Assembly (NCBI RefSeq): GCF_003387475.1
Contig: NZ_QUNO01000011.1
Location: forward strand, 248,001 to 312,000
DNA length: 64,000 bases
Direction of reading: 5' to 3'
Source of the DNA: Kutzneria buriramensis
Lineage (GTDB): Bacteria; Actinomycetota; Actinomycetes; Mycobacteriales; Pseudonocardiaceae
Shown: positions 1 to 64,000 of the stretch, one piece after another
How the letters are laid out: each line of letters starts with the position of its first letter
Position numbering within the stretch: the stretch's first letter is position 1
Notes under the pieces: model-generated
What the model saw: the letters and a program-made list of their open reading frames with translations, nothing else
The model's database searches: none
What the model was told of the DNA's origin: nothing
Made by a program: the position numbers and the translations under genes

Positions 1-1
1 C

Positions 2-269
2 GGCGAGTCCGAACAGGACGCCGTGGTGCGGGAATGCCGTGAGGAGCTCGGGGTGGAGGTGCTCGCGGGCGAGGCAGTCGGCGTGGACGTGCCGTTGCGG
101 GGGGGGGATGGTGCTGCGGCTCTACACGGCGTCCCTGGTGGGGGCCGGGGAGCCGGTGGCTGTGGAGCACAGTGCCGTGAAGTGGGTGGGGGCCGACGAG
201 TTGGAGTCGGTGGAGTGGCTGGACGCGGACCTGGCGTTCCTGCCGGCGCTCCGGGCGCTGCTCGGCTGA
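2..269 (+). CDS. NUDIX hydrolase, 3' part, apparent frameshift
   Basis: The gene enters from the left edge, so its N-terminus is missing. The first 35 or so codons (reading from base 2) carry most of a NUDIX box: GESEQDAVV followed by RECREELGV fits the GX5EX7REUXEEXGU pattern that binds metal and the diphosphate substrate. The rest of the domain (MVLRLYTASLVGAGEPVAVE and on to a stop at 267-269) continues in the next frame. The two frames meet at a run of nine G at 99-107. With eight G the protein would read through without a break. Family knowledge suggests hydrolysis of a nucleoside diphosphate derivative, perhaps as an 8-oxo-dGTP or CTP sanitiser, but substrate cannot be read from the sequence. 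The break may be a sequencing error in the homopolymer or a real inactivating slip. Confidence 0.75.
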   Translation, partial: ASPNRTPWCGNAVRSSGWRCSRARQSAWTCRCGGGMVLRLYTASLVGAGEPVAVEHSAVKWVGADELESVEWLDADLAFLPALRALLG

Positions 270-274
270 GCGGC

Positions 275-337
275 TTTTGCCACATGCGCTTCCTACTTGG
301 CGCTGAGTGCCGAGTGAGAAGCGCATGTGACGAAAAA
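275..337. repeat. Family A palindrome, copy 1
   Basis: Inverted repeat with arms CACATGCGCTTC (281-292) and GAAGCGCATGTG (318-329), preceded by TTTT and followed by AAAAA. It lies between the NUDIX gene (plus) and the 33-residue gene (minus), which point towards each other. This is the most decayed of four copies in the window. The stretch 343-479 beyond it holds no gene I can support. Confidence 0.85.
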
Positions 338-479
338 CGTCAGCGTGGAGACGATTCGGATGTGAAGCCTGTCACTAGGGAAATGCCGGTTTCCCGGGTC
401 GGCAGCGACCCGCACCACACGCCGCCGTCACCGAACCGCCGCCTCCGCGCCACCGGAACATGGCCGCCTGCAACCCCGG

Positions 480-581
480 TCACGCCGCCTTCTTCTTGGC
501 CTTGAGCAGGGCGACCACCGGGCAGCGCTTGCATCGCGGCGTGGACCGGCAGCACTTCTTCTTCACCTTGACCTTGCCCAC
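480..581 (-). CDS. 33-residue basic Cys-rich mini-protein
   Basis: Translation from the GTG at 581 gives 33 residues with a core KVKKKCCRSTPRCKRCPVV and a Lys-rich tail. A GGGAGAG ribosome-binding site lies about six bases upstream. The four cysteines (CC-x5-C-x2-C) in a strongly basic setting could bind a metal or nucleic acid. I recall similar tiny proteins encoded close to typA in other actinobacteria, which supports a real gene, but no function is known to me. It is divergent from typA and shares a 155-bp intergenic region with it that contains an iron-box-like dyad. An upstream ATG in the same frame would add 46 residues of low-complexity sequence without a ribosome-binding site and is less likely. 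Confidence 0.65.
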   Translation of the reverse strand: MGKVKVKKKCCRSTPRCKRCPVVALLKAKKKAA

Positions 582-613
582 CCGGCGCTCTCCCGCCCTC
601 GACTCAGCCCACC

Positions 614-632
614 ATAGGTGAGCCTTGCCTAA
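614..632. promoter_or_regulatory. Possible IdeR/DtxR iron box
   Basis: The 19-mer ATAGGTGAGCCTTGCCTAA matches the published IdeR/DmdR consensus TTAGGTTAGGCTAACCTAA at 14 of 19 positions by my count. It lies 33 bp upstream of the minus-strand mini-gene start and 105 bp upstream of typA, where a repressor could affect either. Only the sequence match supports it. Confidence 0.4.
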
Positions 633-736
633 GTCGGTACCCAAGGGGAGGAAAAGGTACGATGGACAGGGACACACGCGGGCCTGAGCAGGCCGCCGGT
701 GCCCTCCTCCCACCAGCAACGCTCTAGGAGTTCCGC

Positions 737-2638
<1,902 letters not shown>

Positions 2639-2768
2639 CGAGGCCCAAGTCGCGAGGCCGCGCCGGTGCTTCGCCCGGTTGCGGCAAGGGCGAGGCACCG
2701 CTCACGAGCGGCCTCGCCCCGCGCGGCACGAACACAGCAACCTCCCCGACCCCGCACGCGTCTGTTCA

Positions 2769-2817
2769 CCCGTGTGGTCCATAGTTGACGGCGGAAGCCG
2801 GCCGTGGACCACACGGG
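2769..2817 (+). terminator. 13-bp perfect stem between typA and lpqW-like gene
   Basis: Arms CCCGTGTGGTCCA (2769-2781) and TGGACCACACGGG (2805-2817) are perfectly complementary around a 23-base loop. There is no T-run after the stem. It lies 130 bp after typA and 38 bp before the next start codon, so it could be the typA terminator, a leader structure of the lipoprotein gene, or an operator. Confidence 0.5.
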
Positions 2818-2854
2818 GCTTCGCCCCTGTCACCCAGCAGTCGGAGGCGGATAC

Positions 2855-4603
2855 GTGCGCGGCAGGCCAGCGCTGCTCGCTCTGGGCGCGGCGGTCTGCG
2901 CCCTGCTGACGGCCTGCACCGACTCGCCGCCGCCCCCGCTCGTCAACGCGCCGTCGACCTCGGTCACGCCCACGCATCCCGCCGACCCCACGCAGCTGGT
3001 GGTCGGCGTGGACAGCGTGAAGGGCGGGTTCAACCCGCATCTGCTGGCCAACCAGACGACGGTCACCCGGGCGCTGGGGGAACTCGTGCTTCCCTCGGTT
3101 TTCCACACCGGGCCCGACGGCAGCCCGCGCCTGGACACCACGCTGATGGCGTCGGCCGAGGTCACCAAGGCCGACCCTTACACGGTCACGTACACCATCC
3201 AGCCGCAGGCGGCCTGGGGCGACGGCGCGCCGATCGCCGCCGAGGACCTCGCCTACCTGTGGCAGAACATGCGGTCCCAGCCGGGCGTGGTCGACCCCGC
3301 CGGCTACCGCCTCATCACGGGCGTGTCGGCGCGGGACGGCGGCCGCGTCGCGGACGTCACCTTCAGCCAGCCCTATCCGGGTTGGCGGACGCTGTTCAAC
3401 GACCTGTTGCCGGCGCACGTGCTCAAGGACGCCCCCGGCGGCTGGGCCGGCGCGCTGAGCGAGGCGTTCCCCGCGGCCGGCGGGCCGTTCTCGATCCGCA
3501 GCATCGACCCGGAGCGCGGCGAGATCGTGTTGCAGCGCAACGACCGCTACTGGGGCCCGTCGACCAAGTTGCAGCAGATCATCCTGCGCCAGGCCGCGCC
3601 GGCCGACGTCTACAACGCGCTCAAGGCGGGCGACGACCAGCTCGCCGTGATCAACCCGAGCGACAGCACGATGCGCGCGCTCAACGAACTGGGCAAGACG
3701 GTCGCACTGACCACCGTGCCCAATCCGGTCGTCGTGCAGATACTGCTGCGCCAGACCAGTTCCAAGCTGTCCGATCCGACGCTGCGCGCCGCCGTTTTCG
3801 ACTCGATCGACCGGGACGCCCTGATCGCACTGGGCACGAACGGCGGACCGTCGGTCTCGATGCACGCCGACTCGCTGGTGATGGCCCCGTCGCAGCCGGG
3901 CTACAAGCCGTCCATCCCGGCCGGCGTGGGCACGCCGCACCCCGACACGGTGAATCAACTTCTCACCCAGGCGGGTTATACGAAGACCAATGGCACCTGG
4001 GTGCGTGACGGCGTCCCGCTCAATCTGGTCATCGGCGCGCCGAACGACCGCGAGCCCTACGCCCAGCTGGCCGGGGTGTTGCAGCAACAGCTGGTGGCGG
4101 CCGGTTTCGGCGCCACCATCATGAACACCTCCGGCGACCAGCTGTTCGGCCAGGTGCTGCCCACCACCACGACCACCACGCCGCCGACGACCACCAGCGC
4201 CTCCCAGGCCACCGACCAGACGGGTGACGCCGCGAGCACGGTGGACATCGCGGTCGTGCCGCAGGCGGTGGGTGGCGATCCGGCGAGCGTGCTGGCCGCC
4301 TCGTTCGGCTGCCGGGGCGCCCTGCCGGACGGCACGACCGCGCTGCCGGCGGCCAATCCGGCCGGGTTCTGCGACCACGGCCTCCAGCCGACCGTCGACA
4401 CCGCGCTGAGCGGCGGCATGCCGCTGGACACCGCGCTGGCCACGGTCGAGCCGTCGTTGTGGCAACAACATGTGGCGATGCCGTTGTTCCAACTCTCCGA
4501 TGTCCTCGCAACCGGTTCCGACATCACTGGTGTGAACGGCGGACCACCCTTGGTCGGACCCTTTGCCGGCGCGCCAACGTGGCGGCGTTCTGTTCGTCGG
4601 TGA
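2855..4603 (+). CDS. LpqW-like substrate-binding lipoprotein
   Basis: 582 residues from the GTG at 2855, which has GGAGGCGG upstream. The N-terminus is a lipoprotein signal ending in a lipobox LTAC, so the mature protein should be anchored outside the membrane at Cys22. The rest belongs to the SBP_bac_5 (OppA/DppA) fold, but no permease or ATPase genes are attached. In Mycobacterium the corresponding gene after typA is lpqW, whose product is a non-transport scaffold that regulates mannosylated glycolipid synthesis. The position and stand-alone state suggest the same ancestry here. A Thr/Pro-rich low-complexity insert lies near residues 430-450. This lineage lacks mycobacterial lipoarabinomannan in its usual form, so the role is uncertain. 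Confidence 0.8.
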   Translation: MRGRPALLALGAAVCALLTACTDSPPPPLVNAPSTSVTPTHPADPTQLVVGVDSVKGGFNPHLLANQTTVTRALGELVLPSVFHTGPDGSPRLDTTLMASAEVTKADPYTVTYTIQPQAAWGDGAPIAAEDLAYLWQNMRSQPGVVDPAGYRLITGVSARDGGRVADVTFSQPYPGWRTLFNDLLPAHVLKDAPGGWAGALSEAFPAAGGPFSIRSIDPERGEIVLQRNDRYWGPSTKLQQIILRQAAPADVYNALKAGDDQLAVINPSDSTMRALNELGKTVALTTVPNPVVVQILLRQTSSKLSDPTLRAAVFDSIDRDALIALGTNGGPSVSMHADSLVMAPSQPGYKPSIPAGVGTPHPDTVNQLLTQAGYTKTNGTWVRDGVPLNLVIGAPNDREPYAQLAGVLQQQLVAAGFGATIMNTSGDQLFGQVLPTTTTTTPPTTTSASQATDQTGDAASTVDIAVVPQAVGGDPASVLAASFGCRGALPDGTTALPAANPAGFCDHGLQPTVDTALSGGMPLDTALATVEPSLWQQHVAMPLFQLSDVLATGSDITGVNGGPPLVGPFAGAPTWRRSVRR

Positions 4604-4732
4604 CCCGTTCGTGTTGTTAATTGCTGTTAATTCGGACTCTTCACACGACGCGGCGATTTCAACTCTTGACAGATTTTTCCCCCGTTCGGGTAGCGAACGA
4701 TCCCGCCCGGTAACGAGTCAATCGCTACGCGC

Positions 4733-4778
4733 TGTCACCGTGTCACCCTTTGGTCACGATCGCCGTGTCACCAGTGAC
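4733..4778. promoter_or_regulatory. Cluster of GTCAC half-sites
   Basis: Four direct copies of GTCAC start at 4733, 4742, 4753 and 4767, and one inverted copy (GTGAC) is at 4774, forming GTCACCAGTGAC at the right end. They lie just upstream of the predicted promoter of the peptide importer operon. A regulator with a GTCAC half-site is a plausible reading. The rest of the gap 4604-4732 is unusually AT-rich (around 4615-4685) and has a possible second promoter, TTGACA at 4666-4671 with TAGCGA at 4691-4696. Confidence 0.4.
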
Positions 4779-4805
4779 CGACGGGTATTCCCGTTCTTAC
4801 GGTGC

Positions 4806-4833
4806 CTGACACAGCGCGCAGGTCGAGTAGCTT
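4806..4833 (+). promoter_or_regulatory. Sigma-A-like promoter of the peptide importer operon
   Basis: CTGACA (4806-4811), a 16-base spacer and TAGCTT (4828-4833) fit a vegetative actinobacterial promoter. Transcription would begin near 4840, leaving a leader of about 70 bases before the lipoprotein gene. Confidence 0.5.
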
Positions 4834-4910
4834 GTGGCGCGCTATGGTCCCCGGGTGCGCGCGTCGACTGATCAGGTCGCGGCCGCCCTGTGCTAGGAGG
4901 GCACGTGTCA

Positions 4911-6713
4911 ATGAGGAGATCCAAGGCGATCCCCGCGATCGCGGTGATGGCTGGCGCCGCTCTCATGCTGACCGCATGTGGCGGCTCCGGTGGGGGCGAT
5001 CAGGGCAGCGGATCGACATCCGGCGGCGCCACCAGTGGTGCCATTGCCAAGGGTGAATCCGGCGACACGTACACCGCGCCGAAGGTCAACGACATGGGCG
5101 CCGTGGTTGTTTCCACGGACAAGCCCTTTGTCGCTTACAACAACGCCACCGCCGACTCGGTTCAGTCCTACAACAGCTACGCCCTGATCCAGGTCCTGGC
5201 CCGTCCATTCATCCTGGACGGCAACAACAAGGTCCTGTTGAACAAGGACGTCATGGACTCGGTCGACGTCACGTCGACCAGCCCGAACCAGGTGGTGACC
5301 TGGAAGATCAAGAAGGGCGTCGAGTGGTCGGACGGCGCCCCGTGGAACTGCAAGGACTTCTACCTGGCGTGGCTCTCCGAGAGCGGCCAGGACGTGAAGC
5401 CGGACAAGACCACCTACTTCAACCCGGGCAGCACCACCGGCTACAGCCAGATCAGCTCGGCGAAGTGCCAGGACGACCAGACCCTGGTGACGACGTTCTC
5501 CACGCCGTTCGGTGACTACAAGAGCCTGTTCGGCATCTCCGACGAGATCCTGCCGGCGCACATCCTGGAGAAGCAGACCGGCATCTCGGACATCACCCAG
5601 GTGACGCCGCAGAGCCCGGCCGACGTGCTGACCAAGGTGTCCACCTTCTGGAACACCGGCTGGAAGGGCTTCAAGGCCGACCTGGCGCCGGCCTCCGGCC
5701 CGTACAAGATCAGCAACTGGACCCAGGGCCAGTCCATCACGCTTGTCCGCAACGACAAGTGGAAGGGCAACCCCGGCGGCCCGTCGCAGATCACCCTGAA
5801 GGCGCTGCCCGACTCCAACGCCCAGGTGCAGGCGCTGCAGAACGGCGAGGAGCAGGTGCTGTCCTCGGCCCAGCCCGACCCGAACGCGGCGAGCTCGCTG
5901 CAGAGCCTCGGCTCGTCCGGCATCACCTACGGCGCGAACGCGGGTCTGAACTTCGAGCACCTCGACCTGAACTTCAAGCGTCCGCTGTTCCAGGACGAGG
6001 CGGTCCGCAAGGCGTTCGGCCAGTGCATCAACCGCAACGAGCTGGTGGACAAGCTGATCAAGCAGGTCCAGCCGGACGCCAAGCCGTTCAACAGCGTGAT
6101 CTTCTTCCCGGGTCAGCCCGGCTACACCGACAACTACTCGGACAAGCTGATCGCCAACCCGTCCACCGCCAAGCAGACGCTGACGGCCGACGGCTGGGCC
6201 CCGGGTCCGGACGGCATCATGGCCAAGGGCGGCCAGAAGCTGTCGTTCAAGATCAGCCACACCGACATCCCGCGCCGCAAGCAGACCGTCGCGCTGCTGC
6301 AGAGCGAGTGCAAGGCGGCCGGCATCGACATCCAGGACGACACCGACCCGCACTTCCTGGACAAGCGCGTGAGTGACGGCGACTACGACGTGGCGCTGTT
6401 CGCCTGGTCGGTCGCGCCGTTCCACTCGGCCGGCATCACCACATACCAGACCGGTGGCAACCAGAACTACCAGGGCATCAGCGTCCCGGCCGCGGACGAC
6501 GCCTTCAAGAAGGCGCTCGCCCAGACCGACGCCAGCGCCGCCAACGGCGACTACCAGGCCGCGGACAAGGCGATCGCCGAGTCGTACGGCACGTTCCCGC
6601 TGTTCCAGCCCCCGAACATGTGGGCCTACACCAGCGGCATCGACAAGGCGTACTTCCAGTCGTACTACGGCGCCCTGTGGGACGCCAACGAGTGGCAGAA
6701 GCCGAACAGCTGA
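4911..6713 (+). CDS. ABC importer peptide-binding lipoprotein (OppA/DppA family)
   Basis: 600 residues with a lipoprotein signal ending in LMLTAC and a Gly/Ser-rich linker. It should be the extracellular oligopeptide- or dipeptide-capturing subunit of the importer encoded by the next four genes. The mature part has SBP_bac_5 features, such as the VEWSDGAPWNCKDF region and repeated Trp/Tyr residues lining the ligand pocket. AGGAGG at 4895-4900 can serve either the GTG at 4905 or the ATG at 4911. I chose the ATG because it starts a compact signal peptide. A 170-bp gap separates it from the permease genes. Ligand specificity cannot be read. Confidence 0.9.
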   Translation: MRRSKAIPAIAVMAGAALMLTACGGSGGGDQGSGSTSGGATSGAIAKGESGDTYTAPKVNDMGAVVVSTDKPFVAYNNATADSVQSYNSYALIQVLARPFILDGNNKVLLNKDVMDSVDVTSTSPNQVVTWKIKKGVEWSDGAPWNCKDFYLAWLSESGQDVKPDKTTYFNPGSTTGYSQISSAKCQDDQTLVTTFSTPFGDYKSLFGISDEILPAHILEKQTGISDITQVTPQSPADVLTKVSTFWNTGWKGFKADLAPASGPYKISNWTQGQSITLVRNDKWKGNPGGPSQITLKALPDSNAQVQALQNGEEQVLSSAQPDPNAASSLQSLGSSGITYGANAGLNFEHLDLNFKRPLFQDEAVRKAFGQCINRNELVDKLIKQVQPDAKPFNSVIFFPGQPGYTDNYSDKLIANPSTAKQTLTADGWAPGPDGIMAKGGQKLSFKISHTDIPRRKQTVALLQSECKAAGIDIQDDTDPHFLDKRVSDGDYDVALFAWSVAPFHSAGITTYQTGGNQNYQGISVPAADDAFKKALAQTDASAANGDYQAADKAIAESYGTFPLFQPPNMWAYTSGIDKAYFQSYYGALWDANEWQKPNS

Positions 6714-6883
6714 TCGAGCCGTCCTAACAACAACGGTTGACTGTTCCCCGGCGTCGGTCGCGGTCGCGATCGGCGCCGGGGCGCATCCATGTTCACCACT
6801 GACCCCGTCCCCACCCGTCCAGGCAGACCTCGCTCCAGCCGGCAACCCGACCAGCGCCCGGTGAGGTCGTCGAGGAGCAACCC

Positions 6884-7882
6884 GTGTTCCAGTACCTGAT
6901 TCGACGGTTGCTGATCTCCATACCCATCCTGCTGATCGGCAGCTTCCTCCTCTTCCTGCTCGTGGCGTCGGCCGGTGACCCGCTGGCCGCGCTGAAGAGC
7001 AAGCCCGGCGTCACCGCCGCGCAGATCCACACCCTGTCCGTCCAGCTCGGCCTCGACCACCCGGTCCTGGTCCGCTACTGGAACTGGCTGACCGGCTTCG
7101 TCCGCGGCGACTGGGGGGTCAGTGTCGCGCTCGGCGAGGCCCAGACCCCGGTCATCGACACCATCAGCAGCGCGCTGTGGATCACCATGCGGCTGGTCAT
7201 CGGCGCCGAGCTGATCGCCCTCGTGCTGGGCATCTCGGTCGGCGTGTTCTCCGCCGTGCGGCAGTACTCGATCTTCGACTACATCATGACCAGCGTCGCG
7301 TTCGTGATGTTCTCGATGCCGATCGCCTGCGTCGCCGTCGTGATCAAGGGCTACGGCATCCAGTTCAACGACGTGCTGGTGTCGCTGCACCTCAAGCGCT
7401 GGCTGACCACCGCGGGGCCGCCCCCCGGCGGCTTCGGCAACAACCTCGGCCAGGTGATCGTCAACTACACCGGCACGTTCATCCTGCCGACGATCTCGCT
7501 GATGACCATCAGCTTCGCCGCCTACAGCCGGTTCCAGCGCGCCTCGATGCTGGAGACGCTCAACGCGGACTACGTGCGCACCGCCCGGGCCAAGGGCCTG
7601 TCGGCGAGCCGGGTGCTGTTCCGGCACGCGATGCGCAACGCGCTGATCCCGGTCAGCACCCTGTTCGCGCTCAACATCGGCGCCATCATCGGTGGCGCGA
7701 TCATCACCGAGCACGTGTTCGGCTGGAACGGCATGGGCACCGTGCTGGTCTCCGCCGTCACCAACTACGACCCGCCGACCCTGATGGGCTGGTTCGCGGT
7801 GACCGCGACGGTTGTCGTCGTGTTCAACCTGCTCTCCGACCTGCTCTACGGCATCTTGGACCCGAGGATTCGCCTTGGCTAA
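6884..7882 (+). CDS. Peptide ABC transporter permease (DppB/OppB family)
   Basis: 332-residue inner-membrane permease. It starts with the typical MFQYLIRRLLISIPILLIGS transmembrane segment and has about six membrane segments. The cytoplasmic coupling loop reads TARAKGLSASRVLFRHAMRN, the EAA motif that docks on the ATPases. The GTG start has GAGGAG upstream. Its end overlaps the next gene by eight bases, indicating one transcript. Confidence 0.93.
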   Translation: MFQYLIRRLLISIPILLIGSFLLFLLVASAGDPLAALKSKPGVTAAQIHTLSVQLGLDHPVLVRYWNWLTGFVRGDWGVSVALGEAQTPVIDTISSALWITMRLVIGAELIALVLGISVGVFSAVRQYSIFDYIMTSVAFVMFSMPIACVAVVIKGYGIQFNDVLVSLHLKRWLTTAGPPPGGFGNNLGQVIVNYTGTFILPTISLMTISFAAYSRFQRASMLETLNADYVRTARAKGLSASRVLFRHAMRNALIPVSTLFALNIGAIIGGAIITEHVFGWNGMGTVLVSAVTNYDPPTLMGWFAVTATVVVVFNLLSDLLYGILDPRIRLG

Positions 7883-8792
7883 CGTGACCCAGTCCACCGC
7901 GGTCGGCACCGCCGCCGCCGTGCGCTCCGAGTTCGACGCCAAGGCGCGTTCCCAGAGCTCGATCATCTTCGGGCGGTTCGTGCGCCACCGTGCGGCCATG
8001 ATCAGCCTCGGCCTGCTGTTGCTGCTCGTGCTCGCCGCGTTCCTGGTGCCGCCGCTGCTGCCGTACAACTACCAGGACACCAGCTCGGGCGGCTTCCTCA
8101 AGCCCGGCGGCGGCCACCTGCTGGGCACCGACCAGCTCGGCCGCGACACCCTGGCCCAGCTGCTGCGCGGCACCCAGTTCTCGCTGGCCATCGCCTTCAC
8201 CGTGGCGATCAGCTCCACCGTCGTCGGCGTGGTCATCGGCGCCGTCGCCGGCTACCTGAAGGGCTTCCTCGACAACGCCCTGATGCGGCTGGTCGACCTG
8301 TTCCTGATCGTGCCGCAGATCGCGCTGGCCGCGATCCTGGTGCACGCCTGGTCCAGCACCTGGTGGGTGGTCTCGATCGTGCTGGCGCTGTTCAACTGGA
8401 TGAGCATCGCCCGCATCACCCGCGGCGAGGCGCTGTCGCTGTCGGCCCGCGAGTTCATCGAGGCCTCCCGCGCCGCCGGCGCCGGCACCTGGCACATCGT
8501 GTTCAAGCACCTGATCCCGAACATGGTCGGGACCATCACGGTGAACGCCACGCTGTCGGTGTCCACCGCCGTGCTGACCGAGGCCGCCCTGTCGTTCATC
8601 GGCCTGGGCGTGCAGCTGCCGGACACCTCGCTCGGCCTGATCGTCAACGACAACTACACCCAGGTGCTGCTGCGGCCCTGGCTGTTCTGGGGTCCGTTCC
8701 TCGCGATCGTGCTGATCTCGATGACCATCAGCTTCATCGGTGACGGACTGCGTGACGCGTTCGACCCGCGGCAGACGAAGGTGCGTGCCTGA
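7875..8792 (+). CDS. Peptide ABC transporter permease (DppC/OppC family)
   Basis: 305 residues, the second permease of the heteromeric channel. It has an N-terminal DppC-type cytoplasmic tail and transmembrane segment, the BPD_transp domain, and an EAA loop EASRAAGAGTWHIVFKHLIP. I chose the TTG at 7875 because CGAGGA lies six bases upstream. A GTG at 7884 (three residues shorter) is the alternative. The stop overlaps the start of the ATPase gene (TGATG). Confidence 0.92.
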   Translation: MANVTQSTAVGTAAAVRSEFDAKARSQSSIIFGRFVRHRAAMISLGLLLLLVLAAFLVPPLLPYNYQDTSSGGFLKPGGGHLLGTDQLGRDTLAQLLRGTQFSLAIAFTVAISSTVVGVVIGAVAGYLKGFLDNALMRLVDLFLIVPQIALAAILVHAWSSTWWVVSIVLALFNWMSIARITRGEALSLSAREFIEASRAAGAGTWHIVFKHLIPNMVGTITVNATLSVSTAVLTEAALSFIGLGVQLPDTSLGLIVNDNYTQVLLRPWLFWGPFLAIVLISMTISFIGDGLRDAFDPRQTKVRA

Positions 8793-9931
8793 TGACCAAC
8801 GGGATCGAGACGAACGAGCCGCTGCTGCGGGTGTCCGACCTGACGGTCGAGTTCCCCACCGAGGACGGGGTCGTGCACGCCGTGCGCGACCTGTCCTTCG
8901 AGCTCAAGCCGGGCGAGGTGCTCGGCGTGGTCGGCGAGTCGGGCTCCGGCAAGTCGGTGTCGTCGATGGCCATTCTGGGGCTGCTGCCCAAGACGGCCCG
9001 GGTGGCGGGCTCCATCGCCTACCGCGGCGAGGAGCTGACCGGCCTGAGCTACAACGAGATGCGCAAGTATCGCGGCAACGCCATCTCGATGATCTTCCAG
9101 GACCCGATGACCTCGCTGAACCCGGTGTTCACGGTGGGCCACCAGCTCGCCGAGGCCTACCTGGAGCACCACAAGGTGTCCAAGAAGGCGGCGTGGGCCA
9201 AGGCCGTGGAGGCCCTGGAGCAGGTCGGCATCCCGCAGCCGGACCGGCGGGCCAAGCAGTTCCCGCACGAGTTCTCCGGCGGCATGCGGCAGCGCGTGGT
9301 GATCGCGATGGCGATCATCAACGACCCGGACGTGATCATCGCGGACGAGCCGACCACCGCTCTGGACGTGACCGTGCAGGCGCAGATCCTGGAGACGCTG
9401 CTACGCATCCGGGACGAGACGAGCGCCGCCATCATCATGATCACCCACGACCTGGGTGTGGTGGCCGGCATGGTGGACAAGGTGCAGGTCATGTACGCCG
9501 GCACCGTCGTCGAGGCCGGCACCGTGGACGAGGTCTTCGACCTGCCGCGGATGCCGTACACGGTGGGCCTGCTCGGCTCCAACCCGGACCCGAGCCTGAT
9601 CGGCGAGCGGCTGACGCCGATCTCCGGCGCGCCGCCCTCGCTGGTCAACCTGCCGTCGGGCTGCGCCTTCTCGCCGCGCTGCCCGCTGGTGGCGCCGGTG
9701 TGCCACGAGTCGGAGCCGGAGCTGTACGAGGCCGGCGGCGCCGTGTCGCACCTGACCCGGTGCCACCGGTGGAACGACCTGGCCGGCTACGAGAACCCGA
9801 AGAAGCTGTTCGCGCACAAGGAGATCGGCGCCGAGGAGCCGCTGGCCGCCCTGCTGATCGACAACCCTGAGGCGGTCGTCGAGGAGCACCTCGCCGACAG
9901 CGGTGACACGGAGAAGGAGGCCGCGTCGTGA
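8792..9931 (+). CDS. Peptide ABC transporter ATPase (DppD/OppD family)
   Basis: 379 residues. Walker [10 protein letters not shown]-loop, signature [14 protein letters not shown], Walker [12 protein letters not shown] and the switch His (MITHDLG) are intact. The C-terminal oligopeptide-transporter extension carries the cysteine motif [14 protein letters not shown], which in relatives binds an iron-sulfur cluster. It energises uptake together with the following ATPase. It overlaps neighbours at both ends (TGATG and GTGA), consistent with translational coupling. The C-terminal tail after the Cys motif is longer than usual and acidic. Confidence 0.95.
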
Positions 9932-10977
9932 GCACCGGCACCGAGACCAGGCCGGCGGCCGGCGGCGCGGACACCACCGGCACCCCGCTGCTTCAGGTCA
10001 ACGACCTGTTCAAGTCGTTCCCGGTGCGGGGCGGCGGCATCATCCCGCGCACGGTCGGCCACGTGCAGGCCGTGCACGGCGTGAGCTTCGACCTGGCCGC
10101 CGGCGAGACGCTGGGCCTGGTCGGCGAGTCCGGCTCGGGCAAGTCGACCACCGGCCGGGCGATCCTCCAGCTGCACAAGCCCACCTCGGGCTCGGTGAAG
10201 TTCGAGGGCAAGGAGCTGACCACCATGCGTGGTCGGGACCTCCAGCAGATCCGCCGGGACATGCAGATCGTGTTCCAGGACCCGTACGCGTCGCTGGACC
10301 CGCGCTGGCAGGTCAACGACATCATCGCCGAGCCGCTGCGCATCCACCGGTACGGCACGACGGAGAAGATCCAGGCCCGGATCAACGAGCTGTTGCAGAT
10401 CGTCGGTCTGAACCCGGAGCACCGCAACCGGTACGCGCACGAGTTCTCCGGCGGGCAGCGGCAGCGCATCGGCATCGCGCGGGCGCTGGCGCTGAACCCG
10501 AAGTTCGTGGTGCTGGACGAGCCCGTGTCGGCGCTGGACGTGTCCGTGCAGGCCGGTGTCGTCAACCTGCTGGAGGAGCTCCAGCACGAGCTGGGCCTGG
10601 CGTACCTGTTCGTGGCGCACGACCTGTCCGTGGTGCGGCACCTGTCGCACCGGGTCGCGGTCATGTACCTGGGTTCGCTGGTCGAGGTCGGGCCGCGGGA
10701 GCTGATCTACAGCAAGCCGATGCACCCGTACACGCAGGCGCTGCTGTCGGCCGTGCCGGTGCCGGATCCCAAGCGCGAGCGGGAGCGTCAGCGCAACCGG
10801 ATCGTGCTCACCGGCGACATCCCCAGCCCGGTCAACCCGCCGTCGGGGTGCCGGTTCCGCACCCGGTGCTGGAAGGCGCAGGAGATCTGCGCGACGGAGG
10901 CGCCGGAACTGAAGAAGCGTGGCGACAGCGAGCTGCTGTCGGCGTGCCACTTCGCCGAGGAGATGCCGGTCGCCTGA
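9928..10977 (+). CDS. Peptide ABC transporter ATPase (DppF/OppF family)
   Basis: 349 residues and the last gene of the importer operon. Walker [10 protein letters not shown], signature FSGGQRQRIGIARA, Walker B FVVLDEPVSALD and the His loop VAHDLS are present. The C-terminal extension has the paired cysteines CRFRTRCWKAQEIC. The GTG start overlaps the previous stop by four bases. A strong hairpin follows within 20 bp of the stop. Confidence 0.95.
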   Translation: MSTGTETRPAAGGADTTGTPLLQVNDLFKSFPVRGGGIIPRTVGHVQAVHGVSFDLAAGETLGLVGESGSGKSTTGRAILQLHKPTSGSVKFEGKELTTMRGRDLQQIRRDMQIVFQDPYASLDPRWQVNDIIAEPLRIHRYGTTEKIQARINELLQIVGLNPEHRNRYAHEFSGGQRQRIGIARALALNPKFVVLDEPVSALDVSVQAGVVNLLEELQHELGLAYLFVAHDLSVVRHLSHRVAVMYLGSLVEVGPRELIYSKPMHPYTQALLSAVPVPDPKRERERQRNRIVLTGDIPSPVNPPSGCRFRTRCWKAQEICATEAPELKKRGDSELLSACHFAEEMPVA

Positions 10978-10993
10978 CCGTGTCCGTTGGCCC

Positions 10994-11032
10994 GTGGGCC
11001 GTTCGACGAACCCCCTTCGTCGGACGGCCCAC
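10994..11032 (+). terminator. Terminator hairpin of the importer operon
   Basis: Arms 10994-11010 and 11016-11032 pair over 17 positions (one G-U) around a CCCCC loop. There is no clear T-run, typical of high-GC terminators. It lies between the plus-strand operon and the minus-strand DUF397 gene and could stop transcription both ways. Confidence 0.75.
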
Positions 11033-11111
11033 GCGCCGTTTCACCGGTGTTCCTCCCCACGGTGTCTACGACCCTAGCGAGGGGGTCTGACATTTTCGTG
11101 ACGCGGCGAGG

Positions 11112-11294
11112 TCACCGGGTCTTCAGGCTGGTCAGGAAGGCGGCGAAGGCGGCGGCGGGGAAGGTGAGGATGTCGCCGTCAGGGTTCTTGGAGTCACGAA
11201 CGGCGGTCAGGAGAGGTTGGACGGCAAGCTCGACACAGTCCCCGCCGTTGCCATTGCTGTAGCTGGACTTCCGCCAGCGGATCGGGGTCGCCAT
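11112..11294 (-). CDS. DUF397 domain protein
   Basis: 60 residues with the DUF397 pattern: WRKSSYSNGNGGDCVELA near the N-terminus, then VRDSKNPDGDILTFP and an Ala-rich C-terminal helix. In streptomycetes and relatives such proteins (BldB/WhiJ-associated) are encoded in pairs with helix-turn-helix/DUF5753 regulators, probably as antagonists or partners. GGAGGG lies just before the ATG and the gene directly follows the remnant of such a regulator. With the regulator broken, this copy may have lost its partner. Confidence 0.9.
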   Translation of the reverse strand: MATPIRWRKSSYSNGNGGDCVELAVQPLLTAVRDSKNPDGDILTFPAAAFAAFLTSLKTR

Positions 11295-11303
11295 GCGGCC
11301 CTC

Positions 11304-11866
11304 CTAGAGTTCGCGCATCACCAGGTCGATCAGCTCCACCGTCTGCGCGGTGCTCAGTGCCGCGCCGAGGAGCCGCTCGAACCTGAGCTACACGCGTCGA
11401 CCTGCTCTTCCTGGTCCAAATAATCCGCGCTGGTCAGGCTTTCCAGATAGACGATCCGCACGTCATAGGGACTTGGCAGCTGTAGCAACGCAAAGGAACT
11501 TCCCATCGCCGCGTGAGCGCCGGTGATGGACGGCAGCACATGAAGCTCGACTGTCGGTAGTTCCGCAACCTCGTGCAGCCGCGCCAACTGCGCCCGCATC
11601 ACCTTGTTACCGCCGACCACGCGGTAGATCACAGCCTCGTTGAGCACCGCCACGATCCGCGGCGGCGTCTCGTGCTCGAGGAGGCCCTGCCTCTCGGTGC
11701 GGCCGGCGACAAGGCGATCGACCTCCTGGGCCGGCCGGGCCGGGTCGGCCGCCGGCGTGACCGCTCGGGTGTGGTCCTCGGTTTGGAACAGGCCCGGGAC
11801 CAGCTCGTTCTGGCCGACCCGCCCCGACCGCGCCACGGTGGCGCGCCGGGAGCAGGTCGGCGGCGA
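11304..11866 (-). pseudogene. Broken DUF5753 regulator, HTH lost
   Basis: The DUF5753 domain is recognisable: ELVPGLFQTEDHTRAV at its start, then a VIYRVVGG segment and SSFALLQLPSPYDVRIVYLE. The helix-turn-helix of about 80-100 residues that should precede it is absent, because the phospholipase-like gene ends directly against it. The 3' end is also damaged: after DQEEQVDA (near 11400) the frame runs into a short nonsense tail. The expected ending, LRFERLLGAALSTAQTVELI, continues in another frame to a stop at 11304-11306. Two independent lesions make a functional product unlikely. In-frame codons run without interruption from the stop codon of the upstream gene. Confidence 0.75.
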
Positions 11867-12835
11867 CTAGGACCAGAGCGTGCCGCCGGCGTAGTCGGAC
11901 GCCAGGGTCGAGTGCACGGAACTCATCACCGCCGAATCGGTGGTGATCAGGCCGAGCTCCCGGTTCTCGGTGAGCGACGCGCTGGAGAAGTTCTCCGAAC
12001 CCAGGAACACCTTCGCCCCGCTGCGGCCGTAGTCGGCGACGATGGCCTTGGCGTGGATGTAGAGCGGCGCGTCGGCGGCGTAGGTCGAGACCTTGGCGCC
12101 GGCCGCGGTGAGGGCGTCGAATTCGGTGGCGTAGTCATTTGCCGTATTTGTCATGATCACCTGCACCGACACGCCGCGCTTGGCGGCGTTCTGCAGTGCC
12201 GTTGTCACGGCCGGCAGGCCCATTTCCTCGTTCTCCACCTGGAGCGACGCCGTCGCGCCGTTGATCAGGGCCAGCAGCTGCGGCTCCGAGTCGGTCGGGC
12301 GCCACACGAGGTCCGCGCCGTCGCCGGGGGTGATCGACGTGTGCGCGTAGTCGGCGTTGAAGACCTTCTCGATGGCGGTGACGTCGGTCGCGGTGGTGTC
12401 GATCACCGCGAAGTCGCGGCTCGTGGCGTAGTACTGGCTGGTCAGGTTGCCGGTCATGATCGCGGACGTCACACCGTCCACGGTGAGCGTCTTCTGGTGC
12501 GTGGCGGCGTACTTCGTGTTGGCCCACACCACGTGCACGCCCTTCCCGGACAGCAGCGTGAAGGCCGACTGGTTGTGTGTGCGCTCCCGGTTCGTGTCGA
12601 GCACGACCCGCACCGTCACGCCCCGCGCGGCCGCGGCGACGAGGTCGTTCTCGGCGGTGGTGTCTGTCAGCTCGTACATTGTCAGGTCGATCGTTTTTTG
12701 CGCGTTGTTCACGAGGTTGTATATGGCCGTGTAACCCTGCTGTGGCTGCGTGACCAGCGTCAACGGTGAATCGGCGGCGGAAGGTAATGTCATGGACAAG
12801 ACGGCAGGAATGGCGAGTAAAAGAGAGTTCCTCAT
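11867..12835 (-). CDS. Secreted phospholipase D-like protein
   Basis: 322 residues with an N-terminal signal peptide (MRNSLLLAIPAVLSMTLPSA). Two HKD motifs of the PLD superfamily are present: HQKTLTVD near residue 115 and HAKAIVAD near residue 265, each followed by the expected Asn/Ser-rich strand (TGNLTS; GSENFS). The enzyme should cleave phosphodiester bonds in phospholipids or nucleic acid outside the cell through a covalent phosphohistidine. Size and layout resemble the cardiolipin-synthase-like/Nuc group rather than streptomycete 500-residue PLDs. It stands alone and its 3' end abuts a truncated regulator, a sign of past rearrangement. Confidence 0.88.
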   Translation of the reverse strand: MRNSLLLAIPAVLSMTLPSAADSPLTLVTQPQQGYTAIYNLVNNAQKTIDLTMYELTDTTAENDLVAAAARGVTVRVVLDTNRERTHNQSAFTLLSGKGVHVVWANTKYAATHQKTLTVDGVTSAIMTGNLTSQYYATSRDFAVIDTTATDVTAIEKVFNADYAHTSITPGDGADLVWRPTDSEPQLLALINGATASLQVENEEMGLPAVTTALQNAAKRGVSVQVIMTNTANDYATEFDALTAAGAKVSTYAADAPLYIHAKAIVADYGRSGAKVFLGSENFSSASLTENRELGLITTDSAVMSSVHSTLASDYAGGTLWS

Positions 12836-12974
12836 GCCTTTTTGATAGCGTGAATAGTATTCTTGCGTCGGGCCACTAATTCACGGTTGACGGGCGCCGG
12901 CCGCTGCGACACCTTCGCGTCACGGAGACGTCACGCCCCCTTGGTTAGCTATGACCGTCGACGACGGGGGTGTT

Positions 12975-13012
12975 CCGAGTCGCTGCCGGCCTCGCGGCAG
13001 GGGGGAACTCGG
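12975..13012. other. Nested hairpin in the 300-bp gap before mshB
   Basis: CCGAGT (12975-12980) pairs with ACTCGG (13007-13012), and inside it CTGCCG (12983-12988) pairs with CGGCAG (12995-13000). It lies in the divergent region 12836-13135 between the phospholipase gene and mshB, together with purine-rich runs (13000-13045). I see no clear promoter elements there. Confidence 0.35.
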
Positions 13013-13135
13013 AGCGGTTCCGGCGAAGACGCAAGGGGGGAAACGAGGCCGCGTTCGCTGATTCCCCAGTCCCCGGACGCGGTCTCGGCCTCCCCACCAC
13101 CGATGGGGCTCGGGCCCGACAACTACGCTTGGCGG

Positions 13136-14002
13136 GTGACCCTGACCGCCCCACCACGGCTCGCGCTGGTGCACGCGCACCCCGACGACGAGAGCCTGTG
13201 GACCGGGGGGACCATCGCCCACTACGCCTCGCTCGGCGTGCACGTCACCGTCGTCACCTGCACGCTCGGCGAGGAAGGCGAGATCATCCCCGCCAGCCTG
13301 AACGAACTGCGCGCCGAGGCCGCCGACCAGCTCGGCGGCTACCGGGTCGGTGAGCTCCGCTCCGCCTGCGCCGCGCTCCGCGTCAACGACCACCGCTTCC
13401 TCGGCGGCATCGGGCGTTGGCGCGACTCGGGCATGGTGGGCGTCGCCGCCAACGGCCACCCGCGCGCGTTCGTCGCCGGCGACACCGCCGTGCAGACCGA
13501 GCAGCTCGCCGACGTGTTGCGGCAGGTGAAGCCGCAGGTCGTCGTCAGCTACGACAGCAATGGCGGCTACGGCCACCCCGACCACATCCGCGCCCACGAG
13601 ATCACCACCGCCGCGGCGGCGCTGGTGCCCGAGGTGCTGCGCGTGTTCCACACCGTGACGTCACGCGACGGCGTGGCCGCCGGGCTGGGGAAGCTGCGCG
13701 GCGTCGAGGGCGTGCCGTGGCGGATGCCGGAGCCGGGCGAGCTGTCCGTGGTGGACGACGAGATCATCACCACCCGGATCGCCATCGAGGACCACGTGCC
13801 GGCCAAGCTGAGCGCGCTGCGGGCCCATGCCACGCAGGTCAGCGTGTGGCAGAACGGCGAGGGCTCGGCCTGCTACGCCCTGTCCAACGGCATCACCCAG
13901 CCGGTGCTGGGCACCGAGTACTACGTGCTCGCCTTCGGCCCTTCGGAGGGCGCCGAGACCGACCTGTTCGGCGGCCTGAACGACGTGGAACGCGCGCGAT
14001 GA
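13136..14002 (+). CDS. mshB: N-acetyl-glucosaminyl-inositol deacetylase MshB
   Basis: 288 residues. It is a zinc-dependent PIG-L/LmbE-family deacetylase that removes acetate from GlcNAc-Ins in mycothiol synthesis. The zinc-binding AHPDDE motif is at about residues 12-17 and the second histidine site is NGGYGHPDH near residue 145. The GGWT-like segment LWTGGTIAHY is also conserved. Length agrees with mycobacterial MshB (about 300). I chose the GTG at 13136 because it opens directly on the conserved MTLTAPPRLALVHAH start. Upstream in-frame sequence is compositionally unlike coding DNA. The stop overlaps the next start (ATGA), so at least two small proteins are co-translated. Confidence 0.93.
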   Translation: MTLTAPPRLALVHAHPDDESLWTGGTIAHYASLGVHVTVVTCTLGEEGEIIPASLNELRAEAADQLGGYRVGELRSACAALRVNDHRFLGGIGRWRDSGMVGVAANGHPRAFVAGDTAVQTEQLADVLRQVKPQVVVSYDSNGGYGHPDHIRAHEITTAAAALVPEVLRVFHTVTSRDGVAAGLGKLRGVEGVPWRMPEPGELSVVDDEIITTRIAIEDHVPAKLSALRAHATQVSVWQNGEGSACYALSNGITQPVLGTEYYVLAFGPSEGAETDLFGGLNDVERAR

Positions 14003-14400
14003 GGCCCGGCGACTGGGCGGTGCTCGTCGTGCTCGTGCTCGACGCGATCCTGCTCGCGGTCGTCGACATCGTGTTCCTGCCCGCCCGGTTCGACGGCGAG
14101 GTGCTGCCGGACCTGGGCGGTTTCCCGTTCCCGATCACCATCCTGCTGGCCGCGGTGACCACGCCGCTGCTGGTGCGCGCGGCCGCCCGGCTGCGCCCGG
14201 TGACGTGGATCGGCGGCCTGCCCGGATTCGTTTGGCTGGCGGTCAGCCTGTGGCTGACGGTCGGCGGGCCGGGCGGGGAGTTCCTGGTCTATCCGGACTG
14301 GCGGATCCTGGCGCTGCTCGCGGCGGGCGCGCTGCCGTCCGCCGTCGTGCTGGGCAACGCACTGGGTCGGGCGGCGAGGCAGCCCGTTTCCGGTGGATGA
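13999..14400 (+). CDS. Small integral membrane protein (Rv1171-like)
   Basis: 133 residues with about four hydrophobic helices (near residues 8-28, 45-62, 72-92 and 104-122). It is coupled to mshB by a four-base overlap. In M. tuberculosis the gene after mshB also encodes a small membrane protein of unknown function, so the pairing is conserved and may point to a role linked to mycothiol or the envelope. No motif allows a specific assignment. Confidence 0.8.
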   Translation: MRPGDWAVLVVLVLDAILLAVVDIVFLPARFDGEVLPDLGGFPFPITILLAAVTTPLLVRAAARLRPVTWIGGLPGFVWLAVSLWLTVGGPGGEFLVYPDWRILALLAAGALPSAVVLGNALGRAARQPVSGG

Positions 14401-15007
14401 CTCGGAGGTCGTCGCCGCGCTGCGGCCCTTCGCCCGCGCCGCCGGGCAGGTGCTCGCCGTGCTGGCCGAGCCGGACCCGTTCCGGCTGCACGGCCGCGCG
14501 ATCGGGGCCGTGGCCAACATCGACGGCGTCGACCCCAAGTACCTCGCCCGGCTCGGGACGCTGCCCGACGACCTGACGGCCCGGATCGCGGCACTGGTGC
14601 CGCTGCTGGTGGCGTCCACGGGCGTCGACCGGCGTGCGCTCACCCTCGCCGAGCAGGCGCTGGTGGTGTGCGCCGAGGCCGAAACCGTGGAGCTGCGGGT
14701 GCGGGTACTGGCCGGGGTGCTCTACGGCCGTGACGTGAACGCCGCGTCCATCGGCGGTGACGAGGACGGCCAGACCACGTACCTGCTTGCCGAGCTCACC
14801 GAGGCCAACCGCCGGCACGGTCGCGTCACCGTGCGGGCGTTGGCCGTGACGGCGCGGCGGCTCGGCGACCTGTTGGCGACGATCGACGGGCGCGCCGGCC
14901 CGCTGATCGGTGGCAGGCTGGTGTTGTGGCGTCTGCGCAAGCGGGCGCGGCGGTGGATCCGTGAGCACAGCGCGGTCCGATGGGACCCGCGGGGGAGGCA
15001 GCCATGA
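14393..15007 (+). CDS. Hypothetical protein in mshB operon
   Basis: 204 residues from the GTG at 14393, overlapping the previous gene by eight bases and the next by four. The sequence is largely helical, with no signal peptide or membrane segment. The middle holds DRRALTLAEQALVVCAEAET and the C-terminus is strongly basic (RLRKRARRWIREHS), which suggests contact with nucleic acid or membrane. I recognise no family. Its tight coupling to mshB is the only functional hint. Confidence 0.75.
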   Translation: MDDSEVVAALRPFARAAGQVLAVLAEPDPFRLHGRAIGAVANIDGVDPKYLARLGTLPDDLTARIAALVPLLVASTGVDRRALTLAEQALVVCAEAETVELRVRVLAGVLYGRDVNAASIGGDEDGQTTYLLAELTEANRRHGRVTVRALAVTARRLGDLLATIDGRAGPLIGGRLVLWRLRKRARRWIREHSAVRWDPRGRQP

Positions 15008-15171
15008 GTGTGCAGCGCAAGGACGACCGGCACTCCAACGACCCGGTCGACGCCATCAAGGCGTTGGTCGACGGCGAGAACGAGAAGGCCAAGCCGAGCA
15101 CTGGCGGCCCCCAGTTCCGCATCACTGGTGACCTTCGTCACACCGACAAGAAGAAGCCTCAGAGTCGATAG
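15004..15171 (+). CDS. 55-residue hydrophilic protein
   Basis: Starts at the ATG overlapping the previous stop (ATGA), with GGGGGAGGC upstream. The product is charged and probably disordered (SVQRKDDRHSNDPVDAI, ending TDKKKPQSR), without cysteines or membrane segments. It closes the mshB operon and its last 13 bases overlap the 3' end of the convergent acetyltransferase gene. Function unknown. Confidence 0.65.
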   Translation: MSVQRKDDRHSNDPVDAIKALVDGENEKAKPSTGGPQFRITGDLRHTDKKKPQSR

Positions 15172-15875
15172 CTTCTGGGTCGCCAGTAGCCGTAGCGGTG
15201 GTGCTCGGCGAAGCCGAGCCCCTCGTACAGGCGGATCGCCGCCGTGTTGTGCGTGGCGACCTGGAGCACCGCGCGGTCCGCGCCACGCTCCCGTGCCCAC
15301 GCGCCCAACGTCGCCAGCAGTCGTTTCGCCACGCCCTGCCGCCGCTGCTCCGGCGCGACGGCCAGGCGGGAGATGTGCAGCGTCGTGTCGACAATGCAGC
15401 CGCGGACCACCGCCATCCGCTCCACGTAGCCGAAACCGAGCAGCGGACCCGTGCCCAGCACGTGCCGCTGCGCCGCCGTCGGCTCGCCCACCGCGAGCTC
15501 CCACCACTGCCGTGACGGCTTGTCCAGCACCTCGCCCAGCGCCTCTCCGTCGGGCAGCGGACCGGTCATCACCTGCGACTCCGCGCCGCCGGGATGGTCG
15601 GTGGCCGGTTGCCAGCCGGCCTCCCGGATCTGCCGTTCGGTTTCCGACCCCTGCGTGACGTGAGCGGCCGGTTCGATGGCGTGCCGCGCGGCGAAGGCGG
15701 CATTCGTGGCGAGCGCCGCCGAAATGGGCATGCCCGGGTCACCCGTGGTCAGGGCGCTGTTGGCCCGTCCGGTGAAGCCGCCCGCAGCGCGCAGGCGCCA
15801 CTGGCCGAGGCGCTCGTCGACCAGCGCCGGCCAGGCGTCGGCGCACAGCAGTTCCAGCTCCGTGATGGCGTCCAC
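15159..15875 (-). CDS. GNAT-family N-acetyltransferase
   Basis: 238 residues. The acetyl-CoA site is clear near the C-terminus: ISRLAVAPEQRRQGVAKRLL (motif A) followed by NTAAIRLYEGLGF (motif B). The N-terminal half, with FTGRANSAL, is typical of a double-domain GNAT group found beside the ferredoxin/aminotransferase genes of actinobacteria. Substrate unknown. The start at GTG 15875 is preferred to a TTG 39 bases upstream because homologous proteins begin close to the ITELELLCADAWPA segment. No clear ribosome-binding site is visible for either. Confidence 0.85.
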   Translation of the reverse strand: MDAITELELLCADAWPALVDERLGQWRLRAAGGFTGRANSALTTGDPGMPISAALATNAAFAARHAIEPAAHVTQGSETERQIREAGWQPATDHPGGAESQVMTGPLPDGEALGEVLDKPSRQWWELAVGEPTAAQRHVLGTGPLLGFGYVERMAVVRGCIVDTTLHISRLAVAPEQRRQGVAKRLLATLGAWARERGADRAVLQVATHNTAAIRLYEGLGFAEHHRYGYWRPRSYRL

Positions 15876-16059
15876 CCCGTGACTGTGCCCGGGGCCACAT
15901 GGCGGATCGAGCAATTTTCCCGGCCCTCGGGACGTACCGTGGCGCTTGGGGTGCCCAGGTGTGAGCCTGACCGGCCAGCCGGGGGATACTGACCGGGTGC
16001 GCGCGGACCCCTGACGGTGTCTCGCGGCGGATGAACGAAGAGGGAAGCAGGAGAACGCA

Positions 16060-16386
16060 GTGACCTACGTGATCGCCGAGCCCTGCGTCGATGTTCTCGA
16101 CAAGGCGTGCATCGAGGAGTGCCCCGTCGACTGCATCTACGAGGGTGACCGGATGCTGTACATCCACCCCGACGAGTGCGTCGACTGCGGTGCCTGTGAG
16201 CCGGTCTGCCCGGTGGAGGCCATCTACTACGAGGACGACGTCCCGGACCAGTGGAAGGACTACACCAAGGCGAACGCGGACTTCTTCAACGAGCTGGGCT
16301 CGCCCGGCGGCGCCGCGAAGATCGGCAAGACCAGCAACGACCCGGCGTTCATCGCCGCGCTGCCGCAGCAGGCCGCGCACGAGTGA
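16060..16386 (+). CDS. fdxC: 7Fe ferredoxin FdxC
   Basis: 108 residues. The N-terminal half has the 3Fe-4S/4Fe-4S cysteine pattern [17 protein letters not shown] followed by a second set [12 protein letters not shown], the arrangement of actinobacterial seven-iron ferredoxins. The C-terminal 45 residues form the usual acidic extension. It carries electrons to cytochromes P450 or other reductive enzymes. GCAGGAG precedes the GTG start. The stop overlaps the dapC start (GTGA), the fdxC-dapC pairing known from mycobacteria and streptomycetes. Confidence 0.96.
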
Positions 16387-17486
16387 CCGGTAACACAGCG
16401 GGGCCGGCGCTGCCGGACTTCCCGTGGGACTCGCTGGCCGACCACGCCGCCACCGCGCGGTCGCACCCTGACGGTGTGGTCGACCTGTCCGTGGGCACCC
16501 CGGTCGACCCGGTGCCCGAGCTGATCCGGGACGCCCTCGCGGCCGTCTCCGACCAGCCCGGCTACCCGACCACGCACGGCACCCCCGAGCTGCGCCAGGC
16601 CGCCGTCGACGCGATGGCCCGGCGCTTCGGTGTGACCGGGCTCGACCCGGTCGCCGTGCTGCCCACCATCGGGTCCAAGGAGCTGGTGGCGTGGCTGCCC
16701 ACCCTGCTCGGCGTGCGCGCCGGCGACGTGGTGGCCATTCCCGAGCTGGCGTACCCGACCTACGAGGTCGGGGCCCTGCTCGCCGGCGCCGAGGTGGCGC
16801 GGGTGGAGGGGCTCACCGCGCTCGGGCCGCGCCGACCGGCCCTGCTGTGGCTGAACTCCCCGTCCAATCCGACCGGGCGAGTGCTGCCGGTCGAGCACCT
16901 GCGCAAGGTCGTCGACTGGGCGCGGGAGCGGGGCACGATCGTCGCCTCCGACGAGTGCTACCTGTCCCTGACCTGGGAATCTTCGGCCGTGTCGATCCTG
17001 GACCCGCGGGTCAGCGGCGGCAGCGCCGAGGGGCTGCTCGCCGTGCACTCGCTGTCCAAGTCGTCCAGCCTCGCCGGGTACCGCGCCGGGTTCGTCACCG
17101 GCGATCCCGCGCTGGTCAAGCGGCTGCTGGAGATCCGCAAGCACGCCGGCATGATCGTGCCGCGGCCCGTGCAGTCGGCGATGACCGCCGCGCTGAGCGA
17201 CGACCAGCACGTCGTCGAGCAGCGGTCCCGGTACGAGGCGCGGCGCAAGGTCCTTCGGGAGGCGCTGCTCGGCGCCGGCTTCCGCATCGACCACTCCGAG
17301 GCCGGGCTGTACCTGTGGGCGACCCGGGACGAGGACGCGTGGGACACCGTCGCCTGGCTGGCGTCCCAGGGCATCCTGGCCGCTCCCGGCACGTTCTACG
17401 GCCCGACCGGCAACCGGCATGTGCGTATTGCACTGACCGCCACCGACGAGCGCATCGCCGCCGCGGCGGCGCGCCTCGCCAACTGA
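16383..17486 (+). CDS. dapC: Succinyldiaminopimelate aminotransferase DapC
   Basis: 367 residues, class I/II PLP aminotransferase. It converts N-succinyl-2-amino-6-ketopimelate to the diamine in lysine/peptidoglycan precursor synthesis. The PLP lysine is in [24 protein letters not shown] holds the conserved Asn, DECYLSLTW the Asp that contacts the ring nitrogen, and RHVRIALT the substrate-binding Arg. It is translationally coupled to fdxC. dapD and dapE, the preceding and following steps, lie 3 kb further on. A family A palindrome follows the stop within 10 bp. Confidence 0.94.
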
Positions 17487-17494
17487 CAACCCTC

Positions 17495-17557
17495 TTTTTG
17501 CCACATGCGCTTCCTATTTGGCGTCTGGTGACACATCGGAAGCGCATGTGGCAAAAA
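17495..17557. repeat. Family A palindrome, copy 2
   Basis: Perfect 20-bp arms at 17495-17514 and 17538-17557, beginning TTTTTGCCACATGCG and ending with the complement, around a 23-base loop. It lies between the convergent dapC and CHAD genes and occupies nearly the whole gap. The T-run is on the 5' side and the A-run on the 3' side whichever strand is read, so the stem is not followed by a U-tract. Confidence 0.9.
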
Positions 17558-17566
17558 AGGCGGCTG

Positions 17567-18499
17567 TCAGCGTAGGGCGGCTTTAGCCTGGCGGTCGACC
17601 GTCCGCCACACCTCTCGCCACTGGTCGCGGGTGGTGACCCGGCGGACGTGCTCCCGCTCCACCAGCCGCCCGGCCACGAACACCAGGTCCCAGTCGACGA
17701 CGTCGCCCTGGGCCGCCACCAGCCGGCGCACCTCCTGCTCGGCGACGCAGGCGTCCTGGTGCTCGCCGAGCACCTCCTGGAGCTCCTTCGCCGCCGCCAG
17801 CAGCTCCCGGATCTGTTTGCCGGCGATGGGCTTGACCAGCTCGGCGGCGTACCGCAAACGCTTGCCATAGATGCGCAGGCGGTGCAGGTCCTCGTCGGGC
17901 GGGTCGGCGGGCAGTGCCCGGACCGCCCGACGCAGCCGACGGAACGGGGCCCGGACCAGGTCCATCAGCTCGGGCTGGACGGCGTCGTCCACTTCGGAGT
18001 TCGCGGCCTGCGCCAGATGCGTCAGCAGCGTCCGGTAGCGCGGGCTGTCCAGCGCCGAGTTGAGGTGTTCACGGGCCGCGAGGCGCTCGGCGACGAGGCC
18101 GTCGAGCAGCGTGGTGGCGGCGGCCCGCTCGTCGTCCGAGAAATCGTCGGTCTCGGCACGCAGCCGGTCGATCAGCACGTCCAGGTCCCGCACCGGCCCG
18201 AGCGCGCCGCCGAGCCAGCCCAGCTCGGCCCGCAGCCGTGTGCAGTCGGGCACACTTTCGGGCGCCGACTTGAGCACGGCTCGCAGCCGCCGCACCGACA
18301 CCCGCATCTGGTGCAGATCCTCGGGATCCTCACCGGTGCGCGTGCCCGGCTCGTAGTGCAGCATGGCCAGCGTCTGGGCATGGAGGGCCGCTCGGACGTG
18401 GCGGGCCACCGAGTCCCGGGCCGTCGCCGGGACCGGCTGCGGCGCAAGGCCGAGCCGCTCCGGCGTGACCGGCCGGCGGGCCGTGGTGGTCTGGCTCAT
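17567..18499 (-). CDS. CHAD domain protein
   Basis: 310 residues, almost all one CHAD (conserved histidine alpha-helical) domain. The landmark helices are LHQMRVSVRRLRAVLK near residue 60 and LHRLRIYGKRLRYAAEL near residue 215, with conserved His and Arg residues that bind polyphosphate in characterised members. Relatives localise to polyphosphate granules. There is no CYTH phosphatase domain attached. The start at ATG 18499 lies only 24 bp from the start of the divergent deaminase gene, so the two share a promoter region. Confidence 0.9.
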   Translation of the reverse strand: MSQTTTARRPVTPERLGLAPQPVPATARDSVARHVRAALHAQTLAMLHYEPGTRTGEDPEDLHQMRVSVRRLRAVLKSAPESVPDCTRLRAELGWLGGALGPVRDLDVLIDRLRAETDDFSDDERAAATTLLDGLVAERLAAREHLNSALDSPRYRTLLTHLAQAANSEVDDAVQPELMDLVRAPFRRLRRAVRALPADPPDEDLHRLRIYGKRLRYAAELVKPIAGKQIRELLAAAKELQEVLGEHQDACVAEQEVRRLVAAQGDVVDWDLVFVAGRLVEREHVRRVTTRDQWREVWRTVDRQAKAALR

Positions 18500-18523
18500 C
18501 GATGAATGGTAGGTGACGAACGG

Positions 18524-18988
18524 ATGAATGGCTCCCCCGAACGGATGGATGCCGACCTGCTCGAGGCCGCCGTGCGCGAGGCCCGCGCCGGCCGGGCCGA
18601 AGGCGGGATTCCCATTGGGGCTGCGCTGTTCCATGTGGACGGCACGCTGCTCGGCGCCGGCCACAACCGGCGCGTGCAGGACGGCGATCCGTCGATGCAC
18701 GCGGAGACCGCCGCCTTCCGCAACGCAGGCCGCCGGCCCACCTACCGTGACACGATCATGGTGACGACGCTGTCGCCGTGCTGGTACTGCAGCGGCCTGG
18801 TGCGCCAGTTCAACATCGGCCGGGTGGTGATCGGCGAGGCCCGCACCTTCCACGGCGGCCACGACTGGCTGGCCGAGCACGGCGTCGCCGTGACGGTGCT
18901 CGACGACGACGAGTGTGTGGGCATGATGACCGAGTTCATCGCCGCCGAGCCGCAGCTGTGGTTCGAGGACATCGGGGAGACGCAGTGA
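18524..18988 (+). CDS. Cytosine-deaminase-like nucleoside deaminase
   Basis: 154 residues of the zinc-dependent cytidine deaminase fold. HAETAAFRNAG supplies the zinc His and catalytic Glu, and TLSPCWYCSGL the two zinc cysteines. Length and C-terminal helix (AEPQLWFEDIGE) are close to yeast cytosine deaminase, so cytosine to uracil is the best guess. AGGTGA lies seven bases before the ATG at 18524; an ATG at 18506 is possible. Its stop overlaps the start of the 2OG oxygenase gene, implying a joint function in base metabolism. Confidence 0.85.
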   Translation: MNGSPERMDADLLEAAVREARAGRAEGGIPIGAALFHVDGTLLGAGHNRRVQDGDPSMHAETAAFRNAGRRPTYRDTIMVTTLSPCWYCSGLVRQFNIGRVVIGEARTFHGGHDWLAEHGVAVTVLDDDECVGMMTEFIAAEPQLWFEDIGETQ

Positions 18989-19947
18989 CCACGTCAGTGC
19001 CGAGCATCGACCTCCAGCCGTGGTTCCACGGCGACGACCGGGACCGCGCCGAGGTGGCCGCCCGCGTCGACGAGGCCTTGCAGACCGCCGGCTTCCTGCT
19101 GATCACCGGGCACGAGGTGAGCACCGACCTGCGCGACGACACCCGGGCCGTGGCGCGGGAGTTCTTCGCGCTGCCGGAGGACGTCAAGCAGCGCTACGCC
19201 ACCGCCGTCGGCGGCCGGGGCTGGCTGCCGCCCGGCGCCGAGGCCAACGGCTACGCCGAGGGCACGCCCACGCCACCGGACCTGAAGGAGTCCTTCACCG
19301 CGGCCTGCGACAACCCGACCGGCGATCCCCGCGTCGACGCCGAGTGGTTCGCGCCGAACGTGTGGCCGGCCGAGCTGCCGCGGATGCGGGAGGTCGTCGG
19401 CGAGTACCTGGACGAGATGCACGCCCTGTCCGACGAGCTGATGGCGCTCTGCGCCGTCGCGCTGGGCCTGGACGTCGACTACTTCGAGCCGTTCCTGACC
19501 GAGCCTACGTACGGGTTCAACATCAACTGGTACCCGCCGCTGACGCGGGTCGGGCCGCCGGCCGAGGGCCAGTTCCGGATCGGGCCGCACACCGACTTCG
19601 GCACCGTGACGGTGCTGGACCGGGAGCCGGGGCTCGGCGGGCTGCAGATCTACACCCAGGACGGGGAGTGGGTCGACGCGCCTTTTGATCCGGCGGCGTT
19701 CACCGTGAACATCGGGGACTTGATGGCCCGGTGGACCGGCGACCGCTGGCGCTCCACCCGGCACAGGGTCCTGCCGCCGTCGCCCGACGCGCCGGCGGAG
19801 GACCTGATGTCGCTGGTGTTCTTCTACGAGGCCAACCACGACGCGGTGGTGGAGTCGCTGGCCCCGCCGATCGGCCGGCGCAGCTACCCGCCGACCAACT
19901 GGGGCGCGTACCTCAAGGAGAAGCTGGCCGCGATCACGGTGAGCTGA
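18985..19947 (+). CDS. 2-oxoglutarate Fe(II) oxygenase, isopenicillin-N-synthase-like
   Basis: 320 residues. It has the N-terminal DIOX_N-like segment (GFLLITGHEV, FFALPEDVKQRYA) and the catalytic 2OG-FeII_Oxy domain. Iron ligands are His and Asp in IGPHTDFGTVTVL and the distal His in WRSTRHRVLPP, and a nearby Arg should bind the co-substrate. The fold is shared by isopenicillin N synthase, plant dioxygenases and fungal thymine-7-hydroxylase. There is no beta-lactam cluster here. Because it is translationally coupled to a cytosine-deaminase-like gene, oxidation of a pyrimidine or modified base is a reasonable but unproven idea. Confidence 0.88.
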   Translation: MTTSVPSIDLQPWFHGDDRDRAEVAARVDEALQTAGFLLITGHEVSTDLRDDTRAVAREFFALPEDVKQRYATAVGGRGWLPPGAEANGYAEGTPTPPDLKESFTAACDNPTGDPRVDAEWFAPNVWPAELPRMREVVGEYLDEMHALSDELMALCAVALGLDVDYFEPFLTEPTYGFNINWYPPLTRVGPPAEGQFRIGPHTDFGTVTVLDREPGLGGLQIYTQDGEWVDAPFDPAAFTVNIGDLMARWTGDRWRSTRHRVLPPSPDAPAEDLMSLVFFYEANHDAVVESLAPPIGRRSYPPTNWGAYLKEKLAAITVS

Positions 19948-19954
19948 CGCCGAT

Positions 19955-20007
19955 GCAGGTAAGGCGTCCTTCCCTGCATTCGACGCAGGGAAGGACGCCT
20001 TACCTGC
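19955..20007. repeat. Family B palindrome, copy 1
   Basis: Perfect 23-bp arms at 19955-19977 and 19985-20007 around a seven-base loop; the arm starts GCAGGTAAGGCGTCCTTCC. It fills the gap between the convergent oxygenase gene and dapD. Two further copies are at 24125-24177 and 42230-42286. Confidence 0.92.
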
Positions 20008-20013
20008 GTCAGG

Positions 20014-20931
20014 TCAGTTCGCGTGGAGGGCGGCGTTGAGGGTGATGCCCTGGCCCTTGCGGGGGCGGACCTCGACGGCGCCGCTCACCGAGTTGCGGAT
20101 GAACAGCAGCCCCGACTGGCCGGACAGCTCCAGCGCCTTGACGACGCCGCCGTCCGGCAGGGTGACCTTGGTGGCGGCGGTGACGTACAGGCCCGCCTCC
20201 ACCACGCAGTCGTCGCCGAGAGTGATGCCGACGCCGGCGTTGGCGCCGAGCAGGCAGCGCTGGCCGATGCTGATGACCTCCTTGCCGCCGCCGGACAGCG
20301 TGCCCATGATCGACGCGCCGCCGCCGACGTCCGAGCCGTCGCCGACCACGACGCCGGCGGAGATCCGGCCCTCCACCATGGAGCTGCCCAGGGTGCCGGC
20401 GTTGTAGTTGACGAAGCCCTCGTGCATGACGGTGGTCCCGGCGGCCAGGTGCGCGCCGAGCCGGACCCGGTCGGCGTCGGCGATCCGCACGCCGGCCGGC
20501 AGCACGTAGTCGACCATGCGCGGGAACTTGTCCACGCCGTACACGGTGACCGGCCCGCGGGCTCGCAGCCTGAGCCGGGTGGCCTCGAAGCCGTCGACGG
20601 CGCACGGCCCGAAGTTCGTCCACACGACGTTGGCGAGCTTGCCGAAGATGCCGTCCAGGCTCAGGCCGTGGGGCGCGACCAGCCGGTGCGAGAGCAGGTG
20701 CAGCCGCAGGTAGACGTCGTGGGTGTCGACCGGCGCGGCGGCGAGGTCCTCGATCACCGTGTCCACGACGACGGTCTGCACGCCGCGGGCCTTGTCCTCG
20801 CCGACGAGGTCGGCGAAGTCGGGCTTGTCGGCGGCGGGGGAGCCGAGGGTGGGCGACGGGTACCAGGTGTCCAGGACAGTCCCGTCGTTGGTGATGGTGG
20901 CGAGGCCGGTGCCGTAAGCGCTGGTGGTCAC
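20014..20931 (-). CDS. dapD: Tetrahydrodipicolinate N-succinyltransferase DapD
   Basis: 305 residues. It transfers succinyl from CoA to tetrahydrodipicolinate in the succinylase branch of lysine synthesis. The C-terminal half is a left-handed beta helix with hexapeptide-type repeats ([40 protein letters not shown]) and the actinobacterial DapD N-terminal domain precedes it. The GTG start at 20931 gives the usual [12 protein letters not shown] beginning and lies 23 bp from the divergent dapE start. Confidence 0.95.
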
Positions 20932-20954
20932 GGCACAACGGTAACCTGCCGAAG

Positions 20955-22043
20955 GTGACGACATCGCTGGACCTGACCGCCGATCCCGTCGAGCTCACTG
21001 CCGCGCTGGTGGACGTGCCGAGCGTCTCCGGCGACGAGGATGCGCTGGCCGGCGCGGTCAAGGCCGCCCTGGCCGAGCAGGCGCCGCACCTGGAGTTGGC
21101 GGTGTCGGGGAACACGGTCCTGGCGCGCACGAACCTGGGTCGCCCGTCCCGCGTGGTGCTGGCTGGCCACCTCGACACCGTGCCGATCAACGACAACCTG
21201 CCGCTGCGCCGCACCGGCGCCGGCGGCGATCTCGTCCTGCACGGCTGCGGCACCGTCGACATGAAGGGTGGCGACGCTGTCTTCCTGCACCTGGCCGCGA
21301 CCATCGCCGAGCCGGCGCACGACCTCACCTTCATCTTCTACGACTGCGAGGAGATCGAGGCGTCCCGCAACGGCCTCGGCCGGATCGAGCGGGACCTGCC
21401 CGAATGGCTGCGCGGCGACCTCGCGATCGTCGGCGAGCCGTCCAACGGCGTGATCGAGGCCGGCTGCCAGGGCACACTGCGGATCGAGTTGCGCACCAAG
21501 GGAATCCGAGCGCACACGGCCCGGGCCTGGATGGGCGAGAACGCCATCCACGCGATGGCCCCGGCGCTGCACAAGCTGGACGAGTACGAGCCGCGCGAGG
21601 TGGACATCGACGGCTGCCGCTACCGCGAGGGCCTGCAGGCCGTGAAGATCACCGGCGGCGTGGCCGGCAACGTGGTGCCGGACGAGTGCGTGCTGACGAT
21701 CAACCACCGGTTCGCCCCGGACCGCACCGCGGCCCAGGCGGTGGACCACCTTCGGGTGCTCTTCGAGGGCTTCGAGCTGACGGTCGTCGACACCGCCGAG
21801 GGCGCGCTGCCCGGTCTGTCCGCGCCGACGGCCCGTCAGCTGGTCGAGGCCGCGGGCGGCACGCCGGTGGCCAAGCTGGGCTGGACCGACGTCGCCCGCT
21901 TCGCCGCGCTGGGCATTCCCGCCGTCAACTTCGGGCCGGGCGACCCGACGCTGGCCCACACCCAACAGGAGCATGTGGCGGCCGGCCAGATCACGCACTG
22001 CGCCGAGGTGCTGCGCCGCTTCCTGAGTAGAGTTTCCCGATGA
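20955..22043 (+). CDS. dapE: Succinyl-diaminopimelate desuccinylase DapE
   Basis: 362-residue M20-family dizinc hydrolase releasing succinate from N-succinyl-LL-diaminopimelate. Motifs: AGHLDTVP (zinc His and catalytic Asp), [13 protein letters not shown] (bridging Asp), FYDCEEIEA (catalytic Glu), GEPSN and a C-terminal LAHTQQEHV zinc His. The dimerisation domain begins near residue 175. It shares an intergenic region of 23 bp with dapD, probably with face-to-face promoters. The last four bases overlap the start of the LOG-family gene. Confidence 0.96.
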
Positions 22044-22804
22044 ACGAGAACCAGGAGCAGCCGCTGAAGGAGCGGCAGCGCGGCCCCGTGACGCTGCGCC
22101 GGGACCGCTCCAGCGAATCCACCACCACCGACCAGCGCCTGCTGGACGCCCGCGGCCCGTCCGACTGGGTGCACACCGACCCGTGGCGGGTGATGCGCAT
22201 CCAGGCCGAGTTCGTGGAGGGCTTCGGCGCGCTGGCCGAGCTGCCCAAGGCGGTCACGGTGTTCGGCTCGGCCCGCACCAAGCCGGACCACCCCGAGTAC
22301 GAGATCGGCCGCAAGCTGGGCGGCGCGCTGGCCGAGGCCGGCTTCGCCGTGATCACCGGCGGCGGCCCGGGCTCGATGGAGGCGGTCAACCGCGGCGCGT
22401 CCGAGGCCGGCGGCTACTCCGTCGGCCTGGGCATCGAGCTGCCGTTCGAGCAGGGCCTGAACCCGTGGGTCGACCTCGGCGTCAACTTCCGCTACTTCTT
22501 CGCCCGCAAGACCATGTTCATCAAGTACGCCCAGGCCTTCATCTGCCTGCCCGGCGGCTTCGGCACGCTGGACGAGCTGTTCGAGGCGCTGACCCTGGTG
22601 CAGACCAAGAAGGTCACCAAGTTCCCGGTCGTCCTGTTCGGACGGTCCTATTGGCAGGGCCTCTACGACTGGCTCCACGATTCGGTGGAAGCGGGCGGAA
22701 AGATCGGTGCCAAGGACATGCAGCTGCTACATCTGACGGACGACATCGACGACGCCGTTCGGGTGGTCCAGGACGCCTATCGGGCGTGGGAGCAGGTGCA
22801 CTGA
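22040..22804 (+). CDS. LOG-family protein (TIGR00730)
   Basis: 254 residues. The Rossmann-like domain has the family motif [12 protein letters not shown] and [17 protein letters not shown], typical of cytokinin-activating phosphoribohydrolases (Lonely Guy). The Mycobacterium homologue of this synteny position, Rv1205, was shown to act in cytokinin release, so an AMP- or nucleotide-base-releasing hydrolase is likely. An N-terminal charged extension of about 40 residues precedes the domain. The ATGA overlap couples it to dapE. Confidence 0.92.
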
Positions 22805-22881
22805 TTCCCAACTTTCGGACCTGACGGCCGGCGCGCGGGACCCCCTTGAATGGGCGGGGTCGGCTGATCAGGAGGAAAGCC

Positions 22882-24108
22882 ATGGGGCGACGAACGGTCA
22901 AAACCGCGGGCGTGCTGGTGGCCGGGGCCGCGCTGGCGCTGGGCGGCGTCGCCGCCGCGCCCGCAGGCGCGGCGCCCGCGCCGGGACACCACACCTTCAG
23001 CAAGGCGGCGGCGTCCTTCGTCGGCGCCACCACCGTCGAGCAGAAGGTCGCGCGCATGGAGGCCGTGCTGGCCGGCATGACCCGGCTTGGCACGGCCTAC
23101 GACGTAAAACCCTTGTGGGACAAGGGCACCAAGGGTGACGGCATCACGGTCGCCACGCTGGTGTCCTACGGCGACGCCAACATCCAGGCGGTCATCGACT
23201 CCTACGATTCGCGCAACGGACTGCCCAAGGCCAACGTGCAGGTCATCGCCCCGGTCGGGCACGTGCCCGGCTGCAACGACTCGGGCGTGGACACCGCGAC
23301 CTGCCAGAGCTGGGGCGGCGAGACCGACCTGGACGTGGAGATGATCCACACCATCGCGCCGAACGCGAAGATCGTCGTCGCCGCCACCCCGGTCGCCGAG
23401 ACCGAGGGCATCACCGGCCTGCCCGAGATGATGCAGGCCGTCGACTACATGACGACCAATCACGTCGCCGACATCATCTCGATGAGCTTCGGCACCGCCG
23501 AGCCCAACTTCGACTCGCCGAGCCAGATCACCGGCCTCGACCCGGCGTTCCAGCGTGCCAGCGCCGCCGGCGTCACGCTGCTGGCCTCCTCCGGCGACAC
23601 CGGCGCCAGCGGCAACACGAAGAGCGGCGGCTTCTGGAACAAGCAGGTCGCCAGCTGGCCGGCGTCGGACCCGAACGTGACCGCCGTCGGCGGCACCAAC
23701 TCGGTGCGCAACGTGCCGTCCACCGTGCTGTGGCCCGACTCGGGCGGCGGCCTGTCCGCGGTCTACGACCGGCCGAGCTGGCAGGACAGCGTCTCGAAGA
23801 CCACCAACAGCACCAAGCGGGCCTTCCCCGACATCACCATGGAGGGCACCAGCGGCACCTCCGAGGCCTCGCCGCTGTTCGCCGGCGTGCTGGCGCTGGC
23901 CGCGCAGACCAAGGGCGGCCGGCTCGGGCAGGTCAACACCGCGCTGTACACCGGCAAGCTCGCCGGCATCGTCGACGTGACCAGCGGCAACAACACCTTC
24001 AACGGCGTCAAGGGCTTCGCCGCCGGCAAGGGCTACGACATCGTGTCCGGCTGGGGCACCGTCGACGCCGCCAAGTTCGTGCCGTCCCTGGTGGCGGCTC
24101 TCCACTGA
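22882..24108 (+). CDS. Secreted sedolisin-like (S53) peptidase, copy 1
   Basis: 408 residues with a clear signal peptide ending at PAGAAPAPG. The catalytic domain has the sedolisin arrangement: Glu and Asp in GGETDLDVEMIH, the oxyanion/stabilising region MSFGTAEP and SSGDTGASG, and the nucleophile Ser in GTSGTSEASPLFAG. The Asp of a C-terminal calcium site may lie in GYDIVSGWGTVDA. Characterised sedolisins have a propeptide of 170-200 residues. Here only about 70 residues lie between the signal cleavage and the catalytic core, so maturation must differ. GGAGGA precedes the ATG. A 58%-similar-looking paralogue follows after a family B palindrome (similarity judged by eye). Confidence 0.9.
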   Translation: MGRRTVKTAGVLVAGAALALGGVAAAPAGAAPAPGHHTFSKAAASFVGATTVEQKVARMEAVLAGMTRLGTAYDVKPLWDKGTKGDGITVATLVSYGDANIQAVIDSYDSRNGLPKANVQVIAPVGHVPGCNDSGVDTATCQSWGGETDLDVEMIHTIAPNAKIVVAATPVAETEGITGLPEMMQAVDYMTTNHVADIISMSFGTAEPNFDSPSQITGLDPAFQRASAAGVTLLASSGDTGASGNTKSGGFWNKQVASWPASDPNVTAVGGTNSVRNVPSTVLWPDSGGGLSAVYDRPSWQDSVSKTTNSTKRAFPDITMEGTSGTSEASPLFAGVLALAAQTKGGRLGQVNTALYTGKLAGIVDVTSGNNTFNGVKGFAAGKGYDIVSGWGTVDAAKFVPSLVAALH

Positions 24109-24124
24109 CGGTAATCCTCTCCAT

Positions 24125-24177
24125 GCAGGGAAGGACGCCTTACCCGCATCCGGTGCAGGTAAGGCGTCCTTCCCTGC
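24125..24177. repeat. Family B palindrome, copy 2
   Basis: Arms 24125-24147 and 24155-24177 pair over 22 of 23 positions around a seven-base loop. Compared with copy 1 the loop side is reversed: here the arm starting GCAGGGAAGGACGCC comes first. It is the only copy between genes on the same strand, the two sedolisin genes. Confidence 0.9.
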
Positions 24178-24202
24178 GTCAAAAAGGTGACTAGGAGTGA
24201 TG

Positions 24203-25465
24203 ATGAGCGGTAGAAGTCTGGCGGCGGCGGTGGGCGTGGCGTTAGCCGCGACGGCGCTGGCGGCGGTCCCGGCGGCGGCGAGCCCGACGCCGAAGGCGGC
24301 GCAGCAGGCGCACCACACGTTCAGCGCGGCGGCGTCGTCGTTCGTCGGCGCGACCACCGTGCAGCAGAAGGTGGACCGCCTCCAGGCGGCGACGGCCACG
24401 CTGCCCCGGCTGGCCAAGGCCTACAACACCCCGGCGCTGTGGAACCAGGGCCTGACCGGCGCCGGCGCCACGGTCGCGACGCTGGTGTCCTACGGCGACG
24501 CCGATATCAAGGCCGTCATCGACGCCTACGACCAGCGCAACGGCCTGCCGCCTGCGGACATCTCGGTCATCGCGCCGGCCGGCCCGGTGCCGGGCTGCAC
24601 CGACTCGGGCGTGGACACCGGCACCTGCCAGAGCTGGGGCGGCGAGACCGACCTGGACGTGGCCATGTTCCACACCATGGCGCCGGCGGCGAAGATCGTG
24701 ATCGCGGCGACGCCGATCGCCGAGACGCAGGGCTTCACCGGCCTGCCGGAGATGATGGCGGCGGTCGACTACATGACCCAGCACCGCATCGCCGACGTGA
24801 TCTCGATGAGCTTCGGCACGGCCGAGGACACCTTCCCGTCGCTGGACTCGGTGAAGAGCCTGGACCCGGCGCTGGTGCGGGCCAGCAAGGCCGGCGTCAC
24901 GCTGGTCGCCTCCTCCGGCGACTTCGGCGCCACCAATCCGGTGCTCATCGGCGACGGCACCTTCCCGTACCGGGCGGCCAGCTGGCCGGCGTCCGACCCG
25001 AACGTGACGGCCCTGGGCGGCACCATCATCTCCCTCGACGCCAACGGCAACCGCACCCAGCCGGACGTGCTGTGGCCGCGGTCCGGCGGCGGCGTCTCCA
25101 AGACCTACGCCCGGCCGAGCTGGCAGAACTCGGTGAAGGCGACCACCGGCAAGTTCCGGTCGTTCCCGGACATCACCATGGAGGGCATCTCCGGCACCTC
25201 CGAGTCCGCGCCGCTGTTCGCGGGCGTGCTGGCGCTGGCCGTGCAGGCCAACGGCGGGCACCGGCTCGGCCAGATCAACCCGGCGCTGTACGGCAAGCTC
25301 GGCCCGAAGGCCGCCAAGTCCGGCATCATCGACGTCACCAGCGGTGACAACAGCTACGCCAACGTGCCCGGCTACACCGCGGCCGCCGGCTTCGACGTGG
25401 TGTCCGGCTGGGGCACCCTCGACGCGTCGAAGTTCGTGCCCGCGCTGGTGAAGGCGCTCAAGTAG
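24203..25465 (+). CDS. Secreted sedolisin-like (S53) peptidase, copy 2
   Basis: 420 residues, a tandem paralogue of the preceding gene over its whole length. After the signal peptide (ending near AVPAAASPTP) the same HHTF-S-AA-SFVGATTVQQKV segment opens the mature protein. Catalytic Glu/Asp are in GGETDLDVAMFH and Ser in GISGTSESAPLFAG. A long propeptide is again absent. Three ATG/GTG starts are stacked at 24197-24205; the last has AGGAG five bases upstream. The pair, followed by a CocE-type hydrolase and the peptide importer upstream in the window, fits extracellular protein degradation. Confidence 0.9.
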   Translation: MSGRSLAAAVGVALAATALAAVPAAASPTPKAAQQAHHTFSAAASSFVGATTVQQKVDRLQAATATLPRLAKAYNTPALWNQGLTGAGATVATLVSYGDADIKAVIDAYDQRNGLPPADISVIAPAGPVPGCTDSGVDTGTCQSWGGETDLDVAMFHTMAPAAKIVIAATPIAETQGFTGLPEMMAAVDYMTQHRIADVISMSFGTAEDTFPSLDSVKSLDPALVRASKAGVTLVASSGDFGATNPVLIGDGTFPYRAASWPASDPNVTALGGTIISLDANGNRTQPDVLWPRSGGGVSKTYARPSWQNSVKATTGKFRSFPDITMEGISGTSESAPLFAGVLALAVQANGGHRLGQINPALYGKLGPKAAKSGIIDVTSGDNSYANVPGYTAAAGFDVVSGWGTLDASKFVPALVKALK

Positions 25466-25471
25466 CGGGCC

Positions 25472-25507
25472 GGAAGGCGGGGTCCCCGCGCCGGGACCCC
25501 GCTTTCC
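25472..25507. terminator. Bidirectional hairpin between protease and CocE-like gene
   Basis: Arms 25472-25486 and 25493-25507 pair over 15 positions with one wobble, around a six-base loop. It sits between the stop of the plus-strand protease and the stop of the minus-strand hydrolase. Confidence 0.8.
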
Positions 25508-25510
25508 GTG

Positions 25511-27013
25511 TCACTGCACCGGAACCGTCAGCGTGCCGGACAGCGCGACCGTGCTGCCCAGCTTGCTCGACGTCAGGTACCGCGGGTCGACGGTGTCGAC
25601 GACCAGCGCGAGGTGGTGCCCCGCCGGCACGTTCCAGGCGATCGGCTCCAGGCCGAGGTCGATCGTCCTGGCCACGCCCGGCGCCGCACCCAGCAGCGAG
25701 TACGGCTTGTGCGTGATCAGCGACCCGGCGCCGAGCGGCCCCACGTCGTACAGATACGCGAAAAGCGTTGTGTCGGCGGCACTCGGCGTCACGGTCAGCT
25801 CGGCGTGCGGCGCGCCGTCCACCTCGAATCCCTGTGACGTGACCGGTCCCGACCAGATGCCGGCGGCGAGCGGCGACACCAGCGGCATCGCGACGCCGGT
25901 CGGGATGTTCAGGTAGCCCTGGAGAATCCCGCTCACGAACACGGTGCCGCTGTCGGCGACCGTGTCCACGCCGGCGCCGAACGTCTTGCTGGCCAAGGGA
26001 ATCGTCTGCTGCTGCCAGGGGAATCCCGCGGACCCCTGCCAGCCGCCGCCGTTGGCCGGCTTGACCTGCACCGGCTGCTCGCGGTCGATGCCGTTGTCCA
26101 CGCCCAGCAGGTAGTGGTCGAACCAGCGGTCGGCCGCGTCCCACACCTCGTTGGGCAGCCCGGCCGCGCCGAACACCTCGGGCGTGGCGTGGTCGCCGGG
26201 GGTGAGCATCAGCCGCTTCGGTCCGGTCAGCCTGCCGTAGAAGTCGACCAGCTGGCTCGGCGGGAAAAGCGAGTCCTCCCAGGCGTTGGCCATCATCACG
26301 GCGGTGCCGTGGGCGTTGATCGCGTCGATCTTCGTGGCCGCCGAGCGGGGCGGTGCGATCGGCAGCGCGTCGGCGAAGTCGCCGGCCAGGTAGTCCTTCT
26401 CCGCCTGCTGGAGCTCCGGCCCGGGCCGCCCGGTCAGGTGCCCGGCGGCCAGCAGCAGGTCCACGCCCTGCGAGCTGACCGTCTGGTTCGGGTACAGCGA
26501 CGCGGCCAGGTCGGTCCAGCCGCTCATCGAGACGACGGCGCGGATCCGCGGGTCGGCCGCGGCCGTGAGCAGGCTGATGCCGGCGCCGTAGGAGATGCCG
26601 CCCATGCCGATCCGGGCCGGATCGATGTTCGCGTTGGCCTGCGCCCAGTCGATCACCTTGCTGGCGTCGGCCACGTCCTGCGGGCCCGCCACCTCGATCT
26701 GGCCGCCGGAATCCCAGAAGCCGCGGGCGGTGTAGCTGACCACCACGTAACCCGACTGGTACGCGAGTTTGGCCGCCGCGCCCACGTACTCGATGTCGTT
26801 CACGCCCCAGCTGCTCGGCATCACGACGAGCGGGAACGGTCCGTCGCCGCGGCCGGTGGGACGGATGACGAAGGCGTGCAGGGTGGTGCCGCCGTCGCCC
26901 GGGATCGCCTGATAACTGGTGCTGAAGCCGGTCGACGGCGCGGCGGTGGCCGTGCCGGCCAGTCCCGCGATGGTCGCCAACACCAGCAGCAGAGTCGCCA
27001 TTGACCTGCGCAA
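25511..27013 (-). CDS. Secreted CocE/NonD-family hydrolase (X-Pro dipeptidyl-peptidase-like)
   Basis: 500 residues with signal peptide ATIAGLAGTATAAP. The alpha/beta-hydrolase domain has the nucleophile in GGISYGAGIS and an active-site His probably in LTPGDHATPE. The C-terminal jelly-roll domain, from about residue 350, ends VALSGTLTVPVQ and is typical of cocaine esterase, glutaryl-7-ACA acylase and bacterial X-Pro dipeptidyl peptidases. The substrate could be a peptide or an ester. The TTG start is favoured because GGAGGG lies immediately upstream; an internal ATG four residues on is the alternative. Several palindromes precede the gene. Confidence 0.87.
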   Translation of the reverse strand: MRRSMATLLLVLATIAGLAGTATAAPSTGFSTSYQAIPGDGGTTLHAFVIRPTGRGDGPFPLVVMPSSWGVNDIEYVGAAAKLAYQSGYVVVSYTARGFWDSGGQIEVAGPQDVADASKVIDWAQANANIDPARIGMGGISYGAGISLLTAAADPRIRAVVSMSGWTDLAASLYPNQTVSSQGVDLLLAAGHLTGRPGPELQQAEKDYLAGDFADALPIAPPRSAATKIDAINAHGTAVMMANAWEDSLFPPSQLVDFYGRLTGPKRLMLTPGDHATPEVFGAAGLPNEVWDAADRWFDHYLLGVDNGIDREQPVQVKPANGGGWQGSAGFPWQQQTIPLASKTFGAGVDTVADSGTVFVSGILQGYLNIPTGVAMPLVSPLAAGIWSGPVTSQGFEVDGAPHAELTVTPSAADTTLFAYLYDVGPLGAGSLITHKPYSLLGAAPGVARTIDLGLEPIAWNVPAGHHLALVVDTVDPRYLTSSKLGSTVALSGTLTVPVQ

Positions 27014-27025
27014 TTGCCCTCCAGA

Positions 27026-27085
27026 GTGACCTTGGTCACGACATGGCTACTGGAGAGTTAACTAAAACCTACTCTGGAGTAGCAA
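27026..27085 (-). promoter_or_regulatory. Promoter with palindromic operators upstream of CocE-like gene
   Basis: Read on the minus strand, TTGCTA (27085-27080) and TAGTTA (27064-27059) are candidate -35 and -10 boxes with 15 bases between. The spacer region contains the palindrome CTACTCTGGAGTAG (27069-27082). A second palindrome, GTGACCTTGGTCAC, lies at 27026-27039 in the leader. A dyad inside the spacer recalls MerR- or TetR-type control, but no regulator gene is adjacent. Confidence 0.4.
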
Positions 27086-27111
27086 TTGACTGTGACACGC
27101 GTCACGACCGA

Positions 27112-27149
27112 ACGGCGGTGTCACTCCCCCACGAGGGTGACACCGCCGT
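27112..27149. other. Strong inverted repeat
   Basis: Arms ACGGCGGTGTCAC (27112-27124) and GTGACACCGCCGT (27137-27149) pair perfectly over 13 bp around a 12-base loop. It lies between the hydrolase promoter and the 3' end of the repeat-protein gene and may be a second terminator for the latter. Confidence 0.5.
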
Positions 27150-27221
27150 CCGAGCATGCCTCGACGGCTGCCACGGCGAGTGGTCTGCCTCTGTGACCGT
27201 GGTGGCTGCCAAGGCGAATGC

Positions 27222-27252
27222 CGGTGCCGCCGGTGTGGCACCGGCGGCACCG
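27222..27252 (-). terminator. Terminator of the Asn/Gly-rich protein gene
   Basis: Perfect 14-bp arms CGGTGCCGCCGGTG (27222-27235) and CACCGGCGGCACCG (27239-27252) with a three-base loop. It starts eight bases after the stop codon. Confidence 0.75.
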
Positions 27253-27259
27253 CCCCGAC

Positions 27260-28267
27260 CTAGTGGTTGCCCACGCCGCCGGAGTTGCCGCCGCCGACCG
27301 TGTTCCCGGAACCGCCGTTGCTGTTGCCGTTGCCGCCGTTGTTGTTGTCGCCGATGTTGTTGCCGTTGCCGCCCACGTTGCCGCTGCCGGCGTTGTTGCC
27401 CGAGCCGCCGTTGGTGTTGCCCGGCCACCAGTCACGCGGCAGCGTCAGCGACCGCGCCCGCGAGATCGCCGGCGGCGGCGTGACGCGGTAGCGGTGGTTG
27501 CCGATCCCGCCGGAGTTGCCGCCGCCCACGGTGTTCCCGGAACCGCCGTTGCTGTTGCCGTTGCCGCCGTTGTTGTTGTTCCCGATGTTGTTGCCGTTGC
27601 CGCCCACGTTGCCGTTGCCGGCGTTGTTGCCGCCCCCGGAGTTGATGTTGCCCGGGCCGGCGTCGAGGCTGCGACCCAGGTACGGGTTCTCCGGCAGGGT
27701 GACGGGGTCCCCGCCGCCGTTGCCCGCGCCGCCGCTGTTGCCGCCGCCCACGGTGTTGCCGGAGCCGCCGTTGCTGTTGCCGTTGCCGCCGTTGTTCGCG
27801 GAACCGATGTTGTTCCCGTTGCCGCCGGTGTTGCCGTGACCGGCGTTGTTACCCGCGCCGCCGTTGGTGTTGCCGGGCCCGGTCGCCGGCACGTCCGGGC
27901 CGCGGAGGAAGTCGGAGAAGGGGACCGAGGCCGCCTGGGCGAGCCGGGTCAGGCCGTTGTGCGCGCCGCCGGAGTTGCCGCCGCCGACCGTGTTGCCGGA
28001 GCCGCCGTTGCTGTTGCCGTTGCCGCCGTTGTTGTCGTCGCCGATGTTGTTGCCGTTGCCGCCGACATTGCCCTGGCCGGCGTTGTTGCCGTTCCCGCCG
28101 TTCGTGTTGCCGGTCGGCACCACGTTCTGGCTGAGGACATTCACGTTGGAAACGAGTGGCTGTTGGAAAAGGGGGTTGTCCGACGGTGCTGCCGCCGCGA
28201 ATGCCGGTGCCCCGATGACCAGCATTCCGGTAGCGGTCACCGCCACGACAAGTGCCTTCTTGGCCAC
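27260..28267 (-). CDS. Secreted Asn/Gly-rich four-repeat protein
   Basis: 335 residues from GTG 28267, with GGAGAG five bases upstream. Residues 1-25 form a signal peptide (MAKKALVVAV...APAFA). Four 51-residue repeats follow at residues 54-104, 133-183, 207-257 and 284-334. Each contains GGNGNNIG, NNGGNGNSNGGSGNTVGG and GNSGG and is made almost only of Gly, Asn, Ser and Thr. The linkers are 23-28 residues, hydrophobic/aromatic and Pro-containing (for example VPFSDFLRGPDVP, ENPYLGRSL, LPRDWWPG), and a PG or TG precedes each repeat. There are no cysteines. The composition suggests an exported structural, possibly beta-solenoid or amyloid-forming, surface protein. The N-terminal VSNVNVLSQNVVP faintly recalls chaplin/rodlin segments. 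I do not recognise the family. Confidence 0.85.
   Translation of the reverse strand: MAKKALVVAVTATGMLVIGAPAFAAAAPSDNPLFQQPLVSNVNVLSQNVVPTGNTNGGNGNNAGQGNVGGNGNNIGDDNNGGNGNSNGGSGNTVGGGNSGGAHNGLTRLAQAASVPFSDFLRGPDVPATGPGNTNGGAGNNAGHGNTGGNGNNIGSANNGGNGNSNGGSGNTVGGGNSGGAGNGGGDPVTLPENPYLGRSLDAGPGNINSGGGNNAGNGNVGGNGNNIGNNNNGGNGNSNGGSGNTVGGGNSGGIGNHRYRVTPPPAISRARSLTLPRDWWPGNTNGGSGNNAGSGNVGGNGNNIGDNNNGGNGNSNGGSGNTVGGGNSGGVGNH
27266..28108 (-). repeat. Four near-identical 153-bp coding repeats
   Basis: Copies at 27956-28108, 27719-27871, 27497-27649 and 27266-27418 encode the four Asn/Gly repeats. Conservation extends to synonymous positions, which points to recent duplication or gene conversion. Such blocks favour slippage and copy-number change, and short-read assembly may misplace them. 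Confidence 0.9.
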
Positions 28268-28529
28268 GGTCTCTCCTTTTTGATCTTGTATTGTGCGCCG
28301 ATCTCCGCGGGCGGAAGTGCGCCCCCTCCAGCCCGCGGTGCCCCTCGGCCCGACCGAGGCTAGCTGTCGGATCGGTGTGAACCCCGGCCGTTGGCTCGTT
28401 CGGGTGGACCGCAATTCGGTAATTGCTGTCCCTCGCTCGTGGCGATTCGCTAGGCCGAATGGGTAAAAGTGCAAGTGAGGGCGTCGGGTGGAATACCCGG
28501 CCGGGGGACAATGATCGTCCCGCGCTGAT

Positions 28530-28559
28530 TTGCCCGCTCTTCGACGCCTGTGGCATACA
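28530..28559 (+). promoter_or_regulatory. Possible promoter for folP2 operon
   Basis: TTGCCC (28530-28535) and CATACA (28554-28559) are separated by 18 bases, 93 bp before the folP2 start. The whole divergent gap 28268-28651 holds the promoters of the repeat-protein gene and of folP2; I see no gene in it. Confidence 0.35.
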
Positions 28560-28651
28560 GGAGGGTCGGCCCGCGGCCGGCGCGAAATATTTGTGTCGGC
28601 AACCGTGATGGACATTACTCCGAACAGGTGCCGGCCGCGCGTCGTGGCACG

Positions 28652-29530
28652 ATGGCCGGCGTGCGACCGCTGCGATTCGGGACCAGGCAGGCCGGAACGG
28701 ACCGCGCCCTGGTGATGGCGATCGTCAACCGCACCCGGGACTCCTTCTACGACCGCGGCGCCACCTTCGCCGAGGACGCCGCCATGGCCGCCGTGGACGC
28801 GGCCGTCGCTGACGGGGCCGACATCGTGGACATCGGCGGTGTGCGCGCCGGCGCGCAGGGCGAGACCGTGGACGCGGCCGAGGAGGCGCGGCGGGTGGTG
28901 CCCTTCGTCGCGAGGGTCCGTGAACGCCACCCGGACGTCGTGATCAGCGTGGACACCTGGCGGCACGAGGTCGCCGCGCAGGTCTGCCGCGAGGGCGCGG
29001 ACCTGATCAACGACACCTGGGCCGGCGCGGACCCGCGGCTGGCCGAGGTCGCCGCCGAGCATCAGGTCGGCATCGTCTGCTCGCACACCGGCGGGCTGCC
29101 GCCGCGCACCGACCCGTTCCGCCCGCGTTACCACGACGTCGTCGCGGCGGTGGTGGACGAACTCGTCGGCGCGGCCGAGCGCATGGTGGCGCTGGGCGTG
29201 CCGGCCGATGGCATCCTCATCGACCCCACCCACGACTTCGGCAAGAACACCTGGCACGGGTTGGAGCTGCTGCGCCGCGTGGACGAGCTCGTCGGCACCG
29301 GCTGGCCGGTGCTGATGGCGTTGTCCAACAAGGACTTCGTCGGCGAGACCCTCGGCGTGGGCCTGGAGGAACGGGTCGACGGCACGCTCGCGGCGACCGC
29401 CGTCGCGGCGTGGGGCGGCGCACGCGTGTTCCGGGCACACCAGGTGCAGCAGACCCGGCGGGTGCTGGAGATGGTGGCCAGCATCGCCGGCACCCGACCG
29501 CCGTCGACGGTGTTGCGGGCACTGGCCTGA
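28652..29530 (+). CDS. folP2: Dihydropteroate synthase-like protein FolP2
   Basis: 292 residues of the pterin-binding TIM-barrel family. Landmarks are VMAIVNRTRDSFYDRG (the MGIVNVTPDSFSDGG loop, with substitutions), ADIVDIGGVRAGAQG in place of the DIGGESTRPG loop, and ISVDTWRHEVA. In actinobacteria this FolP2 paralogue lies next to gpgS; the mycobacterial protein reportedly lacks ordinary dihydropteroate synthase activity, so its true substrate is open. The changed loops here agree with that. An ATG at 28652 is chosen; the GTG at 28661 is possible. The stop overlaps the gpgS start (TGATG). Confidence 0.88.
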   Translation: MAGVRPLRFGTRQAGTDRALVMAIVNRTRDSFYDRGATFAEDAAMAAVDAAVADGADIVDIGGVRAGAQGETVDAAEEARRVVPFVARVRERHPDVVISVDTWRHEVAAQVCREGADLINDTWAGADPRLAEVAAEHQVGIVCSHTGGLPPRTDPFRPRYHDVVAAVVDELVGAAERMVALGVPADGILIDPTHDFGKNTWHGLELLRRVDELVGTGWPVLMALSNKDFVGETLGVGLEERVDGTLAATAVAAWGGARVFRAHQVQQTRRVLEMVASIAGTRPPSTVLRALA

Positions 29531-30504
29531 TGCTGCCCACGACCGAGCGGTGGTTCCGCGACCGCACCTGGCAGGAACCCGCGTGGACCGCGGCGGAACT
29601 GGTGCGCGCCAAGGGTGATCGCACCGTGAGCGTGGTGCTGCCGGCGCTCGACGAACAGGAGACGGTCGGCGGCGTGGTGGCCGCGGTTCGCCCGCTGCTG
29701 GGCTCGCTGGTCGACGAGCTGGTGGTGATCGACTCCGGGTCCACCGACCGAACGGTCGAGGCAGCGCGGGCCGCCGGCGCGCGGGTGGTGCTGCGCACCG
29801 ACGTCCTGCCCGAGCTGGAACCGTTGCCCGGCAAGGGAGAAGTGCTCTGGCGGTCGCTCGCCGCGACCACCGGCGAGCTGGTGGTGTTCCTCGACTCCGA
29901 CCTCGTGGACCCGGATCCGGGCTTCGTGCCGGCGCTGGTGGGCCCGTTGTTGACAGCTCCGGGCGTGCAGCTGGTGAAGGGCTTCTACCGGCGGCCGCTG
30001 CGGTTGGAGAGCACCGGCGGCGGCCGCGTCACCGAGCTGCTGGCCCGGCCGGTGCTCGCCGCGCTGCGGCCGGAATTGTCCGGCGTGGTGCAACCGCTCG
30101 GCGGCGAATACGCCGCGACGCGCGAACTTCTCGAGTCGGTGCCGTTCGCGGCCGGCTACGGCGTGGAGATCGGGCTGCTGCTCGACACGTACGCGGCATA
30201 CGGCCTGGACGGCCTCGCACAGGTCAATCTGGGTGTGCGCAAGCACCGGAACCGGTCCCTGCTGCAACTCGGCGCGATGGCCAGCCAGATCCTCGGCACG
30301 GCACTGGCCCGATGTGGTACGGACGTGGGCGAGGCCACCGTGCTGACGCAGTTCGTGCAGGTAGACGGCGAATGGCTGCCGAATCCGACCACCGTGTCGA
30401 CCGCCGACCGGCCGCCGATGAAGATCGTCCGCGGCGCCGGCGGGCGGGTTTCGGACGACCCACGTGCACGGGTGGCCCCGGACGTGCCACGATCGATGCC
30501 GTGA
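29530..30504 (+). CDS. gpgS: Glucosyl-3-phosphoglycerate synthase GpgS
   Basis: 324 residues, exactly the length of the mycobacterial enzyme as I recall it. It is a retaining GT-A glycosyltransferase (GT81) that joins UDP-glucose and 3-phosphoglycerate as the first step to polymethylated glucose lipopolysaccharide or glucosylglycerate. VSVVLPALDEQETVGGV opens the nucleotide-binding domain, VVFLDSDLVDPD has the metal-binding DSD motif, and VQPLGGEYAATRELLE contacts the acceptor. It lies in a four-gene overlapping operon from folP2 to tagA. Confidence 0.95.
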   Translation: MLPTTERWFRDRTWQEPAWTAAELVRAKGDRTVSVVLPALDEQETVGGVVAAVRPLLGSLVDELVVIDSGSTDRTVEAARAAGARVVLRTDVLPELEPLPGKGEVLWRSLAATTGELVVFLDSDLVDPDPGFVPALVGPLLTAPGVQLVKGFYRRPLRLESTGGGRVTELLARPVLAALRPELSGVVQPLGGEYAATRELLESVPFAAGYGVEIGLLLDTYAAYGLDGLAQVNLGVRKHRNRSLLQLGAMASQILGTALARCGTDVGEATVLTQFVQVDGEWLPNPTTVSTADRPPMKIVRGAGGRVSDDPRARVAPDVPRSMP

Positions 30505-30815
30505 CCACCGTACTTCTCTACCTCGTCGTGATGGCCGTGGTGGCGGGCGTGGTGTTCCTGGCCGCGTCGCTGGTCTTCGGCCGCGGCGAGGAGCTGGCCC
30601 CGCTGCCGCCGGGCGCGTCGCCGACGCGGCTGCCCGCCGACGAGGTCACCGAGCAGGACATCCAGGACCTGCGGTTCCAGCAGGTGTTCCGCGGCTACAA
30701 GATGTCCGAGGTCGACTGGGCGCTGGACCGGCTGGGCCGCGAGGTGACCGAGCTGCGTGCCCGGGTGGCCGAGCTGGAGGAACAGCAGCAGTCCGTGGAG
30801 GAGGGCGCGCGGTGA
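30501..30815 (+). CDS. Membrane-anchored DivIVA-domain protein (Rv1209-like)
   Basis: 104 residues. One N-terminal transmembrane helix (LYLVVMAVVAGVVFLAASLV) is followed by a short linker and a DivIVA-type segment: VTEQDIQDLRFQQVFRGYKM then SEVDWALDRLGREVTELRAR, a coiled coil. DivIVA-like domains bind curved membrane at poles and septa. It overlaps gpgS and tagA by four bases each, an arrangement kept in mycobacteria, so a link between cell-pole organisation and this operon is conserved but unexplained. Confidence 0.87.
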   Translation: MTTVLLYLVVMAVVAGVVFLAASLVFGRGEELAPLPPGASPTRLPADEVTEQDIQDLRFQQVFRGYKMSEVDWALDRLGREVTELRARVAELEEQQQSVEEGAR

Positions 30816-31363
30816 CCGAAGTGGTCCGCTGCGCGTGGGGTGACTCCACAGAGGACTACCAGCGCTACCACGACGAGGAGTGGGGCGTCGAACTGCGCGG
30901 CGAGTCCGAGATGTTCGAGCGGCTCACCCTCGAGGGCTTCCAGTCCGGCCTGTCCTGGATCACCATCCTGCGCAAACGCGAGGCGTTCCGCGCCGCGTTC
31001 GAGCGCTTCGACGTGCAGAAGGTCGCCGCGTTCGGCGAGGCGGACGTCGAGCGGCTGATGGCCGACCCGGGCATCGTGCGCAACCGGCAGAAGATCGCCG
31101 CCGCGGTCCGCAACGCCAACACCGTGCTCGGCCTGGACCAACCGCTGGACGACCTGCTCTGGTCGTTCGCGCCGACCGGCCGCCGCCGCCGCCCGCGCAC
31201 CATCGCCGACGTCCCGGCGGTCACGCCCGAGTCGACCGCGATGGCCAAGGCGTTGCGCAAGCTCGGATTCGTGTTCGTGGGCCCGACCACGTGCTATGCG
31301 CTCATGCAGGCGACCGGCATGGTCGACGATCACGTCGCCACCTGCTGGCGGGCCCGCCGCTGA
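30812..31363 (+). CDS. tagA: DNA-3-methyladenine glycosylase I
   Basis: 183 residues of the Tag family, which excises 3-methyladenine from alkylated DNA. The structural zinc ligands are visible: Cys in RCAWGDS at the N-terminus, His in RYHDEEWGVE, and His/Cys in DDHVATCW near the C-terminus. The substrate pocket motif EGFQSGLSWITILRKR is intact. It is the last gene of the folP2-gpgS operon. Confidence 0.95.
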   Translation: MTEVVRCAWGDSTEDYQRYHDEEWGVELRGESEMFERLTLEGFQSGLSWITILRKREAFRAAFERFDVQKVAAFGEADVERLMADPGIVRNRQKIAAAVRNANTVLGLDQPLDDLLWSFAPTGRRRRPRTIADVPAVTPESTAMAKALRKLGFVFVGPTTCYALMQATGMVDDHVATCWRARR

Positions 31364-31584
31364 CCGTCCATAACGGACCGGGTGTGACCGCCGCGGCCGC
31401 CGACCGGCGTGCCGATCGGCGGCAGGGCCGCTGACTTGCCAAGATGGTCCTGGTGGGCGTGTGGGCGGCCGGCGGTGAAAAGATCGGTTCGGTTTCACGC
31501 CCGATCGTGGATGGGGGAGAATGGACCAGACCCGACAGGCTGGGAGGCGGTCGGGCCTAGCTGGACAGATGGAGGGAGCACGCT

Positions 31585-31752
31585 ATGGCGGCCATGAAGC
31601 CCAGGACCGGCGACGGTCCCCTTGAGGTCACCAAGGAGGGGCGCGGCATCGTGATGCGGGTGCCCCTCGAAGGTGGTGGGCGCCTCGTCGTCGAGATGTC
31701 GGCGGAGGAGGCGAGCGAACTGGGCGATGCCCTCAAGGGCGTCGTGAACTGA
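31585..31752 (+). CDS. DUF3117 small protein
   Basis: 55 residues from ATG 31585, with GGAGGG eight bases upstream. The sequence MAAMKPRTGDGPLEVTKEGR then GIVMRVPLEGGGRLVVEMS matches the DUF3117 family, a tiny beta-rich protein with one gene in nearly every actinobacterium. The gene lies between tagA and glgC in mycobacteria as well (Rv1211). Function unknown; the strict conservation suggests an essential or regulatory role. The gap 31364-31584 before it shows no further gene. Confidence 0.92.
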   Translation: MAAMKPRTGDGPLEVTKEGRGIVMRVPLEGGGRLVVEMSAEEASELGDALKGVVN

Positions 31753-31833
31753 CGCTGCCGCTCCCCGTGTTCCCCCAGCCCCGGTTTCCCACGTGGAGCC
31801 GGGGCAGAATTCGTTCCCCTGCTGGAGGTTCCC

Positions 31834-33260
<1,427 letters not shown>

Positions 33261-33270
<10 letters not shown>

Positions 33271-34154
33271 TCGGCGACGAAGGCTCGGAACAGCTCGGCG
33301 GCCGGGGGCAGCGGCACGCCGGCCGCCCACACCAGGCCGATGGTGCGGCTGGCGGTCGGCGTCAGCCCCAGCTCGACGACGCCGTTCAACGCCGTGTCGG
33401 ACTGCGGCAGCAGCGCCACGCCCAGACCGGCGGCGACGAGCCCGCGCACGGTGTCGACCTCCTCGCCCTCGAAGGCCAGCACCGGCAGGAAGCCCGCCCG
33501 CTCGCACAGGTCGTCGGTGATGCGGCGCAGGCCGTAGCCGGCCTTCATGCCGACGAACTGCTCGTCGGCGATCTCCTCCAGCCGGATCCGACGGCGTCCG
33601 GCCAGGGCATGCCCGGTCGGCACGGTCAGCAGCAGCGGCTGCTCGTACAGCGGCAGGCACTCCAGGTCGGGCTCGTCCACGGGCAGCGGCGCGGTCAGCG
33701 CGAGGTCGACGTCGCCGGCCCGGACCCTGGCCAGCATCTCCTCGTGCGCGGCCTGCTTCAGCGCGAACCGCACCTGCGGATGCGATGTGCGAAACGCACG
33801 CAGCAGCTCGGGCACCCGCACCCCGCCCATGGTGTGCAGAAACGCCAGCACGACCTGCCCGCGTTCCGGATCGGCCTCGCCGATGGCCCGCCGGCAGCCC
33901 GCTTCCAACACGCCCAGCGCCTGCTCGGCGGCCTCGGCCAGGATCTGCCCGGCCTTGGTCAGCCGCACGCCACGGCCGTTGCGGACGATCACCGGCGTGC
34001 CCAGTTCGGCGCTCAACGCCGCCAGCCATCGGCTGACGGTCGGCTGCGGCACGCCGAGCCGGTCGGCGGCCCGCGTCACGTGCTGCTCGGCGGCCAGGGC
34101 CCGCAGCAGCGCGAGCCTCGGCGCGAGCCCGGCGGCCAGCTGCTCGTGCGTCAT
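33261..34154 (-). CDS. LysR-family transcriptional regulator
   Basis: 297 residues. The N-terminal winged helix has the LysR signature HVTRAADRLGVPQPTVSRWL and the following ELGTPVIVRNGRGVRLTKAG. The C-terminal periplasmic-binding-like domain should sense a small effector. It starts within the last four bases of the upstream lipoprotein gene, so the two are co-transcribed. LysR regulators often control a divergent neighbour, but here the nearest genes are convergent, so the target is unclear. Confidence 0.9.
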
Positions 34155-35632
34155 CCGAAGTCCAGGGGCAGGTCGATCGGCGCGGCGCCGGCGGTGATGT
34201 CCACCCGGCCGAGGGCGGTCACCTGCACCGGACCCGTGTTCACCCCGATCTTGACCGACTTCACCGCCGCCGGCACCTCGAACACCAGCGCGGCCGGCAG
34301 CAGGTCGCCGTCGTAGCGGACGCCGACCAGCGGGGCTTTGCCTCCGTCGGGCAGCGTCAGCGTGAACGAGTTCTTGGTCACCTGACCGGCCATGATCGCC
34401 GGCAGCTGCCCGGAGGTCTTGATCGCCACCTCCAGCAGGGACTTGCCGGCGGCGCTCTCGGTGACGAGCTGGTAGTCGCCGCTGTCCAGCTTGATCGGGC
34501 GCTGCCAGCCCAGCCGCACGCCGGTGACGGTCAGCTGCGCGGCGTGATCACCGGCCGGCAGGCCGCCGTACGGCACGGCGGTCCGCACGGTGATCGGCTG
34601 GGACGCGTTCGCCGGTGCCTTGCTCACGCCGCTCGGCGTCAGCAGCGCGTCCGGCGGCGGGGTGGCCCGCTGGCCGCCGGGCACCTCCAGGCGCTGGTCC
34701 AGCGACTTCGCCCCGACGCTGCTCAGCACCAGCGACTCCGGACCGGCCTTGTCCGGGACGGTGTAGATGACGAAGACGTCGCCGGAGTCCGGCAGCCGGT
34801 CGGGGGACAGCACAGTCGTTCGACCGTCGATGACCAGCGACAACGTCGACTGCTGCGGCGCGAAGCCCGACCACTGCTGCGCCGCGAACGCGGGATCGGT
34901 CTTGCCCGGGCGCTCCACGTGGAGGCGCAGCACCCGCAGCTGCACGCCCTTGTCCGGGACGAGCGTGGCGCCGCCGCCGATCGGGAAGGTGGCCGGACGG
35001 CCGTAGCCGGTGGCGTTCACCGCGAGCAGGTCGTCGTGCACGCGTACGGCCACCTTCTCGGTGAGGCCGAGGTCGACGTTCGACTTGTGCTCGGTGTCGG
35101 TGAGCACGGCGACGAAGTTGGCCCGTGCGGTGCGGTTGACCGTCGCCTTCGGGTCGGTCGTGGAGCCGTCGGCCCGCAGCAGTTCGTCACCGACGGGCGT
35201 GCTGCGGTTGCCCGGCTGCGGCACCTGCGGATCCTGCACCGAGAGCTGGATCTGGCTGGCGTTCTCGCCGGTCTTGATCATCGGGATCGGCACCCACGCG
35301 TTGGCCGGCGGGCTGCCCGGCACCTGGACCGGGCCGCACCACAGCCGGCCGTCGACCTGGCCGTCCGTGCCGACCCGGGCGAACCAGCACTGCGGCTTCC
35401 CGGCGCCGGACGCCGACACGTAGCCGAAGCTGACCGCGGAGGCCAGCTCACGCTCCCCGGCGGCCTGCAACCCGGCCGGATCGAGGATCTGCTTGCCTTC
35501 GACGGTCAGGGTGGGCGGGGTGGAGCCGCTGCTGGCGTGCGAGGTCGAACAGGCGGCCGCGCCGAGTACCAGCGCGGCCGCCGACAGCAGGCGCACGGCA
35601 CGGCCCCCAGGCCCGTGCACGGTGGGTGACAC
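34151..35632 (-). CDS. Lipoprotein of unknown family
   Basis: 493 residues. GTG start with GAGGACC upstream, a signal peptide ending in VLGAAAC (lipobox Cys28), then an extracellular part rich in beta-strand sequence. A central region IDGRTTVLSPDRLPDSGDVF and a C-terminal section ending LDITAGAAPIDLPLDFG-type strands suggest several Ig-like or sandwich domains. No catalytic motif is visible. Coupling to a LysR gene is unusual for a surface lipoprotein. A CRP-like site lies 82 bp upstream. Confidence 0.78.
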   Translation of the reverse strand: MSPTVHGPGGRAVRLLSAAALVLGAAACSTSHASSGSTPPTLTVEGKQILDPAGLQAAGERELASAVSFGYVSASGAGKPQCWFARVGTDGQVDGRLWCGPVQVPGSPPANAWVPIPMIKTGENASQIQLSVQDPQVPQPGNRSTPVGDELLRADGSTTDPKATVNRTARANFVAVLTDTEHKSNVDLGLTEKVAVRVHDDLLAVNATGYGRPATFPIGGGATLVPDKGVQLRVLRLHVERPGKTDPAFAAQQWSGFAPQQSTLSLVIDGRTTVLSPDRLPDSGDVFVIYTVPDKAGPESLVLSSVGAKSLDQRLEVPGGQRATPPPDALLTPSGVSKAPANASQPITVRTAVPYGGLPAGDHAAQLTVTGVRLGWQRPIKLDSGDYQLVTESAAGKSLLEVAIKTSGQLPAIMAGQVTKNSFTLTLPDGGKAPLVGVRYDGDLLPAALVFEVPAAVKSVKIGVNTGPVQVTALGRVDITAGAAPIDLPLDFG

Positions 35633-35713
35633 CGGTCCTCCGATAGCTCGAACAAGATCGCTCTATCGGTAAAGGTGGCTGGCGCGGGCCGAGGGTTGCA
35701 TGACTGGATTTGA

Positions 35714-35729
35714 AGTGATCTAGCTCACA
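35714..35729 (-). promoter_or_regulatory. CRP/GlxR-type binding site
   Basis: On the minus strand TGTGAGCTAGATCACT matches the CRP-family consensus TGTGA-N6-TCACA at nine of ten specified bases, and the central TA of the actinobacterial version is present. It overlaps the glgM stop codon and lies 82 bp upstream of the lipoprotein start, a plausible activator or repressor position for that operon. Confidence 0.55.
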
Positions 35730-36871
35730 CTGCGGTATACCTCGACGGTCTGGGCGGCCACGCCCGACCAGGAGAACTCCCGCACCGCCCGATCCCGACC
35801 GGCCGCGCCCATCGCCGCGGCCCGGGCCGGGTCGGCCAGCAACCGGGAGATCGCCGCCGCCAACTCGTCGCGGTACGTCTCGACGTCGTTCTCGTCGTAG
35901 TGCACCAGCAGCCCGGTCTCGCCGTCGGCCACCACCTCGGGAATGCCGCCGACGTCGGAGGCGACCACCGCGGTGCCGCAGGCCATCGCCTCCAGGTTCA
36001 CGATGCCCAGCGGCTCGTACACCGACGGGCACACGAACACCGTCGCGTGGCTGAGGACCTGCTTGACCTCCTCGGTCGGCAGCATCTCCTGGATCCAGAA
36101 CACGCCCGGCCGCGCCTTGGCCAGCTCCGCCACCGCCGCCTCGGTTTCGGCGGCGATCTCCGGCGTGTCCGGCGCGCCCGCGCACAGCACCAGCTGCGCG
36201 TCCTCGGAGATCCGGTGCGCCGCCGCCACCAGGTGCCCGACGCCCTTCTGCCGCGTGATCCGCCCGACGAACGCCACGATCGGCTTGGACGGGTCGATGC
36301 CGTGCCGCTCCAACGCGTCCGTGCCGGACACGCGCTCGTACAGCGAGGTGTCGATGCCGTTGCGGACCACGTGCACGCGGGCCGGATCCAGCGCCGGGTA
36401 GCAGTCCAGGACGTCGGCGCGCATGCCGTCACTGACCGCGATGATCGCGTCCGCTGCGTCGTACGCGGTGCGTTCCACCCACGACGACAGCCGGTAGCCG
36501 CCGCCGAGCTGCTCGGCCTTCCAGGGCCGCCGCGGCTCCAGCGAGTGCGCCGTGATCACGTGCGGCACCCCGTGCAGGATCTTCGCCAGGTGGCCGGCGA
36601 AATTCGCGTACCACGTATGTGAATGCACGAGGTCGACGCCCTCGACCGCGGCGGTGATCTCCAGATCCACCGACAGCGTGGACAGGGCCGGGTTGGCGCC
36701 CCGCAGGTTCGGCGCCGGCTGGTGCGCGACCGCGTCGGGCCGCTCGCCACCGAAACAGTGCACGTCCACGTCGACCAGCTCGCGCAACCGGGGCACGAGG
36801 AATCCGACGTGAACGCCTGCCCCGCCGTACACCTCGGGCGGGTACTCGCGTGTCAGTAATCCGATCCGCAC
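35720..36871 (-). CDS. glgM: GlgA-type glycosyltransferase (GlgM)
   Basis: 383 residues, GT-B fold, GT4 family. LLTREYPPEVYGGAGVHVG is the N-terminal donor/acceptor glycine motif and EPLGIVNLEAMACG the GT4 E-x7-E motif. In mycobacteria this enzyme makes maltose-1-phosphate from ADP-glucose, feeding GlgE-type alpha-glucan synthesis; older annotation calls it glycogen synthase. Divergent from glgC, which supplies ADP-glucose. The GTG at 36871 gives the expected MRIGLLTREYPP start; a TTG nine bases upstream is possible. Confidence 0.93.
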   Translation of the reverse strand: MRIGLLTREYPPEVYGGAGVHVGFLVPRLRELVDVDVHCFGGERPDAVAHQPAPNLRGANPALSTLSVDLEITAAVEGVDLVHSHTWYANFAGHLAKILHGVPHVITAHSLEPRRPWKAEQLGGGYRLSSWVERTAYDAADAIIAVSDGMRADVLDCYPALDPARVHVVRNGIDTSLYERVSGTDALERHGIDPSKPIVAFVGRITRQKGVGHLVAAAHRISEDAQLVLCAGAPDTPEIAAETEAAVAELAKARPGVFWIQEMLPTEEVKQVLSHATVFVCPSVYEPLGIVNLEAMACGTAVVASDVGGIPEVVADGETGLLVHYDENDVETYRDELAAAISRLLADPARAAAMGAAGRDRAVREFSWSGVAAQTVEVYRSVS

Positions 36872-36873
36872 AG

Positions 36874-36902
36874 CTGACAACCTAGTGCCCGGCGGATAGG
36901 GT
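36874..36902 (+). promoter_or_regulatory. glgC promoter, near-leaderless
   Basis: CTGACA (36874-36879), a 17-base spacer and TAGGGT (36897-36902) make a good sigma-A promoter. Transcription should start within a few bases of the GTG at 36911, giving little or no leader. The -35 box is three bases from the glgM start codon on the other strand. Confidence 0.6.
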
Positions 36903-36910
36903 CACTGATC

Positions 36911-38128
36911 GTGAAGGGGCAGCCCCACGTTCTGGGAATCGTGCTGGCCGGCGGCGAGGGCAAGCGGTTGTGGCCCCTGACGGCGGACCGAGCCAAACCC
37001 GCAGTGCCGTTCGGCGGCAACTACCGTCTGATCGACTTCGTGCTGTCCAACCTGGTCAACGCCGGCATGAGCAAGCTGTGCGTGCTGACGCAGTACAAAT
37101 CGCACTCGCTGGACCGGCACATCTCCACCACGTGGCGGCTGTCCAGCGTGCTCGGGCAGTACATCACCCCGGTGCCGGCGCAGCAGCGGCTCGGGCCGCG
37201 CTGGTACACCGGCAGTGCCGACGCGATCTTCCAGTCGCTGAACCTGGTGCACGACGAGAAGCCGGACTACATCGTGGTCTTCGGCGCCGACCACGTGTAC
37301 CGGATGGACCCCGGGCAGATGGTCGAGCAGCACATCGAGTCCGGCTGCGGGGTCACCGTCGCCGGCATCCGGGTGCCGCGCGCCGAGGCCAAGGCGTTCG
37401 GCTGCATCGACTCCAACGCCGAGGGCCGCATCACCCGGTTCCTGGAGAAGCCGGCCGACCCGCCGCACGTGCCCGACGACCCGGACGTCACCTTCGCGTC
37501 CATGGGCAACTACGTCTTCACCACCGAGGCGCTGCTGGACGCCCTGCGCACCGACGCCGCCGACCCGGACTCCGACCACGACATGGGCGGCAACATCATC
37601 CCCATGCTGGTCGACGCCGGCAGTGCGTACGTCTACGACTTCGACGACAACGTCGTGCCCGGGGCGACCGAGCGGGACCGCGGCTACTGGCGGGACGTCG
37701 GGACCCTGGACGCCTACTACGACGCCCACATGGACCTGGTGTCCGTGCACCCCGTGTTCAACCTCTACAACCAGGCGTGGCCCATCCGGACCGCGACCCC
37801 GCCGCTGCCGCCGGCCAAGTTCGTCAACGCCGGCATGGCGCAGGAGTCGATCGTCGGCCCGGGTTCGATCATCTCCGGCGCCTCGGTGCGGGAGTCGGTC
37901 GTCAGCTCCGACGTGGTGGTGGAGTCCGGCGCGACCGTCGAGGGCAGCGTGCTGCTGCCGGGCGTGCGCGTGGGCAAGGGCGCGGTGGTGCGGCGGGCCA
38001 TCCTGGACAAGAACGTCGTCGTCGCCGACGGGGCGATGATCGGCGTGGACCGCGGGCACGACCTCGAGCACTACACGGTCAGCGCGAGCGGCGTGGTAGT
38101 TCTCGGCAAGGGCGCCCGCGCCGAGTGA
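36911..38128 (+). CDS. glgC: Glucose-1-phosphate adenylyltransferase GlgC
   Basis: 405 residues. It makes ADP-glucose from ATP and glucose-1-phosphate for glycogen and maltosyl-phosphate synthesis. The nucleotidyltransferase motif [14 protein letters not shown], the [15 protein letters not shown] region, the substrate site FLEKPADPP and the [12 protein letters not shown] segment are intact. A left-handed beta-helix C-terminus ([20 protein letters not shown]) carries the allosteric region. Length equals the mycobacterial enzyme. Confidence 0.97.
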
Positions 38129-38130
38129 GC

Positions 38131-38193
38131 TTTTCCGCCACATGCGCTTCCTACTTGTCGCCTGACGACAAGTAGGAAGCGCATGTGAAAAAA
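38131..38193. repeat. Family A palindrome, copy 3
   Basis: Perfect 22-bp arms at 38139-38160 and 38166-38187, starting CACATGCGCTTCCTACTTG, around a five-base loop. TTTT precedes and AAAAAA follows. It occupies the gap between the convergent glgC and O-methyltransferase genes and is the longest uninterrupted stem of its family here. Confidence 0.92.
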
Positions 38194-38201
38194 GCCCGGT
38201 G

Positions 38202-38819
38202 TCAGCGCTTGGCCGCGACCAGCAGGCCGTCACCGACGGGGAGCATGATCGACACCAGCCGGTCGTCCTCGCGCACGGCCCGGTTGGTCTCCCGGATGGC
38301 CTGCGTCTCGGCGTCCCGCTCCGCGGGATCGGCCACCTTGCCCTTCCAGAACACGTTGTCGAACGCGATCACGCCGCCGGGCCGCAGCATCCGCACCCCG
38401 TGCTCCAGGTACCGCGGGTACTCCTGCTTGGCGGCGTCCACGAACACCAGGTCGTAGCCGCCGTCGGTGAGCCGGGGCAGCACGTCCAGCGCCTGGCCCA
38501 TGATCAACCGGGTCCGGCTGGGCCCGATCCGGGCGTCGGCGAAGGCCTGTCGGGCCACCCGCTGGTGCTCCGGCTCCACGTCGATCGAGGTCAGCACCCC
38601 GTCCCGGGCCATGCCGCCGAGCAGCCACAGGCCGCTCACGCCGGCCCCGGTGCCGATCTCCACCACGGCCCTGGCCTGCAGGGACGCGGCCAGGAAGCGC
38701 AGCGCCGCGCCGCCGGTGACGCCGATCGGCACACAGCCCAGCTCGGTCCCCCGGGCCCGTGCGGCCGAGATGACCTCGTCCTCGGCGGGGTAGCCGTCCA
38801 CGTACTCCCGGAGCGTCAC
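38202..38819 (-). CDS. O-methyltransferase (Rv1220c-like)
   Basis: 205 residues, class I SAM-dependent methyltransferase of the catechol/caffeoyl-CoA O-methyltransferase group. AVVEIGTGAGVSGLWLL is the SAM-binding glycine motif, LTSIDVEPEH motif II with the acidic ribose contact, and LVFVDAAKQEYPRY the metal-binding Asp segment. It lies next to sigE in mycobacteria also. I prefer the GTG at 38819, which starts at the conserved TLREYVDGYPAEDEV segment; an in-frame ATG at 38870 would add 17 residues. Confidence 0.88.
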   Translation of the reverse strand: MTLREYVDGYPAEDEVISAARARGTELGCVPIGVTGGAALRFLAASLQARAVVEIGTGAGVSGLWLLGGMARDGVLTSIDVEPEHQRVARQAFADARIGPSRTRLIMGQALDVLPRLTDGGYDLVFVDAAKQEYPRYLEHGVRMLRPGGVIAFDNVFWKGKVADPAERDAETQAIRETNRAVREDDRLVSIMLPVGDGLLVAAKR

Positions 38820-39010
38820 AAGGTGCGAGGTTAGCGGTGACCGGCGCGTTTGCGGGTGAACAACCCGCATCGGTGCTTTCTCAGACTGCTCTCAGCCGCT
38901 TCTCACGATCGTTATAAGCGAGCCCGTCACAGTGGCGGGGAACAACGGGGACGTCCGCCACGTTGTCCCCGACGAAGGGCAGCCGCCCGCTGGAGGTGCC
39001 GAAACCACCG

Positions 39011-39613
39011 ATGCGCACTCAGACGACCGACCCGGCCACTGAGCCGGTCGCCGCCGCCCCCGTCGCCATCGCCCCGACGGAGGCCGCCTGGACACCGCCA
39101 TCGTGGGACGAGGTCGTGCGCGAGCACGCCGACCGTGTCTACCGGCTCGCCTACCGCCTGTCCGGCAACCAGCACGACGCCGAGGACCTGACCCAGGAGA
39201 CCTTCATCCGGGTGTTCCGGTCGCTCGCCTCGTACAAGCCGGGCACGTTCGAGGGCTGGCTGCACCGCATCACCACGAACCTGTTCCTGGACATGGCCCG
39301 CCGCCGCTCGCGGCTGCGCATGGAGGGCCTGCCCGAGGACACCGACCGCATCGTGGGCGACGACCCGAGCCCCGAGCAGGTCTACTCCGACACCCACCTG
39401 GACCCGGATCTCCAGGCCGCGCTGGACGAGCTGCCCCCGGAGTTCCGCGCCGCCGTCGTCCTTTGTGACGTCGAAGGCCTGTCCTACGATGAAATCGGCG
39501 CCACGCTCGGCGTGAAGCTGGGCACCGTCCGCAGTCGGATCCACCGCGGCCGCCAGGCCCTGCGCGCGAGCCTGGAGCGCCGCGCCGAGCTCGCACGGAA
39601 GGACGTTGGATGA
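39011..39613 (+). CDS. sigE: ECF sigma factor SigE
   Basis: 200 residues. Region 2 ([20 protein letters not shown]) and region 4 ([20 protein letters not shown]) are almost identical to mycobacterial SigE, which controls the envelope- and heat-stress response. An Ala/Pro-rich N-terminal tail of about 30 residues precedes region 2. Start choice is uncertain: the ATG at 39011 is 14 bases from a GGAGG, and in-frame TTG 38963 or GTG codons exist upstream; mycobacterial sigE also has several starts. It is translationally coupled to its anti-sigma factor. Confidence 0.94.
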
Positions 39614-40227
39614 CCGAGCTGCGCGGGTGGAGTCTGCCGAGCCTGCCGGAACAGCATCTGCTGCCCGACGCGGTGGTGGCCTTCGTCGACGGTGAGCTGT
39701 CGGCGACCGCCCACGACCGTGCCGCCGCGCACCTGGCCCGCTGCCCCTTCTGCGCCGCCGAGGCCGCCACCCAGCGGCAGGCCCGGTCCATGATGAAGGC
39801 CGCCCCGGCGCCGTGCGCGCCCGCCGGCCTGCTCGCCTCGCTGATGAACATCCCGCAGGACGTGGAGCTGCCCAGCGGCCCCGACAACCTCGCGGTCACC
39901 GAGGACGGCCAGCTCGTCACCGTGCTGCGTCCCGGCAAGGCCACCGAGAAGCTCCGCCCTTTCGGTAGCGCGCCCGCCTTCGGCTCGTCGGCGCCGCTCG
40001 GCAGCGGCCCCAACGTGCTCGGCAACCGCGTGTCCCGCCGGACCAAGCAGGGCGCCGGCGTGGTCGTGTCCGGGCTGGTGCTCGGCGCTCTCGCCATCGT
40101 GACCATGCACGGCGACACCCCGCCGTCCGGCGACAACTCGACGCCGCCGATGGACGCGCGCCCGGTCGCCCAGGTGCAGCCGACGTCCACCACCCACACC
40201 ACCGTGGCCCAGCTGCCCACACGGTGA
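39610..40227 (+). CDS. rseA: Anti-sigma-E factor RseA (zinc-binding)
   Basis: 205 residues. The N-terminal ZAS domain shows HLARCPFC (H-x3-C-x2-C) preceded by the [14 protein letters not shown] helix; it binds SigE and, in relatives, releases it on thiol oxidation or proteolysis. A single transmembrane helix ([17 protein letters not shown]) near residue 155 suggests membrane anchoring with a short Thr/Pro-rich extracytoplasmic tail, more than in the soluble mycobacterial form. The ATGA overlap couples it to sigE. HtrA follows. Confidence 0.9.
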
Positions 40228-40258
40228 ATTCACCGCTGCTGCGGCAGGCTGGCGGTTG

Positions 40259-41806
40259 ATGAACGAGCAGCAGCCCAGCCCCGAGCAGCCGCCGGTCACG
40301 CCGGTCTCGGGCGTTGACGACGGTCAGGGCCGCCGCATCGGTCCCCGGCCGCTCGACCGCCCCGCGGTCGACCCGGAGCTGACCGCCGAGTTCGGCCGGC
40401 CCCAAGGCGTGGACAGCGCGTTCGCACCCCGTGCGACCCAGCCCGCCAACGGTTCCATCGCGCTCGCCCCGCCGCCGCCCGAGGCGTTGAGCATGGCCTT
40501 CGGCCGCCCCGACAGCGCCGGCGACGTCGTCTTGCAGCGCGCGCCCGGCTCGCTCCCGTACGGGTCGGAGCCCGAGGTCGAGCCCGTGTTCTGGCAGGAC
40601 TCCGCCGACCGCGACCCGTGGCGCGACCCGGCCGCCGGCGCGATCCTCGGGCCGCCCGCGGCCACGACCGAGGAGCCCGGCGAGGAGAAGGCCAAGCCCG
40701 CCACCCAGAGCGGCCCCATGCTGTCCGTGCCCGAGCTGATCTTCGGCCGCCGGGTCAAGCCCACCGCGTTGGGCGCGCTGGCCGGCGTCGCGCTGCTGAT
40801 CGGCGTCGGCGGCGGCATAGCGGGCTGGGCCATCGCGCAGTCCGGCAACCCGCTGACCAGCTCGGTGACGCTGAGCCAGGTCGACCCCGGCAAGGAGCGC
40901 GCCGCCGGCTCGATCGCCGACATCGTCAAGCGCGCCCAGGCCGCCGTGGTGCAGATCGAGGTGCAGGTCGGCAGCGGCGGCGGGCTCGGCTCCGGCGTCA
41001 TGATCGACAGCGGCGGCTACATCCTGACCAACAACCACGTGGTGTCCGCGGCGGCGTCCGACCCGTCGGCCACGCTGCGGGTCGTGTTCGCCGACGGCAC
41101 CAAGACCGATGGCAAGATCGTCGGCCGGGACCCGAAGACCGACCTGGCCGTGGTCAAGGTGTCGGTGACCAACCCGACCGTCATCCAGCTCGGCAAGTCC
41201 GGCTCGCTGGCCGTCGGCGACCAGGTGATCGCCATCGGCTCGCCGCTGGGCCTGTCCAGCAGCGTCACCAGCGGCATCGTCAGCGCGCTCAACCGGCCGT
41301 TGCAGGCCAACGGCGAGGGCGGCGACCCGCCCGTCACCTACGACGCCATCCAGACCGACGCCGCCATCAACCACGGCAACTCCGGCGGCGCGCTGCTCGA
41401 CGACACCGGGGCCCTGGTCGGCATCAACAGCGCCATCCTGTCGCCCAACGACAGCGGCTCCATCGGCATCGGCTTCGCCATCCCGATCGACTTCGCCAAG
41501 CGCGTCGCCGAGGGCCTGATCCGCGACGGCCAGGTCAAGCACGCCGACATCGGGCTCAACGCCCGGTCGGTGTCCGCGGTGTCCACCGACGGCGCCCAGG
41601 TCCAGAACGTCAAGCAGGGCGGGGCGGCGGACAAGGCCGGCGTCGCCGAGGGCGACGTGATCACCAAGTTCGGCGACCGGGTCATCCGCACCGCCGACGA
41701 GCTGAGCGTGGCGGTGATCGAACGCAACATCGGCGACACCGTGCCCGTGACGGTCGTCAGGCAAGGCAGGCAGATGGTGCTACAGGTCACCACGCAGTCC
41801 GATTAG
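40259..41806 (+). CDS. htrA: HtrA-like serine protease with PDZ domain
   Basis: 515 residues. A Pro-rich disordered cytoplasmic region of about 160 residues is followed by one transmembrane helix ([19 protein letters not shown]). The trypsin-like domain has catalytic His in LTNNHVVS, Asp in PKTDLAVVK and Ser in [10 protein letters not shown]-terminal PDZ domain ([20 protein letters not shown]) completes the DegP/HtrA plan. It degrades or refolds damaged envelope proteins. The sigE-rseA-htrA-tatB order is that of mycobacteria, and SigE-dependent expression is expected. Confidence 0.95.
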
Positions 41807-41816
41807 GCTGGGAGAC

Positions 41817-42206
41817 GTGTTCGGAATCAGCTGGGGTGAGTTCCTCGTCCTGATCGTCGCCGGCCTGTTCATCCTCGGGCCCGAGCGACTGCCGGGCGCT
41901 GCCGCCTGGCTGGCCAAGGGCGTGCGGCAGGTGCGGGACTACGCCAACGGCGCCCGGGAACAGCTGCGTTCCGAACTGGGGCCGGAGTTCGACGAGCTGC
42001 GCAAACCACTGGAAGACCTGCGGCAGCTGCGGGAGTTCAACCCCAAGCGGGCCATCACCCGGCACCTGCTGGACGACTTCCCCGAGGACACCGGCTACAA
42101 GCCCAACGGCTTCCCGGCCGCCACCACCCCGCCGACCAACCAGCGCGAGGAGCAGCGTCCGCTGTCGCCGGGGGAGCGCCCCCCGTTCGACCCCGACGCC
42201 ACCTGA
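41817..42206 (+). CDS. tatB: Sec-independent translocase subunit TatB
   Basis: 129 residues. The start [20 protein letters not shown] then GPERLPG is the TatB transmembrane helix and hinge, followed by an amphipathic helix ([20 protein letters not shown]) and a Pro-rich tail. It works with TatA and TatC in export of folded twin-arginine substrates. It begins 10 bp after htrA, so the two are probably one transcript. Confidence 0.95.
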
Positions 42207-42222
42207 TCCCGCCGGCGGGATC
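42205..42222. terminator. Loopless 18-bp palindrome at tatB stop
   Basis: GATCCCGCC and GGCGGGATC are directly joined and overlap the tatB stop codon by two bases. Together with the family B element just downstream it should end htrA-tatB transcription. Confidence 0.6.
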
Positions 42223-42229
42223 CGTCTTG

Positions 42230-42286
42230 ATGCAGGGAAGGACGCCTTACCCTCGCTGAATGCACGTAAGGCGTCCTTCCCTGCAT
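42230..42286. repeat. Family B palindrome, copy 3
   Basis: Perfect 21-bp arms at 42230-42250 and 42266-42286 around a 15-base loop; the arm begins ATGCAGGGAAGGACGCC. It lies between tatB and the convergent MarR gene. The stretch 42287-42401 shows no gene. Confidence 0.9.
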
Positions 42287-42401
42287 GTCCGAGGGTGCCG
42301 GTGCGAACGATTGCGTCGAAGACATCGGCTGGTCCGGGCGGGGACCCGGGAGCGATGCCGGAGCCGGGTGGCGGGCGCCCGGCCTGGGGAAACGGCGTCG
42401 C

Positions 42402-42881
42402 TCAGGGGGCCTCGGGCAGCGGCGGCGAGGCCGAGGCCAGCTGCTCGCAGGTGCGCCCGAAGACGGCGATCTCGGCCTCGCCCAGCGCGTCGACGAAATG
42501 CCGCACGACGCCGGCCAGGTGAGTGCCGGACGCGCTGCGTAACCGATCAAGTCCCGTCTGGGTGAGCACGGCAACGACGCCGCGGCCGTCGCCGTCGGCC
42601 CGCTCGCGGCTCACCAGCCCGGTGCGCTCCAGCCGGTCGACCAGCCGCGTCACGCCGGAGCGGGACAGCAGCACGGCGTCGGCCAGCTCCGTCATCCGCA
42701 TCCGCCGGCCCGGCGCCTCCGCGAGCTGCACCAGGACGTCGTAGGACGCCAGCGACAGGCTCTGCTCGGCGACGAGCTCGGTCTCCAGATGTCGGACGAT
42801 GCGGGCGTGTGCCCGCAGGAATGACCGCCACACGGCTAACTCGGTCCGGGTGGGAAGTCGGGTCCTACCTGTGTCCAGCAC
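42402..42881 (-). CDS. MarR-family transcriptional regulator
   Basis: 159 residues. The winged helix shows SLASYDVLVQLAEAPGRRM, RMTELADAVLLSRSGVTRLV (recognition helix) and the wing RERADGDGRGVVAVLT. It probably represses its own transcription and a nearby gene in response to a small ligand. The divergent neighbour is mrp, about 100 bp away. No operator was identified. Confidence 0.92.
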   Translation of the reverse strand: MLDTGRTRLPTRTELAVWRSFLRAHARIVRHLETELVAEQSLSLASYDVLVQLAEAPGRRMRMTELADAVLLSRSGVTRLVDRLERTGLVSRERADGDGRGVVAVLTQTGLDRLRSASGTHLAGVVRHFVDALGEAEIAVFGRTCEQLASASPPLPEAP

Positions 42882-42950
42882 GACCCACCATGTTACGGAA
42901 CGCGTCCAGATGATCGCGCAGTGCCCCTATCGTGATTCGGCGAACTCCCG

Positions 42951-42981
42951 CTGACCGGTCGGTAACAACGGCTCGTAGCAT
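42951..42981 (+). promoter_or_regulatory. Possible mrp promoter, leaderless
   Basis: CTGACC (42951-42956) and TAGCAT (42976-42981) with a 19-base spacer. The -10 box ends seven bases before the GTG at 42989, so the mRNA may begin at the start codon. Confidence 0.4.
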
Positions 42982-42988
42982 GGGTCTC

Positions 42989-44128
42989 GTGACTTCACTC
43001 CCGAGTGCCGACGCCGTGCGGGCCGCCCTGGGCGGCGTCCAGGATCCGGAAATCCGCCGCCCGATCACCGAGCTTGGCATGGTGAAGGACGTCACCATCG
43101 GCGCGGACGGCGCGGTGACCGTCGCCGTCTACCTGACCGTGGCCGGCTGCCCGCTCCGCGACAAGATCACCGCGGACGTGACGGCCGCGGTGAGCAAGGT
43201 CGACGGCGTCACCGGCGTGCGCGTCGAGTTGGACGTGATGAGCGACGAGCAGCGGTCCGAGCTGCGCAAGTCGCTGCGCGGCGACGCGGCCGAGCCGGTC
43301 ATCCCGTTCGCCCAGCCCGGCTCGCTGACCAGGGTGTACTGCGTCGCGTCGGGCAAGGGTGGGGTCGGCAAGTCGAGCATGACGGTCAACCTGGCCGCCG
43401 CGATGGCCGCGCGCGGGCTGTCCGTGGGCATCGTCGACGCCGACATCTACGGCCACTCCATCCCGCGCATGCTCGGCGCCGACGGCCGGCCCACCCAGGT
43501 CGAGAAGATGATCATGCCGCCGCAGGCCAACGGCGTGAAGGTCATCTCGATCGGCATGTTCGTGCAGAACAACGCCCCGGTCGTGTGGCGCGGGCCGATG
43601 CTGCACCGGGCGCTCCAGCAGTTCCTGGCCGACGTCTTCTGGGGCGACCTGGACGTGCTGCTGCTGGACCTGCCGCCCGGCACCGGCGACATCGCCATCT
43701 CGGTGGCGCAGCTGATCCCCAACGCCGAGATCCTCGTGGTCACCACGCCGCAGCAGGCCGCCGCCGAGGTCGCCGAGCGGGCCGGGGCGATCGCCATGCA
43801 GACCCGGCAGCGCGTGGCCGGCGTCGTCGAGAACATGTCGTGGATGGACATGCCCGACGGCAGCCGGATGGAGCTCTTCGGCTCCGGCGGCGGCAAGATC
43901 GTCGCCGACTCGCTGACCAAGGCCATCGGCTCCGAGGTGCCGCTGCTTGGCCAGGTGCCGCTGGACCAGCGGCTGCGCGAGTGCGGCGACGCCGGCACGC
44001 CCCTGGTGCTCGCCGACCCCGAGGCCCCGGCGTCCAAGGTGCTGACCGAGGTGGCCGGCAAGCTCACCGTCAAGTCCCGCGGCCTCGCCGGCCGCCTGCT
44101 GTCGGTCAGCCCCGCAGGCCGCCGCTAG
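42989..44128 (+). CDS. mrp: Mrp/NBP35-type P-loop ATPase
   Basis: 379 residues. An N-terminal MIP18/DUF59 domain (VQDPEIRRPITELGMVKDV, with TVAGCPLRDKI) is fused to the ApbC ATPase domain with deviant Walker A GKGGVGKSSMTVNLA and switch VDADIYGHSIP. These proteins carry and insert iron-sulfur clusters. The CPXC motif of classic ApbC near the C-terminus is not seen, which is also the case in many actinobacterial members. I chose GTG 42989; an ATG nine bases upstream lies over the predicted -10 box. Confidence 0.9.
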   Translation: MTSLPSADAVRAALGGVQDPEIRRPITELGMVKDVTIGADGAVTVAVYLTVAGCPLRDKITADVTAAVSKVDGVTGVRVELDVMSDEQRSELRKSLRGDAAEPVIPFAQPGSLTRVYCVASGKGGVGKSSMTVNLAAAMAARGLSVGIVDADIYGHSIPRMLGADGRPTQVEKMIMPPQANGVKVISIGMFVQNNAPVVWRGPMLHRALQQFLADVFWGDLDVLLLDLPPGTGDIAISVAQLIPNAEILVVTTPQQAAAEVAERAGAIAMQTRQRVAGVVENMSWMDMPDGSRMELFGSGGGKIVADSLTKAIGSEVPLLGQVPLDQRLRECGDAGTPLVLADPEAPASKVLTEVAGKLTVKSRGLAGRLLSVSPAGRR

Positions 44129-44149
44129 GCGACCCGCCGGCGTCGGAGG

Positions 44150-44330
44150 TCGCCCCGCCGGCTCCCGGACAGGGTGCCCCGCGGGCCTCCCGGACGGGTG
44201 TGAACCGGCGGGTGTCCGGACGGGTTGCCCTGCGGGCTCCTGGACAGGTTTGACCCGCCGGTCTCCGGACAGGGTGCCCCGTCGGCTGCTGGACGGGTTG
44301 CCCCCCGCCGGCCGCTGGACCAGGGCGAAT
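44150..44330. repeat. Degenerate ~26-bp tandem repeat after mrp
   Basis: Six to seven imperfect units share the core GGCTCCTGGACAGGTTTGAC or variants with CCGGACGGG and GTTGCCC, spaced about 24-28 bp. The block is non-coding, lies at the end of mrp, and resembles a decayed minisatellite. Confidence 0.7.
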
Positions 44331-44360
44331 TGAGCAGCCCCCGAATCAATCCAACCACTC

Positions 44361-44424
44361 GGGTCTGACATTTCGGGTCGGGCGAGTCCCTGTCGGACCG
44401 CCGTCACCGCGAACTGTCAGACCC
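44361..44424. other. Inverted repeat GGGTCTGACA / TGTCAGACCC
   Basis: Ten-bp arms at 44361-44370 and 44415-44424, separated by 44 bases, in the gap between mrp and the convergent DUF1003 gene. It could be a terminator for the minus-strand pair or a protein-binding site. Nothing else is seen up to 44477. Confidence 0.45.
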
Positions 44425-44477
44425 CTGTGCTTGGCTGGCTGCGTAGGACTCTTGGGGGAGGCTGCTCCTATCGAAGA

Positions 44478-45044
44478 TCAACTCTTGTTGCGGACGGGTT
44501 CCTCGTCGTCGTCCCAGCGCGGATCGTCGCGGATCTGCTCCGCGGACGGGCTGGATGCCTTGCGCGACCGCTTCTTGGACCCGGCGAGCTCCGCCCGCAG
44601 CCGGTCGAGCTCGCTGCGCAGGTAGTCACGGGTGGCGACCTCGCCGACGGCCAGCCGCAGGGCGGCCAGCTCGCGGGCCATGAACTCGGTGTCGGCCTTG
44701 GTCTGGGCGGCCCGCGCCCGATCCTCCTCCAGCGAGATGCGGTCCCGGTCGTCCTGGCGGTTCTGCGCGAGGAGGATCAGCGGCGCCGCGTAGGCGGCCT
44801 GGGTGGAGAAGGCCAGGTTGAGCAGGATGAACGGGTACGGGTCCCACTGGAGGGTCACCGCGAACAGGTTGAGGCTGATCCAGACGACCACGATGAGCGT
44901 CTGCCAGAACAGGAACTTGCCGGTGCCCAGGAACCGGGCCAGCCGTTCGGAGAACCGGCCGAACGCCTCGGGGTCCACCTCGATGGCCCACCGGCGCGGC
45001 GCTCTGGGCTGGTCGAGCCGCCGTCGTGAGGTCAGCTCAGGCAT
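44478..45044 (-). CDS. DUF1003 membrane protein (Rv1231c-like)
   Basis: 188 residues. Two transmembrane helices (WQTLIVVVWISLNLFAVTL and the YPFILLNLAFSTQAAYAAPL region) with the conserved DPYPFILLNL motif define DUF1003. A charged coiled-coil C-terminus follows. Its start lies eight bases inside the 3' end of the MgtE-like gene, so the two are coupled, as in mycobacteria. A role in magnesium homeostasis is guessed from the partner. Confidence 0.9.
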   Translation of the reverse strand: MPELTSRRRLDQPRAPRRWAIEVDPEAFGRFSERLARFLGTGKFLFWQTLIVVVWISLNLFAVTLQWDPYPFILLNLAFSTQAAYAAPLILLAQNRQDDRDRISLEEDRARAAQTKADTEFMARELAALRLAVGEVATRDYLRSELDRLRAELAGSKKRSRKASSPSAEQIRDDPRWDDDEEPVRNKS

Positions 45045-46311
45045 TGGCGACGCCCTCCTCCTCGTGGTGCAGGGTCTCCCGCCAGTCGTCCGGCAGCAGA
45101 TGGTCCAGCACGTCGTCAACGGTGACGGCGCCGAGCAGGTGGTCCTCGTCGTCCACCACGGGCGCGCACACCAGGTTGTAGGTCGCGAAGTACTTCGTCA
45201 CCTCGATCAGCGAGGCGGTCGGCCCCAGCCGGGGCAGGTCGGTGTCCAGCGCGCCGGCCACGAGATCCGACGGCGGCTCCCGTAGCAGCCGTTGCAGGTG
45301 GACGCAGCCGAGGTAGCGGCCGGTGGGCGTGGCGGTCGGCGGCCGGCAGACGAACACCATGCTGGACAGGGCCGGCGTCAGCTCGGGGTTGCGGGCCCGG
45401 GCCAGCGCCTCGGCGATGGTGGCGTCCGGGGTGAGCGCGACCGGCTCGGGCGTCATCAGACCGCCGGCGGTGTCGAACGAATACTCCAGCAGCCGCTTGA
45501 CCGGCGCGGACTCCTCCGGCTCCATCAGCTCCAGCAGCCGGTTCTTGTCCAGCTCGGGCAGCTCGGCCAGCAGGTCGGCGGCGTCGTCGGGGTTCATCGC
45601 CTCCAGGATGTCGGCGGCGCGCTCCTCGTCGAGGTGGGCCAGCATGTCCTTCTGGTCGTCCTCGGGCAGCTCCTCGATCACGTCGGCGAGGCGCTCGTCG
45701 TCCAGGGCGTCGGCGACCTCGTAGCGGCGCTTGGCCGGCAGATCGCGCAGCGCGTTGGCGACGTCGGCGGCGCGCATGGTGTCGAACTGCGCCAGCAGCT
45801 GCTGCGCGCCCTGCGGTTGTGAGGACAGCTCGGCCATCCCGAGCCCCACCACGTCCTCCCAGCGCAGCACCTGCACGGGCCCGCGGCGACCGAGCCGGCC
45901 GGTTCGCTCACGCACGGCGACCCGGCTCATCTCCCAGTCGCGGGTGCGGGTCGGCTCCATCGCGACGTCGACGACGACCGCGCTCACCGCGCCGCTCTCG
46001 ACGCCGATCCGGGCGTCCAGCAGTTGCCCGACGGCAACCACTTCGTTGGGGCGCTGGTGGAAGTGCCGCATGTTCACCGAGCCGGTGGACAGCACCACGG
46101 CGTGCGGCTCGATGCCGGCGACCCGCAGCATCGGCACGAAGATTCGCCGCCGGGTGACCAGCTCCACCACGATGCCGAGCACCCGCGGCGGCTGTCGGTC
46201 CGTCCGCAGGCTCGCCACCACGTCGCGAACCTTGCCGATCGCCTCACCATCCGGGCCGAATACCGGCAATCCGGCCAGTTGGGCGACAAAAATCCTGTCT
46301 GTGGCTGCCAC
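45037..46311 (-). CDS. MgtE N-domain/CBS protein without channel domain
   Basis: 424 residues. An N-terminal PRC-barrel-like part (VFGPDGEAIGKVRDVVASLR) is followed by the helical MgtE_N superhelix (ALRDLPAKRRYEVADALDDE, LEAMNPDDAADLLAEL) and a CBS pair (EYSFDTAGGLMTPEP, VVDDEDHLLGAVTVDDVLDH). In MgtE transporters these domains sense magnesium, but the five-helix channel is missing here. A regulatory subunit for another membrane protein, possibly the coupled DUF1003 partner, is likely. Start uncertain between GTG 46311 and TTG 46317; no ribosome-binding site is visible. Confidence 0.88.
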   Translation of the reverse strand: MAATDRIFVAQLAGLPVFGPDGEAIGKVRDVVASLRTDRQPPRVLGIVVELVTRRRIFVPMLRVAGIEPHAVVLSTGSVNMRHFHQRPNEVVAVGQLLDARIGVESGAVSAVVVDVAMEPTRTRDWEMSRVAVRERTGRLGRRGPVQVLRWEDVVGLGMAELSSQPQGAQQLLAQFDTMRAADVANALRDLPAKRRYEVADALDDERLADVIEELPEDDQKDMLAHLDEERAADILEAMNPDDAADLLAELPELDKNRLLELMEPEESAPVKRLLEYSFDTAGGLMTPEPVALTPDATIAEALARARNPELTPALSSMVFVCRPPTATPTGRYLGCVHLQRLLREPPSDLVAGALDTDLPRLGPTASLIEVTKYFATYNLVCAPVVDDEDHLLGAVTVDDVLDHLLPDDWRETLHHEEEGVANA

Positions 46312-46333
46312 ACGCAAAGGCTAACGTTGTCCG

Positions 46334-47161
46334 GTGACGACGCTGCGTTTCGATGTGCTCGACGTGTTCACCGACACCCCGTTCACCGGCAACCAGCTCG
46401 CCGTGGTGCACGGCGCCGAGGACCTGTCCGCCGAGCAGATGCGGACAATTGCCGCGGAGTTCGGCTACTCCGAGACGACGTTCCCGCTGCGGCCGACCCA
46501 ACCCGGCGCGGACTACCGGGTTCGGATCTTCACGCCGAGTGAGGAGTTGCCGTTCGCCGGTCACCCGAGTGTGGGAACGTCCTGGCTGCTGGCCCGCGAC
46601 GGCGTCATCGGCTTCGGACCGGCCGTGCAGGAGTGCCTCGCCGGCCTGCTGCCGGTGGTGGTGGACGAGCGCGGCTCGCGGATCACCGGCGGCAAACGCA
46701 CCGTCGGCCCGAGTCTGGACCGGGCCGCGCTGGCGGCGTCGGTCGGGCTCACGGTAGACGATCTGTCCGATGTGGACCCCGGTATCGCCGGCTGCGGCCT
46801 GGACTGGGCGTACCTGGGGGTCAAGCCGGACGCGGTAGCCCGGACCGTGCCGAACCCGGCGGCGATTCTGGCCGCGGGCGCGGAACACGGTGTGCAGGTG
46901 TTCTCGCTGGTCGACGGTGAGGCCCACGCCCGGGTGTTCGCCGGCGACATCGAGGACGCCGCCACCGGCTCGGCGGCGCTGGGCCTGTGCGCGTTCGCCG
47001 TCGACCGCGGACTCATCGGCGAGACGGCGGACATCGTTGTGCGGCAGGGCATCGAGATGGGGCGATCGTCCACTCTGTACTGCTCGGTGACACCGGAGGC
47101 GGTGACGGTCCGGGGTGACGTCGTGCACATCGCCAGCGGCCAACTGAGCTGGGCCGGCTGA
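46334..47161 (+). CDS. PhzF-family isomerase
   Basis: 275 residues of the diaminopimelate-epimerase-like fold. The usual landmarks are present: VFTDTPFTGNQLAVVHGAED, the catalytic Glu in GYSETTFPL, LPFAGHPSVG and ATGSAALGL. PhzF itself isomerises a phenazine precursor, but no other phenazine genes are here and most family members have unknown substrates. Divergent from the MgtE-like gene, 22 bp apart. Confidence 0.92.
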   Translation: MTTLRFDVLDVFTDTPFTGNQLAVVHGAEDLSAEQMRTIAAEFGYSETTFPLRPTQPGADYRVRIFTPSEELPFAGHPSVGTSWLLARDGVIGFGPAVQECLAGLLPVVVDERGSRITGGKRTVGPSLDRAALAASVGLTVDDLSDVDPGIAGCGLDWAYLGVKPDAVARTVPNPAAILAAGAEHGVQVFSLVDGEAHARVFAGDIEDAATGSAALGLCAFAVDRGLIGETADIVVRQGIEMGRSSTLYCSVTPEAVTVRGDVVHIASGQLSWAG

Positions 47162-47163
47162 TT

Positions 47164-47246
47164 GCCACATGCGCTTCCTACTTGCGCGCTGACGCCACAT
47201 GCGCTTCCCATTTGCCACCATCGCGCAAATGGGAAGCGCATGTGGC
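47164..47246. repeat. Family A palindrome, copy 4, with extra arm
   Basis: Perfect 21-bp arms at 47194-47214 and 47226-47246, starting GCCACATGCGCTTCCC. A third, unpaired left arm (GCCACATGCGCTTCCTACTT) is at 47164-47183, so this locus looks like a whole copy next to a half copy. It lies between the convergent phzF-like and kinase genes. Confidence 0.92.
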
Positions 47247-47265
47247 ATAAAAGGCGGGGGATGGG

Positions 47266-48114
47266 CTAGCGGCCGGCTAGGGTGGTGGCGATGACGCCAC
47301 AGCGCTCGGCGGGCCAGCCGTCCTCCTCGGCCCAGTTCACCACGGCCGAGACGAACGTCCATGCCCGCGCCTTGTCGGCGTCCAGGTCCTCGATCTCCAC
47401 CAGCATGTCGAGCCGGCGGCGGATCCGGTCCGGCTCGAAGCGGTTCCACAGCAGCGTGGCCAGGCCGAACTCGGGATCGGCGGCGAGCACCTTGGGGTCG
47501 ATCACCAGCCACGGCTCGCGGTCGCCGGCCAGGATGTTCTGGAAGTGCTGGTCCTCGTTGACCATCTGGCCCAGCGCCCGGGGTCCGAGGGTGCGGCAGT
47601 GGTCGACGGCCTCGTCGATGATCCGCCTGGGCACGCCCTGAGCCCGCGGCAACTGCTCGGCCCAGCGGGCGGCGTTGGCCCGCAGGGTGCGCATCCGGTG
47701 CGGGGCGGGCCGCCGAAGGCGTCTGCGCAGCGTGGCGGCGATCCTCAGAGCGTCCTCGATGGGTTGGTCGGCAAGGGTTTCCGGACGCAGCCGCTCCAGC
47801 AGCAGCACGCCCTCCTCGCCCTCGTGGTCGAGCAGTCGAACCGCACCGTCACCGTCCCACATGGACAGTGCGAGCCACTCGTGCTCGGATTCCTCGTGCG
47901 GCAGTCCGAGTTTGAGCATCGCCGGCGTGCCGTCGGCCCGGCGCACCGGCTGCACGACGCTGACGAACCCGTTGACGGGCCGGCCGTCCAGCGTCAGGTC
48001 CCAGCGGTCCAGGTACTCGCCGGCCAGTTCCGGCAGCCCGTGCAGCCAGCGCGTGGCGTCGTCGTCATCCCAGCTGAGCACCGTCTTCGCGAAGTCCTTG
48101 GGAATCCGGATCAA
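47266..48114 (-). CDS. APH(6)/hydroxyurea-kinase-like phosphotransferase
   Basis: 282 residues resembling streptomycin 6-phosphotransferase and related kinases. The N-lobe has AMLKLGLPHEESEHEWLAL and EGVLLLERLRP. The catalytic loop is MVNEDQHFQNIL, where the family norm is HGDLHxxN: Asp and the distal Asn are kept but the first His is Asn. The metal site is LVIDPKVLAADPEFGLATLL. It may phosphorylate an aminoglycoside or an unrelated small molecule; resistance is not implied by sequence alone. The TTG start has GAGGTG upstream and lies inside the 3' end of the next gene upstream. Confidence 0.82.
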   Translation of the reverse strand: MIRIPKDFAKTVLSWDDDDATRWLHGLPELAGEYLDRWDLTLDGRPVNGFVSVVQPVRRADGTPAMLKLGLPHEESEHEWLALSMWDGDGAVRLLDHEGEEGVLLLERLRPETLADQPIEDALRIAATLRRRLRRPAPHRMRTLRANAARWAEQLPRAQGVPRRIIDEAVDHCRTLGPRALGQMVNEDQHFQNILAGDREPWLVIDPKVLAADPEFGLATLLWNRFEPDRIRRRLDMLVEIEDLDADKARAWTFVSAVVNWAEEDGWPAERCGVIATTLAGR

Positions 48115-48427
48115 GTCGGTACACCTCTGTCCAGAGCGGCTCCGCGTTGAGTCTGGCCGCCCGGAGCGCGTCCGTCACCTCTTTTTCCGGCTCGACCAGC
48201 GAGGCCGTCGCGGGCACGTCGGCCAGGTGGGAGTGCGTGGTGGGGGACCGAACGGTGATCGTGCAGGTCACGCCGTCGCCCAGGCCCGGCACCTGCTGCT
48301 CGTCGCCGCCGACCGCGACCCACAGCGCGCCGTCCCGCCACAGCGCCCAGACCAGCCGCGGCCGGTCGTCGACGGTGATCCAGACGGCGGCGGCCTTGCG
48401 CAAGGCGTTGTCCAGCAGACGGGTCAT
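48065..48427 (-). CDS. Hypothetical protein upstream of the kinase
   Basis: 120 residues from ATG 48427. It is a soluble protein with one beta-rich core (AAVWITVDDRPRLVWALWRD, ALWVAVGGDEQQVPGL) and a helical C-terminus. No family recognised; the fold could be of the SseB-like or tail-type small domain. It overlaps the kinase gene by 50 bp, so the two are translated from one message. Confidence 0.72.
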   Translation of the reverse strand: MTRLLDNALRKAAAVWITVDDRPRLVWALWRDGALWVAVGGDEQQVPGLGDGVTCTITVRSPTTHSHLADVPATASLVEPEKEVTDALRAARLNAEPLWTEVYRLDPDSQGLREDGAQLG

Positions 48428-48541
48428 CTCCACCGGTTCAGCTTCGCACGGGCCTGTGACGGGTGACTCAGCGAATGGCGGGCACCCCGAGGTCGTGCCA
48501 GCATCGCCGTAAGTTACCGGTCAGTACGAGGAGGTACCGCC

Positions 48542-49492
48542 GTGCCGCGTCCCCGCCGATCCTGTCTCGCCGTCCCCGGCTCCAGCCAGAAGATGATCGA
48601 CAAGGCCCGGACGCTGCCGGCCGACCAGGTCTTCCTGGACCTGGAGGACGCCTGCGCGCCGCTGGCCAAGCCGGACGCCCGCAAGACGATCGTGGCCGCG
48701 CTCAACGAGGGCGGCTGGGGTGAGCGGACCCGGGTGGTGCGGGTCAACGACTGGACCACCGAGTGGACCTACCGCGACGTCGTCGAGGTGGTCGAGGGGG
48801 CCGGCGCCAACCTGGACTGCCTGATGCTGCCCAAGGTGCAGACCGCGCAGCAGGTGCAGGCGCTGGACCTGCTGCTCACCCAGATCGAGAAGACCATGGG
48901 TTACGAGGTCGGCCGGATCGGCATCGAGGCCCAGATCGAGAACGCCCGCGGCCTCGTCGAGGTGGACGCCATCGCCACCGCCTCGCCCCGGGTGGAGACG
49001 ATCATCTTCGGCCCGGCCGACTTCATGGCGTCCATCAACATGAAGTCGCTGGTCGTCGGCGAGCAGCCGCCCGGCTACGACGTCGGCGACGCCTACCACT
49101 ACATCCTCATGCGCATCCTGATGGCCGCCCGCGCCAACGACGTGCAGGCGATCGACGGGCCGTACCTCCAGATTCGGGACGTGGACGGCTTCCGCCGCGT
49201 CGCCGGCCGCGCCGCCGCGCTCGGCTACGACGGCAAATGGGTGCTGCACCCCGGCCAGATCGACGCGGCCAACGAGGTGTTCAGCCCGGACCAGTCCGAC
49301 TACGACCACGCCGAGAACATCCTGGACGCCTACGAGTACTTCACCTCCGACGCCGGCGGAAAGCGCGGCGCGGTGATGTTGGGCGACGAGATGATCGACG
49401 AGGCGTCGCGGAAGATGGCGCTGGTGATCGCCGGCAAGGGGCGCGCGGCTGGCATGTCCCGCACGGACAAGTGGGCCCCGCCGGCGGAATGA
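48542..49492 (+). CDS. HpcH/HpaI-CitE-family acyl-CoA lyase
   Basis: 316 residues, TIM barrel. PGSSQKMIDKARTLPADQVF opens the domain, FLDLEDACAP and EAQIENARG carry the magnesium ligands, and IIFGPADFMASINM contacts the CoA ester. It cleaves or forms C-C bonds in malyl-, methylmalyl- or hydroxymethylglutaryl-CoA type substrates. The GTG start has GAGGAGG upstream. The acyl-CoA dehydrogenase 0.7 kb on and the MaoC hydratase at 60.7 kb are enzyme types that accompany such lyases in branched-chain or methylmalyl-CoA routes. Tandem repeats begin at the stop codon. Confidence 0.9.
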   Translation: MPRPRRSCLAVPGSSQKMIDKARTLPADQVFLDLEDACAPLAKPDARKTIVAALNEGGWGERTRVVRVNDWTTEWTYRDVVEVVEGAGANLDCLMLPKVQTAQQVQALDLLLTQIEKTMGYEVGRIGIEAQIENARGLVEVDAIATASPRVETIIFGPADFMASINMKSLVVGEQPPGYDVGDAYHYILMRILMAARANDVQAIDGPYLQIRDVDGFRRVAGRAAALGYDGKWVLHPGQIDAANEVFSPDQSDYDHAENILDAYEYFTSDAGGKRGAVMLGDEMIDEASRKMALVIAGKGRAAGMSRTDKWAPPAE

Positions 49493-49680
49493 TCGCGGCC
49501 GTGTTCTGCGCGGACGAGTGGGCGCCGTTGGCGGAGTGATCGCGGGTGAGTGGATGCCGCCGGTGGAGTGATCGCGGCCGTGTTCTGCGCGGACGAGTGG
49601 GCGCCGTTGGCGGAGTGATCGCGGGTGAGTGGATGCCGCCGGTGGAGTGATCGCGGCCGTGTTCTGCGCAGACAAGCTGG
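49491..49680. repeat. 79-bp minisatellite, 2.4 copies
   Basis: Units start at 49491, 49570 and 49649 with GATCGCGGCCGTGTTCTGCG. Units one and two are identical as far as I can read; the third is cut at 49680. Each unit contains two sub-blocks (47 and 32 bp) that resemble the last codons and stop of the preceding lyase gene (GACAAGTGGGCCCCGCCGG versus GACGAGTGGGCGCCGTTGG). The gap 49681-49913 has a CGCGGC/GCCGCG dyad near 49815-49835 and probably the next promoter. Confidence 0.88.
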
Positions 49681-49913
49681 CTCGGCCGGCGGCATGGACG
49701 AGCGTGGTGTCGGCGCGGATTCCTGCCGCGCCGGCATTTGATCCGTGTCTCGTGAACGCGTAGGAACGTGTTACTGTTTGTGAGGCGGATCAAAGATCAG
49801 ACTACACAAATCGCGGCATTCGACTACGCCGCGTGGTGAATCACGGTGAGATAACGCACAGAAGGCAACCTTGGTTTGCCTCGCACCCCCGGTGTCGGTT
49901 CAGGCTGGTCCCC

Positions 49914-50075
49914 ATGTCCAAGCACTCGAAGGGGATTCACCTGTTCCGCCGCCGTCGCCACGACGATCTGCTGGAGCGCAGCTTCGTGCCGTGCGCCGGC
50001 TGCGGCCGGTCGGTCTACGTGTTCGCGGAGCAGTGCCGGTCCTGCGGCGACGCCGTCCAGGTCCGCGCCAGCTGA
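49914..50075 (+). CDS. 53-residue zinc-ribbon protein
   Basis: MSKHSKGIHLFRRRRHDDLL is followed by a ribbon VPCAGCGRSVYVFAEQCRSC-G with two CxxC knuckles, then a short tail. The basic N-terminus could bind nucleic acid. ATG 49914 starts the compact protein; an upstream in-frame ATG would add an unlikely basic stretch. Single gene between repeats and the acyl-CoA dehydrogenase. Function unknown. Confidence 0.7.
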   Translation: MSKHSKGIHLFRRRRHDDLLERSFVPCAGCGRSVYVFAEQCRSCGDAVQVRAS

Positions 50076-50164
50076 ACCGATCGGGTGAGCACCTTCACAG
50101 GGTGAGACGTCGCGGGGTTGGGGATACTCACCGGTAACCAGTCAGCGACGACAAGGGGACCATC

Positions 50165-51361
50165 ATGGCCCGGCTCGCCCAGACCGCCGGTCTCACCGAG
50201 GTGCAGCAGGAGATCCTGAACACTGTTCGCGACTTCGTGAACAAGGAGATCATCCCGCACGCCCAGGCGCTGGAGCACGACGACGCCTACCCGGCGGACA
50301 TCGTCGAGGGGATGAAGGAGATGGGGCTGTTCGGCCTCACCATCCCCGAGGAGTTCGGCGGGCTCGGCGAGTCGCTGCTGACCTACGCGCTGGTCGTGGA
50401 GCAGATCGCCCGCGGCTGGATGAGCGTCTCCGGCGTGATCAACACGCACTTCATCGTCGCGCACATGATCAAGCAGCACGGCACGGACGCGCAGAAGGCG
50501 CATTACCTGCCGAAGATGGCCACCGGCGAGATCCGCGGCTCGTTCTCCATGTCCGAGCCGGACCTCGGCTCCGACGTCGCCGCGATCAAGACGCGGGCCC
50601 GCAAGGACGGCGACTCCTACGTCATCGACGGTCAGAAGATGTGGCTGACCAACGGCGGCACCTCCAACCTGACCGCGGTCCTCGTCCGCACGGACGAGGG
50701 CGCGGACAAGCCGCACAAGAACCTCACGGCCTTCCTGGTCGACAAGCCGGTCGGCTACGGCGAGGTGACGCCCGGCCTGACCATCCCCGGCAAGATCGCC
50801 AAGATGGGCTACAAGGGCGTGGACACCACCGAGATGGTGTTCAGCGGCTACGAGATCGCGGCCGACCAGGTGCTCGGCGGCGTCACCGGCCAGGGCTTCT
50901 CGCAGATGATGGACGGCGTCGAGGTCGGCCGGGTCAACGTGGCCGCCCGCGCCTGCGGCATCTCGATCCGCGCCTTCGAGCTGGCCGTCGAGTACGCCCA
51001 GCAGCGCAAGACCTTCGGCAAGCAGATCGCCGACCACCAGGCGATCGCGTTCAAGCTGGCCGAGATGGCGACCAAGGTCGAGGCGGCGCACCTGATGATG
51101 GTGAACGCGGCCCGGCTCAAGGACTCCGGGCAGCGCAACGACGTCGAGGCCGGCATGGCCAAGCTGATCGCCTCCGAGTACTGCGCCGAGGTGACCCAGG
51201 AGTCCTTCCGCATCCACGGCGGCTACGGCTACTCCAAGGAGTACGAGATCGAGCGCCTCATGCGGGAGGCCCCCTTCCTGCTGATCGGCGAGGGCACCAG
51301 CGAGATCCAGAAGACGATCATCAGCCGGGGACTGCTCCGGGAGTACCAATCCCGGGGTTGA
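50165..51361 (+). CDS. Acyl-CoA dehydrogenase
   Basis: 398 residues, FAD-dependent alpha,beta-dehydrogenation of a short or branched acyl-CoA. GSFSMSEPDLGSDVAAIKTR and KMWLTNGGTSNL are FAD contacts, QQRKTFGKQIADHQAI the C-terminal helical domain, and the catalytic base is Glu in LLIGEGTSEIQKTII. An ATG 10 bases after an AAGGGG. Closest functional classes are short/branched-chain or methylsuccinyl-CoA-type dehydrogenases, but the chain specificity cannot be read. Confidence 0.93.
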   Translation: MARLAQTAGLTEVQQEILNTVRDFVNKEIIPHAQALEHDDAYPADIVEGMKEMGLFGLTIPEEFGGLGESLLTYALVVEQIARGWMSVSGVINTHFIVAHMIKQHGTDAQKAHYLPKMATGEIRGSFSMSEPDLGSDVAAIKTRARKDGDSYVIDGQKMWLTNGGTSNLTAVLVRTDEGADKPHKNLTAFLVDKPVGYGEVTPGLTIPGKIAKMGYKGVDTTEMVFSGYEIAADQVLGGVTGQGFSQMMDGVEVGRVNVAARACGISIRAFELAVEYAQQRKTFGKQIADHQAIAFKLAEMATKVEAAHLMMVNAARLKDSGQRNDVEAGMAKLIASEYCAEVTQESFRIHGGYGYSKEYEIERLMREAPFLLIGEGTSEIQKTIISRGLLREYQSRG

Positions 51362-51448
51362 TCTCGGCCCGTCCGGCACGCCCGGTTCGCGTGGTTCGTT
51401 GGTCGTGAGGACAATGGGAGGCCACCGACCGCGAACGAGGTGATATCG

Positions 51449-51973
51449 GTGACGAGTTCGTTCTCATCGCAGGACCGGCCGACCGGCCCGCCGCGACTGC
51501 CGACGAAGCCGACCGGCTGGCCGATCGGCTCGTACGAGGAGTACGGGCAGGCGCAGCGCGCCGTCGACTTCCTGGCCGAGAGCGAGTTCCCGGTGCAGGA
51601 CGTGACCATCGTCGGCGTCGACCTGATGCTGGTGGAGCGGGTCACCGGCCGGCTGTCCTGGCGCCGCGTGCTGGGCGCCGGCGCGGCCTCGGGCGCGTGG
51701 TTCGGCCTGTTCGTGGGCGTGATGCTGAGCCTGTTCACCGGCGGCCAGTCGGCGGGCCTGCTCCAGATCGCCGTGTGCCTGGTGCTGGGCGTGCTGTTCT
51801 TCGTGGTGTTCGCGGCCGTCGGCTACGCCTCCACCCGCGGCCGGCGCGACTTCCAGTCCTCCAGCCAGCTGGTGGCCGGCCGCTACGACGTGCTGTGCCA
51901 GCCCCGCAACGCCGAGCAGGGCCGTGACCTGCTGGCCAAGCTGGCGATGCGCCCGGCCGCCGGGCCGCTCTAG
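51449..51973 (+). CDS. General stress protein 17M-like membrane protein (Rv1234-like)
   Basis: 174 residues. A domain with GSYEEYGQAQRAVDFLAES and FPVQDVTIVGVDL resembles the general stress protein 17M N-terminal fold. Two transmembrane helices follow (GAASGAWFGLFVGVMLSLF and the AVCLVLGVLFFVVFAAVGY region), and a cytoplasmic tail returns to the fold (SSQLVAGRYDVLCQPRNAEQ). GAGG lies eight bases before GTG 51449. The gene precedes the trehalose importer in mycobacteria too. Confidence 0.87.
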   Translation: MTSSFSSQDRPTGPPRLPTKPTGWPIGSYEEYGQAQRAVDFLAESEFPVQDVTIVGVDLMLVERVTGRLSWRRVLGAGAASGAWFGLFVGVMLSLFTGGQSAGLLQIAVCLVLGVLFFVVFAAVGYASTRGRRDFQSSSQLVAGRYDVLCQPRNAEQGRDLLAKLAMRPAAGPL

Positions 51974-51982
51974 CGCGAACCG

Positions 51983-52009
51983 CCCGCCGGTGGGGTCTCC
52001 GCCGGCGGG
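51983..52009 (+). terminator. Hairpin after stress-protein gene
   Basis: CCCGCCGG (51983-51990) pairs with CCGGCGGG (52002-52009) across an 11-base loop, 10 bp after the stop. No T-run, but the position fits a terminator. The remaining gap to 52221 should hold the importer promoter. Confidence 0.6.
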
Positions 52010-52221
52010 CCTTGGTACATCTGGGCAAGAGGCACGCCCGGTGTCTGAATCGTTGCCCCAATCGCTTGCGGCCGCCAAAACGGCGGTCCTAGGTTCGGCT
52101 GCACCGGTCCGCCGGGGCGGGCCGGGGCACATCGGGGTGCCGGGCTGATCTGGTGGACTTCGTGGGTGTCCGCCGGTACGTGCGCGGGTTCGGCCCCCTT
52201 CAGCGATGGGAGGCAGGACCG

Positions 52222-53495
52222 ATGGCACAGCCAACCGGTCGGCGCCCGCGGTGGCGACGGGGCGCGGTGGCGATGGCCGCCGCGGCACTGGCCGCACCGA
52301 TGGTGGCCGCCTGCGGGGCGGGTGCCGGCGAGGGCGTCACGATCACCGTGTACTACCCGCCGGAACAGCACTTCCAGAACGTCGTCGACCAGTGCAACCA
52401 GCAGGCCGGCGGCGCGTACCACATCGTCGACGTCACGTCGCCGCGCGATGCCGACGGCCAGCGCGAGCAGATGGTGCGAAGACTGGCCGCCGGGGACCCC
52501 AGTCTCGACATCCTCGGCCTGGACGTGACCTGGACGTCGGAGTTCGCCGGCGCGGGCTGGATCGAGCCGTGGACCGGCGCGAACGAGGCGCAGGCGCGCC
52601 AGGACGTGCTCGCCGGGCCGCTGGCCTCGGCGTCCTACAACGGAAAGCTCTACGGGGCGACGAAGAACACGAACGTGCAGCTGCTGTGGTACCGCGGCGA
52701 TCTGGTGAGCACACCACCGTCCACTTGGGACGAGATGATCGCCGACGCGCAGCAGCTCAAGCAGCGGGGCAAGAAGTACAAGATCGGCTTCACCGGCGCG
52801 CAGTACGAGGGCCTGGTGGTCGGCTTCAACACGCTGACCGCGTCCGCGGGCGGCACGCTGGTCTCCGACGACGGCACGAAGGCGGTCGTCGACGACGGCG
52901 CGGTGCAGGCGCTGGCCATGCTCAAGAAGTTCGCCACCGCCGGCGTCACCGACGCCGGCCTGTCCAGCGCGCAGGAGCAGCAGATCGCGCTGCTGATGGA
53001 GAACGGCGACTCGGCGTTCGAGCTGAACTGGCCGTACGTCTACGCGGCGATGCAGCAGGACAAGCCCGACCTGTTCAAGAACTTCAAGTGGACCCGGTAC
53101 CCGAGCCTGACGCCGGGCGGCCAGGCCAAGGTCACCATCGGCGGCGAGAACCTGGCGATCAGCACCTACTCGCAGCACAAGGACGAGGCGTTCAAGGCGG
53201 CGCTGTGCCTGCGCAGCCCGCAGATGCAGGACTACTCCGCGGTCAACGACGGCGTGCCGCCGACGATCGCCAGCGTCTACGACGCGCCGGACATGGCCAA
53301 GGCGTACCCGATGAAGGACGACATCAAGGCGGAGCTGGCCACCGCCGCGAGCCGGCCGATCACGCCCGCCTACCAGAACGTCTCCACCATCATGCAGAAC
53401 CTGCTCTCGCCGCCGTCGGCCATCGATCCGCAGGCCACCGCGGACAAGATGCGGCAGGCGATCCAGGACGCGCTGGACTCCAAGGGGGTGCTCCC

Positions 53496-53499
<4 letters not shown>
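52222..53499 (+). CDS. lpqY: Trehalose-binding lipoprotein LpqY
   Basis: 425 residues. A lipoprotein signal ends in PMVAAC. The mature protein is an SBP_bac_1 sugar-binding domain (ITVYYPPEQHFQNVVDQC, TWTSEFAGAGWIEPWT, GATKNTNVQLLWYR). Position before SugA/B/C homologues and the corA neighbour identify it as the LpqY type, which in mycobacteria captures trehalose released during mycolate transfer. In a lineage that may lack mycolic acids it could serve as a general trehalose or glucoside importer. GGAGG and GGCAGGA precede the ATG. Confidence 0.9.
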
Positions 53500-54433
<934 letters not shown>

Positions 54434-54434
<1 letters not shown>

Positions 54435-55267
54435 TGGCCGTCATCACGACCGGAAAACGCGTCCGGTGGACGATCATCGACGTCATCGTGGTGGTGTACG
54501 CGCTGGTGCCGGTGCTGTGGACGCTGTCGCTGTCGTTCAAGTCCAAGGCGACCATCGGCGACGGTTCGTTCATCCCGCAGGAATGGTCGGTGCAGAGCTA
54601 CGTCGACATCTTCCAGACCAACGACTTCCTGCTGGCGCTGGTCAACTCCATCGGCATCTCGCTGATCGCCACCGCGATCGCCGTGGTGCTGGGCACGATG
54701 GCCGCCTACGCCATCGCCCGGCTGGACTTCCCCGGCAAGACCGCGCTGGTCGGCTTCTCCCTGCTGGTGGCCATGTTCCCGCAGGTGTCGCTGGTGTCGC
54801 CGCTGTTCTCCATCGAGCGGTCGCTGAGCCTGTTCGACACCTGGCCGGGGCTGATCCTGCCGTACATCACCTTCGCCCTGCCGCTGGCCATCTACACGCT
54901 GTCGGCGTTCTTCCGGGAGATCCCGTGGGAGCTGGAGAAGGCGGCCAAGATGGACGGCGCGACGCCGGCGCAGGCGTTCCGGCGGGTGATCGCGCCGCTG
55001 GCCGCGCCGGGCGTGTTCACCACCGCCATCCTGGTGTTCATCTTCTGCTGGAACGACTTCCTGTTCGCCATCTCGCTGACGGCGACCACCCGCTCCCGCA
55101 CGGTGCCGGCGGCCCTGCAGTTCTTCACCGGCGCCTCGCAGTTCGAGGACCCGACCGGGCAGATCTGCGCGGCGGCGGTGGTGATCACGATCCCGATCGT
55201 GTTGTTCGTGCTGTTCTTCCAGCGTCGCATCGTGGCGGGGCTGACCTCCGGCGCCGTGAAGGGGTGA
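54434..55267 (+). CDS. sugB: Trehalose ABC transporter permease SugB
   Basis: 277 residues, MalG-type permease. Six helices start with the [20 protein letters not shown] segment; the EAA motif is [23 protein letters not shown] 54434 has GGGAGG five bases upstream; the ATG three bases earlier also exists. Seven bases separate it from sugC. Confidence 0.93.
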
Positions 55268-55274
55268 GGCCGTC

Positions 55275-56459
55275 GTGGCCGAGATAGTTCTGGACAAGGT
55301 GACCAAGCGCTACGCGGACGGCGCGCTGGCCGTCTCCGACGTGAACATCGAGATCGCCGACGGCGAGTTCGTGATCCTGGTCGGGCCCTCGGGCTGCGGC
55401 AAGTCCACCACGCTCAACATGATCGCCGGGCTGGAGGACATCACCGGCGGCGAGCTGCGCATCGGCGGCGTGCGGATGAACGAGAAGGCGCCCAAGGACC
55501 GGGACATCGCCATGGTGTTCCAGTCCTACGCGCTGTACCCGCACATGACCGTGCGGGAGAACATGGCCTTCCCGCTGAGACTGGCCAAGGTGGACAACGC
55601 GACGGTGACGAGGAAGGTGGAGGAGGCCGCCGCGATCCTGGACCTCAAGGCGCACCTGGACCGCAAGCCGGCCAACCTGTCCGGCGGCCAGCGGCAGCGG
55701 GTCGCGATGGGGCGGGCGATCGTGCGCAGCCCCAAGGCGTTCCTCATGGACGAGCCATTGTCCAATTTGGACGCCAAGCTGCGCGGGCAGATGCGCACCT
55801 CGGTGTCGCGGCTCCAGAAGCAGCTGGGCACCACCACCGTGTACGTGACCCACGACCAGACCGAGGCGATGACGCTCGGCGACCGGGTCGTGGTGCTGCG
55901 CGGCGGGCTCGTGCAGCAGATCGGCGCGCCGCAGTTCCTCTACGACCACCCGGCCAACCTGTTCGTGGCCGGCTTCATCGGCGCGCCGGCAATGAACTTC
56001 CTGCCGGCCACGCTGGAGAACGGGTCGCTGTCGACGCCGCTGGGCACGGTCGCGCTGACCGACCGGGTCCGGCGGGCGGCGGAGGCGGCGGACGCGCCCC
56101 GTGAGGTGATCATGGGCGTGCGGCCGGAGCACTTCGAGGACGCGTCCCTGGTGGACGCGGCGGCGCTGGACCGGGGCGCGTCCTTCGACGCGCAGGTCGA
56201 GGTGCTGGAGTCGATGGGCGCGGAGAAGTTCGCGTACTTCTCGGTGGAGGGCGGCGAGGCGCACGCCTCCGACCTCGCGGACCTGGCCGCCGACGCCGGA
56301 TCCGCGGGTGTGCCGGACACCGGAAGCCAGGTGGTGACACGGCTGTCCGCGGCGTCGGCGGTGGCCGAGGGCCAGCCGGCGAAGTTCTGGTTCGACACCG
56401 ACAAGGTCCAGCTGTTCGACCCGGCCTCGGGAGCGAACCTCACCTATTCGGCGGATTGA
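55275..56459 (+). CDS. sugC: Trehalose ABC transporter ATPase SugC
   Basis: 394 residues, MalK/UgpC-type ATPase. Walker A GPSGCGKST, signature LSGGQRQRVAMGRA, Walker B FLMDEPLSNLD and the His switch YVTHDQTEAM are intact. The C-terminal TOBE regulatory domain includes VIMGVRPEHFED. Length is within one residue of the mycobacterial protein as I recall it. It ends the operon, before a very strong terminator. Confidence 0.95.
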   Translation: MAEIVLDKVTKRYADGALAVSDVNIEIADGEFVILVGPSGCGKSTTLNMIAGLEDITGGELRIGGVRMNEKAPKDRDIAMVFQSYALYPHMTVRENMAFPLRLAKVDNATVTRKVEEAAAILDLKAHLDRKPANLSGGQRQRVAMGRAIVRSPKAFLMDEPLSNLDAKLRGQMRTSVSRLQKQLGTTTVYVTHDQTEAMTLGDRVVVLRGGLVQQIGAPQFLYDHPANLFVAGFIGAPAMNFLPATLENGSLSTPLGTVALTDRVRRAAEAADAPREVIMGVRPEHFEDASLVDAAALDRGASFDAQVEVLESMGAEKFAYFSVEGGEAHASDLADLAADAGSAGVPDTGSQVVTRLSAASAVAEGQPAKFWFDTDKVQLFDPASGANLTYSAD

Positions 56460-56468
56460 GCGCCACCG

Positions 56469-56501
56469 ACCGGGGCTTTCCTCGCCGAGGAAAGCCCCGG
56501 T
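56469..56501 (+). terminator. Strong terminator of lpqY-sugABC
   Basis: Sixteen-bp arms at 56469-56484 and 56486-56501 (ACCGGGGCTTTCCTCG and complement) with a one-base centre, 10 bp after sugC. The stem is perfect and followed by TTGG. Confidence 0.9.
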
Positions 56502-56555
56502 TGGCCGCTGATATCCGATCCGTCCCGGTGCGACCATCGGACCGGGGTGATCCAC

Positions 56556-57521
56556 ATGGCGATCGGCGACCGGGCCCGGCTCACGGACTGGCAGCTCACG
56601 GTCGAGGCCCGGGCCCGACGGACGCGGGCCGACCTGGCCGAGCTGGAGGGCGTGGCCGGCACGGACCGGGAGCGGCGGTCGGCGGTCGAGTCGCTGGCCG
56701 TGGTGGACCGGGTGCTGGACCACCGCGAGCGGTTCTGGCGGCTGCCGGCGTCCTGGTGGTCGGGCTGGCACATCGAGCGGGCCTGGCGGGCGCTGCACGA
56801 GGCCGAGGTGTGCACGGCGGCCGCGCTGCCGGACCTGGCCGGCCGGCTGCCGGGCCTGCGCCAGCGGATCTCGGGCCTGCTGTCGGAGGACGACCTGCGC
56901 CGGCAGGCCCTGGACACCCTCGAACCCGGACGGCCGCCGGGGCCCACGGATCGGGCGATCGTGGTCGACGCCCTGCGCGCGGCCTTCGACGCCTCCGACG
57001 ACGCCCACGCGGCGGCCCGGGCCCTGCGCAACAAGATGGTGGCCGCGGCGCTGCTGCTGTTCGTCGTCAACACCGCGCTGGGGCTGGTCGGCCTGCTGCG
57101 GCCGGAGTTCCTGCCGATGTGCGCGCACCTGCCCGCGAACGAGCAGATCCGCGCCTGCGCCACCGGCGCGAAGACCCCGGCGCCGCTGGACGTCTGGCTG
57201 GTGCAGCTGATCGGGGCGTTCGGCGCCATGGTCGCGGCGGTGGTCCTGCTGCTGCGCCGCCGGCCCAGCCTGTCCCCGTACATCCTGATCGGCTACCAGG
57301 CGCTGATCAAGGTGCTGCTCGGCGCCGCGCTGGCGGTGATCGGCGTGCTCGCGCTCAGCGCCGGCGTCGCCGAGGGGCTGACCTGCATCACCTCGCAGGC
57401 GGCGCTGCTGCTGTGGGCGGCCCTGCTCGGCTACTCCCAGCAGGTGGGCACGCGGCTGCTCGACAACTACGCGGACCGGGTGATGAACCACGTCCGGCCG
57501 CTGCCTGATGTGTCGCGCTGA
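56556..57521 (+). CDS. Membrane protein with helical N-domain, unknown family
   Basis: 321 residues. The first 160 are soluble and helical, with charged residues (VEARARRTRADLAELEGVAG, FDASDDAHAAARAL). Four hydrophobic helices follow, at about residues 165-185, 215-235, 247-275 and 285-300. Two cysteines (PMCAHLPANEQIRACATG) in the first outer loop may form a disulfide. There is no homology I recognise. It lies between the trehalose importer and a DUF2332 gene. ATG 56556 is chosen; GTG 56547 is possible. Confidence 0.75.
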   Translation: MAIGDRARLTDWQLTVEARARRTRADLAELEGVAGTDRERRSAVESLAVVDRVLDHRERFWRLPASWWSGWHIERAWRALHEAEVCTAAALPDLAGRLPGLRQRISGLLSEDDLRRQALDTLEPGRPPGPTDRAIVVDALRAAFDASDDAHAAARALRNKMVAAALLLFVVNTALGLVGLLRPEFLPMCAHLPANEQIRACATGAKTPAPLDVWLVQLIGAFGAMVAAVVLLLRRRPSLSPYILIGYQALIKVLLGAALAVIGVLALSAGVAEGLTCITSQAALLLWAALLGYSQQVGTRLLDNYADRVMNHVRPLPDVSR

Positions 57522-57552
57522 CCGCCAGCGCCGGAGCGGCTAGCGTGCACGT

Positions 57553-58608
57553 GTGCTGGCGAAGTTGTTCCGGGACATCTCGGAGACCTGCCGACCGGGC
57601 AGCCCCCTGACCTACCACCTGCTGAACTCCGCCGCGGACGACCTGGACGCCGGCGGCGTCACCGCCCGCGTGATGGCGGGGTCGGAGCGGGACCGCCCGG
57701 GCACGGTGCCGGGGCTGCGATTCGCGGGCGCGGTGCACCGGGTGGTGCTCGACGGCCGCGCGCCCAACCTGGCGGCGCACTACCCGTCCATGGGTGGCAC
57801 GCCCCGGTTCGAGGCGCTGTGGCCGGACGTCGAGGCCGTCCTCAAGGAGCACGAGTCCGAGGTGCGCCAGCTGGTGCGGGGCAGTGCCGTGCAGACCAAC
57901 GAGCCGGGGCGCAACGGGCCGCTGTACGGCGGTCTGCTGGTGGCGTCCGAGCGTGTCGGTGGGTTCCCGGTGCGGCTGCTGGAGGTCGGTGCCAGCGGCG
58001 GCCTGAACCTGCGTCCGCACAAGGTCGCCTACGTGCTGCCGGACCGGGTTCTCGGCGACCCGGACAGCGTGCTCCAGCTCGACCCGGAGTGGACGGGGCT
58101 GCCCCCGGCGGACCTGAGCCGGTCGCTGGAGATGCACAGCCGGGCCGGCTGCGATGTGAATCCCGTTGACGTGACGGCAAAGGAGGGCCAGCTGCACCTG
58201 TCCTCCTTCGTGTGGGCGGACCAGGTGCACCGCATGGAACGGCTGCGTGCCGCGATGCGGCTGGCCGCCGCCGATCCCGTACGGGTGGAGCGCGCCGACG
58301 GCGCGGAGTGGCTGGAACGCCAGCTCGCCGAGGCGCACGACGGCGTGCTGACGGTCGTGTGGCATTCGGTGATGTGGCAGTACGCCTCGCCGTCGGAGCG
58401 GGAACGTGGCCGCGCCGCCCTCGCGGAGGCGGCGGCGCGGGCCACCGAACGGACCCCGTTGGCGTTGCTGGTGTTCGAGCCGCGCCGGGCCACCGCGCAG
58501 TTCGAGCTGCTGCTCAAGCTGTGGCCGGCCGGGCTGTCGTTGCGGCTGGGCCACGGCCGCGGGCACGGCCTCCCGTTCACCTGGGCCGAACAGCCCTGGG
58601 GCCGGTGA
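57553..58608 (+). CDS. DUF2332 family protein, copy 1
   Basis: 351 residues. RLLEVGASGGLNLRPHKVAY resembles a class I methyltransferase glycine loop, and the conserved segments VQTNEPGRNGPLYGGLL and SFVWADQVHRMERLRA mark DUF2332. No function has been assigned to the family that I know of. The C-terminus has ALLVFEPRRATAQFELLLKL. A second, divergent member lies at 61276-62337. The GTG start follows the membrane-protein gene by 31 bp. Confidence 0.85.
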   Translation: MLAKLFRDISETCRPGSPLTYHLLNSAADDLDAGGVTARVMAGSERDRPGTVPGLRFAGAVHRVVLDGRAPNLAAHYPSMGGTPRFEALWPDVEAVLKEHESEVRQLVRGSAVQTNEPGRNGPLYGGLLVASERVGGFPVRLLEVGASGGLNLRPHKVAYVLPDRVLGDPDSVLQLDPEWTGLPPADLSRSLEMHSRAGCDVNPVDVTAKEGQLHLSSFVWADQVHRMERLRAAMRLAAADPVRVERADGAEWLERQLAEAHDGVLTVVWHSVMWQYASPSERERGRAALAEAAARATERTPLALLVFEPRRATAQFELLLKLWPAGLSLRLGHGRGHGLPFTWAEQPWGR

Positions 58609-58631
58609 TCCCGCGGGCGGGATCACCGGCC
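58600..58631. terminator. Perfect 15-bp hairpin over the DUF2332 stop
   Basis: Arms 58600-58614 and 58617-58631 (GGCCGGTGATCCCGC and complement) include the stop codon of the plus-strand gene and lie seven bases from the stop of the minus-strand one. It probably acts in both directions. Confidence 0.85.
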
Positions 58632-58638
58632 GTCCGGC

Positions 58639-58896
58639 TCAGGTGCTGCCGTTCGCGATCGTGACCGGTCCGGCGTTGGTGCGGTCGGCCGCGGCGTCGG
58701 CCTGACCGAACGGGTCCCACGTGCCGTCCGCGTGGCGGACGGTGTGACCCATGCCGGACTCCACGCCGGCCCCGACGACCTGGAGCTCGCTGGCGGCCGG
58801 CGCGGCCTGTGCCGCCGGCAGTGTGCGATCACGCGGCCCCGGCCGGCGCCGGCGGAACGAGCGTGCGAATGATGCGGGACATTTCTGTTCCCCCAT
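58639..58896 (-). CDS. Small protein with one lectin-propeller-like repeat
   Basis: 85 residues. The C-terminal half, ELQVVGAGVESGMGHTVRHA and DGTWDPFGQADAA, resembles one blade of the PLL/tectonin-type repeat (normally LWHTIRHADGSWTPFGDV). Known members have six or seven blades, so a single blade is odd. The ATG at 58896 has no good ribosome-binding site. A GGGGGAA lies 12 bases further on and better serves the ATG of a 17-codon ORF in another frame (MSRIIRTLVPPAPAGAA). A frameshift joining that start to the blade is possible. Confidence 0.5.
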   Translation of the reverse strand: MGEQKCPASFARSFRRRRPGPRDRTLPAAQAAPAASELQVVGAGVESGMGHTVRHADGTWDPFGQADAAADRTNAGPVTIANGST

Positions 58897-58958
58897 GGAG
58901 TTCTGATGAGAAGTTGTCCACAATGGACGAACTTGAGCGGCGGCCATCGCCGTGAGAT

Positions 58959-59087
58959 TCAGAAAAGGTGACGGCGAGCCCGCTCGAAAGTTGCTGCTTG
59001 TCGGGCGAGAGCCGGATTCCAGCTCTCCGTGCGGCGGTCGGACGCCGGCCCGTCACCGCGGAGCGTGCGAACTTCGTTGCGTTCCAT
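58959..59087 (-). CDS. 42-residue micro-ORF
   Basis: ATG 59087 with GGGGGAAAG upstream; product MERNEVRTLRGDGPASDRR and on to RARRHLF, very basic and without cysteines. Its opening (M-x-R-x2-RTL) recalls the 17-codon ORF just downstream (MSRIIRTL), suggesting related leader peptides. No homologue recognised. Confidence 0.4.
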   Translation of the reverse strand: MERNEVRTLRGDGPASDRRTESWNPALARQAATFERARRHLF

Positions 59088-59164
59088 GGTCTTTCCCCCG
59101 CGTCATCCCTTCTGACATGAGGGAGACGTGTCCCGGCGGGCTCGGGTTGCCCTCCGCCCGGTCC

Positions 59165-59197
59165 AGCTCTTTCCCGCCGGCCCCGGCGGGAAAAAGC
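59165..59197 (-). terminator. Terminator downstream of corA and its micro-ORF
   Basis: TTTCCCGCCGG pairs with CCGGCGGGAAA and the pairing extends to flanking AGCT on both sides (59165-59180 and 59183-59197), with a two-base loop. On the minus strand it follows the 31-residue ORF by 18 bp. Confidence 0.75.
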
Positions 59198-59214
59198 TGG
59201 CGGCGAAGGGAAGT

Positions 59215-59310
59215 TCAGTTCTGGCGCGCGATGATCAGGGTGATGGTGGCCAGCCACAGCAGGACGGCGGTCATCACCCAGAACAGCGGGTTGCTGAGGA
59301 TCTTGGACAT
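59215..59310 (-). CDS. 31-residue single-helix membrane peptide
   Basis: MSKILSNPLFWVMTAVLLWL then ATITLIIARQN: one transmembrane helix with a short basic/polar tail. GGAG lies seven bases before the ATG. It is 33 bp after corA on the same strand and before a terminator, so it is probably co-transcribed. A helper peptide for a membrane transporter, as known for some bacterial small membrane proteins, is a reasonable idea. Confidence 0.6.
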   Translation of the reverse strand: MSKILSNPLFWVMTAVLLWLATITLIIARQN

Positions 59311-59343
59311 GGCGAGGCTCCGGTCGCTCGGAGGGGTGAGGGG

Positions 59344-60429
59344 CTACAGCCAGCGGTTGCGACGGAGTATTCGGTAGAGCAGCAGGCAGACCAGCACGAT
59401 GACGGCCAGCGCCAGCGGATAGCCGAATCGCCAGTGCAGCTCGGGCATGTCCTCGAAGTTCATGCCGTAGATGCCGGCGATCATGGTCGGGATGGAGATG
59501 ATCGCGGCCCATGCGGTGATCTTGCGCATGTCCGTGTTCTGCTGGAGCGTGATCTTGGCCAGCGCCGCGTCGATGAGCGTGCTGAGCAGCTCGTCGAAGC
59601 TGGCGATGTGCTCGGACACCGTGGTCAGGTGGTCCTCGACGTCCCGGAAGTAGGAGCGGACCTCCTCGGGCACCAGCGTGATGTAGCCCTCGGACAGCCG
59701 GCGCAGCGGGGTCGCGAGCGGCGTCACCGCGCGCCGCAACTCCAGCACTTCCCGCTTCATCAGGTAGATCTGCTCGGAGTCGACGGCGGTGCGCGGCGCG
59801 AAGACCTGCACCTCCATCTCGTCGATGTCGTCCTCGATGGCCTCGGTCACCGCGAGATAGGCGTCCACGGCCATGTCGGCGATCGCGTGCAGCACCGCCG
59901 CCGGGCCCATGGCCAGCCGCTCCGGGTCGGCCTCCAGCTGCCGCCGCAGCGTGCCCACGCCGGCGTGCTTGCCGTGCCGGACCGTGACGACGAAGTCCTT
60001 GCCCAGGAACACCATCAGCTCGCCGGTCTCGACGATCTCGTTGGCGGTGTCGGGTGAGTCGTGCTCGATGTAGTGCACGGTCTTGAGCACCATGAACAGC
60101 GTGTCGTCGTACCGCTCCAGCTTGGGCCGCTGGTGCGCCTGCACGGCGTCCTCCACGGCCAGCTCGTGCAGCCCGAACGTCTCGGCCACGCCCTGGATCT
60201 GCTCCTCGTCGGGCTCGTACAGGCCGATCCAGACGAAACCCTCGCGCCGCTTGCGCACCTCGTGCACCGCGTCGGTGTGCGTCCAGCGCCCGGGCAGACG
60301 CTTGCCGTCGATGTACACGCCGCAGTCGACGACGTACGCGGACAGCGGCACCGGGATGGGCGGCGCGACCCGCCCGTTGGTGCGGGCGGCTCGGCCGCGC
60401 AGTCCGCTGAACGAGGGCAGGCTGGGCAT
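59344..60429 (-). CDS. corA: CorA-family magnesium/cobalt channel
   Basis: 361 residues. A large cytoplasmic alpha/beta funnel (FVWIGLYEPDEEQIQGVAET, HELAVEDAVQAHQRPKLERY) is followed by the stalk helix and two transmembrane helices at the C-terminus. The selectivity motif YGMNFEDMPEL is intact, and the basic sphincter RRNRWL ends the protein. GGAGG precedes the ATG. The lpqY-sugABC/corA neighbourhood is shared with mycobacteria. The 263-bp gap to the divergent MaoC gene shows no other gene. Confidence 0.95.
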   Translation of the reverse strand: MPSLPSFSGLRGRAARTNGRVAPPIPVPLSAYVVDCGVYIDGKRLPGRWTHTDAVHEVRKRREGFVWIGLYEPDEEQIQGVAETFGLHELAVEDAVQAHQRPKLERYDDTLFMVLKTVHYIEHDSPDTANEIVETGELMVFLGKDFVVTVRHGKHAGVGTLRRQLEADPERLAMGPAAVLHAIADMAVDAYLAVTEAIEDDIDEMEVQVFAPRTAVDSEQIYLMKREVLELRRAVTPLATPLRRLSEGYITLVPEEVRSYFRDVEDHLTTVSEHIASFDELLSTLIDAALAKITLQQNTDMRKITAWAAIISIPTMIAGIYGMNFEDMPELHWRFGYPLALAVIVLVCLLLYRILRRNRWL

Positions 60430-60692
60430 ACGGCCTCCGAGGATGGACGGTTCGAACAGGGCGAACGCGTCCGGGCCGGGCCAGGCGCTTACACGAAAGA
60501 ATGAACCTGGTCGGCGGGGACGCGGTACCTACTACTGGCACTGGACATCTGGCGTCCCTCACCTCCTAAGGTCGGTCGGTGTGGTGTCGATGGAGCGGTG
60601 GAGTCGCTCACACACCGTTGCAGAGACTACTCCTCGCGGGGCCACACTGTCGTCCCCGGCCGCCGAGGTCCGGGCCACACCTGGAGGTGGAC

Positions 60693-61196
60693 GTGCAGTT
60701 CGGGCGTTACTACGAGGAGTTCGAGGTCGGCGCGGTCTACAAGCACTGGCCGGGCAAAACGGTCACCGAGTACGACGACCACCTGTTCTGCCTGCTGACC
60801 ATGAACCACCACCCGCTGCACATGGACGCCCACTACGCGGGCGAGACCACGGATTTCGGTAAGAACGTGGTGGTCGGCAACTACATCTACTCGCTGCTGC
60901 TGGGCATGTCCGTGCCGGACATCTCGGGCAAGGCCATCGCCAACCTCGAGGTGGAGTCGCTTCGGCACATCGCGCCGACCTTCCACGGCGACACCATCTA
61001 CGGCGAGTCCGAGGTGCTGGACAAGACCCCGTCCAGGTCCAAGGACGACCGCGGCATCGTGTACGTCGAGACCCGCGGCTACAAGCAGGACGGGACGGTG
61101 GTGTGCGTGTACCGGCGCAAGGTGATGGTGCCCAAGCGCTCCTACGGCGACAGCCGTGGCGGCGAGCAGCCCGGCCGTCCCGAGCCGAAGCTGTAG
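60693..61196 (+). CDS. MaoC-family enoyl/mesaconyl-CoA hydratase
   Basis: 167 residues, single hot-dog domain. YYEEFEVGAVYKHWPGKTV opens the domain. The catalytic Asp/His are in NHHPLHMDAHYAGETTDFG, and ESLRHIAPTFHGDTIYGESE completes the fold. This subgroup hydrates branched C4-C5 unsaturated acyl-CoA esters and is often encoded with CitE-type lyases. GTG 60693 has GGAGG five bases upstream. Confidence 0.9.
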   Translation: MQFGRYYEEFEVGAVYKHWPGKTVTEYDDHLFCLLTMNHHPLHMDAHYAGETTDFGKNVVVGNYIYSLLLGMSVPDISGKAIANLEVESLRHIAPTFHGDTIYGESEVLDKTPSRSKDDRGIVYVETRGYKQDGTVVCVYRRKVMVPKRSYGDSRGGEQPGRPEPKL

Positions 61197-61201
61197 CGCG
61201 C

Positions 61202-61279
61202 ATGAGCGAGCCGAGCGAATCGTTCAACGCGGAGCGTCCGCGAACGCGGACACCGAGCGCCAGCGAGGTGCAGCAGTGA
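61202..61279 (+). CDS. Possible 25-residue leader ORF of DUF2332 gene
   Basis: ATG 61202 opens MSEPSESFNAERPRTRTPSA and ends at a TGA that overlaps the GTG start of the next gene (GTGA). No strong ribosome-binding site is present. GCGCATGAGCGAGCCGAGCG resembles a short motif I have seen repeated between genes in related genomes, so it may not be coding. Confidence 0.3.
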   Translation: MSEPSESFNAERPRTRTPSASEVQQ

Positions 61280-62337
61280 GCGCCGCGACCCGGCTGCGCG
61301 AGTTCGCCGACTCCGACGCCGCCGCCAACTCCCCGCTCTACCAGCTGCTCGCCGGCCAAGCGGCCGGCGACGCGGAGGTCGCGGCGCTGCTCGGCGACCG
61401 CGATCCGCTGCTGCTGCTCGCGGCGGCGCACCGGCTCGTGCAGGCCGACCCGATCCACCCGCTGTCCGCCTACTACGCCACCCTCGGCGGCGCGTCCGGC
61501 CCCGACGAGGGGACCTGGCCGATGTGGCGGCAGTTCGTGCTGGAGCGGGCCGACAAGGTGCGCGAGCTGGTGGCGGGCCGCGAGCTGCGTACGGATGACG
61601 TGCGCAAGGCCGCCCTGCTGTACCCGGCGGTGGCGCTGGCGGCCAAGCAGGCGCGGGGCCCGGTCGCGCTGCTGACGGTCGGGTCGTGTGCCGGGTTCCT
61701 GCTGTTGATGGACAAGTTCGGCTACCGCTACCAGGTCGGCGCCGCCGGTCAGTTCGCCGCCGGGCCGACCAAGACCCCGCTGGGCCTGCACTGCGTGCTC
61801 GGCGGCGAGCCGCCGACGCTGCCGAAGAAGCTCGCCGTGAAGGCGCGCGTCGGCCTGGATGCCTCGCCGGTGGACGCCGACGACCCGGACGAGTTCGCCT
61901 GGCTGGAGGCGTGCGTGTGGGCGGACCAGCCGGAACGGGTGCGCTGGCTGGGCGTGGCGGCGGCGATGTTGGCCAAGGAGTCGCCGGAGCTGGTGGCCGG
62001 CGATCCGGTGGACGGGCTGGCCGACGCCGCCGGCCGGCTGCCGGCGGAGCTGCCGCTGGTCGTGGTGGACAGCGGGCTGCGGCTGGGCGAGCGGGCCGGC
62101 GACTACGTGGCGGCGCTGGGCAAGCTCGCCGCCGACCGGTCGATGTGGTGGGCCAGCGACGAGCCGTACGAGTCGGGTCTGCACGTGCTGATGCCGGGCC
62201 GCGATGATCTTCCGGGTGAACCTGGCGAGGGCCTGCTGGGGTTGGTCCGTTGGTTGGACGGCCGTCCCCAGGCCCAGGCACTCGCCCGGACCGGCCGGCA
62301 CGGCGCGCGGCTGGAGTGGTTGCCTCCCACCGGGTGA
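61276..62337 (+). CDS. DUF2332 family protein, copy 2
   Basis: 353 residues. Same family as the gene at 57553 but quite different in sequence: ALLTVGSCAGFLLLMDKFGY replaces the glycine-rich loop, and ACVWADQPERVRWLGVAA matches the family's WADQ segment. The N-terminus has a conserved SPLYQLLAGQAAGD. The glycine loop in this copy looks degraded for SAM binding, so the two may differ in activity. The GTG start has GCGAGG seven bases upstream. Confidence 0.82.
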   Translation: MSAATRLREFADSDAAANSPLYQLLAGQAAGDAEVAALLGDRDPLLLLAAAHRLVQADPIHPLSAYYATLGGASGPDEGTWPMWRQFVLERADKVRELVAGRELRTDDVRKAALLYPAVALAAKQARGPVALLTVGSCAGFLLLMDKFGYRYQVGAAGQFAAGPTKTPLGLHCVLGGEPPTLPKKLAVKARVGLDASPVDADDPDEFAWLEACVWADQPERVRWLGVAAAMLAKESPELVAGDPVDGLADAAGRLPAELPLVVVDSGLRLGERAGDYVAALGKLAADRSMWWASDEPYESGLHVLMPGRDDLPGEPGEGLLGLVRWLDGRPQAQALARTGRHGARLEWLPPTG

Positions 62338-62409
62338 CACTCGTGGCGTGGCCGCGGTAGCCGGATTGGTGCTTTCGGGCGGTTTTGCGAACGGTCGAGA
62401 TCCCTTGCT

Positions 62410-62434
62410 TCGATGATCAAACCATGATCATCGA
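62410..62434. terminator. Hairpin between convergent DUF2332 and NUDIX genes
   Basis: TCGATGATCA (62410-62419) pairs with TGATCATCGA (62425-62434) across AACCA. It overlaps the last codons of the minus-strand NUDIX gene. Confidence 0.65.
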
Positions 62435-62850
62435 GGCAGGACGTTCCACGAGGTCAGGGCGTCCGCGAGACCCTCCGTGAGCAGGTTGCGCCGCTCGAGT
62501 GTGGCGAAGGTCTCGGCGTCCACCCAGGCCGCCTCGGCGGCGTCGTCGCCCGGCCGGAGCGTGCCGCCTATTGGCTGGCAGGAGTAGTCGTGGATGTCGA
62601 AAACGCCCACGGGAGCCGGACGGACGACCGATCCGATCAGGTGACCGACGATGACTCTGAGTCCGGTTTCCTCCCAGAGCTCGCGTTCGACCGCCCGCTC
62701 GTCGGACTCGCCCTGCTCCACTCGGCCGCCCGGCACGGACCACAGTCCCTGACCTGGAGGTTTGCCTCGCCTAACCAACAGCAACCGGCCCCGCGCGTCG
62801 TGTGCGATCCCGCCGACACAGCGGGTACGCTGGCCTTCGTCCGAGTCCAT
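62428..62850 (-). CDS. NUDIX hydrolase
   Basis: 140 residues, a complete single NUDIX domain. The box reads GGRVEQGESDERAVERELWE followed by ETGL, a perfect fit to GX5EX7REUXEEXGU. RRGKPPGQGLWSVPGG is typical of the ADP-ribose/8-oxo-dGTP-type subgroup. Substrate unknown. ATG 62850 is chosen because it opens at MDSDEGQRTRCVGGIAHD; an ATG six bases upstream also exists. Confidence 0.92.
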   Translation of the reverse strand: MDSDEGQRTRCVGGIAHDARGRLLLVRRGKPPGQGLWSVPGGRVEQGESDERAVERELWEETGLRVIVGHLIGSVVRPAPVGVFDIHDYSCQPIGGTLRPGDDAAEAAWVDAETFATLERRNLLTEGLADALTSWNVLPR

Positions 62851-62998
62851 GAACACGCAGCGTAGCCGGATCTGGTGTCAAGCCAGTGGCGCTGACCCAT
62901 GCGCAGTACAAAGCTCCCGAACCGAACCTTGGTGCGGTACAACCTTGTGCAGCGAGGGTGTGAAGGCTGCTGCAAGTACTTGGACGGGGTTGGTCGCC

Positions 62999-63157
62999 GT
63001 GAACCTGAAGAAGCTACTGATCTGGGCCGGCGTTGCGTTGGCGCTCTTCTTCCTGGTAAGTGCGCCCGCGTCGGCTGCTGGACTGGTGCACAATGTCCTT
63101 GGCGCCCTGCGGGGCGGAGCCGAGGGAGTGATCAGTTTCGCGCAGAACCTGTTCTAG
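62999..63157 (+). CDS. 52-residue membrane/secreted small protein
   Basis: MNLKKLLIWAGVALALFFLV followed by SAPASAAGLVHNVLGALRGG looks like either a signal peptide cleaved after ASA or a single anchor helix with an amphipathic tail. It precedes the PH-domain protein by 27 bp and is probably on the same transcript. No family recognised. Confidence 0.65.
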   Translation: MNLKKLLIWAGVALALFFLVSAPASAAGLVHNVLGALRGGAEGVISFAQNLF

Positions 63158-63184
63158 CGCAGCTGGCGGGAGGGGAACGCGTCC

Positions 63185-63745
63185 GTGTTCGCACCCAGGG
63201 ATCCAGACGAGTACCTGCTCGGCACCGAGCGCAGGGTCATCCGGGTGCGACGGCACTGGGCCACACTGCTCTGGGACATCTTCGAGGCGGCGGCCCTGCT
63301 CACCGGGGCCGTGCTGATCTCGCACCTGCTGCCGTCCGATGCCACGATCTTCCAGAGCATCCTGTGGTACGCGGCGCTGCTGGTGCTGCTGCGGTTCGCC
63401 TACTTCGTGATCGAGTGGTGGGTGGAGCGCATCGTCGTCACCGACAAACGGTTCATGATCACCAGTGGCGTGTTCGTGACCAAGGTGGCGATGATGCCGG
63501 TCACCAAGGTCACCGACCTCACCTACGAGCGGAGCCTGGGCGGGCGCATGTTCGGCTACGGCACGCTGATCGTCGAGTCCGCCGGCCAGATCCAGGCGCT
63601 CAACAAGATCGAGTACCTGCCGCGGCCGGAGGAGGTCTACGACGCCATCTCGGAGCTGGTCTTCGGTGACAAGAAGGCGCAGGCCGAGCGCTTCTCGATG
63701 ATCAAGGCGCAACGCGCCGCCCGAGGCAAGAAGATGGTTCCCTAG
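63185..63745 (+). CDS. Bacterial PH-domain (bPH2/YdbT-like) membrane protein
   Basis: 186 residues. Two transmembrane helices lie near the N-terminus (LWDIFEAAALLTGAVLISHL and the ILWYAALLVLLRFAYFVI segment). A bPH2 domain follows (VTDKRFMITSGVFVTKVAMM, VTDLTYERSLGGRMFGYGTL). A basic C-terminal tail ends the protein. Such proteins are widespread; function mostly unknown. GGGAGGGGAA precedes the GTG start. Confidence 0.9.
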   Translation: MFAPRDPDEYLLGTERRVIRVRRHWATLLWDIFEAAALLTGAVLISHLLPSDATIFQSILWYAALLVLLRFAYFVIEWWVERIVVTDKRFMITSGVFVTKVAMMPVTKVTDLTYERSLGGRMFGYGTLIVESAGQIQALNKIEYLPRPEEVYDAISELVFGDKKAQAERFSMIKAQRAARGKKMVP

Positions 63746-63764
63746 GAGACCCTTCGAGCTGTCG

Positions 63765-63795
63765 ACACGGCCCCGTCCCAAGGACGGGGCCGTGT
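63765..63795 (+). terminator. Terminator after PH-domain gene
   Basis: ACACGGCCCCGTCC (63765-63778) and its exact complement (63782-63795) enclose CAA; TGTAT follows. Stem starts 20 bp after the stop. Confidence 0.85.
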
Positions 63796-63830
63796 TGTAT
63801 CGCCGGTGAGTGGTCGGTCGCGAGGCCGCC

Positions 63831-63905
63831 GCCGATGCCTGGACCGCGGGCAGTTTTCGATCAAGTCTTTCCATTGATCGAAAACTGACAAGGGAAGGCA
63901 TCGGC
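63831..63905. other. Nested inverted repeat
   Basis: Inner arms CAGTTTTCGATCAA (63851-63864) and TTGATCGAAAACTG (63874-63887) are perfect over 14 bp; outer arms GCCGATGCCT (63831-63840) and AGGCATCGGC (63896-63905) over 10 bp. The inner arms are AT-rich, against the local base composition. Lies between the terminator and the PHP-domain gene. Confidence 0.7.
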
Positions 63906-63953
63906 CTCGTGGGCGGCCGAGCCGCCGCGCGGGACGCGCGGCAAACTAGCACG

Positions 63954-64000
63954 GTGCCCATTGACCTGCATGCCCACACTTCCCGGTCCGACGGAACGGA
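63954..64000 (+). CDS. PHP-domain protein, 5' end only
   Basis: The GTG at 63954 opens MPIDLHAHTSRSDGTE, the N-terminal PHP phosphoesterase motif with two metal-binding histidines (DLHAHTSRSDGT). The gene runs off the right edge. PHP proteins hydrolyse phosphate esters such as nucleoside 3',5'-bisphosphates or histidinol phosphate; the subfamily cannot be told from 15 residues. Confidence 0.8.
   Translation, partial: MPIDLHAHTSRSDGT

Follow-up and report, generated by a model that had tools for sequence, protein, structure and literature searches.

A family of exported Asn/Gly repeat proteins in Pseudonocardiaceae, with a four-unit form in Kutzneria

The window analysed here, a stretch of 64,000 nucleotides from the 11.97 Mb genome of Kutzneria buriramensis (65 contigs), encodes a member of a real, undescribed family of exported Asn/Gly repeat proteins, whose four-unit form was seen only in Kutzneria. 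The constrained part of this protein is the Asn/Gly unit, whereas the linkers between the units drift near-neutrally. The reading that we tentatively favour, on sequence grounds and a little short of an even chance, is that of an exported, unanchored and hydrated structural polymer, which would self-associate at the hyphal, perhaps sporangial, surface or in its matrix. The first-pass annotation had placed the gene correctly at 27260..28267, without its strand (minus), and had called the protein undescribed, in agreement with our searches of Pfam (at E up to 10), NCBIfam, PHROGs and the PDB, which gave no match, and with a literature search that found no description of the Asn/Gly-unit family. 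It missed the single-unit relatives, the period of 6 and 12 residues and the position-specific signatures of the units.

The open reading frame runs from 28267 to 27260 on the minus strand and encodes 335 amino acids, from a GTG start codon at 28267, preceded by the ribosome-binding site AAGGAGAGAC, to a TAG stop at 27260-27262. The signal peptide that had been claimed is borne out by a signal-like N-terminus (residues 1 to about 26, 28190..28267, with cleavage near AFA-AAAP), judged by eye, as for the neighbouring proteins. After an N-terminal mature segment (residues 27-53, 28109..28189) come the four units of 51 residues, at exactly the residues annotated: unit 1 (54-104, 27956..28108), unit 2 (133-183, 27719..27871), which carries a position-specific GSANN signature, unit 3 (207-257, 27497..27649) and unit 4 (284-334, 27266..27418). 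They are separated by linkers of 28, 23 and 26 residues, namely linker 1 (105-132, 27872..27955), linker 2 (184-206, 27650..27718), which contains RSL, and linker 3 (258-283, 27419..27496), which contains RSL and WW. The units are indeed near-identical, with 43-46 of 51 residues and 126-138 of 153 bases equal in the six pairs, and Tandem Repeats Finder describes the gene as 3.7 copies of a period of 231 with a score of 834. Also as annotated, TG precedes unit 1, PG precedes units 2-4 and cysteines are absent; beyond residue 25 there is no Cys, Lys or Met, and a search of the protein for sortase-like words (LPxTG and two variants) found none.

The units and the linkers differ strongly in composition. 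The 204 residues of the units are 41% Gly and 34% Asn, with a GRAVY of -1.17, three acidic residues and neither basic residues nor F/W/Y; the linkers carry Pro, aromatics and Arg, their 77 residues including 17% Pro, six F/W/Y and eight basic residues. The abundance of Asn is not a low-GC drift, since AAC is the codon in 72 of 74 cases within a gene of 70% GC. Phased from residue 57, unit 1 reads GGNGNN-AGQGNV-GGNGNN-IGDDNN-GGNGNS-NGGSGN-TVGGGN-SGGAHN. Of 5000 shuffles, 3-40 reached the self-identity of the four units at lag 12 and 23-75 that at lag 6, while lags 3, 5 and 10 showed no excess over shuffles; in three single-unit relatives, lag 6 was reached by 2-30 of 5000 shuffles and the weaker lag 12 by 44-133.

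Selection separates the two parts of the repeat region as well. Pooled over the ten pairs of five Kutzneria orthologues, one of which (G005) entered by its second part only, the Nei-Gojobori dN/dS was 0.29 for the units and 0.81 for the linkers, with values of 0.37 in the N-terminal segment and 0.42 in the signal peptide; these figures are rough, the pairs being non-independent, the alignment of the linkers uncertain and one sequence coming from a frameshifted gene, but the contrast is large. The proposal that linkers bind a partner while the repeats serve as a scaffold is thus not supported: that the linkers drift while the units are conserved speaks against specific binding sites in the linkers.

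The genus group comprised seven genomes, our own included (G000-G006). Four other Kutzneria genomes have a four-unit orthologue at this locus, frameshifted in one case, so that the intact gene is found in our own and three others (G000, G001, G004 and G006). In G005, four units are preceded by a frameshift near the signal peptide, possibly a sequencing error, because the glycosyltransferase gene next to folP (L074, 10789-12628) is not called as one frame there either. G002 keeps a one-unit remnant of 100 amino acids, and no match to the repeat protein was obtained in G003 (4.7 Mb, 210 contigs). Our own genome has no convincing paralogue, the other match having an E of 0.04 and an internal stop. 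The GSANN signature of unit 2 is common to the five four-unit orthologues compared, and, with a mean identity of 0.898 over 40 pairs, units at the same position in different species resemble each other more than do those of a single protein (0.840 over 30 pairs); the four units therefore seem older than the species split, without ongoing homogenisation. A profile search of a contig collection returned three Kutzneria loci only (Kutzneria sp. CA-103260, Kutzneria sp. 744 and K. viridogrisea DSM 43850), and it was insensitive, since it left unfound the single-unit relatives present in whole genomes.

These relatives are secreted proteins found at another locus in three other Pseudonocardiaceae genera (g8, g21 and g22). 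With profile A3 at E up to 1e-4 and at most 16 candidates scored per genome, 27 of 297 Pseudonocardiaceae genomes matched, of which 12 did so through the signal-peptide half of A3. By matched range and translation, 14 of the 297 were assigned the unit: six Kutzneria, including the G002 remnant and the frameshifted G005, and eight genomes of the three other genera, including G261, where the signal peptide is no longer readable; G193 (g8) holds a damaged single-unit copy. The seven single-unit proteins measured have 104-115 residues, with a DVLDTxLV-like segment between the signal-like N-terminus and the single unit. In this unit, 33-37 of 49-50 residues are common to the window protein and one relative from each of the three genera. 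The window protein shares the two features of the family in alignment A3 and in the family search, a signal-like N-terminus and a unit of 48-51 residues. Two single-unit relatives gave only Pfam and NCBIfam hits far below the cut-off (TrAA12, NEAT_IsdX2 and an oxidoreductase model).

The single-unit genes lie not beside folP but beside a gene that we take, from its start, to be glycogen phosphorylase-like. In genera g8 and g22 they also adjoin the gene of a small, Pro/Leu-rich secreted protein (L067:10378-10953 and equivalents), of which the one copy scanned had no Pfam match. A simple gene caller was run on the folP loci of 30 further genomes of the family, including three with a single-unit gene elsewhere, and in the 1.5 kb upstream it found no gene for an Asn-rich secreted protein. 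The simplest history suggested by these sequences is an expansion from one Asn/Gly unit to four in Kutzneria, where the gene has a different locus.

As to the secretion island of the first-pass annotation, the repeat gene is followed on its low-coordinate side by genes for an S15/PepX-type hydrolase and two PF00082 proteases, its three nearest neighbours there, all with signal-like N-termini by eye, whereas the other side holds a pterin-binding enzyme (folP-like) and a glycosyltransferase. By blastp, each of the five other Kutzneria loci retrieved has a counterpart of the hydrolase, of both proteases and of the folP-like gene; four also have one of the glycosyltransferase, which was not called in G005. 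The terminator also proposed is borne out in part: two very stable hairpins follow the stop, one directly 3' of it (27205..27262, minus strand, -39.5 kcal/mol, z -4.87), a possible terminator without a T-run, and one between the repeat gene and the S15-type hydrolase gene (27095..27160, minus strand, -43.5 kcal/mol, z -4.75), but a scan for T-run terminators downstream of the gene found none.

Upstream, a block running from GTATTCC to ACCCATTCG (28456..28496, minus strand) lies in a divergent intergenic region and could also belong to the folP-like gene. Both of its ends were found in all five Kutzneria upstream regions searched, with look-alikes of the block upstream of the g8 single-unit genes. 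Taken as words, GTATTCC stands upstream of five of five Kutzneria and six of seven single-unit genes, and ACCCATTYG of five of five and four of seven; neither occurs in the 500 bases upstream of folP in 30 other loci. In alignments of 15 upstream pairs, the best score was reached by 9 of 200 shuffles, and an invariant-word test on four Kutzneria and five g8 sequences gave one shared 7-mer (P 0.044). These shared promoter words, chosen after the fact, may weakly link the Kutzneria and the single-unit genes.

The annotation had suggested a profile search of the unit among actinobacteria; beyond the genus, this brought out the three other genera. With 12 candidates scored per genome, a depth at which misses are possible, one of 394 genomes matched class-wide, our own, and 11 of 397 order-wide, our own and ten weak matches, none of whose ten translations held a GGNGN unit; neither search yielded a unit-bearing genome outside Kutzneria. 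Plasmid and phage collections gave no match to the window protein.

A wider superfamily was considered and rejected. Seven weak hits (G034, L029, L050, L052, L054, L055 and L061) were compared, with three profiles, to 50 shuffles each that left the first 24 residues unshuffled; this control covered six of the 12 genomes matching by the signal half (G029, G034, G035, G119, G208 and G239), L029 coming from a separate search. Scored against the mature part alone, none of the seven beat its own best shuffle, the closest being G034 at 5.5 bits (one shuffle at 7.8, the next at 2.3). With the full profile, three beat all shuffles (G034, 37.5 against 30.8; L054, 28.7 against 23.9; L055, 28.8 against 26.1) and four failed to do so. 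We read the weak hits as signal-peptide matches, leaving G034 aside. The G034 protein (L078:9363-9662), Asn-rich, secreted and 99 amino acids long, is encoded close to folP and oriented like the window gene; the similarity of its mature part is not significant, while its full-profile score exceeds all 50 shuffles. Separately, L050, L052, L054, L061, L122 and L124-L128 form a group of exported-looking proteins of about 80-105 amino acids; each has two cysteines, and most share an [IV]NVDDVL motif. Scans of L050, L054 and L061 against Pfam and NCBIfam gave no match.

Besides the structural polymer, which is the likeliest, the readings as an amyloid-like fibre, a polyprotein and a non-functional expansion remain. 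Each unit might be a small beta-solenoid or cross-beta stack, with 6 or 12 residues per rung and an Asn ladder, assembling into amyloid-like fibres with a chaplin- or rodlin-like role, which we regard as rather unlikely. The 6/12-residue period of the four units, the 6-residue period of the three single-unit relatives and the Asn-rich, charge-poor composition are in its favour, and in a study on rodlins, the replacement of Glu/Asp of RdlA by Ser/Gln/Asn in RdlB was seen by the authors as favouring beta-sheet (PMC5314377). Against it, AlphaFold returned a mean pLDDT of 31 for the whole protein (4 sequences), a low confidence that neither shows nor excludes a fold, and of 48 for a module of 78 residues (16 sequences), where the linker end reached 67 and 57 in the first two ten-residue blocks and the unit 39-44. 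The only strands predicted in the whole-protein model (residues 8-11 and 14-17) fall inside the signal peptide, each unit has few aliphatic residues, curlin patterns and the chaplin model have no hit and the hexapeptide [LIV]Gxx[STAV] has one. The low pLDDT may reflect true disorder or shallow alignments, so these models neither support nor exclude a beta-solenoid or amyloid.

That the sequence is a non-functional low-complexity expansion kept by chance appears improbable: decay in several genomes and the presence of the unit in only 14 of 297 family genomes would suit it, but the dN/dS of the units, the intact four-unit frame in our own and three other genomes and the conserved upstream DNA, though the divergent folP-like gene shares this region, all speak against it. 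We give quite a low probability to a polyprotein from which extracellular cuts in the linkers, made perhaps by the proteases encoded nearby, would release four active single-unit peptides. Stand-alone single-unit relatives, near-neutral linkers and the adjacent genes for an S15/PepX-type hydrolase and two PF00082 proteases, with counterparts in five other Kutzneria loci, agree with such processing; yet no one cleavage motif runs across the linkers (RSL is in two of three), the position-specific differences between units are kept and the single-unit genes have no protease-like neighbour, as judged by first residues, with one small protein scanned against the library. Least probable is a water-, ice- or Ca-binding protein or a Gly-triplet (polyglycine-II-like) bundle, none of which is backed by a PDB match. 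GGNGNN does resemble the RTX word GGxGxD, with Asn, Ser or Thr for Asp, but the RTX pattern has no hit and the GG words are spaced by 12, 12 and 7 rather than 9 (by eye); likewise, Gly looks unequally shared among the three triplet phases (7-8, 9-10 and 3-4 of 17 positions per unit), but at lag 3 all four units have a self-identity below the mean of their shuffles.

The structural polymer draws together the signal-like N-terminus, conserved neutral units with a 6/12 period and under purifying selection, fast-evolving Pro/aromatic linkers and single-unit kin; the absence of a sortase-like word and of a Pfam domain and the 6-residue period common to three single-unit relatives also point to it. 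The units would form extended, strongly hydrated chains, which would pair side by side through regular hydrogen bonds of Asn side chains and backbone, while the hydrophobic N-terminal segment and the linkers would serve as hinges or stickers, loose and tolerant of sequence change. With four units in place of one, the valency would rise and so favour the formation of a gel or coat. Of the hyphal-surface or matrix protein first proposed, the exported-looking, undescribed character and the plausibility of a surface or matrix material stand, and a binding role of the linkers is not supported. The gene is often decayed or missing (the G002 remnant, the G005 frameshift, the damaged G193 and G261, no match in G003, the unit in 14 of 297 genomes), which makes it dispensable and is odd for a main coat protein. 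Kutzneria forms sporangia, according to PMC13279889; a link of the repeat protein to them is speculation, and a literature search on sporangium matrix proteins, worded for Actinoplanes, found no paper. As a long shot, the protein could be a new kind of biomaterial that makes up the sporangial matrix or envelope: an exported polymer built on Asn ladders and periodic in hexapeptides or dodecapeptides, whose single unit became four early in this sporangium-forming genus. In any case, this family, whose window member lies outside Pfam, NCBIfam and PHROGs, offers a natural expansion from one to four units in which selection keeps the low-complexity units and not the linkers. If the protein builds a surface or sporangial matrix, it would be a compact system in which to test how gels or fibres depend on the number of Asn/Gly repeats, and a candidate component of the sporangium in Kutzneria.

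Among known systems, chaplins and rodlins are exported coat proteins of filamentous actinomycetes, and the window protein may be compared to them in function. The chaplin link that had been evoked is not upheld: the ChpA-C model (PF03777) has no hit on the repeat protein, and the three PF03777 matches of our own genome all lie at another locus. There (L121:3685-7125, contig C4), an exported-looking protein of 1146 amino acids has repeated chaplin-like PF03777 stretches (whole-protein E 2.6e-20), and long frames with PF03777 matches also occur in the other five Kutzneria genomes searched. PE_PGRS and PPE-MPTR proteins, from the same order of bacteria, have Gly/Asn-rich repeats too. The MPTR word NxGxGNxG occurs four times in the window protein, which differs from them in having no GGxGG word, no PE or PPE domain hit in Pfam at E up to 10 and a period at lags 6 and 12 rather than 3, 5 or 10. 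Curlin (Sx5QxGxxNxA) and RTX (the nonapeptide GGxGxDx[LIVFYM]) share with it repeated Asn/Gly-rich motifs, their own patterns having no hits in it. The closest likeness is to the single-unit relatives, which have the same signal-like N-terminus, short mature segment, Asn/Gly unit and 6-residue period, and which differ by their single unit and by their locus.
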